From the NCBI GenBank assembly GCA_016235345.1, contig JACRLG010000023.1:275479-336734 (forward strand): DNA of 61,256 nt, in the 5' to 3' direction. The stretch is from Deltaproteobacteria bacterium (lineage in GTDB: Bacteria > Desulfobacterota > Desulfobacteria > Desulfobacterales > Desulfatibacillaceae). Shown piece by piece: positions 1 through 61,256 of this stretch; positions within the stretch are counted from its first letter, which is position 1, and every line of letters starts with the position of its first letter. Under the pieces are notes generated by a model. It was not told the origin of the DNA, made no database searches, and saw only the letters and a list, made by a program, of their open reading frames with translations. A program made the position numbers and the translations under genes.

Positions 1-1881
1 ATTCCCCTTGCGGCGATTGTGCTGGTCGGGGCCTTCATGGCGCTTCCCATGTTCGCGCGCATGGACCGCCTGCCAAACATGATCATGAACGACTGGGGCG
101 AGGTCTATTTTCACCAGGCCGCTGCGCGGGAAAGCGTTCTCTCCGGGGCCGGAATCCCCTTCTGGTGTCCCTACGTCAACGGCGGATACCCCCTGGCAAG
201 CCACCCCTACGATCCCAGCCTTTCCCCGCTTTTCCCGATCACCCTGGTTTTCGGCGAAGTGGCCGGAACCCGCATCCTCCTGTTTCTCGTGTTCCTGGCG
301 GGGCTTTGGGGCATGTGGGCCTCAAGCCGTAGGATATTCAATTATTCCCCACTTGAGGCATTTGCAGCCACGTCGGTTTACGCGGCAAGCGGTTGGCTTC
401 CCATGCGCTTTTTCGGCGGAAACTTCAACGAATGCCTTCTCTACGCCTTTCCAGCCCTGGCCTTTTGCATAAGCAAAGGCCGGGCAAGCCGGGGTTTTGC
501 CGTGCTGGCCGGGCTAATCCTTTACACCATGATGGCCCAGGGCAAATACGTTTACCCTGTGAGCATCTTTTATTTGCTGTTATGGTGGGCGGTTGAAAGG
601 GTTTTCTCGCGGGGCCTAAAATCGGATGAAAGAACCTTTTCATTTTACGCAATATGCGCAGGCATCGTAATCTCATGCCTTTTGGGGATAACCAGAATAT
701 ACCTGCTTGGCGAAATCATTTCGCTGGATTCGCGGAATTATGATTACAGCATGATGAATAGCAACAGTTCGCTGTATGAAAGCCTTTATTACATCTATCA
801 TTTTTTTATTAGAATTCATGACTTCTCGAACGAAACCCTTGTCATGAACGGGCAGATGTATGTCAGCGTCGCAAACAACATGTATCGCCTGGAAAACAAA
901 TACATCGGCTGCGGCATCCTTGCGCTGATTTTTGCCCTGATATGGCTCGTTGCCAATTTCGGCGGGAAAAACAAGGGCTTGTCCATCCTGTCGATCCTGA
1001 CCGCCCTCCTTGCCGTCACCAACTACTTTCCCATAGATATCTACAGGCCCTTGGGCTTTCTGCCCGTTTTTCACAACATCAAGTATCCGGCCAAGTATTT
1101 CAATTATTTCCTGCTGTTGTTCATCGCAATTGGCGTCGGAGGCTTTTTCAACGCCTTCTGCGGCCATCTCAAAAAGGATTTAAGGAGCGCGGCTGCCCTG
1201 GTCCTGCTGGTTTTTCTCGTATTGCCGGGCATGTGGCGGAATTCCTCCATCATTCCCCTTGCATTCACGCATCCCCGCCCGGCCCGTTGGGTCAAGGCCG
1301 ACGCCTTTTTCAACGTGGATTACGGCGATCTCTACCCCAATCTCTTGCAGGGTTACGGGCTCCTCCGGCACTGGTGCGGCAACATAGTGCTCTCCACGTC
1401 CGTGGTTCCGGCCTTTCTGTGCACCAAAACCGCCCGGCAGGTGGGAACCATAGTCCGCTGCGCGGGCCAATACGCCCGGAACCCCGCCTATTCCGGCGAG
1501 GTCGGCCTTGAAAACGGTTACGGAGCCGTGAGCGATTTCAAAACGGGTTACAACCGGACAAGTTTTTTCGTGAGCCTTTTCGGCCCGGACACGGTGATAG
1601 TGAACCAGAACTGGGCTTCGGGATGGAAAACGGACCGGGGAATCGTCACCCGAAAAAACGGGCTCCTGGCCGTTAGGTTCGACAAGCCTTTCAGCGGACC
1701 AGTGACGCTTTCATACCGCCCGCCCCATATAGGATGGGTTCTTGCCCTGAACCTACTGGCGGTTCTCGGGCTTCTCCTGTGGGCCTTTTTCCGGCCTTTC
1801 CGCGCCCGGCCCGGCCTGTCGGCCCCTGGCGGGAATTCCGTCCTGTCCTTAGTCGCTAATGGAGGGGATAAAAAGATGTAA
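1..1881 (+). CDS. Polytopic membrane protein, GT-C/YfhO-like (5' partial)
   Basis: The frame is open to the left edge, so the true start lies outside the window; 620 residues follow the first possible internal start (GTG at 19). The N-terminal part has a short loop with acidic residues and a Pro/Gly-rich stretch (NGGYPLASHPYDPSLSP), the kind of first extracytoplasmic loop seen in GT-C glycosyltransferases and YfhO-like proteins. About ten hydrophobic segments follow, then a soluble C-terminal domain (about residues 410-560) and a last membrane helix near 575-595. That order (membrane core, soluble domain, terminal helix) is typical of YfhO-family proteins, which are thought to modify surface glycans with lipid-linked sugars. 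Substrate unknown. The stop is followed by a degenerate GTAGGTTGGGT-type palindrome and an AT-rich gene on the other strand. Confidence 0.6.
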   Translation: MPLAAIVLVGAFMALPMFARMDRLPNMIMNDWGEVYFHQAAARESVLSGAGIPFWCPYVNGGYPLASHPYDPSLSPLFPITLVFGEVAGTRILLFLVFLAGLWGMWASSRRIFNYSPLEAFAATSVYAASGWLPMRFFGGNFNECLLYAFPALAFCISKGRASRGFAVLAGLILYTMMAQGKYVYPVSIFYLLLWWAVERVFSRGLKSDERTFSFYAICAGIVISCLLGITRIYLLGEIISLDSRNYDYSMMNSNSSLYESLYYIYHFFIRIHDFSNETLVMNGQMYVSVANNMYRLENKYIGCGILALIFALIWLVANFGGKNKGLSILSILTALLAVTNYFPIDIYRPLGFLPVFHNIKYPAKYFNYFLLLFIAIGVGGFFNAFCGHLKKDLRSAAALVLLVFLVLPGMWRNSSIIPLAFTHPRPARWVKADAFFNVDYGDLYPNLLQGYGLLRHWCGNIVLSTSVVPAFLCTKTARQVGTIVRCAGQYARNPAYSGEVGLENGYGAVSDFKTGYNRTSFFVSLFGPDTVIVNQNWASGWKTDRGIVTRKNGLLAVRFDKPFSGPVTLSYRPPHIGWVLALNLLAVLGLLLWAFFRPFRARPGLSAPGGNSVLSLVANGGDKKM

Positions 1882-1886
1882 AAACA

Positions 1887-1925
1887 GTAGGTTGTGTGGT
1901 TCCTTGCGAAGCGCTGGCTCACCCA
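1887..1925. repeat. Degenerate GTAGGTTGGGT...ACCCA palindrome
   Basis: GTAGGTTGTGTGG on the left and CTCACCCAGAAT on the right match the two arms of the better preserved copies near 24.4 kb and 48.9 kb, with several mismatches. It lies between the end of the membrane protein and the end of the AT-rich minus-strand gene. Confidence 0.45.
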
Positions 1926-1928
1926 GAA

Positions 1929-2615
1929 TTACGTATTCCACCAGCAATAATATAAGCGTGAGTTTTTGCGGTCATAAACCAAGTGCCAATGCACCTCGCC
2001 GTCATCTTTTTTGAAAAACAGACCATCTTTTACGGTGTCGAGGTTATATAATGGTGTGCGATAGGCTTTATCAATTTGTCCTGGTCCATAAATAAAATCA
2101 AATTTTTGAATTTGTTTATTCCAAGTTTCGAGTTCATTAATTTGTTTTCCTGTAATTTTGCTTATCAACTTTTCAAGATCAGACTTATCAGCAGAGAACG
2201 CTATAAAAATTGTATGGTCCTGAAAACCATCTGTATAAAAGTATGCATTGATAACATTATTTTTAAGTTTGAACTCATCTTTAATAATTTTTATTGCTTC
2301 ACTATTAATAAATATTTTTGGCTTACTCGTGTTTTCCGTTGCCTTATTAAATGAAATAAAAATTGTGCACGAAATAAGAATCAAAACTATAAATATTGAA
2401 GATGCTATAATATAAAAAGTCTTGGCTCGATATCTATAAATAAAATATGCACAAGGTATTAGTGCAATAAATAATATTTTTGCGTCAATATGTACGCCAA
2501 TTATATCAAAACATTTATATATTATAAAAAATAATCCCAATTCAATTGTTGCGTATATCACAGCCAAAATATATTTATAATGATTGTATTTGGATTCAAG
2601 CTCCATTGCTGACAT
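1929..2615 (-). CDS. AT-rich orphan membrane protein
   Basis: 228 residues, family not recognised. Three hydrophobic segments occupy about residues 14-36, 46-62 and 66-90. A soluble C-terminal part of about 140 residues follows and ends in a Trp/Tyr-rich tail (LYYCWWNT). The start ATG-TCA-GCA-ATG has no strong Shine-Dalgarno, and the second ATG is an alternative. Base composition is far more AT-rich than the surrounding genes and codon use favours AAA, ATT and TTT, which suggests recent acquisition. It lies tail to tail with the GT-C-like gene, separated by a degenerate palindrome. No conserved enzyme motif seen. Confidence 0.6.
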   Translation of the reverse strand: MSAMELESKYNHYKYILAVIYATIELGLFFIIYKCFDIIGVHIDAKILFIALIPCAYFIYRYRAKTFYIIASSIFIVLILISCTIFISFNKATENTSKPKIFINSEAIKIIKDEFKLKNNVINAYFYTDGFQDHTIFIAFSADKSDLEKLISKITGKQINELETWNKQIQKFDFIYGPGQIDKAYRTPLYNLDTVKDGLFFKKDDGEVHWHLVYDRKNSRLYYCWWNT

Positions 2616-2757
2616 CCAATCACACGCAAAAGATTGTAATTAATCGATTCATGCAGGCCAATCACAAGCTGCCCTGTGGACGGCTTGTTACAGTGGCGCG
2701 TTTTTCGTCATATTCCACGCCCCCAGGGGTAGTCCCCGATCTTTTCCAGCATGAATT

Positions 2758-3120
2758 TCATTTTACCAGCACAAAGCGTTCAGCCAAATATCCATCATGA
2801 GTGAATGGCGGCTCCTTCTTAATTCTATTTTCCCATTCTTCTCTTGATTCATTATTTTTATAAACCATGGCGGTGCCAAATAGTCTTATTGTTTTTCCGA
2901 TGGTTTCTTTTGGTAGAGTAAATCCTCTTAACGAGACAGAAAAATTTTTGCAAACAAGAGTATCGCCTATTTTTGAACGAAATAACTTACCTTCAACAGC
3001 CACCTTTTTCCCTTCGGCACTTTGAAATTCATCCTTGGTTTTAATAACAGTATGCCCCTCGGTTTCTGTAAACATAAAACAAATTAACAAAAAAAATAGT
3101 GAAATAACAATTGGCTTCAT
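2758..3120 (-). CDS. Small exported protein, family not recognised
   Basis: 120 residues with a clear N-terminal signal peptide (Met-Lys, then a hydrophobic core ISLFFLLICFMF, cleavage likely after the TETEG region), so it should be exported. There is no lipobox cysteine in the right place. The mature part, of about 95 residues, has alternating hydrophobic strands (KVAVEGKLF, DTLVCKNFSVSLRGF, KTIRLFGTAMVY). This pattern suits a small beta-barrel such as an OB-like domain, but that is inference. It is AT-rich like the next gene downstream (1929-2615), and the two may have arrived together. Function unknown. Confidence 0.5.
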   Translation of the reverse strand: MKPIVISLFFLLICFMFTETEGHTVIKTKDEFQSAEGKKVAVEGKLFRSKIGDTLVCKNFSVSLRGFTLPKETIGKTIRLFGTAMVYKNNESREEWENRIKKEPPFTHDGYLAERFVLVK

Positions 3121-3174
3121 ACATTACCTCACAGATTCTTCATTGGTGAAATTGGGGCATTTCGATAGGCAGTT

Positions 3175-3204
3175 GGGGGGGGGCGAAGGCCCCCCGGCCG
3201 CCGG
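3175..3204 (-). terminator. Hairpin after the glutamate synthase operon
   Basis: On the minus strand a GGGGGG / CCCCCC stem encloses CCTTCG. It sits 20-50 nt beyond the stop of the last operon gene. No long U-tract follows, so it may act only as a 3' stabiliser or a weak terminator. Confidence 0.45.
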
Positions 3205-3222
3205 AGGCATGTTTTTTCTTCG

Positions 3223-5553
3223 CTATAATGGGCTGTTCTCGGTAAGGTTCCACACCCCGCAAGGGCAGGCCCCCATGCAGAAGCCGCAGCCGATGCAAAG
3301 CGCCGCGTTCACCGTCATTTCAAAGCCCTTGTCGGGAAGGCTGGTGCGGGAGATGGCACCCTTGGGGCAGATTTCAGCGCAGATTCCGCAGTCCCGGCAA
3401 AGCCCGCAGGACGAGCAGTTGCCCGCGCAGTCGCCGGTGTCGGAAAAGGTCCGCTTTTTGGGGTCGAAATAGGCCAGGTTCACCCGGTTCAAGGGAATCA
3501 CGGCCTTGAAGGTTCTTTTGGGAAGCCTGCCCGACAAAAGCTCGTGCATGGCCTCCGCCGCCTTTTTTCCCGCGCCTATGGCGTCGGTGAGAAGGCCGGG
3601 CCGGACGATGTCTCCCACCGCGAAAATCTTGGGGTCGGTGGTGCGAAAGTTTTCGTCCACCGTAATAAAGCCTTTTTGGGTCTGCACGGTTTCCGGAAGG
3701 AACCCGGTTTCCGGCGCGTCTCCGATTGACACCACCACGGTGTCGGCGTCAAGGGCCGTCCCGTCCGTAAAGAGCACGTCCTTTTCGCGGATTTCCTTCG
3801 TAAAAAGCGGCCACAAGAATTTCGCGCCCGCCTTTTCGGCGGCGTCCCGTTCCTTGCCGAAGGCCGCCGGTTTCTGGACGTCCACCAGGGTGACGGATTC
3901 CGCCCCCAGGGCAAAGGCCGAGGAGGCCACGTCGCAGCCCACGTTTCCGGCCCCTATCACCACCACTTTTTTTCCGGCCTTCGCCTTGCCGCTTTTAAAG
4001 GCCCGCAGAAAGTCGAGGGCGCTTTCCGCCCGCTCGATTCCCGGAACCGGCAGCATCCTGGGCTTGGAGGCCCCCGCCGCCATCACCACGAAATCGTACC
4101 GGGCGGCAAGATGGGAAACGCCGTCCCGGTCCAGGTCCTTTTTGAGGGTGACGTGGGGAATCACTTCCCGCACCCTTTTAAGCTCTGCGGACAAAACCTC
4201 CGGCGGGATGCGTTCGGGGGGAATTGCGGTGGAAAGCTTGCCACCAAGCTCTTTTTCCCGGTCGTAGACAGTGGCCTCGTGGCCCTTGAGCCGAAGCTGC
4301 CAGGCAACCGAAATTCCGGCAACGCCGCCGCCCACAACCGCTATCTTTTTGCCGGAAAGGGGCGGTAGATCGGGAGTTTTGGCGGCAAGGCTCGCGCGGC
4401 CCAGAACGCCCACGTCGATGGGGGTCATGCCTAGGCTGTTACGGGTGCAGCCGCCCATGCATAGGTTGGGGCAGAGGTAGCCGCAGACCGTGGCGGGAAA
4501 GGGCGAGTAAAGAAGGGAAACATTCACCGCCTCCTCGGTTTTGCCCTCGCGGACCAGCCGCCAGCGCTCGGATACCGGGATGCCACTGGGGCAGGCCGCC
4601 TCGCAGGGGGAGGCGTGCTTTCTGTTCTCCCACACCGGAACGAACCGACGAAGCTCGCCCGTGGTGACCACCTCTATGACTCCGCGTTCGCCGTCCAGAA
4701 GATCGCCTACAAGGCCGCCTGTTCCAAGCTCGTGATCCCAGACATTGCGCCTGAACTCGCTCATGGCCCGCCTGGGCTTGGCAGCCTTTTCGTGGGGGGA
4801 GCGTGCCTCTATGAGGCTCCACTCCTCACGACGGGTAAGAAGCGGCATTAGCCCGGTTTTTTTGACCCGGAAGAGGAAATCGCCCAATCCTTCAAGCAGC
4901 CATTCCCAGTCACTGTCCTCTATGGGAGCGAGCTTGGCGTCGGCCTCTGAAAAGCCCCTGTGAGGCCCGCGAACGAAGATGCGCCCGCGCACCATGCCCA
5001 CGCAGGGGCGGAAACCCAGCACGTTTTCGGGGTTCTGGGGGCTAAGGCCGCAGACCACGGCGGTTCCGCCCGCCATGAATTCGGCGAAGTAGTCGCCCAC
5101 GCCGCCCAATACCCAAAGCTGGGGCGGCATGAAGCGCGGGTTGGCCTTGGTCATGGTCATGCCGCGCGCGCCTATGTTGCCAGCGATCATTATGCGGCCC
5201 TGGGCCATGGCGTTGCCCACGCCGTTGGTGGCGTTGCCGTGCACCACTATGGTCGCGCCCGCGTTCAGCCAGCCCACGTCGTCCGAGGCCGGGCCCAGAA
5301 TTTCGACGGTGGTGTTGGCGCAGCCAAGGCTTCCGGTGCGCTGGCCGGACTGGCCGGTGATGGTGACCGAAACCCGGTCTTCGCCTGCGGCCCACAGCCT
5401 GCCGCCTATGCCGTGCTGGCCCCGCGCATCCACCAGGATGCGGCGCTCGCCCTTGGCCACGGCCTTCTGGATCAACTCCTCCAGAACCCGGCTTTCGAGC
5501 CTCACCCCGTTTTCAACCCCGGATATCCGGCAGTATTCTTCATGGTCCGTCAT
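3223..5553 (-). CDS. Glutamate synthase GXGXG domain fused to GltD-like oxidoreductase and ferredoxin
   Basis: Three modules form one chain of 776 residues. Residues about 1-245 are the GXGXG beta-helix domain normally at the C-terminus of the large GOGAT subunit (repeated GxGxxG turns such as GNATNGVGNAM and GNIGARG). Residues about 300-685 are a GltD-type flavoprotein: N-terminal cysteine clusters (CEAAC, then CGYLC-CMGGC), an FAD motif VGGGVAGIS and a second nucleotide motif GAGNVGCD. The last 90 residues carry ferredoxin cysteines (CGNCSSCGLCRDCGIC, CIGCGFCMGAC). It should pass electrons from NAD(P)H or ferredoxin to the FMN subunit encoded upstream. The start is the ATG at 5553, preceded by GGAG at 7 nt; the longer start five codons upstream lacks this. 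It is the last gene of the operon. The split into subunits resembles archaeal-type glutamate synthase. Confidence 0.85.
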   Translation of the reverse strand: MTDHEEYCRISGVENGVRLESRVLEELIQKAVAKGERRILVDARGQHGIGGRLWAAGEDRVSVTITGQSGQRTGSLGCANTTVEILGPASDDVGWLNAGATIVVHGNATNGVGNAMAQGRIMIAGNIGARGMTMTKANPRFMPPQLWVLGGVGDYFAEFMAGGTAVVCGLSPQNPENVLGFRPCVGMVRGRIFVRGPHRGFSEADAKLAPIEDSDWEWLLEGLGDFLFRVKKTGLMPLLTRREEWSLIEARSPHEKAAKPRRAMSEFRRNVWDHELGTGGLVGDLLDGERGVIEVVTTGELRRFVPVWENRKHASPCEAACPSGIPVSERWRLVREGKTEEAVNVSLLYSPFPATVCGYLCPNLCMGGCTRNSLGMTPIDVGVLGRASLAAKTPDLPPLSGKKIAVVGGGVAGISVAWQLRLKGHEATVYDREKELGGKLSTAIPPERIPPEVLSAELKRVREVIPHVTLKKDLDRDGVSHLAARYDFVVMAAGASKPRMLPVPGIERAESALDFLRAFKSGKAKAGKKVVVIGAGNVGCDVASSAFALGAESVTLVDVQKPAAFGKERDAAEKAGAKFLWPLFTKEIREKDVLFTDGTALDADTVVVSIGDAPETGFLPETVQTQKGFITVDENFRTTDPKIFAVGDIVRPGLLTDAIGAGKKAAEAMHELLSGRLPKRTFKAVIPLNRVNLAYFDPKKRTFSDTGDCAGNCSSCGLCRDCGICAEICPKGAISRTSLPDKGFEMTVNAALCIGCGFCMGACPCGVWNLTENSPL

Positions 5554-5593
5554 TTTCGTGCTCCGCAATCGCCCATCAGGACAATTTGTATTC

Positions 5594-5619
5594 CGTAGGG
5601 GCGACCGGCCGGTCGCCCG
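5594..5619. repeat. Perfect short palindrome between operon genes
   Basis: CGTAGGGGCGACCGGCCGG continues into its own reverse complement (GGCGACC / GGTCGCC with a central GGCCGG). It lies in the 84 nt spacer between the second and third glutamate synthase genes. Palindromes of the GTAGGGGCGACC type recur between genes in many bacterial genomes. In RNA it would fold into a hairpin of about 10 bp and could modulate expression of the downstream gene. Confidence 0.6.
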
Positions 5620-5637
5620 CTTTTGAACGCACCAGTA

Positions 5638-7269
5638 TTACACAACATACCTTATGCCCAGCCTCTGGGCGGCTTCGTAATCATCAATGCCCAAAGCATC
5701 CGACATGCCGATGGGAAGCGACGTTGACCGTCCCAGCGGGGCCACGATTTTCTTGAGCTCGGTGTCGAAGCAGATGAAAACGTCCACCACGCGCTCGGCC
5801 ACCTTTTCGGGATCAAGGCGGCGGTAGATGCGCTGATCCTGGCTCGTGATACCCTTGGGGCAGAGGCCCACGTTACAGATGTTGCACCGGTCGGTCTCCG
5901 AGCCCACGCAACCCGCCGCAGCCTGCATGATGTATTTCCCCACCTGGACACCCGAAGCCCCAAGCATGATAAGCGCCGCCGTGTTGGCGGCGAGGTTGCC
6001 GCTTTTTCCGATTCCGCCCCCCGCGAAAAGGGGGAGCTCGTTTTGCTTCCCGACTTTTACGAGGTTGTCATAGCAGTCCCTAATATTGCTGGCTATGGGG
6101 TGCCCCATGTGATCCATGGATACGGCGTAGGCGGCTCCCGTGCCGCCGTCCTCGCCGTCTATGGCGAGTCCCGCCGCGTAGGGGTTTCGGGCAAGGTTGT
6201 TTAAAACCGCAAGGGCCGTTGAAGTGCCTGAAATCTTGGGATAGACGGGAACGCGGAAGCCCCAGGCCATGCTCATGGACTGGATCATCTTGGCCACTGA
6301 TTCTTCAATGGAGTACTGGGTCTGATGGGTGGGGGGCGAAGGCAGGCTTACCCCTGTTGGCACTCCGCGAATGGCTGCTATGAGCTTATTGACCTTGTGC
6401 CACATCAAAAGGCCGCCGTCCCCCGGCTTGGCCCCCTGGCCGTACTTGATCTCGATGGCGCAGGGGTCTTCCTTCATTTCGGGGATTGCGTGGATGATCT
6501 CGTCCCAGCCGAAGTAGCCGGAGGCGATCTGGAGGATGACGTACTTGAGGAAGCGGCTTCGCAGAAGCCTTGGGGGGCATCCGCCCTCGCCGGTGGAGAT
6601 TCGAACCGGCATCCCCATTTCCTCGTTGAGATAGCTCACTCCCATCTGGAGCCCCTCCCACATGGTGGGGGAGAGAGCGCCGAAGCTCATGCCGCCGATG
6701 ATGAGGGGGTAGATTTCCCGCACGGGCGGAATCCAGCCCTGGTCCCGGAAAAGGTCCAGGCTCTGTTCGGGGGGAAGTATCCGGCCCAGAAGTGTGCGAA
6801 GCTCGAACTCGTGGCGGCCCGCGTCAAGGGCCGGGTCTGTTAGCATTGAAATGCGGGTGAACTTGATGCGGTCCAAGACGCCCCCCGGCGCGTTTCGGCG
6901 TCCGCCCCGGTTGCGGGCGGCCCCGCCCTGGTTGCGGTGAAACCTGAGCTTGTCCGGCTCGTCGTTCCGAATCGGCATTATGGCGTTATTGGGGCAGACG
7001 GTGTTACACAGGCCGCAGCCCACGCAGGCGAAGGCCGGTTCGGTCTTCTGCCGCACGGCGTAGAACACGGCGTGCTCGCTTTTCGCCTTGGTCTGGGCGG
7101 TGTTGACGCCAACGGTGCGCTTTGCCGAAACCCCAAGCTCTATGGCCCTCACCGGGCAGGCCGCCGTGCACCTGCCGCACAGGGTGCAGGCGTCGATGTC
7201 CCAATCTATGATCCAGGGAAGGTCTTTTAAGCCAAGCGTGCTTGGGCCAATGGTTCCCACTGGTTGCAT
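5638..7269 (-). CDS. Glutamate synthase FMN-binding subunit with N-terminal ferredoxin domain
   Basis: 543 residues. The first 90 carry two 4Fe-4S motifs (CTLCGRCTAACP and CVGCGLCNTVCP). The rest is the FMN-binding glutamate synthase barrel: IIGGMSFGALSP, STGEGGCPP, YGQGAKPGDGG, DGEDGGTGAA and the 3Fe-4S region around CNICNVGLCPKG. It makes glutamate from 2-oxoglutarate and ammonia delivered by the amidotransferase subunit. The start is the ATG at 7269, preceded by GAGGTGA. The frame stays open further upstream but only within the 3' end of the amidotransferase gene. The two genes overlap by 43 nt, which suggests coupled translation. Equivalent to the central part of bacterial GltB. Confidence 0.9.
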   Translation of the reverse strand: MQPVGTIGPSTLGLKDLPWIIDWDIDACTLCGRCTAACPVRAIELGVSAKRTVGVNTAQTKAKSEHAVFYAVRQKTEPAFACVGCGLCNTVCPNNAIMPIRNDEPDKLRFHRNQGGAARNRGGRRNAPGGVLDRIKFTRISMLTDPALDAGRHEFELRTLLGRILPPEQSLDLFRDQGWIPPVREIYPLIIGGMSFGALSPTMWEGLQMGVSYLNEEMGMPVRISTGEGGCPPRLLRSRFLKYVILQIASGYFGWDEIIHAIPEMKEDPCAIEIKYGQGAKPGDGGLLMWHKVNKLIAAIRGVPTGVSLPSPPTHQTQYSIEESVAKMIQSMSMAWGFRVPVYPKISGTSTALAVLNNLARNPYAAGLAIDGEDGGTGAAYAVSMDHMGHPIASNIRDCYDNLVKVGKQNELPLFAGGGIGKSGNLAANTAALIMLGASGVQVGKYIMQAAAGCVGSETDRCNICNVGLCPKGITSQDQRIYRRLDPEKVAERVVDVFICFDTELKKIVAPLGRSTSLPIGMSDALGIDDYEAAQRLGIRYVV

Positions 7270-8363
7270 ACCGTCACCTCTTTGCGCGTCTGGGAAACGT
7301 AAACCGTATCCATGTACATTGGCTGGAAATCCGCGCCCTTGTCCCTGTCGGGTATGGCGCTGTCTAACGCGCACATTTCGGACGAAAAAGCCCATCTGCC
7401 CGGACGCCCGCCAACAATCCCGGGCCGCAGCTTCTTGCGGTCCTGGGCCATGAAAAGGGTGCGGTCGGGAAGGCAGCCTATCACGCAGTTGGGGCCGTCC
7501 GTGATAAGGGGGCGGCAGGCGTGCTTCAGGTTGGCCAGAAACGCGCCGTCGGGATGTTTTTTGATGTCCTCGTCCACAAGCGGGGTGATTATGTGCTTGT
7601 AGGCGGCAAGGGGCAGCTTCAGAAAATGCTGGCTGTAATGCAGAATGTGGGTGAAGACCTCGGAATCAGAGTTGTAGCCCGAATAGCCCGAAAAACCCCG
7701 CGAGGACAAAAATTCGCGTATGGGCACAAAGGCGGTGTTCTCGCCGTTGGTCATGGATGCCACGCCCTGGATGAAAAAAGGGTGGCAGGCATAGAGGTTG
7801 ATGGCGTAGTTGGTGTTCTGCCGCCCCTGGGCCATGATGACCCGCGCCCGAAGGTCGTCACGGGCAAGCCCCAGGTACTGGGCCACCGTTAGCGGATCGC
7901 CTATCTCCTTAATCATGATCACGTCGGGCCAGAAGCTGTAGACGATCATGTCGCCCTCGGCCTCGCCCATCTTGCGGAGTTTGAGGCGAATTTCCATTAA
8001 TTTATCCATCTTGCGCCCGTGGGGCATTCCGTCCCAGTCCTCCGGGTACTCGTAGGCCCTTATAAGGTACCTGTCACGGCGGGGGATCCCCGGAGGCGGA
8101 GTTGCCGGAAGGCGCATGGAAACCTTGTATTTGGTGGTGAAGCCCACTTCCATCATGAAGGAGTCCAGGCGCTTCAGGCCCTGGACCGAGAATATGCCCG
8201 AAAGTATGGGCGCATCCTTCATTTCCTCGAAGGGGCCGGACAGATCGGTGAGATAAAGCCCGACGCCGCTTCCGTCGTGGCCTTCCCGCATCACGTCCAG
8301 GGCCTTTAAGGCCACCATGGGCGATAATGGCTCGTCACTGGTTATGGCAAAAAGCCGACACAT
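7227..8363 (-). CDS. Glutamate synthase class II glutamine amidotransferase subunit
   Basis: 378 residues. The chosen ATG is followed directly by Cys-2 (MCRLFAITS), the nucleophile of Ntn-type class II amidotransferases after removal of Met. An upstream in-frame start would bury it, and AAGGAG precedes this ATG. The motifs GHDGSGVGLY and NGENTAF and the later Asn/Gly/Asp-rich stretch fit the family. It should hydrolyse glutamine and pass ammonia to the FMN subunit encoded next, with which it overlaps by 43 nt. First gene of the operon; a terminator separates it from the ATPase gene upstream. Confidence 0.88.
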   Translation of the reverse strand: MCRLFAITSDEPLSPMVALKALDVMREGHDGSGVGLYLTDLSGPFEEMKDAPILSGIFSVQGLKRLDSFMMEVGFTTKYKVSMRLPATPPPGIPRRDRYLIRAYEYPEDWDGMPHGRKMDKLMEIRLKLRKMGEAEGDMIVYSFWPDVIMIKEIGDPLTVAQYLGLARDDLRARVIMAQGRQNTNYAINLYACHPFFIQGVASMTNGENTAFVPIREFLSSRGFSGYSGYNSDSEVFTHILHYSQHFLKLPLAAYKHIITPLVDEDIKKHPDGAFLANLKHACRPLITDGPNCVIGCLPDRTLFMAQDRKKLRPGIVGGRPGRWAFSSEMCALDSAIPDRDKGADFQPMYMDTVYVSQTRKEVTVCNQWEPLAQARLA

Positions 8364-8570
8364 GGGTGTCTCCTTTGAAACGGTCCACAAAATTCAATTC
8401 TGCCGCCGCCGCCCCGACAGGCCGCCGTTGGCGGAAACTTTTTTTATAATATTTTTGGGATTGGTTGCCAAGAAAAAAAGCCATTATGATGATTATGGCT
8501 GGGAAGTGAGTGTGACTGATTGAAATGGGGACGAACAACATTTGTCATGCGGAATAATTTTTACGGCCAG

Positions 8571-8628
8571 AAAAAAAGGGGAGGGGGGAACTTTCAGCTT
8601 AATCAACTGAAAAGGCCATCCCTCCCCC
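8571..8628 (-). terminator. Rho-independent terminator after the P-loop ATPase gene
   Basis: On the minus strand GGGGGAGGG pairs with CCCTCCCC, and an inner CAGTT/AGCTG region adds TTTCAG/CTGAAA pairing. Seven U residues follow. It lies 16 nt after the stop of the ATPase gene and ahead of the glutamate synthase operon. Apart from this hairpin, the roughly 280 nt spacer shows nothing I recognise. Confidence 0.75.
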
Positions 8629-8643
8629 AATAATAAGAATCTG

Positions 8644-9330
8644 CTATCTGCCGGCCTCATTTATCAAAAAAGTGGCCGGGTCCAGCACGAAGTTCCGATC
8701 AGCCGGGATTCCGTTCTTCACCGGTTTCACGGCTATTCCGCCGTTTTCCGGGGCCAGGAGGCAGGCCCTGTAAAAAAGGTCCGCAACCTGCGAGAAGGTT
8801 CCGGGAAGCCCGTCTTCCATTATGCTCTCGTCCTTTTTTAGCCGCATTGAAAACCAGGCCCGCATTTTGTACTCACCCACCAGGGCCTTCATGTCCTTCA
8901 AAAGCGAGATTCCGCCTTCGCTGAAATCGAGGCCGTCCACGATCATCACCTGGGGATAGAAGATGTTCTGCTCGGTAAGATCGTTAAGGCGCTCCATGAG
9001 GCGCGAGGCCGAAAAGCCTTCTGCGGTGAAGCCCATTATGAAGCGTCGGGGCAGCATGGTTTCCCACATGGAAAGGTGATCCTGCCAGTTGTTGGCGAGG
9101 GCCAGCGGGGTGAAGACCTCCTCGTACCACAGGGCCACCTTGCGCACGGGCTGATCCAGGGAAACGTGCAGAACGTTGGTGCCGGAAAGAAGGTGGTACA
9201 TGGCAAGCTGAACCAGAACTGCGGTCTTGCCCATGCCGGGCCTGGAAAGAATGGCCCCCAGTTCCCCTTCGGGAAGGCTTTGCGCCATGAGGGAAAGGGG
9301 ATGATCTTCCCCTATGAGGTTTTGAGACAT
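8644..9330 (-). CDS. Small RecA/DnaB-like P-loop ATPase
   Basis: 228 residues. Walker A is SRPGMGKTA at about 29-37 and Walker B is QVMIVDGLD at about 130-138, in the single-domain layout of RecA/KaiC/DnaB-type ATPases. The N-terminus (LSLMAQSLPEGELGAIL) resembles the lead-in to DnaB-like or KaiC-like P-loops. There is no DNA-binding or second domain. A single-gene unit: the next gene upstream is EF-G after a 143 nt gap, and a terminator follows. Partner and substrate unknown; a regulatory or signalling ATPase is as likely as a helicase. Confidence 0.65.
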   Translation of the reverse strand: MSQNLIGEDHPLSLMAQSLPEGELGAILSRPGMGKTAVLVQLAMYHLLSGTNVLHVSLDQPVRKVALWYEEVFTPLALANNWQDHLSMWETMLPRRFIMGFTAEGFSASRLMERLNDLTEQNIFYPQVMIVDGLDFSEGGISLLKDMKALVGEYKMRAWFSMRLKKDESIMEDGLPGTFSQVADLFYRACLLAPENGGIAVKPVKNGIPADRNFVLDPATFLINEAGR

Positions 9331-9473
9331 TTTCTTTCTCCCTTTTCGGGCCGGAAACCATTATCAATGCGGATTGCGTTCCTGCACCGACTATTCGGGT
9401 TTCACCTGTCGCCCGTTGTTTCTCTTTTATGTAGGCTGCCCGGTGGGTAAGCCTAAAATCGGATACAAACCCG

Positions 9474-11558
<2,085 letters not shown>

Positions 11559-11691
11559 GATGCCTTTAAAGCCTTTTCGTGGCGGCAGCCGGAGAAAAAC
11601 GCCTCCGGCTCCTGGTTTCGTATCCCCCGGAGTGTGAAACCCGCTCCGGCCTGCTTTTTTTCCAGGCCGACTCCGCCCTGGGGTGGGGGCG

Positions 11692-11729
11692 AAAAAAAGC
11701 GGTTCCGCCCCGTTTGGAGGCGGAACCGC
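11692..11729 (-). terminator. Rho-independent terminator between tilS and the EF-G gene
   Basis: A perfect 11 bp stem (GCGGTTCCGCC with GGCGGAACCGC) and short loop are followed on the minus strand by seven U residues. It lies about 70 nt after tilS and ahead of the EF-G start, so EF-G probably has its own promoter. Confidence 0.85.
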
Positions 11730-11800
11730 CTTGAAAAATATTTATATTATCCCTTAATGAAATTTGCGTCAATAAAAAAGTGAGATGTTTCAGGGCGGGG

Positions 11801-12820
11801 TCAGCCCCGTTTTTTGGGGCGGGCGGAAAAATCCGGGGGGCGTGAAATGACGAGGCTCTCCCTTGTCCTTTTCGCCACCACGCCGCCGGGCAAGTGGGCG
11901 GTCTTGCCGGTTTTGAGGGAAAGAACGTCCTCCACGTGGACAAGGCCGATTTTTCTCAAGTCTCCCTTGACTCTTTCCACTGCGGCCCTGACCAGCCTTC
12001 GCCTGACCGCCGGATGCTCCGCCTTGAGTTCCGCCACCGGGAGTGAGATTTCGGCATCTTTCGGCGAAACTCCCATAAGGGTCATGCGGCGGGCGATGAA
12101 GTCCTCCCAGAAGGATTCCTCCGCGCCCATAACGTCGGCCAGCCTGTTCAAAGCCGCAATGACTGCGGGGTTGTAGTCTTTTTCCAGCAGGGGAAGAAGC
12201 TCGTTTCTTATGCGGTTTCGCAGAAAGGACGGGTCGGAGTTGGATTCGTCCGTGACAAAGGGAAGATTCTGCTCCCTTAAAAAATCCAGCACGTCCTTTC
12301 GCGTGGCTTCCAGGAGGGGCCGCACGATGTTTCCTCGAATTGCGGGAATCCCCGAAAGCCCGGTTCCGGCGGCCCCTCTTAAAAGGAACATCATAACGGT
12401 TTCCGCGTTGTCGTCCGCCGTATGGGCCACGGCCACGCGCGAGAATCCGTGTCCGGCGCAAATGCGATGGAAGAAGCGGTATCTTGCGTCTCTTCCGGCC
12501 TCCTCCAGGCAGAGCCCGTTTTCCGCCGCCAAATCGGACGCCGAGGTTTTTTCCAGGAAAAAGGCCAGCCCGTCTTTCCGCGCAAGCTCCTCCACAAAGG
12601 CCTCGTCGCGGTCAGAAGCCTCGCCCCTCAATCCGTGATTCACGTGGGCAACGCCGATTTCGCCCAGTAGAAGGCGATCCTTCAGCATCACCAGCGCGGA
12701 AAGCATGGCCGTGGAGTCCGGCCCGCCCGAAACCGCCGCCAGCACGTTCGCCCCTTTGGGGAACATTCCCGCGCGCCGGGCCGTTTTCAGCACGGCCCCG
12801 ATAAGACCGTCTTCACTCAT
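11801..12820 (-). CDS. tilS: tRNA(Ile)-lysidine synthase
   Basis: 339 residues. The N-type ATP pyrophosphatase P-loop SGGPDST lies at about residues 31-37. The TilS signatures HVNHGLRG, AHTADDNAET, LLRGAAGTGLSG and RPLL follow, with SNSDPSFLRNRIR in the lysidine/tRNA-binding part. It converts C34 of the tRNA-Ile CAU anticodon to lysidine, which lets the tRNA read AUA. The short C-terminal extension fits the compact form of the family. It is followed by a strong terminator. Start ATG at the head of an otherwise unaccompanied minus-strand gene. Confidence 0.93.
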   Translation of the reverse strand: MSEDGLIGAVLKTARRAGMFPKGANVLAAVSGGPDSTAMLSALVMLKDRLLLGEIGVAHVNHGLRGEASDRDEAFVEELARKDGLAFFLEKTSASDLAAENGLCLEEAGRDARYRFFHRICAGHGFSRVAVAHTADDNAETVMMFLLRGAAGTGLSGIPAIRGNIVRPLLEATRKDVLDFLREQNLPFVTDESNSDPSFLRNRIRNELLPLLEKDYNPAVIAALNRLADVMGAEESFWEDFIARRMTLMGVSPKDAEISLPVAELKAEHPAVRRRLVRAAVERVKGDLRKIGLVHVEDVLSLKTGKTAHLPGGVVAKRTRESLVISRPPDFSARPKKRG

Positions 12821-12956
12821 CGCCCGCCGCCGTCTCGTTGAAGGATTTCGGAACAGAGGGGATACTCAAGGCAGTGCGTCCAATGGAAGGAAACCAAACA
12901 GCTTGTTTGACTTTTGAAATCATTGGCGGCGGTGCGCCGACAGCCGGATCGATTTG

Positions 12957-13358
12957 TCAGTCATCCAAGTTGATGCCCAGGACAGGAGCTGCCATGCCCT
13001 GACGGAACAGATGAGCAACCGAACAGTTAATGTACCGAGAGTGTTCGGGTTCTGGTGCAACTTTACCGACAAATGCCCATCGATTTCTTTTCTGCTTGGC
13101 CAATTCAGCCAGGACGGGATTATCAAAGTGTGCAGTTTCGGCAGATTCCCACGATTTGATCTTATAAACCGCTTTGATAACTCCTTTATAGACCGCCATC
13201 GCTAATATATCCTTCTTTTTTAACTTCTTACCTACCCTCCAAATTCCACGAGTAGCTTCGTAGAGTTCTTCGTCGCTCATTCCTTCCCTGAACAATTTGT
13301 TGATACGGAAAAGCAAGGCTGGATCGGTCACATCTACCGGTTGGGGAGCATGTTCCAT
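12957..13358 (-). CDS. Conserved hypothetical protein, possibly PUA-like sensor fold
   Basis: 133 residues. A basic helical N-terminus precedes a segment with the pattern AMAVYKGVIKAVYKIKSW...RWAFVGK...SVAHLFRQG. I associate this with small PUA-like sensor domains that sit alone or inside nuclease and defence proteins, but the match is from memory and weak. No signal peptide or membrane helix. It is isolated between tilS and a hairpin element. Codon use is less GC-rich than in its neighbours, hinting at acquisition. Function unknown. Confidence 0.5.
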   Translation of the reverse strand: MEHAPQPVDVTDPALLFRINKLFREGMSDEELYEATRGIWRVGKKLKKKDILAMAVYKGVIKAVYKIKSWESAETAHFDNPVLAELAKQKRNRWAFVGKVAPEPEHSRYINCSVAHLFRQGMAAPVLGINLDD

Positions 13359-13465
13359 GATGAAATTACCCCATAGCGTCGTGGATAATTGGCGTGACCC
13401 AAAAACGGGGAATTAAATTCTTGGAAGCGGGGGCTTCTTTTCTTCTTCACCCAATGCCGCCATGC

Positions 13466-13593
13466 TTTAGAGGGATTGAAAACGATGAAATGCAAGGAAG
13501 AGTGAAGCGGGCGGGAAGGAATAGTACTTGTCGTACATGACGACCCGCCCGCTTTGCTCTGACACAGCAGTTCGCGTTTTCAGACCCTCTAAA
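13466..13593 (-). repeat. Hairpin element, copy A
   Basis: The outer stem is TTTAGAGGGattGAAAACG on the left and CGTTTTCagaCCCTCTAAA on the right: 9 bp, a 3x3 internal loop, 7 bp. The inner stem is AAGCGGGCGGG with CCCGCCCGCTT, and the apex holds AGTACTTGTCGTAC. The joining words ATGAAATGCAAGGAAG and ACACAGCAGTTCGCG recur in copies C and E. It is in sense with the DUF3568 gene and supplies that gene's TAG stop. It fills most of the 230 nt spacer. Confidence 0.85.
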
Positions 13594-13972
13594 GACGGGC
13601 CTTGATGTAGTTGTGGATCGTTTCCGCTACCGAGCGATCCCACAGGCCGACCCTGCCCACCCTTACGGCGATCGTGACCCTTTTGGGGGCCATGTTCTGA
13701 ACCCTTACTGAAACCTGGGTGTTGTCGGCCTGCTTGGCGTCTATGCGGCAGGTGATGCCGTCGTCGGTCTTGTCCAGAATCCTGATTTTGAGGTCTTTCA
13801 GAACGTCTTCGGTGGACGAGATGGCCTTGGCGTAGGGGGATTGATACTCGCGCTGGAGTTCGCCCTCGACCCACGCGAAAGCGCCCACAACGGCGCTTGT
13901 GGCGAACAGGGCGCAGCCGGAAAGGATGGAGACCAGAAGGACGGCCAGGGCGAGCTTGGTTAGTGTCTTCAT
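13589..13972 (-). CDS. DUF3568-family lipoprotein
   Basis: 127 residues. The signal peptide has a lipobox LSGC (Cys at about residue 20), so it is a predicted lipoprotein. The mature part (residues ~45-127) has the alternating strand pattern of DUF3568 proteins: a helix, KISSTEDVL-like segment, then strands ending in a helix with a terminal Arg-Leu. Function of the family is unknown; it is common in deltaproteobacteria. The stop codon lies inside the outer arm of hairpin element A, so the last codons belong to the repeat boundary. It stands alone. Confidence 0.72.
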   Translation of the reverse strand: MKTLTKLALAVLLVSILSGCALFATSAVVGAFAWVEGELQREYQSPYAKAISSTEDVLKDLKIRILDKTDDGITCRIDAKQADNTQVSVRVQNMAPKRVTIAVRVGRVGLWDRSVAETIHNYIKARL

Positions 13973-14033
13973 GTTGAAAACCTCCGGGAAAGGATGTGTT
14001 TTGGGCGTTGGTTCCGGCTTCGTAATTCCATGG

Positions 14034-14546
14034 TCATAAAAGGGCCTTGACCGCCGCCAGCGCCTTTTCGTAGTCGGGCTCCTGGGAGGTTTCGGGCACG
14101 ATTTCCACGTATCTGAGAATTCCGGCCCTGTCAGCCACGAAGACCGAGCGGGCCAGGAGGCGGAGCTCCTTTATCAGCACCCCGTATTTGAGTCCGAAGT
14201 CGGCGTCCCTGTGGTCGGAAAGGGTGGTGAGGGCGGTGATTCCCTCGGCGGCGCAAAAGCGTTTCTGGGCAAAGGGAAGGTCCATGCTGACGGTTACGAG
14301 GGCCACGTCAGGCCCAAGGGAGGCGGCCTCCCGGTTGAAGCGCTTGGTCTCCACCTCGCACACCGGGGTGTCGAGGGAGGGCACAGCCGCCAGGACCAGG
14401 ACCTTTCCGGAAAAATCGGCAAGGCTCTTGGGCGACATGTCGTTTGCAAGGGCCGTGAAGTCCGGGGCCCTGTCGCCGGGCGAAAGCGCCGGGCCGACGA
14501 GGGTCAGCGGATTTTTATGGATGGTTACTATTCCAGTCCGTTCCAT
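14034..14546 (-). CDS. tpx: Thiol peroxidase (atypical 2-Cys peroxiredoxin)
   Basis: 170 residues, normal for Tpx. The peroxidatic cysteine lies in PSLDTPVCEVETKRFN and the resolving cysteine in AQKRFCAAEGI. The N-terminal stretch PLTLVGPALSPGDRAPDF is typical. It reduces hydrogen and organic peroxides using thioredoxin and should act in oxygen defence in an anaerobe. Transcribed from the minus strand, with hairpin element B just upstream of its start. Confidence 0.93.
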   Translation of the reverse strand: MERTGIVTIHKNPLTLVGPALSPGDRAPDFTALANDMSPKSLADFSGKVLVLAAVPSLDTPVCEVETKRFNREAASLGPDVALVTVSMDLPFAQKRFCAAEGITALTTLSDHRDADFGLKYGVLIKELRLLARSVFVADRAGILRYVEIVPETSQEPDYEKALAAVKALL

Positions 14547-14567
14547 GAAAATGCCTCCGATCCGTAA

Positions 14568-14690
14568 CAGGCTGTCGAAAAACGCGATCCGCTGTGTTCT
14601 GCTTCAAAGCCAATTCCGTCACGTACATTAAGTACGCTTGACTCATTGGCTTTTCGCACGCCTTGCGGCTCATCGTTTTTCATCAGCCTG
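14568..14690 (+). repeat. Hairpin element, copy B
   Basis: The outer stem is CAGGCTGtcgAAAAACG with CGTTTTTcatCAGCCTG: 7 bp, a 3x3 loop, 7 bp. The inner stem pairs AAAGCCAAT with ATTGGCTTT, and the apex carries GTACATTAAGTAC. The right-hand word GCCTTGCGGCTCAT matches the other copies. It lies between the peroxidase start and the end of the OmpW-like gene. A lone extra arm (TTTTTcaaCAGGCTG) follows at about 14702-14716. Confidence 0.85.
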
Positions 14691-14728
14691 CCAAATTTGA
14701 GTTTTTCAACAGGCTGGTAAAGATATGA

Positions 14729-15418
14729 TCAGAAATGATAGGCCGTGTTTCCGGTGACGGAGAGGAACTTGATCTCGTCCCACTCGTTCCAGCCCCAGTA
14801 ATAGGAGGTGTCGAGACCCAGGGAGATGGAGTCGGTGACGAAAAAGTCGACGCCCGCGCCGATTCGGGTTACGGGGTGGCACTCCCAGTTGATGAAGGTG
14901 CGGCTCTTGCCGTAGACCTTGGCGTTGGTTTGGACCTCGCCCATCATGGCCCCGCCCCCTATGGTGAAATAGGGTGAAAACCAGTCGAGCTTGCCGATGG
15001 GCGGCTGGAGGCGGCCCGAAAGCATGGCCATCTGCACGTCCACGCCCATGTCGGCGCTGACGGGTTTTCCGCCGTAGATGTAGGAGCCGCTCCATTCGAA
15101 CTTGTCCATCCAGTCCAGGGTGAATTCCGCCCCGAAAATGCCCGTGAACTTGTAGCCTATGGATAGCCGGGCCCCGAAGGTGTTGTCGAAGTCGGCGTCC
15201 AGGCCCACGGGCTTAATTTCTTCGGTGAGATCGTTTATGTCGAGCATTTCAAGGACGTAGGAAAGGCCCAGGCCCACGGAAAGGGGCTTTTTGACCGTGC
15301 CGTGCCCGTAACGCGAGCCGTAGGTGGGCTCGTAATATTTGCCGTCCTCCGCGAAAGCCGGAACAACGGGCAGGGCGACGGCCAGGCAGACTATGGCCAA
15401 GAGGGTTTTTTTCAACAT
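14729..15418 (-). CDS. OmpW-like outer-membrane beta-barrel protein
   Basis: 229 residues from the ATG at 15418, preceded by GGAGG. The frame is open for 31 more codons upstream but the signal peptide (MLKKTLLAIVCLAVALPVVPAFA) fixes this start. Aromatic-rich amphipathic strands run to a terminal Phe (NTAYHF), the outer-membrane assembly signal. The size suits an eight-stranded barrel of the OmpW/OmpA-like group. Ligand unknown. Divergent from the Fur-FeoA gene, so iron control is possible but not shown. A second protein of this class is encoded at 25.1 kb. Confidence 0.7.
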   Translation of the reverse strand: MLKKTLLAIVCLAVALPVVPAFAEDGKYYEPTYGSRYGHGTVKKPLSVGLGLSYVLEMLDINDLTEEIKPVGLDADFDNTFGARLSIGYKFTGIFGAEFTLDWMDKFEWSGSYIYGGKPVSADMGVDVQMAMLSGRLQPPIGKLDWFSPYFTIGGGAMMGEVQTNAKVYGKSRTFINWECHPVTRIGAGVDFFVTDSISLGLDTSYYWGWNEWDEIKFLSVTGNTAYHF

Positions 15419-15562
15419 GGCGGGCCTCCGGATTTGGGATCGTAAACAGGACGCCGATTCGATTCTTACGGCGATTTTTCGCAACGTATCAAAAAATTTA
15501 CCCGCAAGCAATCGTTTAAAGGCTCATACACAACCGGGCCGGGGCAGGGGCCTTCCGTTTGC

Positions 15563-15591
15563 TTGACACGTAAGTGGTTGAAAGCTACATT
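15563..15591 (+). promoter_or_regulatory. Sigma-70 promoter of the fur-feoA gene
   Basis: TTGACA, a 17 nt spacer, then TACATT, 27 nt before the ATG. Perfect -35 and 4 of 6 in the -10. Confidence 0.6.
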
Positions 15592-15617
15592 AAAGCAAAT
15601 ATCGCCCGTAGGGCGCA

Positions 15618-16343
15618 ATGAAAAAGAACACAAAAGAACGACAGAAGCACGGAAAAAAATTGGGAAACACTGGCCACAGCAAGGAACTGGGGGAGTTTTA
15701 CAGGCTCTTCCGGGACGAGGGAATCGAGAGGGTGGAGGACCGCCTGAAGGTGCTTACGGCCTTTCTCTCCTCAGAGGAGCACATGAGTGCGGCCCGACTC
15801 ACCCAGATGCTGGAGGAGGGCGGGCATCCCTTCGACATCGAGTTCGTGCGGGAAACCCTGCGCCTCCTGTGCCGCTACGGCTTCGCCCAGCGCCACCATT
15901 TCGAGGGCGGCAAAAGCCTGTACGAGCACCGGCACTTGGGCCACCACCACGACCATTTCATCTGCACCCGCTGCGGGGCCATCACCGAATTTTACGACGA
16001 GGCCCTGGAGAAACTCCAGGCCAATATAGCCAGAAAACACGGTTTTAGGGTTCTCCAGCACCGCATGGAGCTTTACGGCCTGTGCGAAAACTGCAACAAG
16101 GACCGCTTCCGGCCCCTTTCCCTCACGGCGGCCAAGGCCGGCGAAACGGTGGTGATAAGGGAGCTTTCGGGCGGAAGCGAGGCAAGGCGAAGGCTTTTGA
16201 GCATGGGGCTTAGGACCGGCGACGTACTGGAGGTCCTCATCAACACCGGAGACGGCCAGGTGGTGGTGGTGGTGGATGGCAGGCGCTACGCCCTTGGCCG
16301 GGGCCTTGCGGAAAAAATCTTCGTGGCGGCGCACGTTCAGTAG
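15618..16343 (+). CDS. Fur-family metalloregulator fused to a FeoA domain
   Basis: 241 residues. Residues ~25-100 form the winged helix (HMSAARLTQML, FVRETLRLLCRYG). Residues ~104-162 form the Fur dimerisation domain, with a His-rich metal site (HRHLGHHHDHF) and both structural CxxC pairs (CTRC and CENC). Residues ~167-241 are a FeoA-like SH3 domain (SGGSEARRRLLSMGLRTGD, ending YALGRGLAEKIFVAAH). FeoA normally binds FeoB or sits at the C-terminus of DtxR-type regulators, where it helps sense metal; a Fur-FeoA joint is unusual. It presumably represses iron-uptake genes when Fe(II) is bound. No feoB is in the window. Stand-alone gene with a good sigma-70 promoter. Confidence 0.85.
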   Translation: MKKNTKERQKHGKKLGNTGHSKELGEFYRLFRDEGIERVEDRLKVLTAFLSSEEHMSAARLTQMLEEGGHPFDIEFVRETLRLLCRYGFAQRHHFEGGKSLYEHRHLGHHHDHFICTRCGAITEFYDEALEKLQANIARKHGFRVLQHRMELYGLCENCNKDRFRPLSLTAAKAGETVVIRELSGGSEARRRLLSMGLRTGDVLEVLINTGDGQVVVVVDGRRYALGRGLAEKIFVAAHVQ

Positions 16344-16414
16344 GCAGCGGGCGGCTCGAAGGTTATCTTGAATTTGCTCGAATAAAAACAGGCCGATACG
16401 AAAAAGTATAGATC

Positions 16415-17053
16415 ATGGATGAGCCTCTGATTCGCCCCTTTGATCCCGAAGCCGACATGGAAGGCGTTTACGCCTGCTACGCGGAGGGCTTCCGCCACAT
16501 CGTCTGGCCATTTCTGGATCACGCGGACAAATCCCTCAACATGGACATCCTTCGCCTTTTCTGGAAGGGATGCACCCACGGGTTCGTGGCTGAGCAGGGC
16601 GGGGAGGTTCACGGGGTGATTTTCGGGAGCATCCCGGAAAGGCCGAAGCACGTGCTTTCCATGATCCCCAGGGGCGCGGGGCTAATGCTCAGGGCCGCCC
16701 TGGGACAGGGCATGGAGCCCGTCGCCCGGCGTCATTTTTTTAACATGGCCTTGGGCTACGCCCCACACGTTTTGAGGCACCCGGTGGATTTTTCATCCGC
16801 CGAGATTCTCCTTTTCACGTCGAGAAAGCTTCTCCGGGGCCGGGGCATGGGAAGGAAGCTCATGGACGCCTTTGTTCAAAAGGCCAAAAGCGAAAAGGTC
16901 CCCTCTATCCACGTGTGCACGGACACTTCCCTTTCCTGGCATTTCTACGAGGCATACGGGTTTTCGAGGGTGCGCGAGTTTCCCATGAAGGCTTATTCCA
17001 TAAGCCTTCCGGGCCAGGATCACCAGGGCTTGATTTATCGGATGGGGCTTTGA
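16415..17053 (+). CDS. GNAT-family acetyltransferase
   Basis: 212 residues. The N-terminal ring of Asp/Glu (IRPFDPEADMEGV) and the acetyl-CoA pyrophosphate loop RGRGMGRKLMD (~residues 144-154) fit GNAT N-acetyltransferases. The C-terminal YEAYGFSRV is the usual last motif of the fold. Substrate unknown. It sits 71 nt after fur-feoA on the same strand and may share its transcript. Confidence 0.78.
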   Translation: MDEPLIRPFDPEADMEGVYACYAEGFRHIVWPFLDHADKSLNMDILRLFWKGCTHGFVAEQGGEVHGVIFGSIPERPKHVLSMIPRGAGLMLRAALGQGMEPVARRHFFNMALGYAPHVLRHPVDFSSAEILLFTSRKLLRGRGMGRKLMDAFVQKAKSEKVPSIHVCTDTSLSWHFYEAYGFSRVREFPMKAYSISLPGQDHQGLIYRMGL

Positions 17054-17126
17054 TGGGAAAATCAGGAATTAACTTTTATGATCGGAATAGCGGCATAAGA
17101 ACAGAAGCAATGGCGTGGTTATCTAA

Positions 17127-17468
17127 CTAAAGGCAGACCAGGGTCGCAAGTTTTTTAAGGACCTGGGCTATCGAAAAATATGGGAGCTCGCACACAAATA
17201 CCGTGTTTCTTGCCCGCCAATCCAGGCTTTTCACCTGATCGGCAAGGATGGCTCCTGTAACGCCTGATCCTTCCGGGATCAGAACCTCGAACGGATAACC
17301 CTTCACCCTGTTGGTTATTGGACAAAAGAGAGCCAATCCCACTTTTGAGTTATAGGCTCCGGGTGAAATTATCAACGCAGGACGTCTTCCTGCCTGTTAA
17401 TGTCCTGCCTGCGGATCAAGACTCAGCCATACCACCTCGCCCCGTTGCGGGACCCAGTCGTTCACCAT
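17127..17468 (-). pseudogene. mazF: mazF toxin gene with in-frame stop codon
   Basis: From the ATG at 17468 the frame reads MVNDWVPQRGEVVWLSLDPQ, then AGH, then a TAA stop (17397-17399), then QAGRRPALIISPGAYNSKVG and on to the normal end. Intact MazF proteins have Glu at the stop position (GHEQAGRRPAL), so one G-to-T change of GAA would give this TAA. The remainder (ALFCPITN, KGYPFEV, GAILADQVKSLDWRAR) is well conserved. Total length without the stop is 113 codons, as in intact MazF. The start overlaps the mazE stop (ATGGTGA), as in working mazEF operons. Unless the stop is read through or is a sequencing error, no RNase toxin is made. Restart at the downstream ATA/ATT codons would lose the first strands of the fold. 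Confidence 0.85.
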
Positions 17469-17671
17469 GCCTCGTTACCCACGGCCTGCCCGGTTTCCAG
17501 TTCCTTGTGCAGATTTTCAGGAGTGACCCCTGCCAAAAGGGTTTCCAACGTATAGCTGGCCGATGCTTCCTTGTCGCTCCGGGTTGAATCGATCGGATGC
17601 GCTGCCGAAAAATCGGCCGTACCGGGCGGGAATTCCCGGATGCCTTTTTGATTTTTCGATTTCACCTTCAT
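17462..17671 (-). pseudogene. mazE: mazE antitoxin gene, N-terminus replaced or scrambled
   Basis: 69 codons. The C-terminal 30 residues (YTLETLLAGVTPENLH, then TGQAVGNEAW) are the classic toxin-neutralising tail of MazE. The first ~38 residues do not resemble the AbrB-type swapped-hairpin DNA-binding domain that should be there (no KWGNS or RIPK motif). The antitoxin has therefore lost its dimerisation and operator-binding part, by deletion or frameshift. The tail might still bind toxin, but the toxin gene is also broken. Confidence 0.7.
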
Positions 17672-17692
17672 TGCTTACTCCCCAAGTTTAAA

Positions 17693-19741
17693 TCACTTGA
17701 AAATCCCCGCCAGATCCGGGTCTTCCTTGGCCTGGGCCGCGTATGAGGGCTTGAGCCCCACGGCCTTGGCCAGCACTCTTTCAGCCTCGCCGGTTCTTCC
17801 CTGGCGGGCCAGGACGCAGGCCAGGTTGTACAGCACGGGCGCGGGCTCCGCCCCAAGGGCAAGGGCGCGGCCAAGATCGGATTCGGCTTCGGAAAGCCGC
17901 GAAAGGGCCGCAAGGGAAAGCCCCCGGCCCGCGCGGGCTTCGCCGTCCATGGGGTTTCGGGCCAGGGCTTCGTCGAAGACAGACAGCGCCTCTTCCGGCT
18001 CGTTCATGGTGACAAGGAGCATCCCCAGGTTGCAGCGGGCCAGGGTCAGGGAAGGATCGAGCGAAAGGGCGCGGCGAAGGTCGGCAAGGGCCTCCGGGAG
18101 GCGTCCCAGGGAGCGGAGGCTTTCGGCCCGGTTATAGAGGGCCACGGCGTTATTCGGATTGATTTCAAGGGCCTTGCCGTACAGGGAAAGGGCCTCGTCG
18201 TGATTTCCCCTTTTGGCCGCGCCGGTTCCCAGGGCGTTATAGGGTACATCGAAGGTGCTTTCGATGTTTCGGGGCACGAAGGAATACGGCCAGTAAACGC
18301 CAAGCGCCACCACGGCCAAAACCGCGCATGAAGCCCCAGGCAGCAGACGGCGGCGGTGCCTTAAGGCGTCGGGAAGGCCCGTCAGAAAAACGCCGCCCGT
18401 GGCGCACAAAAGGGGCAGGATGGGAAGCCTGTAGCGGGAGGCCACGTGAAAGGCGATCACCGAGCCTGCGTAAACCGCGAAAAACAGGGCAGGAACGAAA
18501 AATCTCCGGCGATCCGGCCAAAGCATGACGAAGCCCGCGAGCCCCAGGCAGAGAAGCAGCCCGGAGCCTACGAAAAGCGCCCTCAGTACGGGAAAACGGT
18601 GGCGGGCGAAGTCGAAGGAGTAGTTGTCGGCGATTTCCAAGGCCGAGAAAAACATTGCGGCCTTTCTGAGCAGAAGGCGCGAGGTGTCGCCCGGGTGGTC
18701 AATCACGTAATCGAGGCCCCGGCGGAGATAGAAGCGTGAGACATCAGAGGATTTCATGTGCGTCCGCCCCGAAAGGCGTTCGGCCTCGCGCCTGAAATCC
18801 TCCTCCTCGAACTCCGGCACAAGACGCACGTTTTCCGGGTTTTCAAAGGCCCCTTTCGATTCCGGCCCGTTTCCGTAGTAGAAATTCTGCCCTCCCTGGC
18901 TTGTGAGAAGCACGAAATCGCCCTCGGCAAGATAATTGTGGATGCTTGCGGGCGACACCGCCGCGAAAAAGCCTGCTGCGTAGAAGATGGCCGGGATGAG
19001 CCTGCTGGCGGTCGGCCCTTTTGCCGCAAAAACCAGCCACACGCAGAAAACCGGCACGAAAAGAAGCAGATTGGCCCGTGTGAGGGCGGCAAGGCCCAGA
19101 AAAACGCCCGCCAAAAGCGACATCCTGGCGGAAGGGCTTTTCCCCGCCTTTAGGGCCGCGTAAAGGGCTGTGGAAACAAGGAGGATTCCAAGGGGCTCCT
19201 TGCCCAGAATTCCGTCGTAAAACAGAAAGAGCCCGCAGAGGATATGAAGAAGGGCCGCCGCGATTCCGGCCCGCCTTCCGCCGAGTTCCCGCCCGATTCC
19301 GTATATCAGGACCGTTGAAACGCTGGACAGGATAACGTTGAAAAGCCGCGCCGTCAGAATCGACTGCCCGAAAACGGAATACAGCAGGGCCAGGATGTAG
19401 GGGTAGAGGCCATCCTGGTAAAAGGCGCGTGAGGCGATGAGCTTTCCGCCCATTATTTCCAAGGCCTTTTCATGGTAGGCCTCGGAGTCTATCACAAGGG
19501 TCGAAAAATAGTCGTCGTTACGCAGAATAAAAAGGTAAATAAGCCTGAGGGCAAGGCTTGCGCAGAAAAGGATAAAGGGGTAACTAAGATGAGGCGGGAG
19601 CCGAAAATACCGAAGGGCGACCCCGGAGGGCGGAGCGATAGGCCCCCCCGGCCCTTTTCCGGCGGCGTTCCCTGAAACCGGCATCTTATCTTTTTTCGGG
19701 CGACGGCTCATGGCGTTTATCGTAACCGTTCGGAAAGGCAT
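17693..19741 (-). CDS. GT-C glycosyltransferase-like membrane protein with C-terminal TPRs
   Basis: 682 residues. After a basic, Pro/Gly-rich cytoplasmic N-terminus, about ten hydrophobic segments cover residues ~50-500. The first extracytoplasmic loop contains RNDDYF and SEAYHEKA, placing acidic residues where PMT/ArnT-type GT-C enzymes keep their catalytic Asp/Glu. Residues ~505-680 hold about five TPR units (for example NPNNAVALYNRAESLRSLGR). It probably transfers a sugar from a polyprenyl carrier to a surface or periplasmic acceptor. It differs from the three TMTC-like paralogues at 55-60 kb but shares the architecture. Divergent from the radical SAM gene, with 11 nt between starts. A start ten codons in is possible. 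Confidence 0.7.
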   Translation of the reverse strand: MPFRTVTINAMSRRPKKDKMPVSGNAAGKGPGGPIAPPSGVALRYFRLPPHLSYPFILFCASLALRLIYLFILRNDDYFSTLVIDSEAYHEKALEIMGGKLIASRAFYQDGLYPYILALLYSVFGQSILTARLFNVILSSVSTVLIYGIGRELGGRRAGIAAALLHILCGLFLFYDGILGKEPLGILLVSTALYAALKAGKSPSARMSLLAGVFLGLAALTRANLLLFVPVFCVWLVFAAKGPTASRLIPAIFYAAGFFAAVSPASIHNYLAEGDFVLLTSQGGQNFYYGNGPESKGAFENPENVRLVPEFEEEDFRREAERLSGRTHMKSSDVSRFYLRRGLDYVIDHPGDTSRLLLRKAAMFFSALEIADNYSFDFARHRFPVLRALFVGSGLLLCLGLAGFVMLWPDRRRFFVPALFFAVYAGSVIAFHVASRYRLPILPLLCATGGVFLTGLPDALRHRRRLLPGASCAVLAVVALGVYWPYSFVPRNIESTFDVPYNALGTGAAKRGNHDEALSLYGKALEINPNNAVALYNRAESLRSLGRLPEALADLRRALSLDPSLTLARCNLGMLLVTMNEPEEALSVFDEALARNPMDGEARAGRGLSLAALSRLSEAESDLGRALALGAEPAPVLYNLACVLARQGRTGEAERVLAKAVGLKPSYAAQAKEDPDLAGIFK

Positions 19742-19752
19742 GGAAAAGATCC

Positions 19753-20739
19753 ATGAAACGGACAGTAGCCTTTGAGAAAAACGCCCGCAACATTTTTTTT
19801 CACGTGCTCACCAACTGCAACCTTTCATGCCGCCACTGCTACATAAACCCGGCCCAGCACGGCAAGGGCATGGTGAGCCTTGCCACGGCAAAAAAGTGGA
19901 TGGCTGAACTTTCGGGGAAAACCGGTGAATCCAACCTCATCCTTCTTGGCGGCGAGCCCACCCTTCATCCCGACCTTCCCGAAATCGCACGGGCCGCGAA
20001 AGAGATGGGCTACGCAAGTGTCACCGTGGACACCAACGGTTTTCTGTTCCACGATTTCCTGGATCGCGTGACGCCAAGCGACGCGGAGGTTATCAGCTTT
20101 TCCATTGACGGGCCGACCGCCGCCAAAAACGACCTTCTGCGCGGCCCCGGCTCCTTCGAGGCCTGCGTATCCGGCATTCGACGGGCGAAGGAGCGCGGCT
20201 TTTCGGTCTCTGTGATCACCACCGTAACGGGCGACACCATAGACGATCTCGCACTCATGCCGCCCCTCCTGGCGGGTCTTGGGGTGAACCGCTTTTTCAT
20301 CCAGGTGATAGGCTTGCGGGGCAGGGGGACCACGGCTGTCCAGGCCCGGCGGGACCGCTGGAAGGCGGTGGTCCCCAAGGTCGCCCAAAACGCCGCTTCA
20401 TTGGGTTTGACCGTGATACATCCCAAGGTTTATCTTGATTCTGATGAGCCCTTCGCCTGCGCCGGGCGCGAGGCTGAAAACTACTTCGTGTTCCCCAACG
20501 GAAGGGTCTATCGCTGCCCCCTGTGCGAGGATTTCCCCCTTCACGCCTACAGCATCAGAAGCGGGCGGCTTAGAAAGCGCCCCGGCATCACCGAGGACAG
20601 GTTTTTTTCCCTCGATATCCCCGAAGGCTGCGTGATCAACCGCCTGATTCAGCCCGGCAACACGGCCTGCGACGAAAAGGGTGGGCCGCTTTTCAAGGTG
20701 GCGTGTTGTATGCTGAAAGAAGAAACAACTCCCGACTGA
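19753..20739 (+). CDS. Radical SAM protein with SPASM-like C-terminus
   Basis: 328 residues. The cluster motif CNLSCRHC (CxxxCxxC) lies near residue 23, followed by GGEPTLHPD and VDTNGF, standard for the radical SAM TIM barrel. The C-terminal third has extra cysteines (FACAGRE, YRCPLCEDF, TACDE, VACC) suggesting auxiliary iron-sulfur clusters as in SPASM or twitch enzymes. Such enzymes often modify peptides or act in cofactor maturation, but no small precursor peptide gene was seen nearby. Nine nt separate it from the glycerate kinase gene, so they are probably cotranscribed. Confidence 0.8.
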   Translation: MKRTVAFEKNARNIFFHVLTNCNLSCRHCYINPAQHGKGMVSLATAKKWMAELSGKTGESNLILLGGEPTLHPDLPEIARAAKEMGYASVTVDTNGFLFHDFLDRVTPSDAEVISFSIDGPTAAKNDLLRGPGSFEACVSGIRRAKERGFSVSVITTVTGDTIDDLALMPPLLAGLGVNRFFIQVIGLRGRGTTAVQARRDRWKAVVPKVAQNAASLGLTVIHPKVYLDSDEPFACAGREAENYFVFPNGRVYRCPLCEDFPLHAYSIRSGRLRKRPGITEDRFFSLDIPEGCVINRLIQPGNTACDEKGGPLFKVACCMLKEETTPD

Positions 20740-20748
20740 GGACAAAAG

Positions 20749-22077
20749 GTGCAAGGACCGCTTGTAAACGACGCCCGCCACATCTTCCGGGCCGCCCTGG
20801 CCGCAGCAGACGCGGGCGAGGCCGTCAGAAGGACGCTTGCGCTTTCGGAGGGCGACCGGCTGAAGGTGGGCGAAAGCATCCTCTCCCTTTCCGGCTACGA
20901 CCGGATTTACGCGGTGGGGGCGGGAAAGGCTGTGGTTCCAATGGCGGCGGCCCTGGAGGACATCCTGGGGGAGAGGCTCACAGCCGGGGCGGTGGTCACC
21001 AAGTACGGCCACGCCGGGCCGCTTTCCAGAATCGAGGTGATGGAGGCCGACCACCCCATACCCGACACCCAGGGGCTTTCCGGGGTGCGGAAAATTCTGA
21101 AGCTCATTACCCCGGCAAACGAGCGCGACCTGGTTTTCTGCCTCTTTTCCGGCGGGGCCTCGGCCCTTATGCCCCATCCAGCCGAAGGGCTCACCCTTCA
21201 CGAAAAGCAGACCGCTACCACGCTCCTTTTAAAAAGCGGGGCGCGCATACATGAGGTCAACACCGTCCGCAAGCACCTTTCGATGGTGAAGGGCGGCAGG
21301 CTTTTAAAGGCCGCGCATCCGGCGAAAACGGTCACCATCATGATCTCGGACGTGATAGGCGACGACCCCTCGGTTATAGCCTCAGGCCCCACTTCTCCAG
21401 ATTCGAGCACCTTCGGAGAGGCCATCGAGATTCTTTCCCGCTACGGCCTTTCAAGCCGGGTCCCCAGGGCCGTCTCCAACTGGCTGGAGCGAGGGGCGCG
21501 CGGCGAGATTCCCGAAACCCCCAAGCCTGGCGATCCGATTTTCGATTCGGCCATCAACATCGTGGCGGCAAGCCTCGGCCTTAGCCTCAACGCGGCTGAA
21601 AAAATGGCCCGCTCCAAGGGCTACAACACCTTAGTCCTCACCTCCCGCCTTTGCGGAGAAGCACGGGAGGCCGCCAGGGCACTCTCCGCCGTGGCCCTGG
21701 AAGCGGCTCTGAACGGCAGGCCCGTGAAACGGCCCGCCTGCATCATTTCGGGCGGCGAGACCACCGTTACGGTGGCGGGCGGCGGCCTGGGCGGGCGCAA
21801 CCAGGAACTGGCCCTGTCGGCGGCCCTGGAGCTTGACGGAGACCCGGAAATCCTCCTCCTTTCCATAGGAACCGACGGAAGCGACGGCCCCACCAGGGCT
21901 GCGGGCGCTCTTGCGGACAACACCACCGTAAAGCGTGCCAGGGCCGCCGGGCTTTCGCCCGAAGCCTTTTTGAAGGCCAACGACTCCCACCGTTTTTTCG
22001 AGGCCCTGGGCGACACCGTCACCACCGGCCCCACCAGAACCAACGTAATGGACATGCAGGTTTTTCTGATTCCCTGA
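20749..22077 (+). CDS. Glycerate 2-kinase (MOFRL family)
   Basis: 442 residues from a GTG start 9 nt after the preceding stop. The GckA/TtuD-type glycerate kinase pattern is clear: VGAGKAVVPMAAALE, FSGGASALMP, SGPTSPD and the C-terminal MOFRL segment SGGETTVTVAGGGLGGRNQE with SIGTDGSDGPT. It phosphorylates D-glycerate to 2-phosphoglycerate, feeding pyruvate kinase. Second gene of a two-gene unit with a radical SAM protein; the functional link is unclear. Confidence 0.9.
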   Translation: MQGPLVNDARHIFRAALAAADAGEAVRRTLALSEGDRLKVGESILSLSGYDRIYAVGAGKAVVPMAAALEDILGERLTAGAVVTKYGHAGPLSRIEVMEADHPIPDTQGLSGVRKILKLITPANERDLVFCLFSGGASALMPHPAEGLTLHEKQTATTLLLKSGARIHEVNTVRKHLSMVKGGRLLKAAHPAKTVTIMISDVIGDDPSVIASGPTSPDSSTFGEAIEILSRYGLSSRVPRAVSNWLERGARGEIPETPKPGDPIFDSAINIVAASLGLSLNAAEKMARSKGYNTLVLTSRLCGEAREAARALSAVALEAALNGRPVKRPACIISGGETTVTVAGGGLGGRNQELALSAALELDGDPEILLLSIGTDGSDGPTRAAGALADNTTVKRARAAGLSPEAFLKANDSHRFFEALGDTVTTGPTRTNVMDMQVFLIP

Positions 22078-22133
22078 TTGTAGAGGGTAAAATTCCACAT
22101 CCAGTGAGTCGGCAGTAAATCGCCAAAATTTTT

Positions 22134-22162
22134 TTGACAAACGTAAAAAAATGCTGTTACAT
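22134..22162 (+). promoter_or_regulatory. Possible promoter for the ferredoxin-protein gene
   Basis: TTGACA, a 17 nt spacer, then TTACAT (-10 match 3 of 6). Transcripts from here would carry hairpin element C in their 5' leader. Confidence 0.35.
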
Positions 22163-22223
22163 GTCCTTATCCGGGAGACATGCGAATCCGCCCCCTATCC
22201 TCCCTTTGACAACCCGCATAGCG

Positions 22224-22346
22224 CAGGCTGCTCACAAGCGATGAAATGCAAGGAAGGTGAACAGCGCGGGAAGGAATAGTACTTTTCGTACATGACGCCC
22301 CGCGCTGTGAAACCTGACGAAGCAGTTCGCGCTTGTGGACAGCCTG
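22224..22346 (-). repeat. Hairpin element, copy C
   Basis: The outer stem is CAGGCTGctcACAAGCG with CGCTTGTggaCAGCCTG: 7 bp, a 3x3 loop, 7 bp. The inner stem is CAGCGCGGG with CCCGCGCTG and the apex is AGTACTTTTCGTAC. It ends 17 nt before the start of the ferredoxin-protein gene, so its reading frame runs into that gene without a stop. That explains why a naive longer start exists. It is antisense to both flanking genes. Confidence 0.85.
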
Positions 22347-22363
22347 TAACGAAAGGTAAATCC

Positions 22364-23566
22364 ATGACCCGCAAACAAGCCCCCACCGCAAACCGCATCA
22401 TTCTGAACAGCGACCTCACCGGCTTCGACTCCGCCTCCCGCATCACGGAGGATCACCGCAAGATCATGCGCAACTACGCCTCGCCCCTGCTTTCCGGGCC
22501 CGCGCCTACGGACCTTTTGCTTGAAATGATAGCTCACATGTTCACCGAGGAGGAGGCCGCCATAGCCGCCCACCTTCCTCCGCTTCGCCCCCGCACGGCC
22601 CAGAAGGTGGCCGAAAAAACAGGCAGGAGCGTTAACGAGGTCAAGGGCATCCTGGACCATCTTTCCTTCCGCAAGGCCATAATCCTGGCATCGGGCACGC
22701 CGTCCAAGTACGCCATCATGCCCATAGTTCCCGGCACCTTTGAAATGGCGCTCATGACCAAGGACCTTTCCACCAGAAACGAGTGGCACAAAAAATTCGC
22801 ACAGTACTTCGAAAAGCTCTGGGAAACCGGCTATATCGCCGATTACAAGCGCTACAGCAAGGCCCTGGTGCGGTACGTGCCGGTGCAGTCGCTTACCGGC
22901 TCGCTCCAGTCCGCCTGGCCCTCGGATTACCTGGACGAAATTCTCTCCCGCTACGACGATTTCGCGGTCACCCACTGCCAGTGCCGCCTTGCCATGGAGC
23001 TTTCGGACAAGGGATGCGGAAAGCCCCTGGAGGCCTGCGCCAGCTTCGGCCCCCTGGTGAAGCCCCTTCTGGAGCGCGGCCTGGCCCGGAGGGTGGGCAA
23101 GGCCGAGATGCTGGCCATCAAGAAGAACGCCGAGGAAAACGGCTGCGTCACCTGGCTCATGAACGCCGCCGGCGACCCCAAGGGCGACTGCTCCTGCTCC
23201 TGCTGCGGATGCTGCTGCCACGCCCTTCGCTCGGTCACCCAGTACAACGTGCCGGGCATGATCGCCACCCCGCATTTCATGCCGGAAAAAGCCGAGGAAA
23301 AGTGCAAGCGCTGCGGCCTTTGCGTCAAGGCCTGCCCCATGAACGCCTGGACCGCGAACCCGGACAAGACCGTCTCCTTTGACCGGAAAAGGTGCATCGG
23401 CTGCGGCCTGTGCGTGGTGTCCTGCAAGCCGGGGGCCTTAAGCCTTTCCCCCATCGGGAAGGTGAAGCCGCCGGAGGAGAACTACCTATCCCTCTTGTTG
23501 AAGCTCTTTCCGGGCTTTGCGGCCAACTCGGTTTCAGTGTTTGCAAAGCGCATCCTTAAGTTGTAA
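22364..23566 (+). CDS. 4Fe-4S ferredoxin-domain protein with Cys-rich knot
   Basis: 400 residues from the ATG after GAAAGG; codons upstream belong to the hairpin element. The N-terminal half is helical with a winged-helix-like segment (RPRTAQKVAEKTGRSVNEVK, residues ~75-95). The middle has CQCRLAMELSDKGCG and the unusual run CSCSCCGCCCHA (~residue 290). The C-terminus has two ferredoxin motifs, CKRCGLCVKACP and CIGCGLCVVSC. I know this layout from uncharacterised deltaproteobacterial 4Fe-4S proteins, and the Cys pattern may ligate extra clusters. Soluble, no signal peptide. Redox partner unknown. Confidence 0.75.
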   Translation: MTRKQAPTANRIILNSDLTGFDSASRITEDHRKIMRNYASPLLSGPAPTDLLLEMIAHMFTEEEAAIAAHLPPLRPRTAQKVAEKTGRSVNEVKGILDHLSFRKAIILASGTPSKYAIMPIVPGTFEMALMTKDLSTRNEWHKKFAQYFEKLWETGYIADYKRYSKALVRYVPVQSLTGSLQSAWPSDYLDEILSRYDDFAVTHCQCRLAMELSDKGCGKPLEACASFGPLVKPLLERGLARRVGKAEMLAIKKNAEENGCVTWLMNAAGDPKGDCSCSCCGCCCHALRSVTQYNVPGMIATPHFMPEKAEEKCKRCGLCVKACPMNAWTANPDKTVSFDRKRCIGCGLCVVSCKPGALSLSPIGKVKPPEENYLSLLLKLFPGFAANSVSVFAKRILKL

Positions 23567-23640
23567 ATGAGAAGGGTCGGCAGAGGGCTGTCGGCGCTAT
23601 ACTGGTTACATTTGCCGTCAGTCAGTCAAAAGGGATGAAG

Positions 23641-24315
23641 ATGAGAAAATTTCTTCCGGTGATGGTTGCGGTTCTTTTGTCCGTTTGCGCGTCCCTTTCC
23701 CTGGCCGGACCCAAAAAGCTCACCGTCGATCAGGTGCTTTCGGGCATCGAGGGCCGGTACAAAACAAGCGGCATGTGCGCGAAATTCTACCAGGAAGCCA
23801 CCCTTGCGGGAATGGGGATATCCGACAACGCCACCGGCTCGGTTTGTTTCAAGGCCCCGGACAAGATGGCCTGGAAGTACGAAAAGCCCGAGGAGCAGGA
23901 GGTGGTCACCGACGGCAAAATTCTGTGGATTTACCGCAAGGTGGACAACCAGGTGATGGTGGGCGAGGCCGGGGCCTTTTTCGGCTCCGGCGAGGGTGCG
24001 AGCTTTTTTTCGGACGTGACCCGGCTGAAAAAAATGTTCACAGTAAGTTTCGCCAAGGGCATGATTCCCGAAAAATGGTCCAAAAGCGGCTGGTACGCCT
24101 TAAGGCTCATCCCCAAGAAAAAGCGCCCGGAATTCGTGGAGCTAAACCTTGCGGTTGACGCCAGGACCTTTGAAATCCAGGAATCCGTCTCCAAGAATCA
24201 GGCTGGCGACAGCACTCGGATTCTTTTCTACGATCTTGCCTTCAACCAGAAGCTGCCGGACTCCAAATTCGTCTTCATCGCCCCTAAGGGAGCGGACGTG
24301 ATGAAGATGGAATAG
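23641..24315 (+). CDS. lolA: LolA-like outer-membrane lipoprotein carrier
   Basis: 224 residues. The ATG at 23641 has AGGG at a spacing of six; an ATG two codons upstream does not. A signal peptide (hydrophobic core FLPVMVAVLLSVCASLSLA) is followed by the LolA fold: VLSGIEGRYKTSGMCAKFYQ, GSVCFKAPDKMAWKYEKPEEQEV and DGKILWIYRK are characteristic. It ferries mature lipoproteins across the periplasm, consistent with lnt and the many lipoproteins in the window. Confidence 0.85.
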   Translation: MRKFLPVMVAVLLSVCASLSLAGPKKLTVDQVLSGIEGRYKTSGMCAKFYQEATLAGMGISDNATGSVCFKAPDKMAWKYEKPEEQEVVTDGKILWIYRKVDNQVMVGEAGAFFGSGEGASFFSDVTRLKKMFTVSFAKGMIPEKWSKSGWYALRLIPKKKRPEFVELNLAVDARTFEIQESVSKNQAGDSTRILFYDLAFNQKLPDSKFVFIAPKGADVMKME

Positions 24316-24372
24316 GGAAGACGGTGAAAAAATCGTGGCTACGGCGTCCGTGATTACACCTCCCGGCCATTC

Positions 24373-24414
24373 GTAGGTTGGGTGGTTCTGCCCGTAGGGC
24401 AGGTTCACCCAACA
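24373..24414. repeat. GTAGGTTGGGTG palindrome, copy 2
   Basis: GTAGGTTGGGTG on the left and CACCCAAC on the right surround a GC-rich inner hairpin (TGCCCgtaGGGCA). It begins 57 nt after lolA and ends 20 nt before an AT-rich gene. Confidence 0.8.
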
Positions 24415-24434
24415 ACTTTTTAATGTGGTGACAT

Positions 24435-25040
24435 ATGGAGTTTATAAGAAAATTTTTTAAGTTATCAAAAAAGATGATTGAGCCTGTAATAGCTGACGTT
24501 AGCTCCAATGAATCGCCTATGATATTGCTGGATATTAAAATATGTAATATATCTAAACTCGCTGACGGATTAAGTCCTGTTGATTTAATCAACTGCATTA
24601 AATTTTTTCAGCAAATTTGTTATAAAATTGTATATGAATTTGGTGGCCAAATTAATAAATGCGAAACTGATCATGTTCAATCTTTTTGGTTATTAGCTCA
24701 AGATAGTTATTGTACTAATTTTATCGAATATGGTAGTGCAGCGTTTAAAATAATTCATGAATTAAAAAATATTAATTTGAAATATGTGCATAAAAAAATT
24801 TACAGCATACCTGTGAATTGTATTTTAACTATGGGATCGTGTGGATATTTTATAAAAAATAACGAGATTGTTAATGTTATTGGGCTTCCAGTTATTAGGT
24901 TAAATAGATATATGAAATTAATAGGTAAGATAGAAAATTCTATTGTAGTAGATGACTCAATTAAAAATATATTTAAAGATTATACATACAGCAGAATTGA
25001 GGCATCAGAAGAGAAATTATATAAATTACATCAGATTTAA
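24435..25040 (+). CDS. AT-rich gene, degenerate class III cyclase-like domain
   Basis: 201 residues. ILLDIKICNISKLADGLSP followed by FFQQICYKIVYEFGGQINKC mirrors the start of class III nucleotide cyclase domains (DIRGFT, LSP, FGG-INK). The first metal-binding Asp is present and an Asp occurs where the second is expected (ETDH). The usual glycine there, and the later NTG..VGNIG and Asn/Arg transition-state residues, are missing or unclear (TMGSCGY, VIGLPVIRLNRYMK remain). It is probably catalytically dead or strongly divergent. Base composition is far more AT-rich than both neighbours, and a GTTGGGTG palindrome lies just upstream. Confidence 0.5.
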   Translation: MEFIRKFFKLSKKMIEPVIADVSSNESPMILLDIKICNISKLADGLSPVDLINCIKFFQQICYKIVYEFGGQINKCETDHVQSFWLLAQDSYCTNFIEYGSAAFKIIHELKNINLKYVHKKIYSIPVNCILTMGSCGYFIKNNEIVNVIGLPVIRLNRYMKLIGKIENSIVVDDSIKNIFKDYTYSRIEASEEKLYKLHQI

Positions 25041-25136
25041 CAGCCGTTACATAGCTATTTTAATTGGCCGCAACAGCACCAGGGCAGGCGCGGCCTATAT
25101 GCCAATGGCGACATTGATAAAGTCAGGAGGATTTCC

Positions 25137-25793
25137 ATGAAAAAATCGCGTTTGGCTGTTCTTTGTTTTTTGGTTTTTCTTATTGGCGCGCCCCAGGCGT
25201 TTTCCGGCGAAGCGGGTAAAAATATCGGCTTGGGGCTGCACGCCGGGCTCACCGTTCCTTCAAGTCCCACCATCGGGGTTGAGAGCACCTTCATCGAAAC
25301 CGATACGGGCGGCACGTCGCCTTCTTTCGGCTGCAGTTTGGACTGGTTTTTCGCCCCTGATTTCAGCGTTTCCCTGGGTGTCGATTACTGTAAATTTTCC
25401 ATCGACGGGAAAAGCGGCGGCGGCAAGGCGGCAATGGGGGACGCCACAACGATTCCGGTTTCGCTTTCGCTGCGCTATCAGCCCACTTTAAACAAGGTGT
25501 TCATGCCCTACATCGGTATTGGAGGCAACTACCTGATTTGCGATTTCAGCGAATCGCAGCTAATTAGGGACGCCATTGCCTCGGTTGGCGTCAACGACAC
25601 CCTTGATCTGGAAAACTCATTTGGTGTCGTGGTTTCAGGCGGCCTGGATTTGATGGTAAGCGACAGGAATTCGGTGGGCATAGGCCTTAGTTATTCATGG
25701 AACAACACCAAGATGGAGATCGGTGGAGAAAAGAGCGACTCGTTCGACCTGAACGCTTTCCAGGCCTCAGTCGGATGGAAGCATTACTTCTGA
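25137..25793 (+). CDS. OmpW-like outer-membrane beta-barrel protein
   Basis: 218 residues with a strong Shine-Dalgarno (AGGAGG) ahead of the ATG. The signal peptide (LAVLCFLVFLIGAPQAFS) is followed by a mature part of alternating hydrophobic/aromatic strands (FMPYIGIGGNYLI, SVGIGLSYSW) ending in KHYF, an outer-membrane assembly signal. An eight-stranded barrel of the OmpW/OmpX-like class is likely. Ligand unknown. It returns to normal GC composition between two AT-rich genes. Confidence 0.72.
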   Translation: MKKSRLAVLCFLVFLIGAPQAFSGEAGKNIGLGLHAGLTVPSSPTIGVESTFIETDTGGTSPSFGCSLDWFFAPDFSVSLGVDYCKFSIDGKSGGGKAAMGDATTIPVSLSLRYQPTLNKVFMPYIGIGGNYLICDFSESQLIRDAIASVGVNDTLDLENSFGVVVSGGLDLMVSDRNSVGIGLSYSWNNTKMEIGGEKSDSFDLNAFQASVGWKHYF

Positions 25794-25895
25794 GCCTGAA
25801 TTTTATTGACGGGTTTCACCGCCGGGTCTTCCGGCCCGGAACAGGTTGCACTGAAAAAATTATTGGGACCACCCGGCCTTCTTAAAAAATTGCAG

Positions 25896-25932
25896 GTTGG
25901 ATGGATCCGTACGAAGTGCGGGTTCATCCAAC
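25896..25932. repeat. GTTGGATG palindrome, copy 3 (compensated)
   Basis: GTTGGATG on the left pairs with CATCCAAC on the right. Relative to the other copies G has become A on one side and C has become T on the other, so pairing is kept. It lies 84 nt upstream of an AT-rich gene. Confidence 0.7.
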
Positions 25933-26015
25933 AGCTTCCCGTGAATTCAAGATGTTGAGTGAAACATCGCCTTTCGGCTCGCCCCCCCAACATACGATAC
26001 AAAAAAGTAGGGAAA

Positions 26016-27383
26016 ATGCCCACCGATATTCTCAATATAGAAGACATCAAACCAGGCGATATTTATGAAGATATATTTTATCATCCTTGCTTGTGTCTTT
26101 CGGTGACAGGTGATGAGGTAATGGGGATTTCGCTAGTCGATGGCTCATGCCCACGTTTTAGCGCAGTTGGATTGGATTATTTAAGAAAGTTGCGAATAGA
26201 GGAAGCATGGATATGGCGTATGAAAGGCCCACAGCCATTATCTGAAGATGAGTTAGAACGTATACAATCAATAGCAAATAAGTGGTGGAGTGAACGCTCG
26301 TATAATAAAATTGAACCAAGATTAAACAAGGAATTGTATATAAAAAATGCTAAACCTGAAAAAATTGGAATAAAAAAAGAATTTTTTAAGTTGCTATCTG
26401 ACGATTTAATAAGAAAAGAAACTATATCAGGATTTGAAAAACTTTTGGTAAAGGCAAGAGCAGCTAACTATTCTATTGCGCTAATATTAGAGGCTATTCT
26501 ATTAGCTAATGAGTACGATATCGTTGAATCATTTAAAAAATTAGCATTTTTTATTAATAAAAAATCATTTATGACTCCATTTGCATTATTAGCTAGAGGT
26601 CGTATTTATTGCGATAAATTATGTAATTATGAAAATGCATTAATTGATTTTAATACTATTAATACTATGGAAGATTACATGGGCGATTTAAAAGAGTGGA
26701 TACTTATTTTAGGCTTATATTTAAAAGGCAATGCATTATATTATTTAGGTAAAATGAAAGAGGCCATAGTAATTTTTGATGAAGTGATTGAAAATTTCGG
26801 AGAAGGTAAGGAACTATTTTTGGACCTAATGATAGGAAATGCAATGTTCCGAAAAGCAACTATACTTGATAAAGGCGGAAAAAAATATGAAGCCATAAAT
26901 CTTTATAATGACTTAATTGTTAAATTCGGTAACAGGGATGAGATATCTCTGGTAGAGCTTACTGCTTGGAGTTTTATTTACAAAGGAATATCTCTTGATA
27001 CTATTGAGTGTAAGAAAGAGGCTATAGATACTTTTAGTGAATTGATTATCCGCTTCAGTGATCATGAAGAAGTATGTATTTTAGAACTTGTAGGTATAGC
27101 ATTTATTCAAAAATGTATAATACTATATGAGATGAGGATGCTCGATGACTCTGATAAAGTTGCAAACGAAGTTATAAAAAGGTTCGGTAGAAGAAAAAAA
27201 TCAACACTTAAACAATTTGTAAATAAAGCTCTTGCATTAAAGCTATCAGCCAGTGTGTGTAATGATGATTCTAAAGGCTCTTGCTATTCCAAGCATATAA
27301 TCAATCTTTTTCAGTTGAAATCCATTTCGATACGCCCACGATTAGAAGGCACAAACCCACTATCCAGTTACCGAGCAGGGTGA
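26016..27383 (+). CDS. AT-rich TPR/solenoid-repeat protein, 3' end rebuilt
   Basis: 455 residues from the ATG at 26016 (TAGGGA upstream); a longer start 19 codons earlier is less likely. The N-terminal ~90 residues form a small domain (PGDIYEDIFYHPCLCLSV, YLRKLRIEEAWIW). From ~190 on, repeating helical pairs of TPR type occur (KMKEAIVIFDEVIENFGE, KKYEAINLYNDLIVKFG, CKKEAIDTFSELIIRF). Composition is strongly AT-rich until about 27300. The last ~28 residues are read antisense through the 3' end of lnt and are probably not original, so the gene was likely cut when it landed here. Role unknown. Confidence 0.6.
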   Translation: MPTDILNIEDIKPGDIYEDIFYHPCLCLSVTGDEVMGISLVDGSCPRFSAVGLDYLRKLRIEEAWIWRMKGPQPLSEDELERIQSIANKWWSERSYNKIEPRLNKELYIKNAKPEKIGIKKEFFKLLSDDLIRKETISGFEKLLVKARAANYSIALILEAILLANEYDIVESFKKLAFFINKKSFMTPFALLARGRIYCDKLCNYENALIDFNTINTMEDYMGDLKEWILILGLYLKGNALYYLGKMKEAIVIFDEVIENFGEGKELFLDLMIGNAMFRKATILDKGGKKYEAINLYNDLIVKFGNRDEISLVELTAWSFIYKGISLDTIECKKEAIDTFSELIIRFSDHEEVCILELVGIAFIQKCIILYEMRMLDDSDKVANEVIKRFGRRKKSTLKQFVNKALALKLSASVCNDDSKGSCYSKHIINLFQLKSISIRPRLEGTNPLSSYRAG

Positions 27384-28836
27384 AGAGGGTGCGGCCCGAC
27401 AGAAAAGCCGCCCTGCCGGTAATGGTTTCCTGGCGGAACAGGCCGCTTTTCGCCTCTATCTTTCCGGTTGGCGAGATTATTGCGCAAAACCCGCTGTTTC
27501 CGGCCCGCAGCAGAAAGCGGCGGTTCTCTATGGCCCGCATCCTGTTGGCGTCAAGGTGCAGGTGGGGCATGGCCGAATCCCCGAACCAGGTGTCGTTGGA
27601 AAGGTTCACCAGTATTTTCGCGCCCTGCCGCACGGCCCTGGCCACGTGGGCCGGGTAAAGGGCCTCCAGGCAGATGGACGCCCCCATGAGGCCGAAGTCG
27701 GTATCGGTGGCGGCCCTGCCTTTTCCCTTTATGAACTTGTGCGGGGCCTCGTAGTAATCCCCCAGAATGTCGCCAGCTGGCGCGGTTTCGGCGTAGGGCA
27801 GGAGAATTTTCTTGTCGTAGGCGGTCACCCTGCCGGTCCCCGATATAAAATATGCGCAGTTGATGGCCCCAAGGGGCAGCATCCTAAGCCCACCTGTCAC
27901 CAGCAGAGTGTTCGGCCCTGCCTGGCCCACCAGTTCGGAAAAAAGCCCGTCGGTGATCTCTTGCGGGCTGTTCAGAACCGTTTCCGGCCACACGATCATG
28001 CGAAACGGCGCGGAATCCGGCCTTTTTTCGTTCAGGACCCCGCTTAAGGAAAGGTAGGCCTTCACCCTTCCGTAAAAGCCCATGCCGCTCCAGCGCTCCT
28101 TTGCCGTGTGGTTGCCCTGTACCAGGGTCACGGCGAACCCGTCCCGCCTGATGGCATCCTTGTACGCCGGAGTCCACCTTGCAAGCTGAACCAATCCGTA
28201 GAAAACCGGCGCGAATATGAAGAAGAGCAATAAGAGGGCCGTGCGCCTGGTCCCGGGGGGCGAGTCCCCCTGTCCGGTGGCGGTTCCGGGCACCCCAAGG
28301 GCTCCGAAGGCAATCACGCCGTTCGCCCCGGCAAGAAGAAAGCCCGCGCCGAATACCCCCGCGATATCCGCAACCTGTGCGTAGGGGAGAAAGCCCAACG
28401 AGGCGTAGCCAAGATGCCCCCAGGGAACGAATCCGAAAATCCACTCCTTGGAAAACTCCGTAATAACCCACAGCGAGGGCGCTGTTACGGCGAAAAAAAA
28501 CAGGGCCTTGCGTTTTAAAAGGTGAAAGAGAATCCCGAAAGCGCCATAGAGCAGGAAATGTGGAAGGATGAGGCAGAACGCCAGGAACAGGGCCGCCGTA
28601 AGGGGCGATTTCTCGTACTGGTCAACCAGGGACCCATAGAGCCAGTATCCCATGAAGGCGGAAAAGAGAGCGCCGAACAGAGCCCCCTTTAAAAAGGCCG
28701 AAAGCCGGGTTTTTGCCGCGAAAAGGGCGCAGAAAAGCGGCGAGAGACAGAAAAAGGCCAGGGGCCAGGCCCCGACCGGCGAAAAGGCCAGGGGATAGAG
28801 GCAGGCTGAAATTATGGCAAGGCCCCAAAAAAGCAT
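27301..28836 (-). CDS. lnt: Apolipoprotein N-acyltransferase
   Basis: 511 residues. Six or more membrane helices cover residues ~1-220 and the nitrilase-type domain lies at ~230-480. The catalytic triad is visible: Glu in IVWPETVLN, Lys in YDKKILLPYAE, Cys in GASICLEALYP. NLSNDTWFG and the terminal membrane helix are characteristic. It adds the third acyl chain to lipoproteins, the step before LolA-dependent export. The 3' end overlaps the tail of an AT-rich gene on the other strand. Confidence 0.95.
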   Translation of the reverse strand: MLFWGLAIISACLYPLAFSPVGAWPLAFFCLSPLFCALFAAKTRLSAFLKGALFGALFSAFMGYWLYGSLVDQYEKSPLTAALFLAFCLILPHFLLYGAFGILFHLLKRKALFFFAVTAPSLWVITEFSKEWIFGFVPWGHLGYASLGFLPYAQVADIAGVFGAGFLLAGANGVIAFGALGVPGTATGQGDSPPGTRRTALLLLFFIFAPVFYGLVQLARWTPAYKDAIRRDGFAVTLVQGNHTAKERWSGMGFYGRVKAYLSLSGVLNEKRPDSAPFRMIVWPETVLNSPQEITDGLFSELVGQAGPNTLLVTGGLRMLPLGAINCAYFISGTGRVTAYDKKILLPYAETAPAGDILGDYYEAPHKFIKGKGRAATDTDFGLMGASICLEALYPAHVARAVRQGAKILVNLSNDTWFGDSAMPHLHLDANRMRAIENRRFLLRAGNSGFCAIISPTGKIEAKSGLFRQETITGRAAFLSGRTLFTLLGNWIVGLCLLIVGVSKWISTEKD

Positions 28837-28890
28837 GTCACAGCCACCCGTGAGAGGTTGGAAAAAAAATGGAATCAGGATGAGGGGCCG

Positions 28891-29418
28891 TCACCATGCA
28901 TCGGTGTTCAGCCTTTTTGCCGCCAATACCCCCACCAGCCAGGGAATGAGCCAGTAATCGATGGCTCCGGAAACCAGAAAAGCGAACCCGATTATGAAAA
29001 AAAGCCACGAACCGGTGGTCGCTCCGGGTTCAAGAACTGACTGCCCCGGCTGGTCCGGGTCGTAATGGACCTTGATTTCCGCTCCAGGCGGATATTTTTT
29101 CAGCGTCTCCAAGGGCTTTTGCGGGTTGTTTTTCCAGTCCCGGTCAAAGCCCAGCCGGTCGCCCGTGAGGGCCGCGCCGTCCACCGAATATCCGTAGACG
29201 ACCGAGGCGCAGTAGCCCATCCTGCCCTTGCTGTGGCGCTTGGTCAACATTTTCGACTCTTTCACCACGCCCTTCGCAATGGGCCAGGAAAGGCTTCTTT
29301 TCGCCTCTTTCACGTGGCTTGCGCCCATCCACGCAAGGACGATTCCGCCCGCGAGAAACATGACCGCCACCGCCCGCACGATCTTTACCACCCTGGCCAG
29401 CTGTTCCGTTTCCGCCAT
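28891..29418 (-). CDS. DUF3592-family membrane protein
   Basis: 175 residues. Membrane helix ~12-32, an extracytoplasmic beta-rich domain with the DUF3592 pattern (WPIAKGVVKESK, YGYSVDGAALTGDRLGF, YPPGAEIKVHYDPDQPGQSVLEPG), then two helices (~135-165). Function of the family is unknown. It is transcribed toward lnt, 54 nt away, and may share its transcript. Confidence 0.78.
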   Translation of the reverse strand: MAETEQLARVVKIVRAVAVMFLAGGIVLAWMGASHVKEAKRSLSWPIAKGVVKESKMLTKRHSKGRMGYCASVVYGYSVDGAALTGDRLGFDRDWKNNPQKPLETLKKYPPGAEIKVHYDPDQPGQSVLEPGATTGSWLFFIIGFAFLVSGAIDYWLIPWLVGVLAAKRLNTDAW

Positions 29419-29464
29419 TTAAATTTCCTTTCAGGCAAGCGCTGCTTGCACCTGGGAAAATATC

Positions 29465-29496
29465 AATGCGCCATGCCTTCGGTAAGGCGCATTATA
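29465..29496 (-). promoter_or_regulatory. Perfect -10 box followed by a leader hairpin
   Basis: On the minus strand TATAAT is followed at once by AATGCGCC...GGCGCATT, an 8 bp stem, about 45-75 nt upstream of the DUF3592 gene. No good -35 was seen. Alternatively the hairpin and the T-run on the plus strand could be a terminator for an unseen transcript. The rest of the 29419-29956 gap, apart from the promoter below, shows nothing I recognise. Confidence 0.3.
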
Positions 29497-29738
29497 CCTC
29501 TTTTTTGGGAGCTTGCAGGAAAACTTCCGCGAATGCCGCATTTTATTCTGTCACGGTCAGCCGCTGCAAGGCGGAAACCGGATGATATTGATTCCTCCCA
29601 GGTTTGAGAGTCCCGGCGGAGCGCAAAATTTATGGGCCCCTTTTCGCCATGACCGGTTTTCACCTGTCAAAGTGAGGTCTTTCCGCTAACAATTACGAAG
29701 AAATGCGGGTGTTCGCCTAATTTTTTTGCAAAACCATA

Positions 29739-29766
29739 TTGACAAAGCATCCTATGATGGTATAGG
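29739..29766 (+). promoter_or_regulatory. Sigma-70 promoter for the HU gene
   Basis: TTGACA, a 16 nt spacer, then TATAGG, giving a leader of about 180 nt before the HU start. Confidence 0.55.
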
Positions 29767-29956
29767 AAAGGGAAGCCCCGAAAGATAACTGTTCAAGAGA
29801 GTTCCGTTCGCCGGATGCCGATCAAGCCTGTCGATGCCCGAATATTCCCTTGGGAATCCCTGCAGGCGGCGGAATTTTTGAGAACTCATCAGCCGAGGCG
29901 ATCCTGTCTGTTTTTTTTCTCAACAATCCATCACTCATTTCCAGTAAGGGGGGGAC

Positions 29957-30229
29957 ATGACCAAGCCTGAGCTCATCGACAAAATGGCCAAAGAAGCGAG
30001 CATAACCAAGGTGCAGGCAAACGCGGCGCTGGCTTCCTTCATCGACAGCGTAAAGGTGACCCTGAAGAAAAAGGACGGCAAGCTCACCCTGGTGGGCTTC
30101 GGCACTTTCACCAAGGTACGCCGCAAGGCCCGCACGGGCCGCAATCCCCAGACCGGCGCGCCCATAAAGATAAAGGCTTCCAATGCCGTCAAGTTCAAGC
30201 CGGGCAAAGGCCTGAAGGAAGCCGTGTAA
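29957..30229 (+). CDS. hup: HU-family DNA-binding protein
   Basis: 90 residues, the normal size. MTKPELIDKMAKEA, the beta-arm region GRNPQTGAPIKIKAS and the terminal FKPGKGLKEAV are standard for HU. A strong ribosome site (AAGGGGGG) precedes the ATG. It bends DNA and compacts the nucleoid. Single gene with its own promoter and a long leader. Confidence 0.95.
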   Translation: MTKPELIDKMAKEASITKVQANAALASFIDSVKVTLKKKDGKLTLVGFGTFTKVRRKARTGRNPQTGAPIKIKASNAVKFKPGKGLKEAV

Positions 30230-30314
30230 GGGGCGTCCCGGGTTTTTGGGGGATTCGGAGGGGGGGCTCGTCCGGAATCCGCCGGTTTCTGAACGCGAAA
30301 GACTTGCCAAGCAG

Positions 30315-30362
30315 ACGGCACCGGGGATGAAGTACCAAAGGTACTCTCTCCTGCGGTGCCGT
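30315..30362 (+). repeat. Hairpin after the HU gene, possible relative of the hairpin elements
   Basis: ACGGCACCG pairs with CGGTGCCGT. The apex holds AAGTACC aaa GGTACT, and TTGCATTTACT follows on the right. The apex GTAC pair and the TTGCATTT word recall the hairpin elements, but no matching outer stem was found. It may be the HU terminator, although the T-run is short. Confidence 0.5.
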
Positions 30363-30414
30363 TTGCATTTACTGGCCGGTTTTGGGCAGGCCCCGATATT
30401 TCAGGAGAAGCGGA

Positions 30415-31443
30415 ATGAGCAAACGGAAGGGAAAATGGGTTATCGCCTGCCTTTGTATAGTCACGGTCATCGGTTGCGCAGGGTATCCCGTTAAGGAGCG
30501 GAAGGCGCGGGACATGCTCAACCGGGCGATTCTTCTGTATCAGCAGGGGGAATCGGAAAGCGCGGACGGCATGCTTTCCGACATCAGGGATAATTACGCC
30601 GACACCGCAGCCGCCACCGAAGCCATAAGAATGCTGCTGGGCCAGGAGCCAGGCGATTACGCGAAGACTCCCTGCGCCCCCGCCGAATGCATGGATGCGA
30701 TTTTGGATGCGGCGGTGGACCGGGCCGAAAAGATAGGGACCTCCGAGGCCAAGAAGGACGTGATAACCCTTGCTGTGCTTCTGGGAAAATACGTGGGCGA
30801 CGGCGAGATGCCTTCGTTTCCTCCGAGCCTGGACGATTACGACGAGGATTACACGGAAGGGGAATCCGGCGATGAACGGGTCTCCGACCCAGCCCTTGAA
30901 ACTGTGAAAAACGCCTACATGGCGGCGATGGCCTTTTTTCTGGACAAGCCCAAGGGCGTGGCCACCCTGACGGAACTGGAAGACTACGGATTCGAGGTTC
31001 CGGCAGGAGTCACCTTCAAAATTTCGGACGGGCGCGAAAAAAGCCTCGCAATTACGGCCTGGTCGGAAAAGGGACTCACGGTCTACTCCATCGATGCGGA
31101 AGGCGAAATAACCGAAACCCTCCTGCCCGGGGCGGAAAGGCCGGTAAAGGGCGGCGAGGGCCCTCGCCCCGGCCCGGTCGAGGCTGTCAGGGCAGACAAA
31201 ACTGCCGAATCCGACATAAAAAACGCCTATGTGGCGGCCCAGATTTTTTTCGTGGACAACCCGAAGGGCCAGGTTACCCTGGAGCGCCTCAGGGAGGCCG
31301 GATTCAGGGCGTCCGAGGGCGTGACGGCGGTTGTGGAAAAAGGCGGGGAGGACAGCCTTTCCATAAAAACCTGGCACGAAAAGGGTGCCACCGTCTTTCA
31401 CATCGACGCGGCAGGGGGCATAACGCGGGAACCCAGAAAATAA
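30415..31443 (+). CDS. Lipoprotein with two headless type IV pilin-like domains
   Basis: 342 residues from the ATG after AGGAG. The signal peptide has lipobox VIGC. Residues ~25-150 form a helical region, probably TPR-like (ILLYQQGESESADGMLSDI). Two copies of a ~75-residue domain follow: VKNAYMAAMAFFLDKPKG...YSIDAEGEI and IKNAYVAAQIFFVDNPKG...FHIDAAGGI. Each matches the globular C-terminal part of deltaproteobacterial PilA-type pilins (KNAYTAAQAYF, then a T-x-L strand), but the hydrophobic N-terminal assembly helix is missing. It may bind pilus or pseudopilus components at the membrane; that is inference. Followed by a terminator. Confidence 0.65.
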   Translation: MSKRKGKWVIACLCIVTVIGCAGYPVKERKARDMLNRAILLYQQGESESADGMLSDIRDNYADTAAATEAIRMLLGQEPGDYAKTPCAPAECMDAILDAAVDRAEKIGTSEAKKDVITLAVLLGKYVGDGEMPSFPPSLDDYDEDYTEGESGDERVSDPALETVKNAYMAAMAFFLDKPKGVATLTELEDYGFEVPAGVTFKISDGREKSLAITAWSEKGLTVYSIDAEGEITETLLPGAERPVKGGEGPRPGPVEAVRADKTAESDIKNAYVAAQIFFVDNPKGQVTLERLREAGFRASEGVTAVVEKGGEDSLSIKTWHEKGATVFHIDAAGGITREPRK

Positions 31444-31464
31444 CGCGGAAACCGGATGCTTTTC

Positions 31465-31499
31465 AGGCGGCCCGCCCTTTGGGGGAAGGCCGCTTTTTT
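31465..31499 (+). terminator. Rho-independent terminator after the pilin-fold lipoprotein
   Basis: GCGGCC pairs with GGCCGC, with extra CCC/GGG pairing inside, followed by six T. It lies between convergent genes. Confidence 0.75.
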
Positions 31500-31536
31500 C
31501 TTTCCGTCAGCCCTTGGTCTCAAATTCAGACACGAG

Positions 31537-32139
31537 TCAGATGATCCCGCCGAAAACCCTGGGCTCGGTGCCTTCCTTTATGCGGGCAACGTTGGCCGAG
31601 TGGCGGCGGAAAATCATGATGGTCATGGCCGTGGCCACGATGCCCACCGGGACCATGCCCGTGAATGCGAAGGCCACCACGGGCAACACCAGGGCCGCGC
31701 ACAGGGAGCCCACAGACACCCGGCCCGTCACGAAAAGCCCCGCGATAAAGACCAGGAGAACCCAGAGAAAGCCTAAGGGCGTCCAGGCGGCAAGGCACCC
31801 GCCCGCCGTGGCGACTCCCTTTCCGCCGCCTTTGAAATCGGTCCAGACCGGGTATATGTGGCCCAGAAAGGCCGCAAGGCCGGTGAGCGCCACTATCAGG
31901 TCGCCCGCTCCCATGTGCCTGGCCACGAAGATCAGGACCCAGCCCTTTGCCATGTCCGCGCCGAGGGTTATGAGGCCCATGGCAGGGCCAGCGTTGCGCA
32001 TGACGTTGGTTGCGCCTATGTTGCCGCTTCCCAGAGCCCTTATGTCCATGTCGTGCCTGAAACGGAAAAACGCCGCGCCAAAGGGGACAGACCCCAAAAG
32101 ATAAGCCAGGACCGGCAACGCGTACTTTATCATGATCAT
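31537..32139 (-). CDS. plsY: Glycerol-3-phosphate acyltransferase PlsY
   Basis: 200 residues from the ATG with GGAG six nt upstream; a TTG one codon earlier is possible. Five hydrophobic segments. Conserved motifs: YLLGSVPFG, GSGNIGATNVMR, GHIYPVW-FKGGGKGVAT and the late RHSANVARIKEGTE. It transfers acyl from acyl-phosphate to glycerol-3-phosphate, the first step of phospholipid synthesis. It stands alone. Confidence 0.95.
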   Translation of the reverse strand: MIMIKYALPVLAYLLGSVPFGAAFFRFRHDMDIRALGSGNIGATNVMRNAGPAMGLITLGADMAKGWVLIFVARHMGAGDLIVALTGLAAFLGHIYPVWTDFKGGGKGVATAGGCLAAWTPLGFLWVLLVFIAGLFVTGRVSVGSLCAALVLPVVAFAFTGMVPVGIVATAMTIMIFRRHSANVARIKEGTEPRVFGGII

Positions 32140-32352
32140 CAAAAGCTCCTTTCACGACTGTCTTTTGCAGGGACGGCGACGAAATGGGATATGATCGGGC
32201 AATATCTTAAACGGGCCTGAAAAACAGTCAAACAAAAAAAGCGGAATAAAAAACAAAAATTTTACTTTCGCCCGGACGCGGGCGTATTCACCCGCTTTCC
32301 GGCCTTTTGGCTGAGAAATCGACCGGGGCGGAAAACCCCAGGCAATTATTCC

Positions 32353-32382
32353 TTGCCCAAGTGTGGTAAGTGCGGTTAAGAT
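32353..32382 (+). promoter_or_regulatory. Possible promoter of the ftsH-folP operon
   Basis: TTGCCC, an 18 nt spacer, then TAAGAT, about 135 nt before the ftsH start. The 377 nt between plsY and ftsH otherwise shows no gene or recognisable RNA. Confidence 0.35.
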
Positions 32383-32516
32383 AACCCCGTGGAATACAAA
32401 ATTTTCATTCCACGCGGCGGGATTTTCACAAGCGCCTTTTGGTTTTGACTCATCACCGGACCATTGGGGCAAGCGCCCTTTTTGTGACCGGGCCGGGTGA
32501 ACCGGCAGGAAGGACT

Positions 32517-34370
32517 ATGGCTTTGAACGTGCGTCACGTGGTTTTGTGGCTTGTTATCCTGGTGGCCATGATAGGGCTGTTCCAGGTTTTTGACCGCAAG
32601 ACATCGGCGGAAAAGGAACTCGTCTACTCGGATTTCCTGTCCATGGCCGAAAAGGGCCAGATAGCGTCCGTAACCATCAGAAATCAGAACGTATCCGTCA
32701 AGTCAACCGATGGCCGCAGTTTTCATACCTTTGCCCCACGGGATGAAAACATGGTGAGCACCCTGAAGGCTTCAGGGGTGCGCATCGAGGCAAGGCCCGA
32801 AAACGAGAGCCACTGGAAGCTCATCCTGTACAACTGGCTGCCCCTCCTGGTCCTCATAGGCGTGTGGATATTCTTCATGCGCCAGATGCAGTCGGGCGGA
32901 GGCAAGGCCCTGTCCTTCGGCAAGAGCCGGGCAAGGCTCATGACCGAGCAGAGCGGCAAGGTGACCTTCGCCGACGTCGCTGGCGTTGACGAGGCCAAGG
33001 AGGAACTCTCGGAAATCGTCGAATTTCTGCGCGATCCCCGCCGGTTCACCCGCCTTGGAGGCCGCATCCCCAAGGGCGTTCTGCTCATGGGCGCTCCCGG
33101 ATCGGGCAAGACCCTCATGGCCCGCGCCATCGCCGGTGAGGCCGAGGTCCATTTCTTCGCCATTTCGGGCTCGGATTTCGTGGAAATGTTCGTGGGCGTC
33201 GGCGCGTCCCGCGTGCGCGACCTGTTCATCCAGGGGAAGAAACACGCCCCCTGCATCATCTTCATAGACGAGATCGACGCGGTGGGAAGGCATCGCGGGG
33301 CCGGCCTGGGCGGCGGCCACGACGAGCGCGAGCAGACCTTGAACCAGCTTCTTGTGGAGATGGACGGTTTCGAGTCCAACGAGGGCGTGATTCTCATCGC
33401 CGCCACCAATCGGCCCGACGTCCTCGACCCGGCGCTTCTCCGCCCCGGTCGCTTCGATCGCCAGGTGGTGGTGCCGCTTCCTGACATCAACGGGCGCGAG
33501 AAGATACTTGCGGTCCACATGAAAAAAACCCCGGTGGACGCGGACGTCGACACCCACCTGCTCGCAAGGGGCACGCCGGGCTTTTCCGGCGCGGACCTGG
33601 AAAACCTCGTCAACGAGGCCGCGCTTCTTGCGGCCAAGGGGGGCAAGGACAAGCTCACCATGGCCGATTTCGAGGAGGCCAAGGACAAGGTCTCCATGGG
33701 CCTTGCCAGAAAGAGCAAGGTCTTTTCCGAGGAAGACCGCCGGGCCATAGCCACCCACGAGGGCGGACACGCACTTGTGGCGCGCTTTTTGGCAGACGCC
33801 CACCCGGTCAACAAGGTCACCATCATCCCCCGTGGCCGCGCCCTGGGGGTCACCCTCATGATGCCGGACGAGCGCGACCTTACCTACAGGGAGCACCTGT
33901 CTGCGGAACTGGCCGTTTTCATGGGAGGACGGGCCGCCGAGGAAATCGTCTTCGGAAAGATGAGCACCGGCGCTTCCAGCGACATCAAGCACGCCACCGA
34001 AATTGCCCAGCGCATGGTGCGCGACTGGGGAATGAGCAAGGCTTTGGGGCCGCTCTCCTACTCCCACGGCGAGGGGGACCAGATATTCCTTGGCCGGGAG
34101 ATAAGCCGCCCCCGCGACTACTCGGAAACCACAGCCCAGGCGATAGACGAGGAAGTCCACGGCATAATCATGGAAGCCTACGGAACGGCCAGGGCGATTT
34201 TGACGGAAAACCGCGATATCCTGGACAGGCTTACGGACCTTCTCATCGAAAAGGAGACCATAATGGGCTCCGAGATGGATACCGTGATCCTTTCCCTGCG
34301 CCCGGAGCTTCCGCACAAGAACAGGCATCATCCAAATCCAAAGGTTGACGAGCCGCCCCGGAACGCCTGA
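32517..34370 (+). CDS. ftsH: Membrane-bound ATP-dependent zinc protease FtsH
   Basis: 617 residues. The ATG at 32517 follows GCAGGAAGGA. Membrane helices lie at ~8-25 and ~103-122 around a periplasmic domain. The AAA domain has Walker A GAPGSGKT (~192-199), IIFIDEID and the SRH region [17 protein letters not shown]. The zinc site is HEGGH (~414-418), fitting HExxH but with Gly where most FtsH have Ala. It degrades misassembled membrane proteins and often controls LPS balance. The stop overlaps the folP start (TGATG), so translation is coupled. Confidence 0.96.
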
Positions 34371-35230
34371 TGAAAAAGCACACCCTGGCCGTAAGCGGCT
34401 GGTCTCTGGAACTGGGCGAAAAGGCCCGGATCATGGGAATCGTGAACGTGACGCCGGATTCCTTTTCGGACGGCGGCCATTTTTTCGATCACCGAAAGGC
34501 CATGGAGCACGGCCTCGAACTCGCGGAAGCGGGCGCGGACATCCTGGACGTGGGCGGCGAAAGCACCCGGCCCTTTTCCGATCCGGTAACGGTGGAGGAG
34601 GAAATGCGCCGGGTGATCCCTGTGATCGAGGCCCTTCGTAAAAAAACCGGCCTTCCCATAAGCGTCGACACAAGGCGCAGCGCCACGGCCCGCGCCGCCC
34701 TTTCCGCAGGGGCCACCATAATCAACGACGTCTCCGCGCTTTCGGACGACCCTGCAATGGCGGCCCTTGTGGCGGAGCGCGGGGCGGCGGTGATCCTCAT
34801 GCACATGCTGGGCTCCCCCAAGACCATGCAGCAGGACCCGCAATACTCAGACGTGGTGAAAGAGGTGAGGGACTACCTTGAAGCCCGCGTCAAGTTCGCC
34901 GTTTCAGCCGGAATCCCCAAGGAGCGCATCGTAATTGATCCCGGAATAGGCTTCGGGAAAACAATAGAGCACAATCTTGCCCTTATTCGGAACATCCCCG
35001 CCTTCGACTCCCTCGGAGTCCCGGTTCTGATCGGGCATTCCAGGAAGGCCTTCATCCGCAGGCTTCTTGCCGCAGACCTTGGCCGGGAGGCCGACAGGGG
35101 CGAGATCGAAACCGGCACCCAGGCCGTAACCGCCATGTGCGCGGCCTCTGGCGCTCACATCATAAGGGTGCATGACGTTAAGGCGGCCAGGGCCGCTATT
35201 ATTCTTGCAAGGGCCATAAGGCCTGCCTAA
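34370..35230 (+). CDS. folP: Dihydropteroate synthase
   Basis: 286 residues. Signatures: GIVNVTPDSFSDGG, DVGGESTRPF, SVDTRRSATA, NDVSAL, DPGIGFGKT and GHSRKAF. It joins p-aminobenzoate to the pterin pyrophosphate in folate synthesis. The ftsH-folP order is common in proteobacteria. The TAA stop lies within the left outer arm of hairpin element D, so the element supplies the last codons. Confidence 0.96.
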   Translation: MKKHTLAVSGWSLELGEKARIMGIVNVTPDSFSDGGHFFDHRKAMEHGLELAEAGADILDVGGESTRPFSDPVTVEEEMRRVIPVIEALRKKTGLPISVDTRRSATARAALSAGATIINDVSALSDDPAMAALVAERGAAVILMHMLGSPKTMQQDPQYSDVVKEVRDYLEARVKFAVSAGIPKERIVIDPGIGFGKTIEHNLALIRNIPAFDSLGVPVLIGHSRKAFIRRLLAADLGREADRGEIETGTQAVTAMCAASGAHIIRVHDVKAARAAIILARAIRPA

Positions 35231-35340
35231 AAACGCGAATCGCTGTGTCGAGTATCAAAGCCAATTCCGCCACATACTTTTAGTACGCTTGCTTATTGGC
35301 GTTTCACTCTCCTTGCGCTTCATCATTTTTATTCAGGCTT
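35219..35340 (+). repeat. Hairpin element, copy D
   Basis: The outer stem is AGGCCTGcctAAAAACG with CATTTTTattCAGGCTT: one mismatch and one G-T pair, with the 7-3-7 geometry kept. The inner stem is AAAGCCAAT with ATTGGCGTTT (one mismatch) and the apex is GTAC-containing (ACTTTTAGTAC). It is in sense with folP and overlaps its stop. Confidence 0.8.
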
Positions 35341-35389
35341 AAAACCCTGCCAATTGTTCAGTTTTATAACAAATAGTGGGAGGCGCTCC

Positions 35390-36163
35390 ATGCTCCTTGC
35401 CATTGACATTGGCAACACCAACACCGTTGTGGGGATTTTCGACGGAGACCGGCTGGCCTGCGAGTTCCGCATAAGAACCGTGCGGGACATGACCGAAGAC
35501 GAGATGTATGGGGCCACCCACAGGCTTTTGGCCGCCAAGGGTGTGAGCGAAAAGGACGTGAGCGACGTAATAGTGGCGAGCGTGGTTCCCAAGATGAGAA
35601 GGGCGGTTGACGCCTATTGCGACAAATACCTTGGAATTGCGCCCGTTTGGATCAGCGCGGACCAGGGCCTTGGAATGCCCGTGTTGCTCAAAAATCCTGC
35701 GGACGCCGGGGCCGACCGCATAGTGAACGCCATCGCAGCCTACGACAAGTACGGGAGCGCGCTGATCGTGGTGGATTTCGGCACCGCCACCACCTTTGAC
35801 TGCATCTCGAAAAACGGCGAATACCTGGGCGGGGCCATAAGCCCCGGCATAGGAACCGCCGCAGACGCGCTTTTTTCCAAGGCCGCGCGCCTTCCAAGGG
35901 TGGAGATCGCGGAACCCCCCACCCACGCCATAGGCCGCGATACGGTAAGCTCCATGCAGTCGGGGATCATTCTCGGCTACGCAGGGCTCGTTGAAGGTCT
36001 CGTTTCCCGCATAAAAACCGAAATGGAAGGCCCGGTCACGGTAATCGCCACGGGAGGGCTTGCGCCTTTAATGGCCCACGTCTGCCCTTCCATCCAGGCG
36101 GTGAACAACGATCTCACCCTCTACGGCCTGCTGCTCATTCATAAGCGTTTGATTAAACAATGA
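35390..36163 (+). CDS. coaX: Type III pantothenate kinase
   Basis: 257 residues. The chosen ATG follows GGGAGG and directly precedes the first phosphate motif (MLLAIDIGNTNTVVGIF). NPADAGADRIVNAIAA, VVDFGTATTFDCI, GGAISPGIGTAADAL and TGGLAPL complete the CoaX pattern. It phosphorylates pantothenate in CoA synthesis. Third gene of the ftsH-folP-coaX run, though hairpin element D sits between folP and coaX. Confidence 0.95.
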   Translation: MLLAIDIGNTNTVVGIFDGDRLACEFRIRTVRDMTEDEMYGATHRLLAAKGVSEKDVSDVIVASVVPKMRRAVDAYCDKYLGIAPVWISADQGLGMPVLLKNPADAGADRIVNAIAAYDKYGSALIVVDFGTATTFDCISKNGEYLGGAISPGIGTAADALFSKAARLPRVEIAEPPTHAIGRDTVSSMQSGIILGYAGLVEGLVSRIKTEMEGPVTVIATGGLAPLMAHVCPSIQAVNNDLTLYGLLLIHKRLIKQ

Positions 36164-36164
36164 C

Positions 36165-36821
36165 ATGGGCGACGCACCGGATGGAAATGACAGGAATAAG
36201 TATTATTCGAAATTAGCAGAATTATATGGTAAGAATAGATTTATTTTATTTGTGTGCCGCATTGTAGTTGCAATTAGAGAGTTCTATTTGATAATTAAAC
36301 CTATAGTCAGAGAATATTATAGTTTATTTGAATTATTGCCAAAATCTTTTAAGGAATTTATAGTTTTATTTATTATTTTTATTATAACCATGTCTACTGT
36401 AACTCTATATGATAATTTAGGCAGGCATGATGAAGATATATTGAAAATAAACTTATCTGAAATAAAATCAATACACGTTTTGCCTGTTGCTTATTCTTCG
36501 CTGGTTAGCAGACCTTATCATTTAAATGGAAATGAAATACTTGAAATTCAATCAGCTCTAAAGACTGCTGAAACGATCAGGCCAAATCACCCAAACACAC
36601 AGTGGGGTTGCAATCTTCGCATAATAACTGCCAAGGAGACGATATCTCTTGAAATAACTAAAGCTTATGGAGATCGAAATGGTTTGCTGATTTGGGTTTC
36701 GAACCCAAGAATGATGTCTGATTTTAAGGTGTGGCGCTGTGACAGACTCGGCGATATTTTGGAAAATATTGCAGCCGACAATGCAATAAAAGCATTGCCG
36801 CCAGAAAACACAACGTCTTGA
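36165..36821 (+). CDS. AT-rich orphan membrane-anchored protein
   Basis: 218 residues, not recognised. A hydrophobic stretch at ~25-45 is followed by a clear membrane helix at ~65-82 (FIVLFIIFIITMSTVTL). A soluble C-terminal domain of ~130 residues follows, with Trp/Arg at WGCNLRIITAKETISLEI and a final VWRCDRLGDIL. The fold of such domains is unknown to me. The start follows the coaX stop by one base. AT content is far above that of its neighbours, marking it as probably acquired. No palindrome of the GTTGGGTG type was seen next to it. Confidence 0.55.
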   Translation: MGDAPDGNDRNKYYSKLAELYGKNRFILFVCRIVVAIREFYLIIKPIVREYYSLFELLPKSFKEFIVLFIIFIITMSTVTLYDNLGRHDEDILKINLSEIKSIHVLPVAYSSLVSRPYHLNGNEILEIQSALKTAETIRPNHPNTQWGCNLRIITAKETISLEITKAYGDRNGLLIWVSNPRMMSDFKVWRCDRLGDILENIAADNAIKALPPENTTS

Positions 36822-36885
36822 TTTTTTTGTTCAATAGGCCTTCTTCGACTTGTCTCTTAGCGAATCTCCCAAGGATAAATCCGTC

Positions 36886-37752
36886 ATGAAATTCACCCGG
36901 CCAATTTTTGAGTTGATACCGGAGCGCACGAGTTGGAGAAGCTACGCCAAGACCCCGGTGGAGGTGGAAACGCTCAGGAAAATAGAAGGGTTTCTGGGCG
37001 GCCTTCCAAAAGGCCCCTTCGGCTCGGACCTGCGCTTCCTGCTTTCGGTGACGGGCGGGGAGGACGCCGAAACCCTCAAAAAGCTCGGCACCTACGGCAT
37101 GATCCGCAACAACTTCGGATTCGTGGTGGGGGCGGTGAGGGACACCGGCAAGGGGCTTGAGGACTACGGCCACGCAATGGAGGCCGTGGTGCTTTATCTC
37201 ACAGATCTCGGCCTTGGAACCTGCTGGCTTGGCGGCACCTTCAACAAGAGCGGGTTCGCGGCGCGGATAGGCGCGAAGGAGGGCGAAACTGTGCCCGCCG
37301 TGCTGGCCTTCGGCCTTCGCACGGCCCGTCGAGGGGCCATTGACGCCGTGGTGCGCCTGGGCGCGGGCTCGCGTAAGCGCCTGCCCTTCGAGAGCCTCTT
37401 TTTCAGCCCGGATTTTTCGCGGCCCCTGTCCGAAAACCGCCCTGAGCCCTGGATAAAGTCGCTGGAAATGGTTCGCCTTGGGCCTTCGGCCAGCAACAAG
37501 CAGCCTTGGCGCATGGTGGCATCCCCCGATGGCCGGGAGTTTCATCTTTTCCTGGAAAGGACCCCCGGCTACGGCGAGAAGAACCTCAAATTCTTCGGCA
37601 TGGCGGACATGCAGCGACTGGACATGGGAATCGCCATGCGCCACTTCGAGCTTGCACAGGCTGAACAGGACATTCACGGCGAGTGGGTCATCTGTCCGCC
37701 CGGCTTCGATTTCGGAAAACGGGAATACGTGGTAACCTGGAAGGCTTTGTAA
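36886..37752 (+). CDS. Nitroreductase-family flavoprotein
   Basis: 288 residues from the ATG preceded by AAGGA. It follows the TM1586-like branch of the nitroreductase family: RTSWRSYAKTPVE at the N-terminus, YGHAMEAVVLYLTDLGLGTCWLGGTF in the middle and LGPSASNKQPWRMV near residue 205 for FMN binding. It probably reduces a small electrophile using NAD(P)H. Two copies of the half-domain are arranged in one chain. Substrate unknown. Single-gene unit. Confidence 0.8.
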   Translation: MKFTRPIFELIPERTSWRSYAKTPVEVETLRKIEGFLGGLPKGPFGSDLRFLLSVTGGEDAETLKKLGTYGMIRNNFGFVVGAVRDTGKGLEDYGHAMEAVVLYLTDLGLGTCWLGGTFNKSGFAARIGAKEGETVPAVLAFGLRTARRGAIDAVVRLGAGSRKRLPFESLFFSPDFSRPLSENRPEPWIKSLEMVRLGPSASNKQPWRMVASPDGREFHLFLERTPGYGEKNLKFFGMADMQRLDMGIAMRHFELAQAEQDIHGEWVICPPGFDFGKREYVVTWKAL

Positions 37753-37775
37753 TCACAATTAAAAACCGAATCAGG

Positions 37776-38195
37776 CTATCCCTGGTATCCGGCGCTGTCC
37801 CACCCTTCCTTTAAAAGGGATTTCAAAACATCCTTGTAAAGCCTTTTCCAGGGAACCGTTTTTTCAGGGCCGGGATGTTTTGCCAGCCACGCCCCTTCGG
37901 CCCTTTCAAGAGCAAGGTGGGCCAGTCCGCACCTGTATAGGGCGGTGAGCTTGTCCGGCGTCTCGCCCCTGCGTTTCAGGCTTTGAAGCCATGAATTCAT
38001 GTTGGTCGAAGGGGTGTGAAAAGTAAGGTTCGGGTCCCTTCCTCCGAAGTTCTCTATCCTGCCGTACATGATGTCGCCAAGAATTTGGTAGTCCAGCTCG
38101 AAATCCAGCCAGTCCCCTTTCACCAGGAAATCAATAAAGGAATCGTGGACGGCTTTTGTCGGCATTTCTGCATGTTCCGGGACTTGCTGTTTCAT
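37776..38195 (-). CDS. Conserved hypothetical protein
   Basis: 139 residues from the first ATG (an upstream TTG would add three residues). Mixed helical sequence rich in Trp, His and Arg (DFLVKGDWLDFELDYQILGDIMYGRIENFGG). No signal peptide, membrane helix or motif that I recognise. It lies convergent to the nitroreductase gene, 24 nt away, and has hairpin element E upstream. Confidence 0.45.
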   Translation of the reverse strand: MKQQVPEHAEMPTKAVHDSFIDFLVKGDWLDFELDYQILGDIMYGRIENFGGRDPNLTFHTPSTNMNSWLQSLKRRGETPDKLTALYRCGLAHLALERAEGAWLAKHPGPEKTVPWKRLYKDVLKSLLKEGWDSAGYQG

Positions 38196-38234
38196 GGCCC
38201 GCAATGGGAAACAGTATTATATCGAAGGCTCGCC

Positions 38235-38357
38235 CAGGCGGCCTGAGAGCGATGAAATGCAAAGAAGGTGAGCGGCGCGGGAAGGAATAGTACTTTTCGT
38301 ACATGACGACCCGCGCCGCGAAACCTGACACAGCAGTTCGCGCTCTCAGACCGCCTG
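38235..38357 (-). repeat. Hairpin element, copy E
   Basis: The outer stem is CAGGCGGcctGAGAGCG with CGCTCTCagaCCGCCTG: 7 bp, a 3x3 loop, 7 bp. The inner stem is AGCGGCGCGGG with CCCGCGCCGC and the apex is AGTACTTTTCGTAC. In sense with the FMN reductase gene; it supplies that gene's TGA and its last codons. Confidence 0.87.
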
Positions 38358-38924
38358 GGTCTTTTTCAGGAGCCATGCCATGTTCCGGCCTAAGACCCTC
38401 ATGGTCTCCATGCCCTCCACGTCCTTTTCCACGGCTCCCGGCTCCATGCCGAAACCCATGGGCCAGTAGCTTGACCCCACCACGAACATGCTGCTTATGA
38501 GAAAAAAGTAGTTGATGGAACTCATAACGTGGTTGGCCCCGGCCCTGCGCACCGCCACCACCGCCGCGCCCGCTTTTTTGTCCAGGAAGTTGCCGTTCAC
38601 CCTGGCCACCATTCCGGCGCGTTCGATGAGTCCCTTCATGGAAGCCGAAACGTCCGAAAAATAGGTGGGCGAGCCAAGAAGGATGCCGTCTGCCTCCCGC
38701 ATGGCCTCGATTATCCCGTTCACACCGTCCTTTTCAACGGCGCAGCGCCCGTCCTTGTTTTCCAGGCACTTGTAGCAGGCAAGGCAGCCTTGGATGGGCC
38801 GCCCGGCAAGGCTTATGATCCTGGTCTCCGCGCCTTCCTTTTCCATCTCGCCAAGAACCGTGGTAAGAAGGACGCGGGTGTTGCCGTTTTTTCTCGAACT
38901 TCCGTTTATGGCTATGACTTTCAT
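38346..38924 (-). CDS. NADPH-dependent FMN reductase / iron-sulfur flavoprotein
   Basis: 192 residues. Flavodoxin-like fold: INGSSRKNGNTRVLL at the N-terminus binds the FMN phosphate, and GSPTYFSDVSASMKG is the second loop. A compact cysteine motif CLACYKCLENKDGRC (~residues 47-61) is like the 4Fe-4S site of archaeal/anaerobe iron-sulfur flavoproteins. It probably passes electrons from ferredoxin to oxidants such as O2, peroxide or quinones. Cotranscribed with the phosphatase gene upstream (12 nt gap). The stop codon lies in hairpin element E. Confidence 0.85.
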   Translation of the reverse strand: MKVIAINGSSRKNGNTRVLLTTVLGEMEKEGAETRIISLAGRPIQGCLACYKCLENKDGRCAVEKDGVNGIIEAMREADGILLGSPTYFSDVSASMKGLIERAGMVARVNGNFLDKKAGAAVVAVRRAGANHVMSSINYFFLISSMFVVGSSYWPMGFGMEPGAVEKDVEGMETMRVLGRNMAWLLKKTQAV

Positions 38925-38936
38925 GGCATGGCTCCT

Positions 38937-39569
38937 CTAGTACTCCGTTGCGGGGCTGGCCTGGGCCGGAGCGGTTGCCGCCCGCAGTTCAATAACGTCC
39001 AGGTTTCTTACAAAGCTTATAAGGTTGGTCCAGATAACGTGATATCCGTAGCCTCCCCCGGTCATTTCTTTTATGGCTTCTTCTTTTGACCATCCCTCCA
39101 CCACCACGCGACAGGCTGCGATCATGGCTCCGGTTCTGTCCGCCCCGTACCGGCAGTGAATCAGAACCGGGCATCGTGTTTTATCTGTTATTATTTTGAT
39201 CAGTCGAACAACCTGTGGGCTTGTAGGCCTGATATCGGGAACAGGTATCTCCACCAGGGACAGCCCCGTGCCTTTAACCAGTTTTCTGTCTAAACTGTTT
39301 GCGCTCAGGTTTATCACGGTTCGGATGCCCATTTTGGCGAGGTTATGGAAGCCTTCGCCGGTGGGTTGGGCACTCCGGTAAAGATTGTCGGTCACCTTAT
39401 GGAGATTGGGAACCCCTTTTACGGAAACGGCTTTCGCCCATCCGTCCGGCCTTGGGCTCACGGGCCTTGAGACCATGCAGCCGGAGGCGAAAAAAAGAAT
39501 GAGCGAGACGGCCAGGGCCGCCGCCACGTTGCGGCACGCTGACCTTGATGTGCGAAAAATCGGGGTCAT
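38937..39569 (-). CDS. Lipoprotein dual-specificity/tyrosine phosphatase
   Basis: 210 residues. An N-terminal signal segment ends in lipobox FASGC. LYRSAQPTGEGFHNLAKMGIRTVINL is typical of PTEN/DSP-like bacterial phosphatases, and the P-loop HCRYGADRTG (CX5R) lies at about 139-148. An exported, lipid-anchored phosphatase of this class is unusual: its substrate must lie outside the cytoplasm, perhaps a phospholipid, inositol phosphate or phosphosugar. It is followed at 12 nt by the FMN reductase gene. Confidence 0.75.
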   Translation of the reverse strand: MTPIFRTSRSACRNVAAALAVSLILFFASGCMVSRPVSPRPDGWAKAVSVKGVPNLHKVTDNLYRSAQPTGEGFHNLAKMGIRTVINLSANSLDRKLVKGTGLSLVEIPVPDIRPTSPQVVRLIKIITDKTRCPVLIHCRYGADRTGAMIAACRVVVEGWSKEEAIKEMTGGGYGYHVIWTNLISFVRNLDVIELRAATAPAQASPATEY

Positions 39570-39614
39570 GGGCTGGTTCTTCCGTCCACTGGCTTATATA
39601 AAGCGCATTGAGGG

Positions 39615-40361
39615 TCAGGGATTCAGGGAAAAGCGCCACGCGCAGAACCAGTTATCCGGGTGCGGGTCGGGCGGGCAGCCTACGCATTCGGTTATTATGC
39701 GCGGATCGATGAATGCGGCGAACGACGGGTACTCGGCCATGCCGCCCGATTTGCATGGATAGTCGTCAAGGCCCTTTCTCTTGCGGGCGGACTGCACCCG
39801 GCAGTCGTTCATGCGGAAAATGAAGCTCGTCGGGCCGTCGTCTTCCATCGACTGCTGGTTGATAAAGGCATACATGCGGAATTTGAAGGCGGCTTTGAGC
39901 CCTTCCAGGCCGCAGTTTTCCGGAAGATTCAAAAACCTTCTTATGGATTCCGCCTCAAAGGGCGAAAAGCGTGTCCAGCATGTGTCGTTGGCGCGTTTGG
40001 CGTCGAACATGCCGGATGAAAACTCCACGGCCTGAAACCACACCCCGTCGTTTGCCAGCCAGTTGACGCCGATGGCCTTAATAAGCTCGGCCAGCCCCTC
40101 GTCGGAAAGCTCCAGAAGCGCCTTTGGAACCCCGTTTTGTAACTCGAATTCCAGAACCTTGGAAAGCCTCTCCATCTGTATTCCAAGGCTCCGGTCCCTG
40201 GCCGTGAAGAGGTTTGAGAGCGCCCTTTCAAGCCCAAGCTGGTGGATGTTTTCCGAAAACCACAGCCCGTGGTGGACCGCTATGCGATGAAACATGTCCA
40301 TGACAAACCTTGCCCGCTGATCGGCGGAAAGGTCTTCGAGCGCTTCGGGAAGACCGGCCAT
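39615..40361 (-). CDS. DUF6125-like protein
   Basis: 248 residues from the ATG; an in-frame TTG nine codons upstream overlaps pyk. Helical N-terminal two-thirds; the C-terminus has RMNDCRVQSARKRKGLDDYP and ECVGCPPDPHPDNWFCAW. Those Cys/His/Trp-rich motifs I associate with the DUF6125 group of uncharacterised proteins in anaerobes; no mechanism is established to my knowledge. No export signal. The Cys cluster could bind metal. It directly follows pyk (24 nt gap) on the same strand. Confidence 0.6.
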   Translation of the reverse strand: MAGLPEALEDLSADQRARFVMDMFHRIAVHHGLWFSENIHQLGLERALSNLFTARDRSLGIQMERLSKVLEFELQNGVPKALLELSDEGLAELIKAIGVNWLANDGVWFQAVEFSSGMFDAKRANDTCWTRFSPFEAESIRRFLNLPENCGLEGLKAAFKFRMYAFINQQSMEDDGPTSFIFRMNDCRVQSARKRKGLDDYPCKSGGMAEYPSFAAFIDPRIITECVGCPPDPHPDNWFCAWRFSLNP

Positions 40362-40384
40362 CGATATTTCTTTCTGAAAGCGTT

Positions 40385-41788
<1,404 letters not shown>

Positions 41789-41792
41789 GGGC

Positions 41793-42197
41793 TCACCTTT
41801 TTATATTGGAGGGTGTGCGGAAAAGCAAAAACAGGATGATTCCGAAAATAACGCACCAGAGGTTGATGAAGCCGTTGGTGACAAGCTCCACCGGGCTTGT
41901 TGCGTAGACGCCGTTTGTTACGTTGAATGAAAAATCCAGGCTTCCCAGAAAGACCAGCGCGCCGGACGCGGCGAGCGCCAGGGGGCGGCCACCGGCCATG
42001 CCCTTTAAAACGGCCACGCCGCCCGCGATGAGGGCCGCGCAGAGAAAGAAATCCGGCAGCACGAAGCTGTGTTCAAAGGCGAAATAGCAGGGCGGGGCAG
42101 GGTGGGGGGCCATGCCCACGGTGAAAAAGAGAACCCAGAAGGCCGCTATGCCGCAGCCCGTGGCTATCATGAGTATTGAGGCGACTTTTTCCCTCAT
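41793..42197 (-). CDS. Small four-helix membrane protein
   Basis: 134 residues from the ATG that overlaps the preceding SDR stop (ATGA). Four hydrophobic segments cover almost the whole chain (ILMIATGCGIAAFWVLFF, FFLCAALIAGGVAVL, PLALAASGALVFLGSL, LVTNGFINLWCVIFGIILFLLF). No family recognised. Coupled translation with the SDR gene suggests a shared pathway, perhaps lipid-related; that is inference. Followed by pyk at 5 nt. Confidence 0.6.
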   Translation of the reverse strand: MREKVASILMIATGCGIAAFWVLFFTVGMAPHPAPPCYFAFEHSFVLPDFFLCAALIAGGVAVLKGMAGGRPLALAASGALVFLGSLDFSFNVTNGVYATSPVELVTNGFINLWCVIFGIILFLLFRTPSNIKR

Positions 42198-43018
42198 GGC
42201 TTTTTCCCCCTCACCCCGCACACGGCCCGGTCCATCACCGAAAAAACCAGGCCCGGAGCAAGCCGTTTGATGAGGGCCGCGCTCTTGGCGTCAGCGCCCG
42301 GAAGAATGAGAAAGCGCCCCTTTCGGATGCCGCAAAGAAGCGCCTCCGCCACCTTTTCCGCCGAGACCACTTTGGCCTTGGCGCTTATGGCGCAGGTCTC
42401 CGGCGGCTTGGTGCGGTTTTCGAGGGCAAGGCCCGGAGTGTCGGTGTCGGGCGGGCAGAGAACCGAGACCCCTATTCCGTGGGGGGCGAGCTCGCAGCGA
42501 AGGGCCTCGGAAAAACCCACCACCGCGAACTTGGAGGCCGCGTAATCGGTGTAGCCGTAAACTCCGATAAGGCCAGCCACCGAGCTTACGTTGACCACGT
42601 GGCCGCTTCCCCTCTTCATCATGGCCGGAACCACTGCGGCTGTGGCGCTCCACACGCCGAAAAGGTTGACCCTCATGGTATCGGAAAACTGATCGAAGGA
42701 TACCTCGGTAAAGGGCCGTGGAATGGCCCGCCCGGCGCAGTTCACCAGGAGGTCCGGCGTTCCGGCATCGCTCATGGCGCGGGCCATGACATTAAGGACG
42801 GCCCGGTTGTCGCCCACGTCAAGGCAAAAGCCCGCGCCCGACCCGCCCGATGGTACGCCAGCCGCGTTGATTTCGCTTACGGCCTTGTCGAGGCGCTCGC
42901 GGTTCCGGGCGAAAATGACGACTTTCGCTCCAAGGCCCGCGAAAAGGCGGGCCGCCGCTAGGCCGATTCCGGCGGAGCCGCCGGTTATGAAAACGAGTTT
43001 TCCGCCGAAATCCTTCAT
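42194..43018 (-). CDS. Short-chain dehydrogenase, 3-ketosphinganine-reductase-like
   Basis: 274 residues. Rossmann motif GGSAGIG, NCAG, and the active site Ser (NVSSVAG) with YAASK. The C-terminal stretch PPDTDTPGLALENRTKPPET is the signature I know from 3-ketodihydrosphingosine reductases (KDSR/Tsc10: PPDTDTPG followed by a KP-ET pattern). So it may reduce a 3-keto long-chain base or similar lipid. No serine palmitoyltransferase is in the window, so the substrate is open. The gene overlaps the small membrane protein gene and lies 13 nt after the epimerase gene. Confidence 0.75.
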   Translation of the reverse strand: MKDFGGKLVFITGGSAGIGLAAARLFAGLGAKVVIFARNRERLDKAVSEINAAGVPSGGSGAGFCLDVGDNRAVLNVMARAMSDAGTPDLLVNCAGRAIPRPFTEVSFDQFSDTMRVNLFGVWSATAAVVPAMMKRGSGHVVNVSSVAGLIGVYGYTDYAASKFAVVGFSEALRCELAPHGIGVSVLCPPDTDTPGLALENRTKPPETCAISAKAKVVSAEKVAEALLCGIRKGRFLILPGADAKSAALIKRLAPGLVFSVMDRAVCGVRGKKP

Positions 43019-43031
43019 GGCTGAGCCTTCG

Positions 43032-44039
43032 TCATTTGCTTTTGGTGATGACGTCCGGGTTCGTTTTGAGCCATTCCATGGTTTTTGCGAAACCTGCCGT
43101 AAAGCTTACGGCAGGCGTCCATCCAAGAACCTTTTGGGCCTTGGCGATGGAAAAAAGGAGCCTGGAACCTAAGTTCTTCACCGTGTAGGTGGTGAGAAGG
43201 GGCCGGGTCTTTATTGCGAAGAGCCTCCAGAAAAACTCCATGCCGACAGCCGCCGCGTAAGCCGCGCCGTACGGAATCTGGGTTTTGGGCTGGTCCGCCC
43301 CTATGGCCTCCGCTATGGCCGCGCAGAATTTCTGAAGCGTCGTGGATTCGCCGTCGTGCACAAGAAAGCCCTGGCCCACGGCCCTTGGGTCCACGGACAG
43401 AATCATCATGAGGTCTGTGAGGTTATCTATGTAGGTGGGCCAGACGATGACGTCCTTGCGCCAGAAGATCATGTCGCGCTTTTTTATGGCGTCGGCCAGA
43501 AGGGGCACGAAGGTGCGGTCGCCTATGCCATACACCCAGCATGGGTAGACCATGGTGACCGCGAGTCCCCTGGTCTTGTGATACTCCCACATGATCTTTT
43601 CGGCCTCGATCTTGTGGTCCGGGTAGGGCTCGCCCCAGGGAATGAGGGGCGTGGACTCGTCCAAGACGCGGCTCTCGTCCCTGCCGAAAACGTCGTTGGT
43701 GGAGACGTGAACCAGCCTTGAAACGTGGTTTTCGGAGGCAGCCTCGCACACGTTCCGGGCCCCCTCCACGGTGACCGCCCGAAAAAGGCTTACCGGAGCC
43801 CAGTCCGTCACCACGGCGGCGCAGTGAAAAACGATTTCCACGTCCTTCATGGCGGCGCGCACGGATTCGATCCGGGAAACATCGCCGAACACCACGTCCA
43901 CCCCCTGCCGCTCAAGGGCGGCGGCTCCCGGGTCGCCCGGAAGCACAAGGGCTCTCACCCGGTTTCCCTTTTTCAGGTTCGCCGGAACGAGGCTTCCGCC
44001 TATGAATCCCGTGGCTCCCGTAATCAGTACACTGGCCAC
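43032..44039 (-). CDS. NAD(P)-dependent epimerase/dehydratase (extended SDR)
   Basis: 335 residues. It starts with GTG after GGGAGGAAAA at a good distance. The dinucleotide motif is TGATGFIGG; HVSTNDVFG and YPDHKIEAEK (YxxxK) give the active site. It resembles 3-beta-hydroxysteroid dehydrogenase/dihydroflavonol-reductase type enzymes rather than sugar-nucleotide epimerases. First gene of a run with the KDSR-like SDR, the small membrane protein and pyk; the first two probably act on the same class of lipid. Confidence 0.8.
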   Translation of the reverse strand: MASVLITGATGFIGGSLVPANLKKGNRVRALVLPGDPGAAALERQGVDVVFGDVSRIESVRAAMKDVEIVFHCAAVVTDWAPVSLFRAVTVEGARNVCEAASENHVSRLVHVSTNDVFGRDESRVLDESTPLIPWGEPYPDHKIEAEKIMWEYHKTRGLAVTMVYPCWVYGIGDRTFVPLLADAIKKRDMIFWRKDVIVWPTYIDNLTDLMMILSVDPRAVGQGFLVHDGESTTLQKFCAAIAEAIGADQPKTQIPYGAAYAAAVGMEFFWRLFAIKTRPLLTTYTVKNLGSRLLFSIAKAQKVLGWTPAVSFTAGFAKTMEWLKTNPDVITKSK

Positions 44040-44224
44040 CGCTTTTCCTCCCGTTCAGGGATGGGGGTCTGAAAAAGGTTTATCGAATATCTATCAGATC
44101 GGGCAAACCATCGCAAGATGCATCATCGAAAGGGAGGGGCGTCATGCTCCGGGCCGAAGTCATGATCCTTGACGAAAACCCCCTTTTTGATATTGAAAGA
44201 AGGTCAAATCAAAAGGAGGATCAA

Positions 44225-45472
44225 ATGAGCGACCTTAAAAAAATGTACCGCACCATAGCCGGTGACCACTTTCCTGCCCGCATGGAAATTTCCTTCATCG
44301 ATGATCTCAGCCGCCAGACCCTCTGCTTTGAAAAGGCGGGCTGGGACATAGAAGGCGAGATAAAGGGCCTCCGCTACGGCGAAAATCCAGGCCAGGAGGC
44401 GGCCCTCTACAGGCTCGTCAACGGCAATTTGGCCCTTGGGGAGGCCCGATCCATCGCCCCGGGACGTTATCTGGCCTCGGACGTGGAGTTGCTTCAATCC
44501 GGCAAGCATCCGGGAAAAACCAACCTCACCGACGCGGACAACGCCCTGAATATCCTTCGTTATTTTTCCGACGCGCCCACCGCTGTGATAGTGAAGCACA
44601 ACAACCCCTGCGGAGTGGCCAGGGCCGATACCCTTGTGGAAGCCTTCAATCGCGCCAACATGGCCGACCGGGTGGCGGCCTTCGGCGGCTGCATCGCCCT
44701 GAATCGCCCTGTGGACAAAGTGACCGCCGAAACCGTGGCGGCCCAGTACGCCGAGGTCGTGGTTGCGCCGGATTACGAAGAGGGCGTCATGGACGTCTTC
44801 GCCCGAAAGAAGAACCTTAGGGTGATAGCTGTTCCCAACATGGCCCGCCTTCACGAATTCGTGGGCCAGAGGGTGGTTGATTTCAAGAGCCTGATGGACG
44901 GGGGGGTGGTGGTCCAATGGTCCTTCGTTCCTGAAACCCTCAAGAAGGAGGACCTCCTTCCCGCCATCGCCGTTTACGGGGGCAGGACCTACTCCGTGAA
45001 GCGCGCGCCCACCGAGGCCGAGTATAACGACATGCTCTTCGGCTGGCTGGTGGAAAGCGGCGTGACATCGAATTCCGTGATCTACGTGAAGGACAACTGC
45101 ACGGTGGGAATCGGAACCGGCGAGCAGGACCGGGTGGGCGTGGCGGAGATCGCACGGGACAAGGCCTACAGAAAGCTCGCCGACCGCTACGCCTGGGAGA
45201 CCTGGGCCACGGCCTACAACGACCTTGCCGACCCCGAAAAACGCGCCGAAATCGACGCGAAGGTGGCGGCGGAAAAGGGCGGGCTTCCGGGCTCGACAAT
45301 GGTGAGCGACGCCTTTTTCCCCTTCCCGGACGGCGTGAACGTGGGCCTTTCCGAGGGCGTATCGGCAGTGATCCAGCCTGGCGGCTCCATGAACGACCAC
45401 CTTGTGATCGATGCGGTGAACGAGGCCAATGCTTCAATGATGTACACGGGACAGCGCTCCTTCAAACACTGA
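44225..45472 (+). CDS. purH: AICAR formyltransferase (PurH C-terminal type, stand-alone)
   Basis: 415 residues from the ATG with AAAGGAGG; codons upstream are not part of it. RYGENPGQEAALY, KHNNPCGVA, NRANMADRVAAFGG and FPFPDGVNVG belong to the AICAR transformylase domain. The N-terminal IMP cyclohydrolase (methylglyoxal-synthase-like) domain is absent. It adds formyl to AICAR in purine synthesis; IMP cyclohydrolase must be encoded elsewhere. The split form is typical of some deltaproteobacteria and archaea. Hairpin element G starts one base after the stop. Confidence 0.9.
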   Translation: MSDLKKMYRTIAGDHFPARMEISFIDDLSRQTLCFEKAGWDIEGEIKGLRYGENPGQEAALYRLVNGNLALGEARSIAPGRYLASDVELLQSGKHPGKTNLTDADNALNILRYFSDAPTAVIVKHNNPCGVARADTLVEAFNRANMADRVAAFGGCIALNRPVDKVTAETVAAQYAEVVVAPDYEEGVMDVFARKKNLRVIAVPNMARLHEFVGQRVVDFKSLMDGGVVVQWSFVPETLKKEDLLPAIAVYGGRTYSVKRAPTEAEYNDMLFGWLVESGVTSNSVIYVKDNCTVGIGTGEQDRVGVAEIARDKAYRKLADRYAWETWATAYNDLADPEKRAEIDAKVAAEKGGLPGSTMVSDAFFPFPDGVNVGLSEGVSAVIQPGGSMNDHLVIDAVNEANASMMYTGQRSFKH

Positions 45473-45473
45473 C

Positions 45474-45596
45474 GGAGGCTTCGCAAAATCGCCGGATGCT
45501 GCGTCAGGCTTCTCGGGCGGCGTGCTCACGTGCAAAAAGCACGCTCCGCCGCCGCCAGCTCGCCTTCCTTGCCTGCGGCGATTTTTCAAAGCCTCC
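45474..45596 (+). repeat. Hairpin element, copy G
   Basis: The outer stem is GGAGGCTTcgcAAAATCGC with GCGATTTTtcaAAGCCTCC: 8 bp, a 3x3 loop, 8 bp. The inner stem is GGCGGCG with CGCCGCC and a GTGCTcacGTGC apex. The words CTGCGTCAGG and CGCCTTCCTTGC match other copies. It starts one base after the purH stop and precedes the YgiQ-like gene. Confidence 0.83.
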
Positions 45597-45701
45597 TGGC
45601 AAGCGGCGGATGTCAGGTCAGGAAGTTGGGGCGGCTTGAGTGGCTCCGTTGTTCTGTCAGATGGGTTTTGCGATTTTCTTCCATCCCGTTGGAGCTTCCC
45701 C

Positions 45702-47387
45702 TTGTTCCTTCCAATGTCAATTGAAGAGATGCGCCGCCTTGGCTGGAAGGCCCTGGACGTCATAATCGTCACGGGCGACGCCTACGTGGATTCCCCCCAC
45801 GTGGGCGCGGCCCTGGTGGGAAAGGCCTTGGTGAAGGCCGGGTTCCGGGTGGGGATCATCGCCCAGCCGGACGTGAACGGCGACCGGGACATCACCCGCC
45901 TTGGGGAGCCCCTTCTTTTCTGGGGGGTGACGGCGGGCTGCACGGATTCCCTTGTGGCCAACTACACGGCAAGCGGCAAGAAGCGCAGAAGCTGCGACTT
46001 CACGCCGGGAGGCGTCAACGATCACCGTCCCGACCGGGCGACAATAGCCTATTCCAACTTGATCCGCCGCTTTTACAAGGACACCCGGCCCATAGTGCTG
46101 GGAGGCGTCGAGGCGAGCCTTCGGCGGGTCACCCATTACGATTTCCTTGCGGGAAGCCTCAGGCGATCGGTGCTTTTCGACGCCAAGGCCGACGTTCTGG
46201 TCTACGGCATGGGCGAAACAACGGCGGTGGCCCTGGCCCGGCGATTCGGGGCGGGGCGGGATTATTCGGACATCAAAGGGATCTGCTACGCCGCCTCCAA
46301 CAAGCCCCAGGGCTTCGCCGAGCTTCCCTCCCACGCGGAGGCCGCAGCCGACGCCGGGGTTTTCGAGGCCATGTTCCGGGACTTCCACAAGGCGCACGTT
46401 GAGGGCCGGGGCCTTGTCCAGAAGATCGACACCCGCTGGCTGGTCATCAACCCGCCGCCCCCGCCGCCCTCCACGCAGGAGCTTGATTCCTTCTACGACG
46501 CGGGTTTCGAGCGCGACCAACATCCTTCCTACGCTGGCATGGGCGGGGTGAAGGCCCTGGACACCATAAGGTTTTCGCTTTCCACCCACAGGGGATGCTT
46601 CGGCGGGTGCAGGTTCTGCGCCATCGCCTTTCACGAGGGCCGGACCGTGGTTTCAAGAAGCCCGGAATCCCTTTTGAACGAGGCGGCCCGGCTTTCCGTG
46701 CTTCCCGCCTTCACAGGGCAGATAAGGGACTTGGGCGGCCCCACCGCCAACATGTACAGGATGGGCTGCGAACGCTCCCCAGAAAAAATCTGCGTGCGGG
46801 AAAGCTGCCTTTTTCCCTCCCCCTGCCGTTTTCTGCGGAAAAGCCACGAGCCCCTTCTGGCCCTTTACGAGAAAATCGGCGGAGTGCGAAAGGTGAAGGC
46901 CGTCACAGTCGGCTCCGGCATAAGGCACGATCTGGTGATGGCCGACCGCTCCTTTGGACGGGAATATCTCTACACCCTCGCGGCCCGCCACGTGTCCGGC
47001 CTTCTGAAGGTGGCCCCGGAGCACAGCGAGGAAAGCGTATTGAGGCTCATGGGAAAGCCCGGCCCGGAAAGCCTTCTGGAGTTTTCGTCGCTTTTTTACG
47101 ATTTTTGCGCTGATTGCGGCAAAAGGCAGTATCTCACCCATTATTTCATGGCGGCCCATCCGGGCTGCACCCAGGAAAACATGCGCCGCCTGTCGGTTTT
47201 CTGCCGGGACTCCCTTGAAATCAGGCCAGCGCAGGTGCAGATTTTCACCCCCACGCCCTCCACCTTCTCCACCCTCATGTACGTGACCGGAAAAGACCCC
47301 AAGACCGGCGAAAAAATCTTCGTGGAAAAATCCGCAAAGGGCAGGGAAGCCCAAAAAGCCGCCCTCACCGGATTTCGTTCTACATAA
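45702..47387 (+). CDS. YgiQ-family radical SAM protein
   Basis: 561 residues. I chose the TTG at 45702: GGAG lies 7 nt upstream, and the reading LFLPMSIEEM keeps the FLP-x-EM-GW start conserved in YgiQ proteins. A longer frame upstream runs through hairpin element G and is spurious. VTGDAYVDSPHVG follows. The cluster motif is CFGGCRFC and the C-terminal part has DCGKRQYLTHYFMAAHPGC. The family is widespread but its reaction is unknown. Cotranscription with the next gene (80 nt gap) is possible. Confidence 0.85.
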   Translation: MFLPMSIEEMRRLGWKALDVIIVTGDAYVDSPHVGAALVGKALVKAGFRVGIIAQPDVNGDRDITRLGEPLLFWGVTAGCTDSLVANYTASGKKRRSCDFTPGGVNDHRPDRATIAYSNLIRRFYKDTRPIVLGGVEASLRRVTHYDFLAGSLRRSVLFDAKADVLVYGMGETTAVALARRFGAGRDYSDIKGICYAASNKPQGFAELPSHAEAAADAGVFEAMFRDFHKAHVEGRGLVQKIDTRWLVINPPPPPPSTQELDSFYDAGFERDQHPSYAGMGGVKALDTIRFSLSTHRGCFGGCRFCAIAFHEGRTVVSRSPESLLNEAARLSVLPAFTGQIRDLGGPTANMYRMGCERSPEKICVRESCLFPSPCRFLRKSHEPLLALYEKIGGVRKVKAVTVGSGIRHDLVMADRSFGREYLYTLAARHVSGLLKVAPEHSEESVLRLMGKPGPESLLEFSSLFYDFCADCGKRQYLTHYFMAAHPGCTQENMRRLSVFCRDSLEIRPAQVQIFTPTPSTFSTLMYVTGKDPKTGEKIFVEKSAKGREAQKAALTGFRST

Positions 47388-47467
47388 GCCTTGCGCCTGT
47401 TGCTTTTGCCCGCCGTTTTTTGTTAGTGTTTTTGAGGGGTAAAAAAAATTCCTTCCCGGAGAATCCC

Positions 47468-48559
47468 ATGAAAAAACTGCAGGCTGGCCGGACTCAAAAG
47501 TCCAAAAAGACGCTGTTTCTCGCAATAGGCGCGGTTCTTGTCTTCGCCGCCGCTGTGGCCCTGTTTTTCTGGCTCACCCGCGACGCCGATCAGGATTACG
47601 TTTTTGAGAAAAACTACGGCGTGAGCTTTTCGGACGCTGTAAAGGGCCGGGAGATGATGGCCCAGGCTCAGCCTGGAGACACCACCCTTGCAGCCTCCAA
47701 CCCCCTGGCCGGGGTCAATCTCCACCAGTTTTTCACCGAGGACTTCGCGGCCAACCCCTTCACCCTGAAGTTTTTCCGCTACATCACCCAGCTTTTCGGC
47801 GACAGCAAGGACAGGGCCGACGCCCTCAGAAGGGCCAGGGAGTACATCTTCTCGCAGCTTCCAGCAAACGAGGCGGAAAAGGTCTACGCCCTTTACGTGA
47901 AATACCTGGATTGCGAAATCGCCCTGATGAGCGAGCAGAGGGGCTGGGGAGACCCCAAGTCCACCGAGGAGGTCCTGGCCTATCTCAGAAAGGCCCAGGA
48001 ATTCCGCCGCCAGCAGTTGGGAGTCGAGACCGCCGACGCACTTTTCGGGCCGGAAGTGAAGATTCAGGAATACAAGGTGAGGCGCGGAGCCATAGTGGCC
48101 GACAAGGAGCTTAACGGGAAGGACAAGGAAGAGGCGCTCGGAAGGCTCACCTCCGACATGTGGGGCGACGAGGCCCAGGCCGTCGAGGAGTACGCCAACC
48201 CCTACAACCGCTACCGGGAAAAGCTCGAAATCTACCAGAAAGACTTGGCCGAGCTTCCCACCGAGGCCGAACGTGCGGCTCTGGACAGGGAATTCCGGCA
48301 GCAGTTTTTCGACGCCGAGCAGGTGAAGGCCCTGGATGCCGTGGACGCCCAGCTTGCGGCGGAGAAAAAGGCCGAGGCTTCCTTCCAGGCGGCCAGAAGC
48401 CAGGTGGAAAAGGACCCCTCCCTTACGGCGGAGGAAAAGGAGCAGAAGATCAAGGATATGGGAACCCGGATGCTTGGCCAGGAAAGCGCCGAGGCCCTTT
48501 CGCGGCGGGAGGCCATGGAGAAGGGCAAGGCGGAACTTATGAAGAAGCACGGTAAATAG
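47468..48559 (+). CDS. Lipase secretion chaperone (LifO)-like membrane-anchored protein
   Basis: 363 residues from the ATG after CCGGAG. A short cytoplasmic stretch, a membrane helix at ~15-36, then a long helical, charged periplasmic part. IFSQLPANEAEKVYALYVKYLDCEIAL and REFRQQFFDAEQVKALDAVD fall where lipase foldases have their LP-x2-A and R-F-G/A-x2-E-A motifs. The classical RxxFDY motif is only loosely kept (FFRYITQLFGD). No lipase gene lies nearby. If it is a foldase, its client is encoded elsewhere. Hairpin element F starts two bases after the stop. Confidence 0.55.
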   Translation: MKKLQAGRTQKSKKTLFLAIGAVLVFAAAVALFFWLTRDADQDYVFEKNYGVSFSDAVKGREMMAQAQPGDTTLAASNPLAGVNLHQFFTEDFAANPFTLKFFRYITQLFGDSKDRADALRRAREYIFSQLPANEAEKVYALYVKYLDCEIALMSEQRGWGDPKSTEEVLAYLRKAQEFRRQQLGVETADALFGPEVKIQEYKVRRGAIVADKELNGKDKEEALGRLTSDMWGDEAQAVEEYANPYNRYREKLEIYQKDLAELPTEAERAALDREFRQQFFDAEQVKALDAVDAQLAAEKKAEASFQAARSQVEKDPSLTAEEKEQKIKDMGTRMLGQESAEALSRREAMEKGKAELMKKHGK

Positions 48560-48561
48560 GG

Positions 48562-48685
48562 CAGGGCGTCCACAAGAGCGAACTGCTGTGTCAGGCAATT
48601 TCGGGCGGGTCGGCATGTACTTTGTGTACTATGCCTCCCCGTCCGAAACCGCCTTCCTTGCATTTCATCTCTTGTGACCGCCCTG
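48562..48685 (+). repeat. Hairpin element, copy F
   Basis: The outer stem is CAGGGCGtccACAAGAG with CTCTTGTgacCGCCCTG: 7 bp, a 3x3 loop, 7 bp. The inner stem pairs TTTCGGGCGGG with CCCGTCCGAAA (one G-T) and the apex is GTACTTTGTGTAC. The words GCGAACTGCTGTGTCAG and CTTCCTTGCATTTCAT are the cleanest of the family. In sense with the upstream gene, two bases after its TAG. Confidence 0.87.
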
Positions 48686-48712
48686 CCCCTTGAGGTTGCG
48701 ACATTCGCGCAC

Positions 48713-48799
48713 TTTGCATTTCATCGTTTTTATCCAGGCTTGGGCCGGGGCTGTTTTCAGGTTCCCGCGCCTTGCGGCTCATCGCTTGTGACCGCCCTG
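48713..48799 (+). repeat. Two solitary right ends of the hairpin element
   Basis: TTTGCATTTCATCGTTTTT-atc-CAGGCTT (48713-48741) and GCCTTGCGGCTCATCGCTTGT... ending CGCCCTG (48769-48799) match the right-hand quarter of the element. Neither has a partner arm nearby. With copy F they form a cluster in a 436 nt spacer that contains no gene. Confidence 0.7.
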
Positions 48800-48862
48800 C
48801 TTTGGCTGTGTGATGCCAATTAGGCGGGTTTCGACATGGTTTTTGTGTTATAAACAGAATTC

Positions 48863-48906
48863 GTAGGTTGGGTGGTTCTTGGCCGCAAGGACAAGGTTCA
48901 CCCAAC
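48863..48906. repeat. GTAGGTTGGGTG palindrome, copy 4
   Basis: GTAGGTTGGGTGGTTC on the left and GGTTCACCCAAC on the right, with an inner CTTGgccgCAAG hairpin, followed by eight T. It could also act as a terminator for transcripts from the left. Confidence 0.8.
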
Positions 48907-48995
48907 ATTTTTTTTGAGCCACAGCCCGATTGCCGGGTGATTATGCAACCGGCCCGGCGAAAAGTATTTCAGCCTTGTTCGAGTTGTTGGAGAAA

Positions 48996-50297
48996 ATGAC
49001 CAAACCGAAGATGAAAAAAGGCGGGCGGGAATATCTTCCGGCCCTTGCGGCGGACGAGAGGGGCAACATCCTGGAGCTTCCGGGCTACGCCGCCTGCGGT
49101 GCGAGCGGGGAACTGGTTGCGCCGCTTGGGAAGGCCGAAACAGAGCCTTTGCCCCACGGCTCGGAAATGATGATGCTTCCGGGCAGGTCCCCGCTGGTTT
49201 TTGACCTCGACCGGAATGAAATGGCGGTCCTGCGGGAAAACCCCTTTTCGCCCGGTGAAAGGCTTTTCGCCGTAGCCGCCTTCAACGCCCCTGCCTGGCT
49301 GGTCACCCGCACAGCCGCCTTTTCGGAAGATGAAAACGCGGGCCCCCTGCCTCTTTTCGCTTACGGGGCCGTGGGCTGGGGCCGGGGCGGGGCGAGAAGC
49401 GCCGTCACCCTGGTGGACGCCTCCCAGAGGCAGAACCTGCGGCTCATGCCGCTTTCAAGGGTCAAAACCGGGGTGGCCAAGGTGCGCAAGGCCCTGCCGG
49501 ACAACCGCCTTGCCCGGCACCTGGAAAAATGCGCCCTGGTTTACGGCTGCCCCGCAGCCAAGAACTTCTTCCTGGGCCGGGAGGAAGCGCCCCTTCCCAC
49601 CGCCCCGGCCTGCAACGCCAGGTGCCTTGGCTGCATAAGCCTTCAAAAGGACTCGGAAATCCCCTCCACCCAGGACCGCATCGCCTTCATGCCCACGCCG
49701 GAGGAAATCGCCGGAGTGGCCCTTTTTCATCTGGCCCGCGTCCCCAAGGGCGTGGTGAGTTTCGGCCAGGGCTGCGAGGGCGACCCCCTGCTGGCGGCCA
49801 GCGTAATCGCCCCGGCGGTGCGCCTTATTAGAGCCGCCACGGACGTCGGCACCATAAACATCAACACCAACGCCGGGGCCACGGCACTTTGGGAGCAGTG
49901 CGCCGACGCCGGAATGGACAGCATCCGGGTCAGCATGAACTCGGCCCGGAAATGCTGCTACGAGGCCTATTTCCGGCCCTCCTACTCCTTTTCGGACGTC
50001 CTGGCCTCCATCGATCTGGCGCTTTCCCGCAAAATCTGGGTTTCCATAAATTACCTCAGCATGGCGGGCTTCACCGACTCTGCCCAGGAGTCGGAGGCCC
50101 TTTTCGATTTTCTCGCCCGGCATCCCATCAATTTCATCCAGTGGAGAAACCTCAATTTCGACCCCCTTCTATATCATTCCCTGATGAACAAGGCCGACGC
50201 CTCCGACCGGCCCCTTGGCATGAAAAGGCTTCTGGCCGAAATTCGTCGCAGATTCCCGCAAGTCGGCTTCGGCTACTTCAACCCGGCCCTCAGGTGA
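48996..50297 (+). CDS. Radical SAM protein, unusual N-terminal domain
   Basis: 433 residues from the ATG at 48996, though the start is uncertain (a GGAG lies only 2 nt upstream; an in-frame TTG 66 nt earlier exists). Residues ~1-165 form an N-terminal region without recognised motifs (YLPALAADERGNILELPGY). CNARCLGC (CxxxCxxC) is at ~210, followed by VSFGQGCEGDPLL and NINTNAG of the radical SAM barrel. The C-terminus lacks extra cysteines. Substrate unknown; I know the layout from uncharacterised deltaproteobacterial proteins. A hairpin follows that could terminate it. Confidence 0.75.
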   Translation: MTKPKMKKGGREYLPALAADERGNILELPGYAACGASGELVAPLGKAETEPLPHGSEMMMLPGRSPLVFDLDRNEMAVLRENPFSPGERLFAVAAFNAPAWLVTRTAAFSEDENAGPLPLFAYGAVGWGRGGARSAVTLVDASQRQNLRLMPLSRVKTGVAKVRKALPDNRLARHLEKCALVYGCPAAKNFFLGREEAPLPTAPACNARCLGCISLQKDSEIPSTQDRIAFMPTPEEIAGVALFHLARVPKGVVSFGQGCEGDPLLAASVIAPAVRLIRAATDVGTININTNAGATALWEQCADAGMDSIRVSMNSARKCCYEAYFRPSYSFSDVLASIDLALSRKIWVSINYLSMAGFTDSAQESEALFDFLARHPINFIQWRNLNFDPLLYHSLMNKADASDRPLGMKRLLAEIRRRFPQVGFGYFNPALR

Positions 50298-50335
50298 CCG
50301 GTGCGATTGGCAAAGGATGGCTCGAATGATCTGAC

Positions 50336-50378
50336 GGTAAGGGGAGAACCTTTTTATGTTGAAGGCTCTCCCCTTGCC
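50336..50378. terminator. Bidirectional hairpin between convergent genes
   Basis: GGTAAGGGGAGAACC pairs with GGCTCTCCCCTTGCC over 15 positions, one a G-T and one a mismatch. The loop on the plus strand contains TTTTTATG. It lies between the radical SAM gene and the TonB receptor gene. No strong T-run on either side. Confidence 0.6.
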
Positions 50379-50397
50379 GGTACGCGTGAGGCGAAAA

Positions 50398-52569
50398 TCA
50401 AAGATCGAATCTCATCCCTCCGAAGGCGGTGGCTCCGCTTCCGGGCAGCATGTCTATGTAGTAATATTCCTCGTTAAGTATGTTTTCCACACCCAAGTAT
50501 GCCTTGGCGTGCCTGCCGATTTCCACGTTAACCCGCGCGTTCCATAAAAAGTAGCTGTCCAGGCTCTTTTTAACGGCCACGAGATGCTTGTTGTCGGCTG
50601 CGTCCGCGTGGTCGTAGAAGGTCTGCGCTCCTATCCAGGAGCCGTCGGTTTCCAGGGTGATCCCGAAAGGGGCCTTGTATGAAAGGCCCGCGTCCAGCTT
50701 GTATTGGGGCCGGTATGGAAGCTCGTCCGGGGTGTAGGTGAGGCTTCGGAAATAGGTGTTGGTGAGGGTCACCGGGCTGTCCACGCTTGTATCAAGATAT
50801 GAGTAGGCGATTTTGCCCGAAAGGCCGGAAAGTATTTCGCCCGAAAGGGAGATTTCAAAGCCCTGCATAGCCGCTTCCGAGTACTGCTCGAAGCGGCCAA
50901 GAAGGTTGTCGAAATTGATGCAGTTTTCCACGTCATCGTAAAACAGGGCTATTTCAAGGCTGGCCTTGGGAGAGAAGGCCCAGTCGCAGCCTGTTTCGTA
51001 GTGGGTTGTGGTCTGTTCTATAAGGTTTGGGTCGCCTAAGGGGCCTATTACGCCTGCTGAGTAAAGATTGCGCATGGTGGGAAAGCGCACCTTGGTTCCT
51101 GCTGTGGCGAAAAGGCTTAAGGTGTCGGTGGCGTCAAATCTTAAGCCCGCCTGGGGACAGAAGGCGGAGAGGTCGCGCCCGGCGTCTTCAATCACCACTC
51201 CGGCCTGCTTCCGGTAATCCTTGTCGAACATGTCGTAGCTCGCGCCGAGATTGGCCGTAAGGGCCTTGGTGATGCACCAGCGGTAGTCGGCGGAAAATGA
51301 GTAGGTAAAGCTTTCATAGGCGTCTTCCGCCCCATACAGGAAGTTTTCCTCGTGAACGTCTTTTTTGGCCGAGATTCCAAGCCCCAACAAATGGGATGAA
51401 TTAAAGCGCAGAAAGCCGTTCATCACCGCGCCCGTGTCGTAGTCGTCGTAAAGGGAGGGACCGGAAGGCGGCGAAAGGCGGTCCTGGGTGGTGTAATCGG
51501 AGCCGTCGTAGGTGTCCAAGACGTTTCGATAGCCGTCGTAATAGATGCGGGTTTTTAGCGAGAAGGCTTCGCAGAAGCGGGATTCTTCTATCAGGTTAAC
51601 GGTGTGGCGCTCCCATTCGGTGAACCTCCAGTACCGGGGGAACCAGAAAAATCCCTTCTTGTGCTCCCGGTAGATGGGAACGGGCGGCACGCCGTACTCG
51701 TCCTTGTAGTATTCGGCGGAAAGCCCGATCTTGTGATCCTGATTGATGGAAAAATCGCCGGTGAAACTTACTGTCTTCCTGTCGTAATCGCCGTTGTCGC
51801 GGATGCCGGTATCGGTCGCTATTGGCTCGTTTCCGGGTTTCGCCGGGTTGGAGGGGGCCTTGGCCATGCTGGCCAGAACGGAGCGAGGCAGCGTGAAATC
51901 CTCCGCCAGCTTGAAACCGTCCGACTGCTTCATGCTCGCGCCAAGAAAATAGCTGAACCTGCCCACGGTGTTGCCGTGGGTGGCGGAAGCGCCATAAGTG
52001 GAGCCCTCGGCGGCCTCGAAATTGGCGGAAAGGCTTGGCCTGGCGCTTCCCTTTTTGGTGATTATCTCGATCACGCCGCCTAAGGCGTTGCCGCCGTAAA
52101 GGGGCGAGGCAAGGCCCTTTATCACGCGGATTTCTGCGATGTTGTGAACCGGGATGTCGGTTAAGTTGACAAGTCCCTCGTAGGGAACGCCTAAGGGCAT
52201 TCCGTCCATGAGTATCTGGACGCTTTCCTGCTCAAAACCCCGTATGGTGGCGTAATAGCCGGTCTTGGTGCGGCCCTGGCGGAAAACGACTCCAGGGACG
52301 AGTTTTAAGGCCTCGCCCAGGTTGGTTGCGTGCTCGCGCTCTATGTCGGCTGCCGTAACCACGCTGACCGTTCCCATGGCCTGGGGGGACTCGCTTTTAA
52401 CCAGCACGGTGATCTCGCCTAAGTCAAATACTTGGTGATCCTTTGATTTCCCGGCATCATCGGCCCAAACAGGGTGAGCGCAAAAAAAGGAAGCGCTAAA
52501 AAATCCCGCCAGGGTAAGGGTTTTGAGCCCAAGCCCGAGGCTCTTTTTAAAGGGGATTATGCAATTCAT
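50398..52569 (-). CDS. TonB-dependent outer-membrane receptor
   Basis: 723 residues, with GGAGG ahead of the ATG. The signal peptide ends near HPVWA. The TonB box region is likely ITVLVKS (residues ~53-60). The plug has LKLVPGVVFRQGR, IRGFEQESVQILMDGMPLG and LYGGNALGGVIEI. The barrel shows repeated aromatic strands and the C-terminal NILNEEYYYIDMLPG and RFDL. It imports a large or scarce ligand across the outer membrane. No siderophore or cobalamin genes are adjacent. The lipoprotein gene upstream is its likely operon partner (36 nt gap), which hints at a metal or cofactor ligand, but the ligand cannot be named from sequence. Confidence 0.9.
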   Translation of the reverse strand: MNCIIPFKKSLGLGLKTLTLAGFFSASFFCAHPVWADDAGKSKDHQVFDLGEITVLVKSESPQAMGTVSVVTAADIEREHATNLGEALKLVPGVVFRQGRTKTGYYATIRGFEQESVQILMDGMPLGVPYEGLVNLTDIPVHNIAEIRVIKGLASPLYGGNALGGVIEIITKKGSARPSLSANFEAAEGSTYGASATHGNTVGRFSYFLGASMKQSDGFKLAEDFTLPRSVLASMAKAPSNPAKPGNEPIATDTGIRDNGDYDRKTVSFTGDFSINQDHKIGLSAEYYKDEYGVPPVPIYREHKKGFFWFPRYWRFTEWERHTVNLIEESRFCEAFSLKTRIYYDGYRNVLDTYDGSDYTTQDRLSPPSGPSLYDDYDTGAVMNGFLRFNSSHLLGLGISAKKDVHEENFLYGAEDAYESFTYSFSADYRWCITKALTANLGASYDMFDKDYRKQAGVVIEDAGRDLSAFCPQAGLRFDATDTLSLFATAGTKVRFPTMRNLYSAGVIGPLGDPNLIEQTTTHYETGCDWAFSPKASLEIALFYDDVENCINFDNLLGRFEQYSEAAMQGFEISLSGEILSGLSGKIAYSYLDTSVDSPVTLTNTYFRSLTYTPDELPYRPQYKLDAGLSYKAPFGITLETDGSWIGAQTFYDHADAADNKHLVAVKKSLDSYFLWNARVNVEIGRHAKAYLGVENILNEEYYYIDMLPGSGATAFGGMRFDL

Positions 52570-52605
52570 ATTATTCCTCCGCTTTTCACACTGGTTATTT
52601 GTCTG

Positions 52606-53610
52606 TCAGAATACATCAATTTCATAAATCCGTTTCACCGAGCGGCCCCCGGTGCTGTCCTCCCTGACAGCGGTCATGGCGAAGCCCTCGTCCGGGTCAA
52701 GCGGTCGGCCCAGCTTTTTCATCGCGACGATCACGTTGTCGCCAAGGCGCGAGTTGTAAAGCTCTCCCATTGAAAAGGACGCGCAGAAACCGTCCCGGCT
52801 CTTGACGAGAACGTACCTTTTGTAGTCGGCGGGGCTTGCCGCAACGCCGATAAGGCTCACCACGTCCCGCAAAAGCACGCCCTCGAAGGCGAACAGGCCG
52901 TGGAATCCCTCGCAGTCGCCAACGTGAAGGCTTTGCTCGATGGGCACCCGGCGCAGTTTTTCAAGGTCTGTGGGCTGAACCTTCAAGGCTTTTCCGCTTG
53001 CATGGTCGTTTATGGTGAAAAAAGGCTCAGCCGGGCGCATCAAGCCATCTTTCTTGTCTTTGTAAGCGAGCATCTCGACGTCTTTGCGCTCCACCACGAT
53101 TTCCGCCACCGCGTTTACGGTGCGCCCGGCCCTAAGATCGGTTGCAATGACCAGGGTCCCGCAGCCCGCAGAAGACCCCAGGGCCTTGCCGTCCTTTTCA
53201 TAGGAAAGAAGAACGCTTCTTCCGATGCTGGAATAGAAAATCTCGCCAAAGGAGAACACCGCCTCATCCCCGGCCTTTCCCTTCACCCTTATGACCACTG
53301 CGGGCTCCCATTTGCGGGTGTGCTTCAAGCCCGCCTTGAATAGGATGTCCCGCAGAAGAACGCCTTTCAAATCCACGGTGGCGATTCGTTCGTCCGGCGT
53401 TTTCGGGTCGGATTTTTCCTTCACCAGGGTCACGGCCCTTATTTCAAATGAAGGCAAGTCCCTGATGTCTTCAGGTGAAAGAGTAAGGGTATCCTTGACC
53501 TCCCCAGTAACCACCAGATTTTCCACCGCAGGTTTTTTGGGCAGTTGTGAGCAGGAGACTAAAGCCTCTACAAAAAGCAGGAAAATGACCGGGAAAATAA
53601 GGTTTCTCAC
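52606..53610 (-). CDS. Lipoprotein with two tandem molybdopterin-oxidoreductase-like domains
   Basis: 334 residues from GTG with AAGGAG at 7 nt; the longer frame upstream lacks a ribosome site. Lipobox LVSC. Two similar halves: DLKGVLLRDILFKAGL...VFSFGEIFYSSIGRSVLLSYEKDGKAL and AFEGVLLRDVVSLIGV...SFSMGELYNSRLGDNVIVAMKKLGRPL. Each fits the core of the sulfite-oxidase-type molybdopterin fold, which is also found in small binding proteins without the cofactor. A cofactor Cys in the usual place is not evident. It probably binds the ligand taken up by the TonB receptor downstream, or a molybdenum compound; that is inference. Confidence 0.65.
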   Translation of the reverse strand: MRNLIFPVIFLLFVEALVSCSQLPKKPAVENLVVTGEVKDTLTLSPEDIRDLPSFEIRAVTLVKEKSDPKTPDERIATVDLKGVLLRDILFKAGLKHTRKWEPAVVIRVKGKAGDEAVFSFGEIFYSSIGRSVLLSYEKDGKALGSSAGCGTLVIATDLRAGRTVNAVAEIVVERKDVEMLAYKDKKDGLMRPAEPFFTINDHASGKALKVQPTDLEKLRRVPIEQSLHVGDCEGFHGLFAFEGVLLRDVVSLIGVAASPADYKRYVLVKSRDGFCASFSMGELYNSRLGDNVIVAMKKLGRPLDPDEGFAMTAVREDSTGGRSVKRIYEIDVF

Positions 53611-53762
53611 AGTATAACTCCTTAATAAATCACGATAATGCCCGCTTTTCAGGGCTGGCATGGGATCGCCTTTAATTCATACGGCCCCGCCTCTTGGAAA
53701 AGGCGGTAAAGCCTTCGCTTTCGGCCGGCCTGCATGAAAGGGAATGCATCAGAGGAAAGGCA

Positions 53763-53805
53763 GTTATATTGCTTTAACTGATACGTCAAATTGATAGTTT
53801 CTATC
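53763..53805 (-). promoter_or_regulatory. Promoter with upstream palindrome for the lipoprotein-receptor operon
   Basis: On the minus strand TTGACG, a 15 nt spacer, then TATAAC, with GATAG-ttt-CTATC (53793-53805) just upstream of the -35. A site in that position suits an activator. The transcript would have a leader of about 150 nt. I looked for cobalamin, molybdenum-cofactor and other riboswitch cores there and found none. Confidence 0.4.
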
Positions 53806-54049
53806 GAAAACCGGGGATATATTGAGAACACAAAAAGCGGACAGGAAGGAAATACTGCCGGACAGGCGGTTGGCTTGCGGCATGGCGGCCAGGGTTTTCT
53901 CGGTTTTTGTTTTATCGGCCAGGGAACATTTTCAGTCGAACTGATCATGGAGCCGCGTGCAGCTTGGTACTAACGCGGAGTGATATAGAACCCATCTCAA
54001 AAATATATTTCTATTACGATTGGCTGCAAAATCCAATGGCTGCGTCATC

Positions 54050-54101
54050 GGCGCAAAAGGTCCTCAACATGGAATAACCATGCCTCCGGTCCTTTTGCGC
54101 C
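54050..54101 (+). repeat. Divergent hairpin-element relative, copy H
   Basis: The inner stem GGCGCAAAAGG pairs with CCTTTTGCGCC and the apex is CATGGaataaCCATG. The left flank has CTGCGTCATC and the right TGGCAACCTTCCCCTTG, resembling copy G's CTGCGTCAGG and CCTTCCTTG. No clean outer stem. It lies in the ~800 nt gap between the lipoprotein and YkgJ genes. Confidence 0.5.
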
Positions 54102-54439
54102 TGGCAACCTTCCCCTTGAATTTTTCTTCATCAAAAGTCGTGGGATATCGAGGTGTTGTGGCGCGTCTTGGGCTTGGCCCGTTGTTCAGGGACGCCACAG
54201 GCCGGAGACTATCCTGCCGACCCGCCGAAAACCGGGAAGACGCCGAACACGTTGTAATTGTAAGGCTTATCTCTTACGGAAAAAAGAGCGGCGCGTATCT
54301 CGACAGCCTCATCGTGCGCCAGGGCGAACTGCACGGGCTTTTGCGGCGGCCTGGTGTGCCCGCCGACAGGCCGAAAAGTGCCCTGGCGGTTTCCGGCAAA
54401 AAAGCCTTTGATTTATCTTTCCTCCAGAATGTCCTTTAA
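54080..54439 (+). other. Possible gene remnant, low confidence
   Basis: The plus-strand frame stays open for about 120 codons. It begins inside hairpin relative H and its last 27 bases overlap the YkgJ gene. From ~54140 codon use is close to that of neighbouring genes (AENREDAEHVVIVRLISYG, SGAYLDSLIVRQGELHGLL). No homologous family recognised and no ribosome site. It may be the tail of a decayed gene or chance. Confidence 0.2.
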
Positions 54440-55054
54440 GGCCCTGACCACATTTCTCAACTCATCCTGGTGTTCGGGCGGGATAAGGAAGCCCGGCATG
54501 GGCCTGTTGTGAAGAAGTTCTTCCCCGCCGCTTTTGCCCTCCACGAGAGCCATCATCCCCACGAGGTTTCCCGATCTTCCGGAAGAATCCAGATGCTCAA
54601 CGGCCTGCATGAAAACCTGGTTCAGGGACATGTCGAGCGGGCTTATCTCGGCCCCCTCCCGGCTGTCGCTGCACGACGTGCGGGAGAACATCACCCGGCA
54701 GGCCAGGGGCCGGGCGGGGTAGGCCAGGCATAGGTCGTCCGACAGAAGCGGGCAGGCCCCCACCGGCGAGTCCTCGTCCTCAGGGGGGGAGGGCCGCCTG
54801 CAAAGGGTGTCCAGAACGAGCCCGTTTACGGTGTATGCGGGCCGCCAGGAAATCCGGGCGCTTCTTATGCGCTGTCGGGCCTCCTCGTTTCCGGCCAGGT
54901 ATTCGGCAAGGTACCGGGCCTCAAGGGTGGTGAGGCTCAGGTGATCCGTGCAGCACAGGGCGCAGCCCTTTTGGCAGACAAGGGGAAGGCTTCCGGTCTC
55001 GGAATCGAAAAGGGCGTATATTGTCCTCAGTTTATCGAAAGTCGGGCTGTTCAA
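54413..55054 (-). CDS. YkgJ-family cysteine-cluster protein
   Basis: 213 residues starting with TTG; TTGA overlaps the stop of the upstream TMTC-like gene, and no earlier Met exists. The Cys pattern CQKGCALCC near residue 28, then CRR...CPLL..CLAYPARPLACR, is that of the YkgJ/CxxCxxCC family, thought to bind zinc or an Fe-S cluster. Reaction unknown. Translational coupling to the glycan-type membrane proteins upstream puts it in the same operon and suggests a role with them. Confidence 0.8.
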   Translation of the reverse strand: MNSPTFDKLRTIYALFDSETGSLPLVCQKGCALCCTDHLSLTTLEARYLAEYLAGNEEARQRIRSARISWRPAYTVNGLVLDTLCRRPSPPEDEDSPVGACPLLSDDLCLAYPARPLACRVMFSRTSCSDSREGAEISPLDMSLNQVFMQAVEHLDSSGRSGNLVGMMALVEGKSGGEELLHNRPMPGFLIPPEHQDELRNVVRALKDILEER

Positions 55055-56742
55055 CCTGATGTTTCCTTTTGTGATGTTTCGACAGATGAAGGCTCTTCTC
55101 CGGTATTCTGCCCGTTGGGGCCTCTCCGGGCCTTTTGGAGATTCTGCATGATCTGCGGGTTTCCCGGATCGAGGCGAAGGGCGGTTTCAAAGCTTTTTAC
55201 GCCGTCATCCCATGAGCCGCTCAGGCACTGGCTGATTCCAAGGCTCAGCCAGATCCGCCAGAACCCGGGCGCAAGGCGGGTCGCCTTGATATAGTACTCC
55301 ACGGCTTCCCTGTGCCTGTTCTGCATGGCGAGCGATTTTCCAACGTTGTAGTATGCCGTGGTGTAGCGGCTGTCAATGGCGATTGCCTTTTTGTACCTTG
55401 CCATGCCTCCCAGAAGGTCGCCCTGGTCGGATATTATCACTCCGAGGTTTTCCTGGGCCCTTGGGTTGTCGGGCCTTTTTTCGGCGGTGTCCATCCAGAT
55501 GGTGTACCAGTCCTTGTAATCGAGGTTTCGCACAAAGGCGGTGCAGGCAAGGGCCAGGGCCGCGATGGAGGCCGCCGCGAACAGCCCGATGGCGGCTTTC
55601 CTGCCCCTTTTGAGGACGAACGAAGCTGCGGCCACGGCCACGGTTGCCACGATGGCCGCCAGGGGCAGGTACATCCGGTACTCCACGGCGGGCGTGGTTA
55701 GGGCGATTATGGAGGACGACGGGGCCAGGATGGTGAAGAAGGCGACGCCCGCGAAGGAGGCCGGATGCCTCTTGTAAAGCCCGAAGGCCGTGGCCAGGAA
55801 ACCCGCTGCCAGGACCAGGGCGTAGGGTATGAAGCCAAGGCCCCTTTCGATGGGCCACCAGTAGTCGAAAACAAGGGGATTGGGCCAGAAGGCCAGCTTT
55901 AAGTAATGGATCAGGACTTCCGGCTCGGTTCTGAAATAGTTCCAGCGGTTCAAGTCAAAGTCGTAAAAAAGCGAGTTGCCCGTGGGCTTGGCCACTGCCT
56001 GGAAATACGCGAAAATCAGTATCCCCGCAAGAAAGGCGGCGTAGATGGGGGCCGAGCGCCTTAGGGTGTCTTTAAGCGGACGGGGCGCGAAGAGGAACTG
56101 CCAGGCCGCGACCACCACCGGAGCCGTGACCAGTATCTCCTTGGATCCGAGGCCCAGGAAAAAGGCCGGTATGGCCACGAGCCATCCCCAAAGCGGCCTT
56201 TTGCCGAAGCTGGCCAGGGCCGCGCCGTAAAGGGTGGCGATGAAAAAGAGCCCGGCCATGGATTCGCATCGCTGGGACAGGTAGGTCACCGCCTGGGTGT
56301 GAATCGGGTGAACCGCCCATAAAAGGGCCGTGAAAAAGGCGATGGGAGTTTCATGCCCCCCGAACCGGCCCTTTAACGAGGGCGACCTTGAAAGGGTGAG
56401 CAAGACCAGCGCAAAAAGGGCCAGGGCGCTTGCCGCGTGAATCAGGATGCTGAGAATATGGTAGCCCGTCACCGAATCGCCGCCAAGGGCGTGGTTGATG
56501 GCAAAGGAGAGCCTTATTGTGGGGCGGTTGACGAAGCCGGTTCCGTCGGAGGCTCCGAAAATGGGGAAGATGTTTCTTATTCCCTGGTTTTCGACGATGT
56601 TGGCGAAATCATCGTGAAGAAAGGGCGCGTGAAGGGTGTTGGAATATACAAGCCCCACCACGGCCACCAGAATAGCGGCCCAGATCGGGATGTTGGAGGA
56701 TGCCCCGGGCGCAACGGGAGCGGGGGAAGGATTTTTGCTCAT
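55051..56742 (-). CDS. TMTC-like GT-C membrane protein with C-terminal TPRs (paralogue 3)
   Basis: 563 residues. Short cytoplasmic N-terminus, helix 1, then the loop HDDFANIVENQGIRN with a catalytic-type acidic pair (HDD), as in the TMTC/PMT type of GT-C mannosyltransferases. About ten more helices follow, with SQRCESMAGLF and the repeated FDYWWPIERGLGFIPY. Residues ~440-545 hold three or four TPRs. Overlaps its neighbours on both sides by 4 nt (ATGA and TTGA). It should glycosylate exported proteins or glycolipids from a lipid-linked donor. Closely related to the next two genes. Confidence 0.78.
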   Translation of the reverse strand: MSKNPSPAPVAPGASSNIPIWAAILVAVVGLVYSNTLHAPFLHDDFANIVENQGIRNIFPIFGASDGTGFVNRPTIRLSFAINHALGGDSVTGYHILSILIHAASALALFALVLLTLSRSPSLKGRFGGHETPIAFFTALLWAVHPIHTQAVTYLSQRCESMAGLFFIATLYGAALASFGKRPLWGWLVAIPAFFLGLGSKEILVTAPVVVAAWQFLFAPRPLKDTLRRSAPIYAAFLAGILIFAYFQAVAKPTGNSLFYDFDLNRWNYFRTEPEVLIHYLKLAFWPNPLVFDYWWPIERGLGFIPYALVLAAGFLATAFGLYKRHPASFAGVAFFTILAPSSSIIALTTPAVEYRMYLPLAAIVATVAVAAASFVLKRGRKAAIGLFAAASIAALALACTAFVRNLDYKDWYTIWMDTAEKRPDNPRAQENLGVIISDQGDLLGGMARYKKAIAIDSRYTTAYYNVGKSLAMQNRHREAVEYYIKATRLAPGFWRIWLSLGISQCLSGSWDDGVKSFETALRLDPGNPQIMQNLQKARRGPNGQNTGEEPSSVETSQKETSG

Positions 56743-58391
56743 GGTTTCCAGTACTCCGCTTGCCTGCTTTTGAGCACGCTTTCGAGATAGAGATTCAAGG
56801 TTTCGTCATTCGGATTTATGCGCCGGGCCTTTCTCAGGCTTAGAATGCCCTCGTCGAAAAGCCCGTTCCTGCACTGGGCCACCCCCAGCCCCTTCCAGGT
56901 CATCCAGTGATGCGGGGCCAGCCTGACTGCGTCAAGGTAGTATTTAAGGGCTTCCTGGGGCCTGTTCTGCATCAAAAGGAGCCTTCCGATGTTGTAGTAC
57001 GCCGAGGTGAAGTTCTTGTCTATGGTGATTATTTCCCTGAACTGGTCTATGGCCCCGAAATAATCCCCCTTCATGGATATGGCGAGCCCAAGGCCTTCCC
57101 TGGCGCGGGGGTTTTGTGGCCGTTTCGCAACGGTATCGTTCCAGAGCGTGTATGCGTCCCTGTAATCGAGATTCCGCGTAAAAGAGGCGGCGGCCAGAGC
57201 TATTGCAAGGATTGCGGCAAAAATTCCGAGCGCGGGAAGGGCCTTCCTTCCCCGGTTTATGGCAAAAACACCCAGCATGACCGCGAGGCTGGAACAAATG
57301 GCGGCAAGGGGAAGGTACATGCGGTATTCCGCCGCCGTGGTGGTAAGGGCCACGATGGAGGAGGAAGGGGCCAGTATGGAGAAAAAACAGACCCCCGCGA
57401 AGGAGGCCGGATGCCTCTTAAAAAGTCCCCAGACAGTGGCGATGAAACCCGCGCCCAGAACCAGGGCGTAGGGTATGAAGCCAAGGCCCTTTTCGATGGG
57501 CCACCAGTAGTCGAAAACAAGGGGGCGGGGCCAGAAGGCCAGCTTCAGGTAATGGACCAGGACTGCTGGCTGGGTCATAGCGTAGTTCAGCCGGTTCAAG
57601 TCATAGGCATAGGCTGACTTGTAAAATTTTGTTTCGGAAGAAATAAGACTGTAAGCCAGTATCAGCACTCCTGCAAAAAAGGCCGCGTAAACCGGGGCCG
57701 AGCGCCAAAGGGCGCTTTTGAACGGACGGGGCGCGAAGAGAAACTGCCAGGCGGCGACAACCACCGGGGCCGTGACCAGTATCTCCTTGGTTCCGAGGCC
57801 CAGGAAAAAGGCCGGTATGGCCACCATCCATCCCCAAAGCGGCCTTTTGCCCAGGCTGGCCAGGGCCGCGCCGTAGAGGGTGGTGATGTAAAAAAACCCG
57901 GCCATTGATTCGCATCGCTGGGACAGGTATGTCACGGCCTGGGTATTGAGGGGATGGACTCCCCACAGGAGGGCCGCGAAAAAAGCCAGAGGCGTTGCGT
58001 GAGCCCTCAGGCGGCTTCCGAAAGCCGGGGACATGGAAAGGGTGAGCCTTACCAGCGCGAAAAGGGCCAGGGCGCTTGCCGCGTGAATGAGGATGTTCAG
58101 CAGATGGTAGCCCGTAACGGACTCCCCGCCCAGGGCGTAATTGACGGCAAAGGAGAGCCTGATCACCGGGCGGTTGATGAAACCCGTGGCGTCGGCTGCG
58201 CCGAAAAGGGGAAATATCCGCCGGATTCCCGGATTTTCCACTATGTTGGCGAAATCGTCGTGGAGAAAGGGCACGTTAAGGGTGTTGGAGTAAACAAGGC
58301 CCACCACGGCCACCAGGACCGCCGCCCATATGGCAAGGTTGGAGGATTCCCCGGGGCGGTGGGGGACATCGTCTGAGTCGATCCGTATCAT
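56739..58391 (-). CDS. TMTC-like GT-C membrane protein with C-terminal TPRs (paralogue 2)
   Basis: 550 residues with the same layout: HDDFANIVENPGIRR in the first loop, SQRCESMAGFF, FDYWWPIEKGLGFIPY, KRHPASFAGV, and C-terminal TPRs (~430-540). ATGA overlap with paralogue 3 downstream and a 3 nt gap from paralogue 1 upstream. Long near-identical stretches with both neighbours show recent tandem duplication; the middle loop (about residues 235-260) is the most divergent. Confidence 0.78.
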   Translation of the reverse strand: MIRIDSDDVPHRPGESSNLAIWAAVLVAVVGLVYSNTLNVPFLHDDFANIVENPGIRRIFPLFGAADATGFINRPVIRLSFAVNYALGGESVTGYHLLNILIHAASALALFALVRLTLSMSPAFGSRLRAHATPLAFFAALLWGVHPLNTQAVTYLSQRCESMAGFFYITTLYGAALASLGKRPLWGWMVAIPAFFLGLGTKEILVTAPVVVAAWQFLFAPRPFKSALWRSAPVYAAFFAGVLILAYSLISSETKFYKSAYAYDLNRLNYAMTQPAVLVHYLKLAFWPRPLVFDYWWPIEKGLGFIPYALVLGAGFIATVWGLFKRHPASFAGVCFFSILAPSSSIVALTTTAAEYRMYLPLAAICSSLAVMLGVFAINRGRKALPALGIFAAILAIALAAASFTRNLDYRDAYTLWNDTVAKRPQNPRAREGLGLAISMKGDYFGAIDQFREIITIDKNFTSAYYNIGRLLLMQNRPQEALKYYLDAVRLAPHHWMTWKGLGVAQCRNGLFDEGILSLRKARRINPNDETLNLYLESVLKSRQAEYWKP

Positions 58392-58394
58392 TCT

Positions 58395-60041
58395 TCAGGG
58401 TTCCTGATCGCCTTCCGGCCCTTTCCGGGCCTTGTCGAGCTTGAAGATGGTGTCCGTGTTTCCGGGGTTTAGGCTAAGGGCGGTTTCAAGGCTTTTCACT
58501 CCCTCGTCCCAGAATCCCGCCATGCACTGGGCTACTCCCATGTAAGACCACGTGCGCCAGTGGGTCGGCCACAGTTTGATCCCGATGCGGTAATATTTTA
58601 TGGCCTCCGAAGGCCTGTTCTGCATCACCAGCACCCTGCCCATGTTGCAGTAGGCCGTGGTGTAGAGCCTGTCTATTGCAATGGCCCGGTTGAAGCGGGT
58701 AACGGCTCCCAGAAGATCGCCCTGGTCGGCCAGGGCCACCCCCAGGTTGTCATGGGCGCGGGGGTTTAAGGGCGCTTTCGAGACGGTGTCCGCCCACAGG
58801 GCGTAAGAGTCCCGGTAATCTGTGTTTCTTATAAAGGTGCATAAAGCAAGGGCAAGGACTATGACCGACGCGGCGATCCCAAGACCTGTGGCCGCCTTCC
58901 GGCCCCTTTTGAGGGCGAAAGACGCCGCCGCCACGGCCACCACTGCGGCAATTGCCGCAAGGGGAAGGTACATGCGGTATTCCGCTGCCGGGGTGTTGAG
59001 GGCAATTACGGAAGAGGACGGGGCCAGAACGGCGAAAAACGCCACCCCTGCAAACGAGGCCGGATGCCTCTTATAAAGGCCGATTACCGTTGCGATGAAA
59101 CCGGCCACGAGGAGCGCGGCGTAGGGTATGAAGCCAAGGCCCTTTTCGATTGGCCACCAGTAATCGAAACAAAGGCCCTTTGGCCAGAAGGCCAGCTTAA
59201 GATAACGGACCAGCACTTCGGGCTGGGTTTTCGCGTAATTTACCGGGTTCAAGTCAAATTCATAAAAGGGCTTATGGACAACCGGATTTGAAAATATCTG
59301 GTTAAAGGCGAATATCGATATCCCCGCAGCAAAGGCCGCGTAGAGTGGGGCCGAGCGCCTGAGTGTTTCCCTGAAAGGCGCGGGCGTGAAGATGAACTGC
59401 CAGGCGGCGACAATCACCGGGGCCGTGATCAGTATCTCCTTGGTTCCGAGGCCCAGGAAAAAGGCCGGTATGGCGACAAGGAATCCCAAAATAGGCTTTT
59501 TGCCGAAAGAGGACAGGGCTGCGCCGTAAAGGGTGAGAAGGTAAAAGAGGCCCGCCATTGATTCGCATCGCTGGACTATGTAGGTTACCGCCATTGTATT
59601 CAAGGGGTGCGCACCCCACAGGAGGGCCGCGAAAAAAGCGACAGGCGTCGCCTTATCGGCCAATCGCCCCGAAAAGGCCGGGGAGCGGGCTATCGTCAGG
59701 CGGATCAGGGCGAAAAGCGTAAGGGCAGAGGCAATGTGGATAAATATGTTCGCAAGGTGGTAGCCGGTCACCGAAAGGCCGCCTGCCGCGTAATTGAGCG
59801 AAAAGGAGAGTTCGGCTATGGGGCGGTATAAGAGGCTGTATACGCCGGACGAGCCGAAAATCGGGAAAATATGCTGTATTCCGGGATTCTCGACAATATT
59901 GGCCAGATCGTCATGAAGAAAGGGCACATTAAGGGTGTTGGAATAGGCAAGCCCTATAACCGCCGCCAGCACCGCAGCCCAGATTGAAAGGTCCGAGGAT
60001 TCTTTGGGAAGGTCGGGCGCAGGCGGGGATTTTTTTTTCAT
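58395..60041 (-). CDS. TMTC-like GT-C membrane protein with C-terminal TPRs (paralogue 1)
   Basis: 548 residues, first gene of the operon. HDDLANIVENPGIQH, VQRCESMAGLF (Val where the others have Ser) and FDYWWPIEKGLGFIPY are conserved, with TPRs at ~430-535. A poor ribosome site precedes the ATG. The three copies in a row could act on different acceptors or form a hetero-oligomer. Confidence 0.78.
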   Translation of the reverse strand: MKKKSPPAPDLPKESSDLSIWAAVLAAVIGLAYSNTLNVPFLHDDLANIVENPGIQHIFPIFGSSGVYSLLYRPIAELSFSLNYAAGGLSVTGYHLANIFIHIASALTLFALIRLTIARSPAFSGRLADKATPVAFFAALLWGAHPLNTMAVTYIVQRCESMAGLFYLLTLYGAALSSFGKKPILGFLVAIPAFFLGLGTKEILITAPVIVAAWQFIFTPAPFRETLRRSAPLYAAFAAGISIFAFNQIFSNPVVHKPFYEFDLNPVNYAKTQPEVLVRYLKLAFWPKGLCFDYWWPIEKGLGFIPYAALLVAGFIATVIGLYKRHPASFAGVAFFAVLAPSSSVIALNTPAAEYRMYLPLAAIAAVVAVAAASFALKRGRKAATGLGIAASVIVLALALCTFIRNTDYRDSYALWADTVSKAPLNPRAHDNLGVALADQGDLLGAVTRFNRAIAIDRLYTTAYCNMGRVLVMQNRPSEAIKYYRIGIKLWPTHWRTWSYMGVAQCMAGFWDEGVKSLETALSLNPGNTDTIFKLDKARKGPEGDQEP

Positions 60042-60103
60042 TGTTCAAAATCTTTGCGCTGTTTTTTTCCGCATGGGCCGCTGGAAGGAAGCCGCCCGAA
60101 AGC

Positions 60104-60139
60104 AAAACGGACCGGCTCCTTTGGGAACCGGTCCGTTTT
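60104..60139. terminator. Bidirectional terminator after the DUF6160 gene
   Basis: AAAACGGACCGG and CCGGTCCGTTTT form a 12 bp stem flanked by A and T runs. It lies 37 nt after the DUF6160 stop. A near copy follows the second DUF6160 gene. Confidence 0.85.
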
Positions 60140-60175
60140 CGTGCTTATGCTTTAACACCCGAAATCAGATGACGA

Positions 60176-60652
60176 TTAGGGATGCGCCCTGATGTAGAGC
60201 GTGCCGGGGGAGAAGACGACGCCGGTGACGATGAGCTCGCCAAGTCTTTCGGCATCCGCGCCCACGCCGGAGGTGTCGCCAACATAGATGCCGCCGACAG
60301 CCAGGGTGCCGGTCAGCATGCCGGGGCCAAGGGGATCGATCCGCAGGTAGGAGCCGGTGCCCATGCCCAGAGCGTTGGTGGTGTCAGTGAAGATGTCGAC
60401 GTCGATTCCGGTGTTGATGCCGGGGAGGGTCAAGCTGTTCAGCACCAACCAGCCGGCTGCGGTTGCGCCGGCAAAGCCGTCAGCATCGCCCCACGCAAGG
60501 CGGGTGGCGGTCAGGCTGTTGCCCTGGGCGATGATGGTGATACCGGTCTGGCCTTTTACGGTCTGAAGGTCTTTCTTGGACATGGCTGACATGCCCGCCA
60601 TTGCCACTGCCGGAATCAGAAGGATTGCCAGCACTATCATAAGCTTCTTCAT
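60176..60652 (-). CDS. DUF6160-like secreted protein
   Basis: 158 residues with GGGGAGG ahead of the ATG. Signal peptide ending at AMAG. The mature start SAMSKKDLQTVKGQTGITI matches the KxLxxVxGQxGITI start of DUF6160 proteins, which continue as a beta-rich domain (SYLRIDPLGPGMLTGTLAVGGI). Function unknown; probably at the cell surface or in the periplasm. It is followed by a terminator and, upstream, by a second copy of the gene. Confidence 0.8.
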   Translation of the reverse strand: MKKLMIVLAILLIPAVAMAGMSAMSKKDLQTVKGQTGITIIAQGNSLTATRLAWGDADGFAGATAAGWLVLNSLTLPGINTGIDVDIFTDTTNALGMGTGSYLRIDPLGPGMLTGTLAVGGIYVGDTSGVGADAERLGELIVTGVVFSPGTLYIRAHP

Positions 60653-60942
60653 TTTCCATACCTCCCCTAAAAATGATGGACCATGTAATGCGACCGAAGG
60701 AACCGTTCCAGCGGCCAGTTAGAAGCGGAGGCTTGACCGGGCTTTCGCTCCCTGCCCGAACACCCTGGCGGGGGGATGGCGCACAAGTGAACGAAGGCTT
60801 TGAGGTAAACCCCACACCGGCAAAAAAAGCGTCCGTAAAGGTGCCAGGACCCGCTGTGCCATAGCGGTTCCTCTTCATGGTTTTTTTGCGCCGGGCTTCA
60901 TAAAAATCGGGAGACTGCGATAGTGAGATGATCTGGAGTAAA

Positions 60943-60972
60943 TGTCTACAGGTTTTGCCTGCTATTTGTCAA
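60943..60972 (-). promoter_or_regulatory. Sigma-70 promoter for the DUF6160 gene
   Basis: On the minus strand TTGACA, an 18 nt spacer, then TAGACA, giving a leader of about 290 nt. No riboswitch core recognised in that leader. Confidence 0.5.
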
Positions 60973-61049
60973 TCTGAATTTTTTTAATGGCCAATATTGT
61001 TAAGGCGGAAAAATGTTTGCGGAGGACCTGGATGGTAATATCCAAAAGC

Positions 61050-61085
61050 AAAACGGACCGGCCCCCAAGGGAGTCGGTCCGTTTT
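61050..61085. terminator. Bidirectional terminator after the second DUF6160 gene
   Basis: AAAACGGACCG pairs with CGGTCCGTTTT. Loop bases differ from the first copy (60104-60139) but stem and flanks are the same, so gene and terminator were duplicated together. Confidence 0.8.
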
Positions 61086-61121
61086 AATGCTTATACTGCA
61101 ACACCCGTTTTCAGACGACGA

Positions 61122-61256
61122 TTAGTCGTGCGCCCGAATGTAGAGCGTGCCGGGGGAGAAGACGACGCCGGTGACGATGAGCTCGCCAAGTCTTTCGGCA
61201 TCCGCGCCCACGCCGGAGGTGTCGCCAACATAGATGCCGCCGACAGCCAGGGTGCC
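61122..61256 (-). CDS. DUF6160-like secreted protein, second copy (5' part outside window)
   Basis: Only the last 44 codons and stop are present. They match the end of the first copy almost base for base; differences sit at the very end (YIRAHD instead of YIRAHP). The near identity points to a recent tandem duplication or gene conversion. The start lies beyond the right edge. Confidence 0.8.
   Translation of the reverse strand, partial: GTLAVGGIYVGDTSGVGADAERLGELIVTGVVFSPGTLYIRAHD

Follow-up and report, generated by a model that had tools for sequence, protein, structure and literature searches.

What might an uncultured bacterium do with three adjacent copies of a protein built like the animal TMTC O-mannosyltransferases? 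The question is raised by a gene triplet near the contig-end side of the window, by which we mean the whole 61,256-nucleotide stretch of DNA analyzed here. The three open reading frames lie on the minus strand: copy 1 (58395–60041, 548 aa), with a membrane domain at approximately residues 18–404 and TPRs at approximately residues 408–540, copy 2 (56739–58391, 550 aa), and copy 3 (55051–56742, 563 aa). Read directly, copies 1 and 2 are separated by 3 nt, and copies 2 and 3 overlap by the 4 nt ATGA, which agrees with the three tandem GT-C/TPR paralogues described in the first-pass annotation of this DNA. The copies are 62, 64, and 66% identical in pairwise comparison, and a Pfam profile search found C-terminal TPR matches, the array expected of a TMTC-like protein, in all three. 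The long common motifs reported for them hold in part: QRCESMAG is present in every copy, the longer SQRCESMAGLF is exact in copy 3 only, and FDYWWPIEKGLGFIPY occurs unchanged in copies 1 and 2, with an R replacing the K in copy 3.

On sequence grounds, we give a probability of about 0.5 to the reading that the triplet encodes periplasm-facing, TMTC-like GT-C transferases for exported proteins, that, locally, the FilA-like DUF6160 proteins whose genes lie immediately upstream are the strongest acceptor candidates, and that the YkgJ gene downstream is independent. The three would be duplicated glycosyltransferases on the TMTC-like plan, each with a cytoplasmic N terminus, approximately 11 transmembrane helices, periplasm-facing catalytic loops, and a periplasmic TPR domain. 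Each copy would take a sugar from a polyprenyl-phosphate donor, perhaps the product of GT2 synthases like those encoded beside some paralogues, would use the first-loop aspartates for catalysis, and would hold an exported protein acceptor through its TPRs. What sets the copies apart may be the acceptor more than the chemistry.

Hydropathy and predicted helices fit approximately 11 membrane segments per copy and, with the topology assigned by hand from the predicted helices, lysine plus arginine number 14 in 49 residues of the short inside loops versus 10 in 142 residues of the outside loops. The acidic pair that had been claimed for the first loop of all three proteins is indeed there, as D44-D45 in copy 1 (59907–59912, minus strand; TMTC motif M1 as set out in the motif passages of PMC7801869), D45-D46 in copy 2 (58254–58259, minus strand), and D44-D45 in copy 3 (56608–56613, minus strand). 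An alignment of 49 of the 58 unique family ORFs, from which short ORFs and named rows were excluded, keeps D44 in 47 members and D45 in 46, the exceptions being two fragments without that loop and one E in place of D45. Moreover, D44, R73, H102, H145, P146, K201, and R356 are among the residues invariant across 31 members. When a profile of the family membrane domain was compared by HHalign with one built from four PMT_2 (PF13231) proteins of the same genome, the match had a probability of 81% (E 1.2e-5) and covered 150 of 401 columns, bringing K201 and the acidic pair into register. The two controls, which have one protein in common and one of which uses a profile joining unrelated proteins, gave 0.1% each. 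Matches of the membrane-domain profile to single PMT_2 proteins were not significant (3.9, 0.3, and 0.3%), the 3.9% being that for a protein of the same window (17693–19741) in which PMT_2 and TPRs are joined, as in the plan of the triplet. In a genome search, five family paralogues passed the PMT_2 cut-off and a sixth did so when joined with its neighbors, and 4 of 40 family rows had PMT_2 matches at E up to 0.1 (best 2.1e-5); hmmscan of two paralogues above the cut-off in the genome search returned no PMT_2 at E up to 0.001. The window copies had no Pfam PMT_2 match at E up to 1, nor did any Pfam or NCBIfam GT-C model match them.

Structural comparison informed mainly on the TPR domain. AF2 models had a pLDDT of 43.6 when built from the three copies only and of 61.8 when four more sequences were added, with low confidence in the catalytic loops. 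With a low-confidence AF2 model as query, the best 50 of 1088 Foldseek matches and the best 50 of 842 VIA-align 2 matches were TPR or helical-repeat proteins, so that among the matches listed the TPR fold of the copies was matched and the membrane domain barely probed. The membrane-domain profile found no glycosyltransferase among PDB chains, only three weak unrelated matches, and another PDB sequence search had TPR matches in the best 60 of 177. Elsewhere, two scans of viral contigs found no relatives, a plasmid search gave TPR-only matches in the best 10 of 17 records, and a single genome-contig scan gave four loci. That GT-C models do not match the copies and that structure searches barely reached the membrane domain would suit membrane proteins with a function other than sugar transfer, such as flippase-like ones, that have only hydrophobicity in common with GT-Cs, but the motifs conserved across 49 members and an HHalign match set against such low controls make this very unlikely. 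Acidic residues in the first extracytoplasmic loop and profile similarity to accepted GT-C proteins, two marks of the GT-C superfamily, are both present. The proposed TMTC-like GT-C/TPR architecture is supported, the catalytic residues being retained on alignment, and by profile comparison the membrane part appears to resemble PMT_2-type GT-C proteins.

TMTC1–4 are animal O-mannosyltransferases whose topology and loop motifs M1–M7 are described in PMC7801869. Compared with those published motifs rather than with TMTC sequences, the bacterial triplet appears to share with the animal proteins a polytopic N-terminal domain of 11 segments, the DD in loop 1, a KE motif in loop 3, a D in loop 4, an R/Y motif in loop 5, and C-terminal TPRs on the non-cytoplasmic side. 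Motif by motif, M1 is kept and M4 is kept as KExxxT, whereas only the RP of M2 is kept, M3 has RxE for RxD, M5 has DY for DW, M6 retains only the first P (PSSS for PxxP), and M7 (ERxxY) has E and Y in register with the R shifted by one. The triplet seems to keep the core TMTC motifs with several of them altered. TMTC_DUF1736 (PF08409) had no match in the three copies and stayed below its cut-off across the whole genome (best 16.7 bits versus a cut-off of 27). Prokaryotic proteins of the same architecture are already in print: PMC7801869 notes them in poorly characterized prokaryotes, with Deltaproteobacteria bacterium DG_8 as an example, which we liken to the triplet by description, the published passage being one without operon, copy number, or acceptor context. 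We found no characterization of any bacterial TMTC-like protein in the literature searched, and the family of the triplet could reveal the role of the architecture outside animals.

By sequence comparison, the triplet arose by lineage-specific tandem duplication and belongs to a very large family of paralogues, with 28 matches in this genome and 7–30 in each of nine family genomes. In the tree, the window copies group together and apart from same-genus copies, with support values (91/88 and 92/96) below the star threshold. Third-position identity between copies 2 and 3 reaches 93% in codons 181–210 and is 30–60% in many other 30-codon segments, and because it is so patchy, the identity of the long motifs is probably due in part to gene conversion. 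Faster divergence of the TPRs is not special to the triplet, since three of five other pairs behave alike and two show the reverse. We reject conservation of the triplet as an operon: the same-genus genome holds one N-terminal and one C-terminal GT-C fragment, each on its own short contig and among other neighbors; these contigs differ in their 57-nt overlap (53/57 identical), which suggests at least two copies there, tandem or not. The first-pass annotation had named copies standing alone and scattered in relatives as evidence against its reading, and for the family this is largely what is found: singles and other tandem arrays occur both in this genome and in relatives.

The tandem triplet with a YkgJ gene after it is real, although that gene (54413–55054, minus strand) falls outside the 55051–60041 span that had been given as containing it. 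It encodes a YkgJ-family CxxCxxCC protein of 213 aa with a TTG start (PF03692, 27.7 bits, cut-off 23), and the copy 3 stop and this start share a 4-nt TTGA overlap. Such an overlap might be expected if triplet and YkgJ were translationally coupled parts of one machine whose modification chemistry depends on redox or a metal, and a GT-C copy of the same-genus genome likewise shares 4 nt with another kind of cysteine-rich gene (CCG, 27.4 bits, cut-off 20.6). Yet YkgJ orthologues are widespread (33 of 40 genomes, this one included), whereas GT-C matches at 1e-60 occur in only 13 of the 40; the same-genus YkgJ sits on a different contig from the GT-C fragments; and 19 relative YkgJ loci, fetched with flanks of up to 1.5 kb, had no convincing GT-C neighbor, a single weak match (L122, E 6.4e-5) being the nearest approach. 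With linkage kept in 0 of 19 relative loci, we reject YkgJ as a functional partner, as the annotation had cast it, and regard the joint machine as most improbable; the gene is probably an independent one lying downstream by chance.

The upstream neighbors offer a better supported link. A DUF6160 (FilA-like) protein, our candidate acceptor, is encoded at 60176–60652 on the minus strand (PF19657, 37.7 bits, cut-off 27; pilus_FilA, 30.4, cut-off 220), and a second copy, of which the contig end leaves only the 3′ part, lies at 61042–61256 on the same strand with 90% nucleotide identity to 60096–60310. Copy 1 and the DUF6160 gene are separated by a minus-strand hairpin followed by UUUU (60108–60135; −27.6 kcal/mol for 60080–60135, z −3.0). 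This hairpin, missing from a separate scan listing, is likely a terminator, and the two genes are therefore probably on separate transcripts. Counted after an assumed 20-residue signal, the window protein has 17.4% Ser+Thr versus a mean of 10.8% (sd 1.8) for 24 other, hand-picked window genes. In the nine family genomes, 6 of 26 DUF6160 clusters have a GT-C family member within 3 kb where 1.11 would be expected, the expectation coming from gene counts at E 1e-30, adjacency being scored at E 1e-8, and the 3-kb limit and the DUF6160 focus having been chosen after the first cases were seen. Dropping a G003 fragment (5.6e-29, cut by its contig end) lowers the count to 5 of 26 (p 0.006), and allowing each genus a single case lowers it to 4 (p 0.03); a multi-gene subset, defined post hoc, has 6 of 12 adjacent with 0.66 expected. 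Within 3 kb, the same-genus genome has 0 of 3, the rest of the order 2 of 18, which lie on either side of a single GT-C pair in G025, and genomes outside the order 0 of 16 (3 of 16 within 8 kb); the counts without a neighbor (20 of 26, 16 of 18, and 16 of 16) hold as far as the contigs reach. The start of a DUF6160 gene on contig C25, a fragment, was not counted as a cluster, and the G003:C661 fragment was left out of the adjacency tree. The adjacent transferases of the window, the g4/g5 arrays, and G025 fall on different branches, and the adjacency label changes 7 times (6 forced) versus 13.5 in shuffles; adjacency is clustered on the tree, not random, and its changes may include losses in addition to gains. 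The idea that DUF6160 proteins may be acceptors appears strengthened.

Protein glycosyltransferases of this kind might instead act on pilins or many other exported proteins, DUF6160 proximity being inherited synteny or chance. One paralogue does adjoin an N_methyl (pilin-like) gene, the only such gene at 40 loci scanned for pilin motifs, and the putative terminator, together with the 20 family clusters that lack a nearby GT-C member and the 16 outside the order that do, fits this alternative; adjacency above expectation and on different branches argues against it, and we consider it rather unlikely.

The most interesting hint is that family members sometimes lie beside genes for predicted hair-like surface fibers. 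FilA is termed the Fil pilus subunit in passages of PMC11784438 and PMC3498257, which do not mention its glycosylation, and the DUF6160 proteins compared give weak matches to FilA of the Acinetobacter Fil fiber system (FilA–FilD). Contig C13 has FilB-, FilC-, and FilD-like genes, the FilB- and FilC-like of which also resemble FapD and FapF of the Fap amyloid system; its Fil scores (FilB 176.8, FilC 147.7, and FilD 304.8), like all the Fil matches, are below the NCBIfam curated cut-offs (475, 630, and 970, respectively). We found no report linking DUF6160 or FilA with GT-C/TPR proteins in the literature searched, which mostly excludes subscription journals. A dedicated glycosylation of Fil/Fap-type fibers, in which lineage-specific TMTC-like arrays, recruited more than once out of a very large repertoire of transferases and with TPR-tuned copies, decorate FilA-like DUF6160 subunits, is a tentative extension, and doubtful at present. 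Genomes with up to 30 family members, some beside predicted fiber-subunit genes, provide concrete candidate enzyme–acceptor pairs.

Known GT-C families also include the lipid-modifying ArnT (according to PMC7801869), and the triplet could be ArnT- or Gtr-like, with lipid or polysaccharide acceptors and TPRs that dock an envelope assembly complex. Inspected by eye, the surroundings of most paralogues in this genome show no obvious acceptor gene, and contig C25, a possible continuation of the window end, carries a nucleotide-sugar cluster and a GT2 gene. DUF6160 adjacency on different branches and the one pilin-like neighbor speak against such acceptors, which we consider unlikely. As for the donor, GT2 genes lie beside some paralogues, Pfam-confirmed in two cases (L077) and identified by visual inspection in L051, L052, and L054.

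The three tandem minus-strand genes at 58395-60041, 56739-58391 and 55051-56742 (copies 1, 2 and 3; 548, 550 and 563 residues) are best read as encoding predicted extracytoplasmic sugar transferases. ORF coordinates and inspection of the junctions confirm the tandem arrangement described in the first-pass annotation: copies 1 and 2 are 3 nt apart, copies 2 and 3 overlap by 4 nt, and copy 3 overlaps by 4 nt a YkgJ gene (54413-55054, minus strand) that starts with TTG. Pairwise, the copies are 62, 64, and 66% identical. Third-codon-position identity is patchy across all three (55051-60041), with peaks around codons 151-240 and 271-330; between copies 2 and 3 it is 93% at codons 181-210 and 30-60% in many other segments. 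We read this pattern as gene conversion among the copies, which would partly account for the long motifs common to them.

Pfam searches of the three copies returned TPR matches and no GT-C family match. The N-terminal part contains hydrophobic segments and predicted helices compatible with 11 transmembrane passes; the structure models were of too weak a quality for fold assessment. The first-loop acidic pair, previously noted as kept in the three copies, is retained across the family: in an alignment of 49 members, D44 is conserved in 47 and D45 in 46 (numbering of copies 1 and 3), H145, R158, and K201 in 48 each, and P146 in all 49. Comparison of the family membrane-domain profile with four PMT_2 (PF13231) proteins of the same genome gave 81% probability (E 1.2e-5, 150 columns) and aligned the acidic pair and K201 with their counterparts; the two controls, run with other membrane proteins that were labelled by eye and had one protein in common, gave 0.1%. 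Against single PMT_2 proteins, the profile gave no significant match. Five paralogues passed the PMT_2 cut-off in a whole-genome search, and in two of these (L015 and L026) plain hmmscan found no PMT_2 at E up to 0.001; weak matches to WsfD and Agl23 came from single family members. The window also encodes a PMT_2 and TPR protein at 17693-19741 (PMT_2 58.2 bits, cut-off 26.1).

The available text of PMC7801869 defines seven motifs (M1-M7) for TMTCs. The window copies keep M1 (DD) and M4 (KE, with a T five residues after the K), whereas of M2 they retain RP alone, M3 appears as RxE and M5 as DY, M6 retains its first proline, and M7 retains E and Y with R one position off. That text already notes full-length prokaryotic TMTC-like proteins, including a deltaproteobacterial example, and the triplet is a further member of this published kind.

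The membrane-domain profile has 28 matches in the genome itself (27 among the matches listed), 7-30 in each of the nine genomes of the family, and at least one in 99 of 198 genomes of a phylum sample, own included, the number of matches per genome being capped in that sample. Further tandem arrays include three genes on contig C36 of the same genome and, in relatives, three genes on G004:C299 and four matches on G007:C417. A single 24-kb contig (G007:C432, loci L126 and L127) carries ten GT-C/TPR open-frame matches, two of which are probably one gene divided at the point where the contig was split for analysis. The window copies form a single clade (support 100/100) on a long stem, grouping separately, with moderate support, from fragments of the same-genus genome, which includes contig JAKAGN010000394.1 (labelled Deltaproteobacteria bacterium WY2.bin34; a comparison of 2,562 bases showed no difference).

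The putative sugar donor would be of the polyprenyl-phosphate type, and the periplasmic TPRs would hold the acceptor; GT2 genes adjoin some paralogues, which fits donor supply. One paralogue on contig C15 (L077:4509-7921), flanked by a pilin-like (N_methyl) gene and a GT2 gene, marks a possible pilin glycosylation locus; a pilin-like neighbor occurred at 1 of 40 loci scanned. The window copies resemble each other less in their TPRs (45-55% identity) than in their membrane domains (69-74%), as might be expected if their acceptors differed, but the trend in other pairs (the same in three of five, reversed in two) counts against a special meaning here. The YkgJ protein had been proposed as a partner in one machine with the triplet, a link that is probably accidental, since 33 of 40 genomes, counting the window's own, have a YkgJ match and 13 of 40 a strong GT-C/TPR match, none of 19 relative YkgJ loci has a convincing GT-C neighbor in flanks of up to 1.5 kb (one has a weak match, E 6.4e-5), and the gene overlapped by a GT-C gene in the same-genus genome encodes a CCG-domain protein in place of YkgJ.

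While the TMTC-like architecture itself is known, we found no published precedent, in the literature searched, for an association of GT-C/TPR genes with DUF6160 genes. The gene directly upstream of the triplet (60176-60652, minus strand) belongs to DUF6160 and weakly matches FilA, named as a Fil pilus subunit in Acinetobacter in the available text of PMC11784438 and PMC3498257; its product is rich in Ser and Thr (17.4%; the products of 24 other genes of the window average 10.8%). On contig C13 of the same genome, a Fil/Fap-like locus (L095:1742-9300) has four DUF6160 matches, of which three exceed the cut-off, adjoining FilB-like (C39 peptidase; also FapD-like), FilC-like (also FapF-like), and FilD-like genes, all under curated cut-offs. 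Each of the nine family genomes contains DUF6160, as do 8 of the other 68 relatives. Within the nine, 6 of 26 DUF6160 clusters have a GT-C/TPR gene no more than 3 kb away, with 1.11 expected (Poisson p ~0.001, taking genomes as independent, although two genera each contribute two of the cases and one of the six is a fragment that falls short of the threshold underlying the expectation); with five cases p is 0.006, and with one per genus (four) 0.03. Because the adjacent transferases of the window, the g4/g5 arrays, and G025 sit on different tree branches, the association would not simply be one inherited locus. Counting against it, the rest of the order shows 2 of 18 clusters within 3 kb; the figure is 0 of 16 outside the order and 0 of 3 in the same-genus genome, two of these on contigs of 4-7 kb. 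Also against it, a strong hairpin with a UUUU tail at 60080-60135, absent from the terminator-scan output, is likely a terminator separating the DUF6160 gene from copy 1. The window's contig (C23) ends within a second DUF6160 copy (60900-61256), and contig C25 begins within a DUF6160 5′ part (L094:1-482) 94% identical to window 60501-60982. Genes on C25 also encode a nucleotidyltransferase, a GDP_Man_Dehyd-type dehydratase, a dTDP-sugar epimerase, methyltransferases, and a GT2; the region upstream of the triplet may thus hold a sugar cluster.
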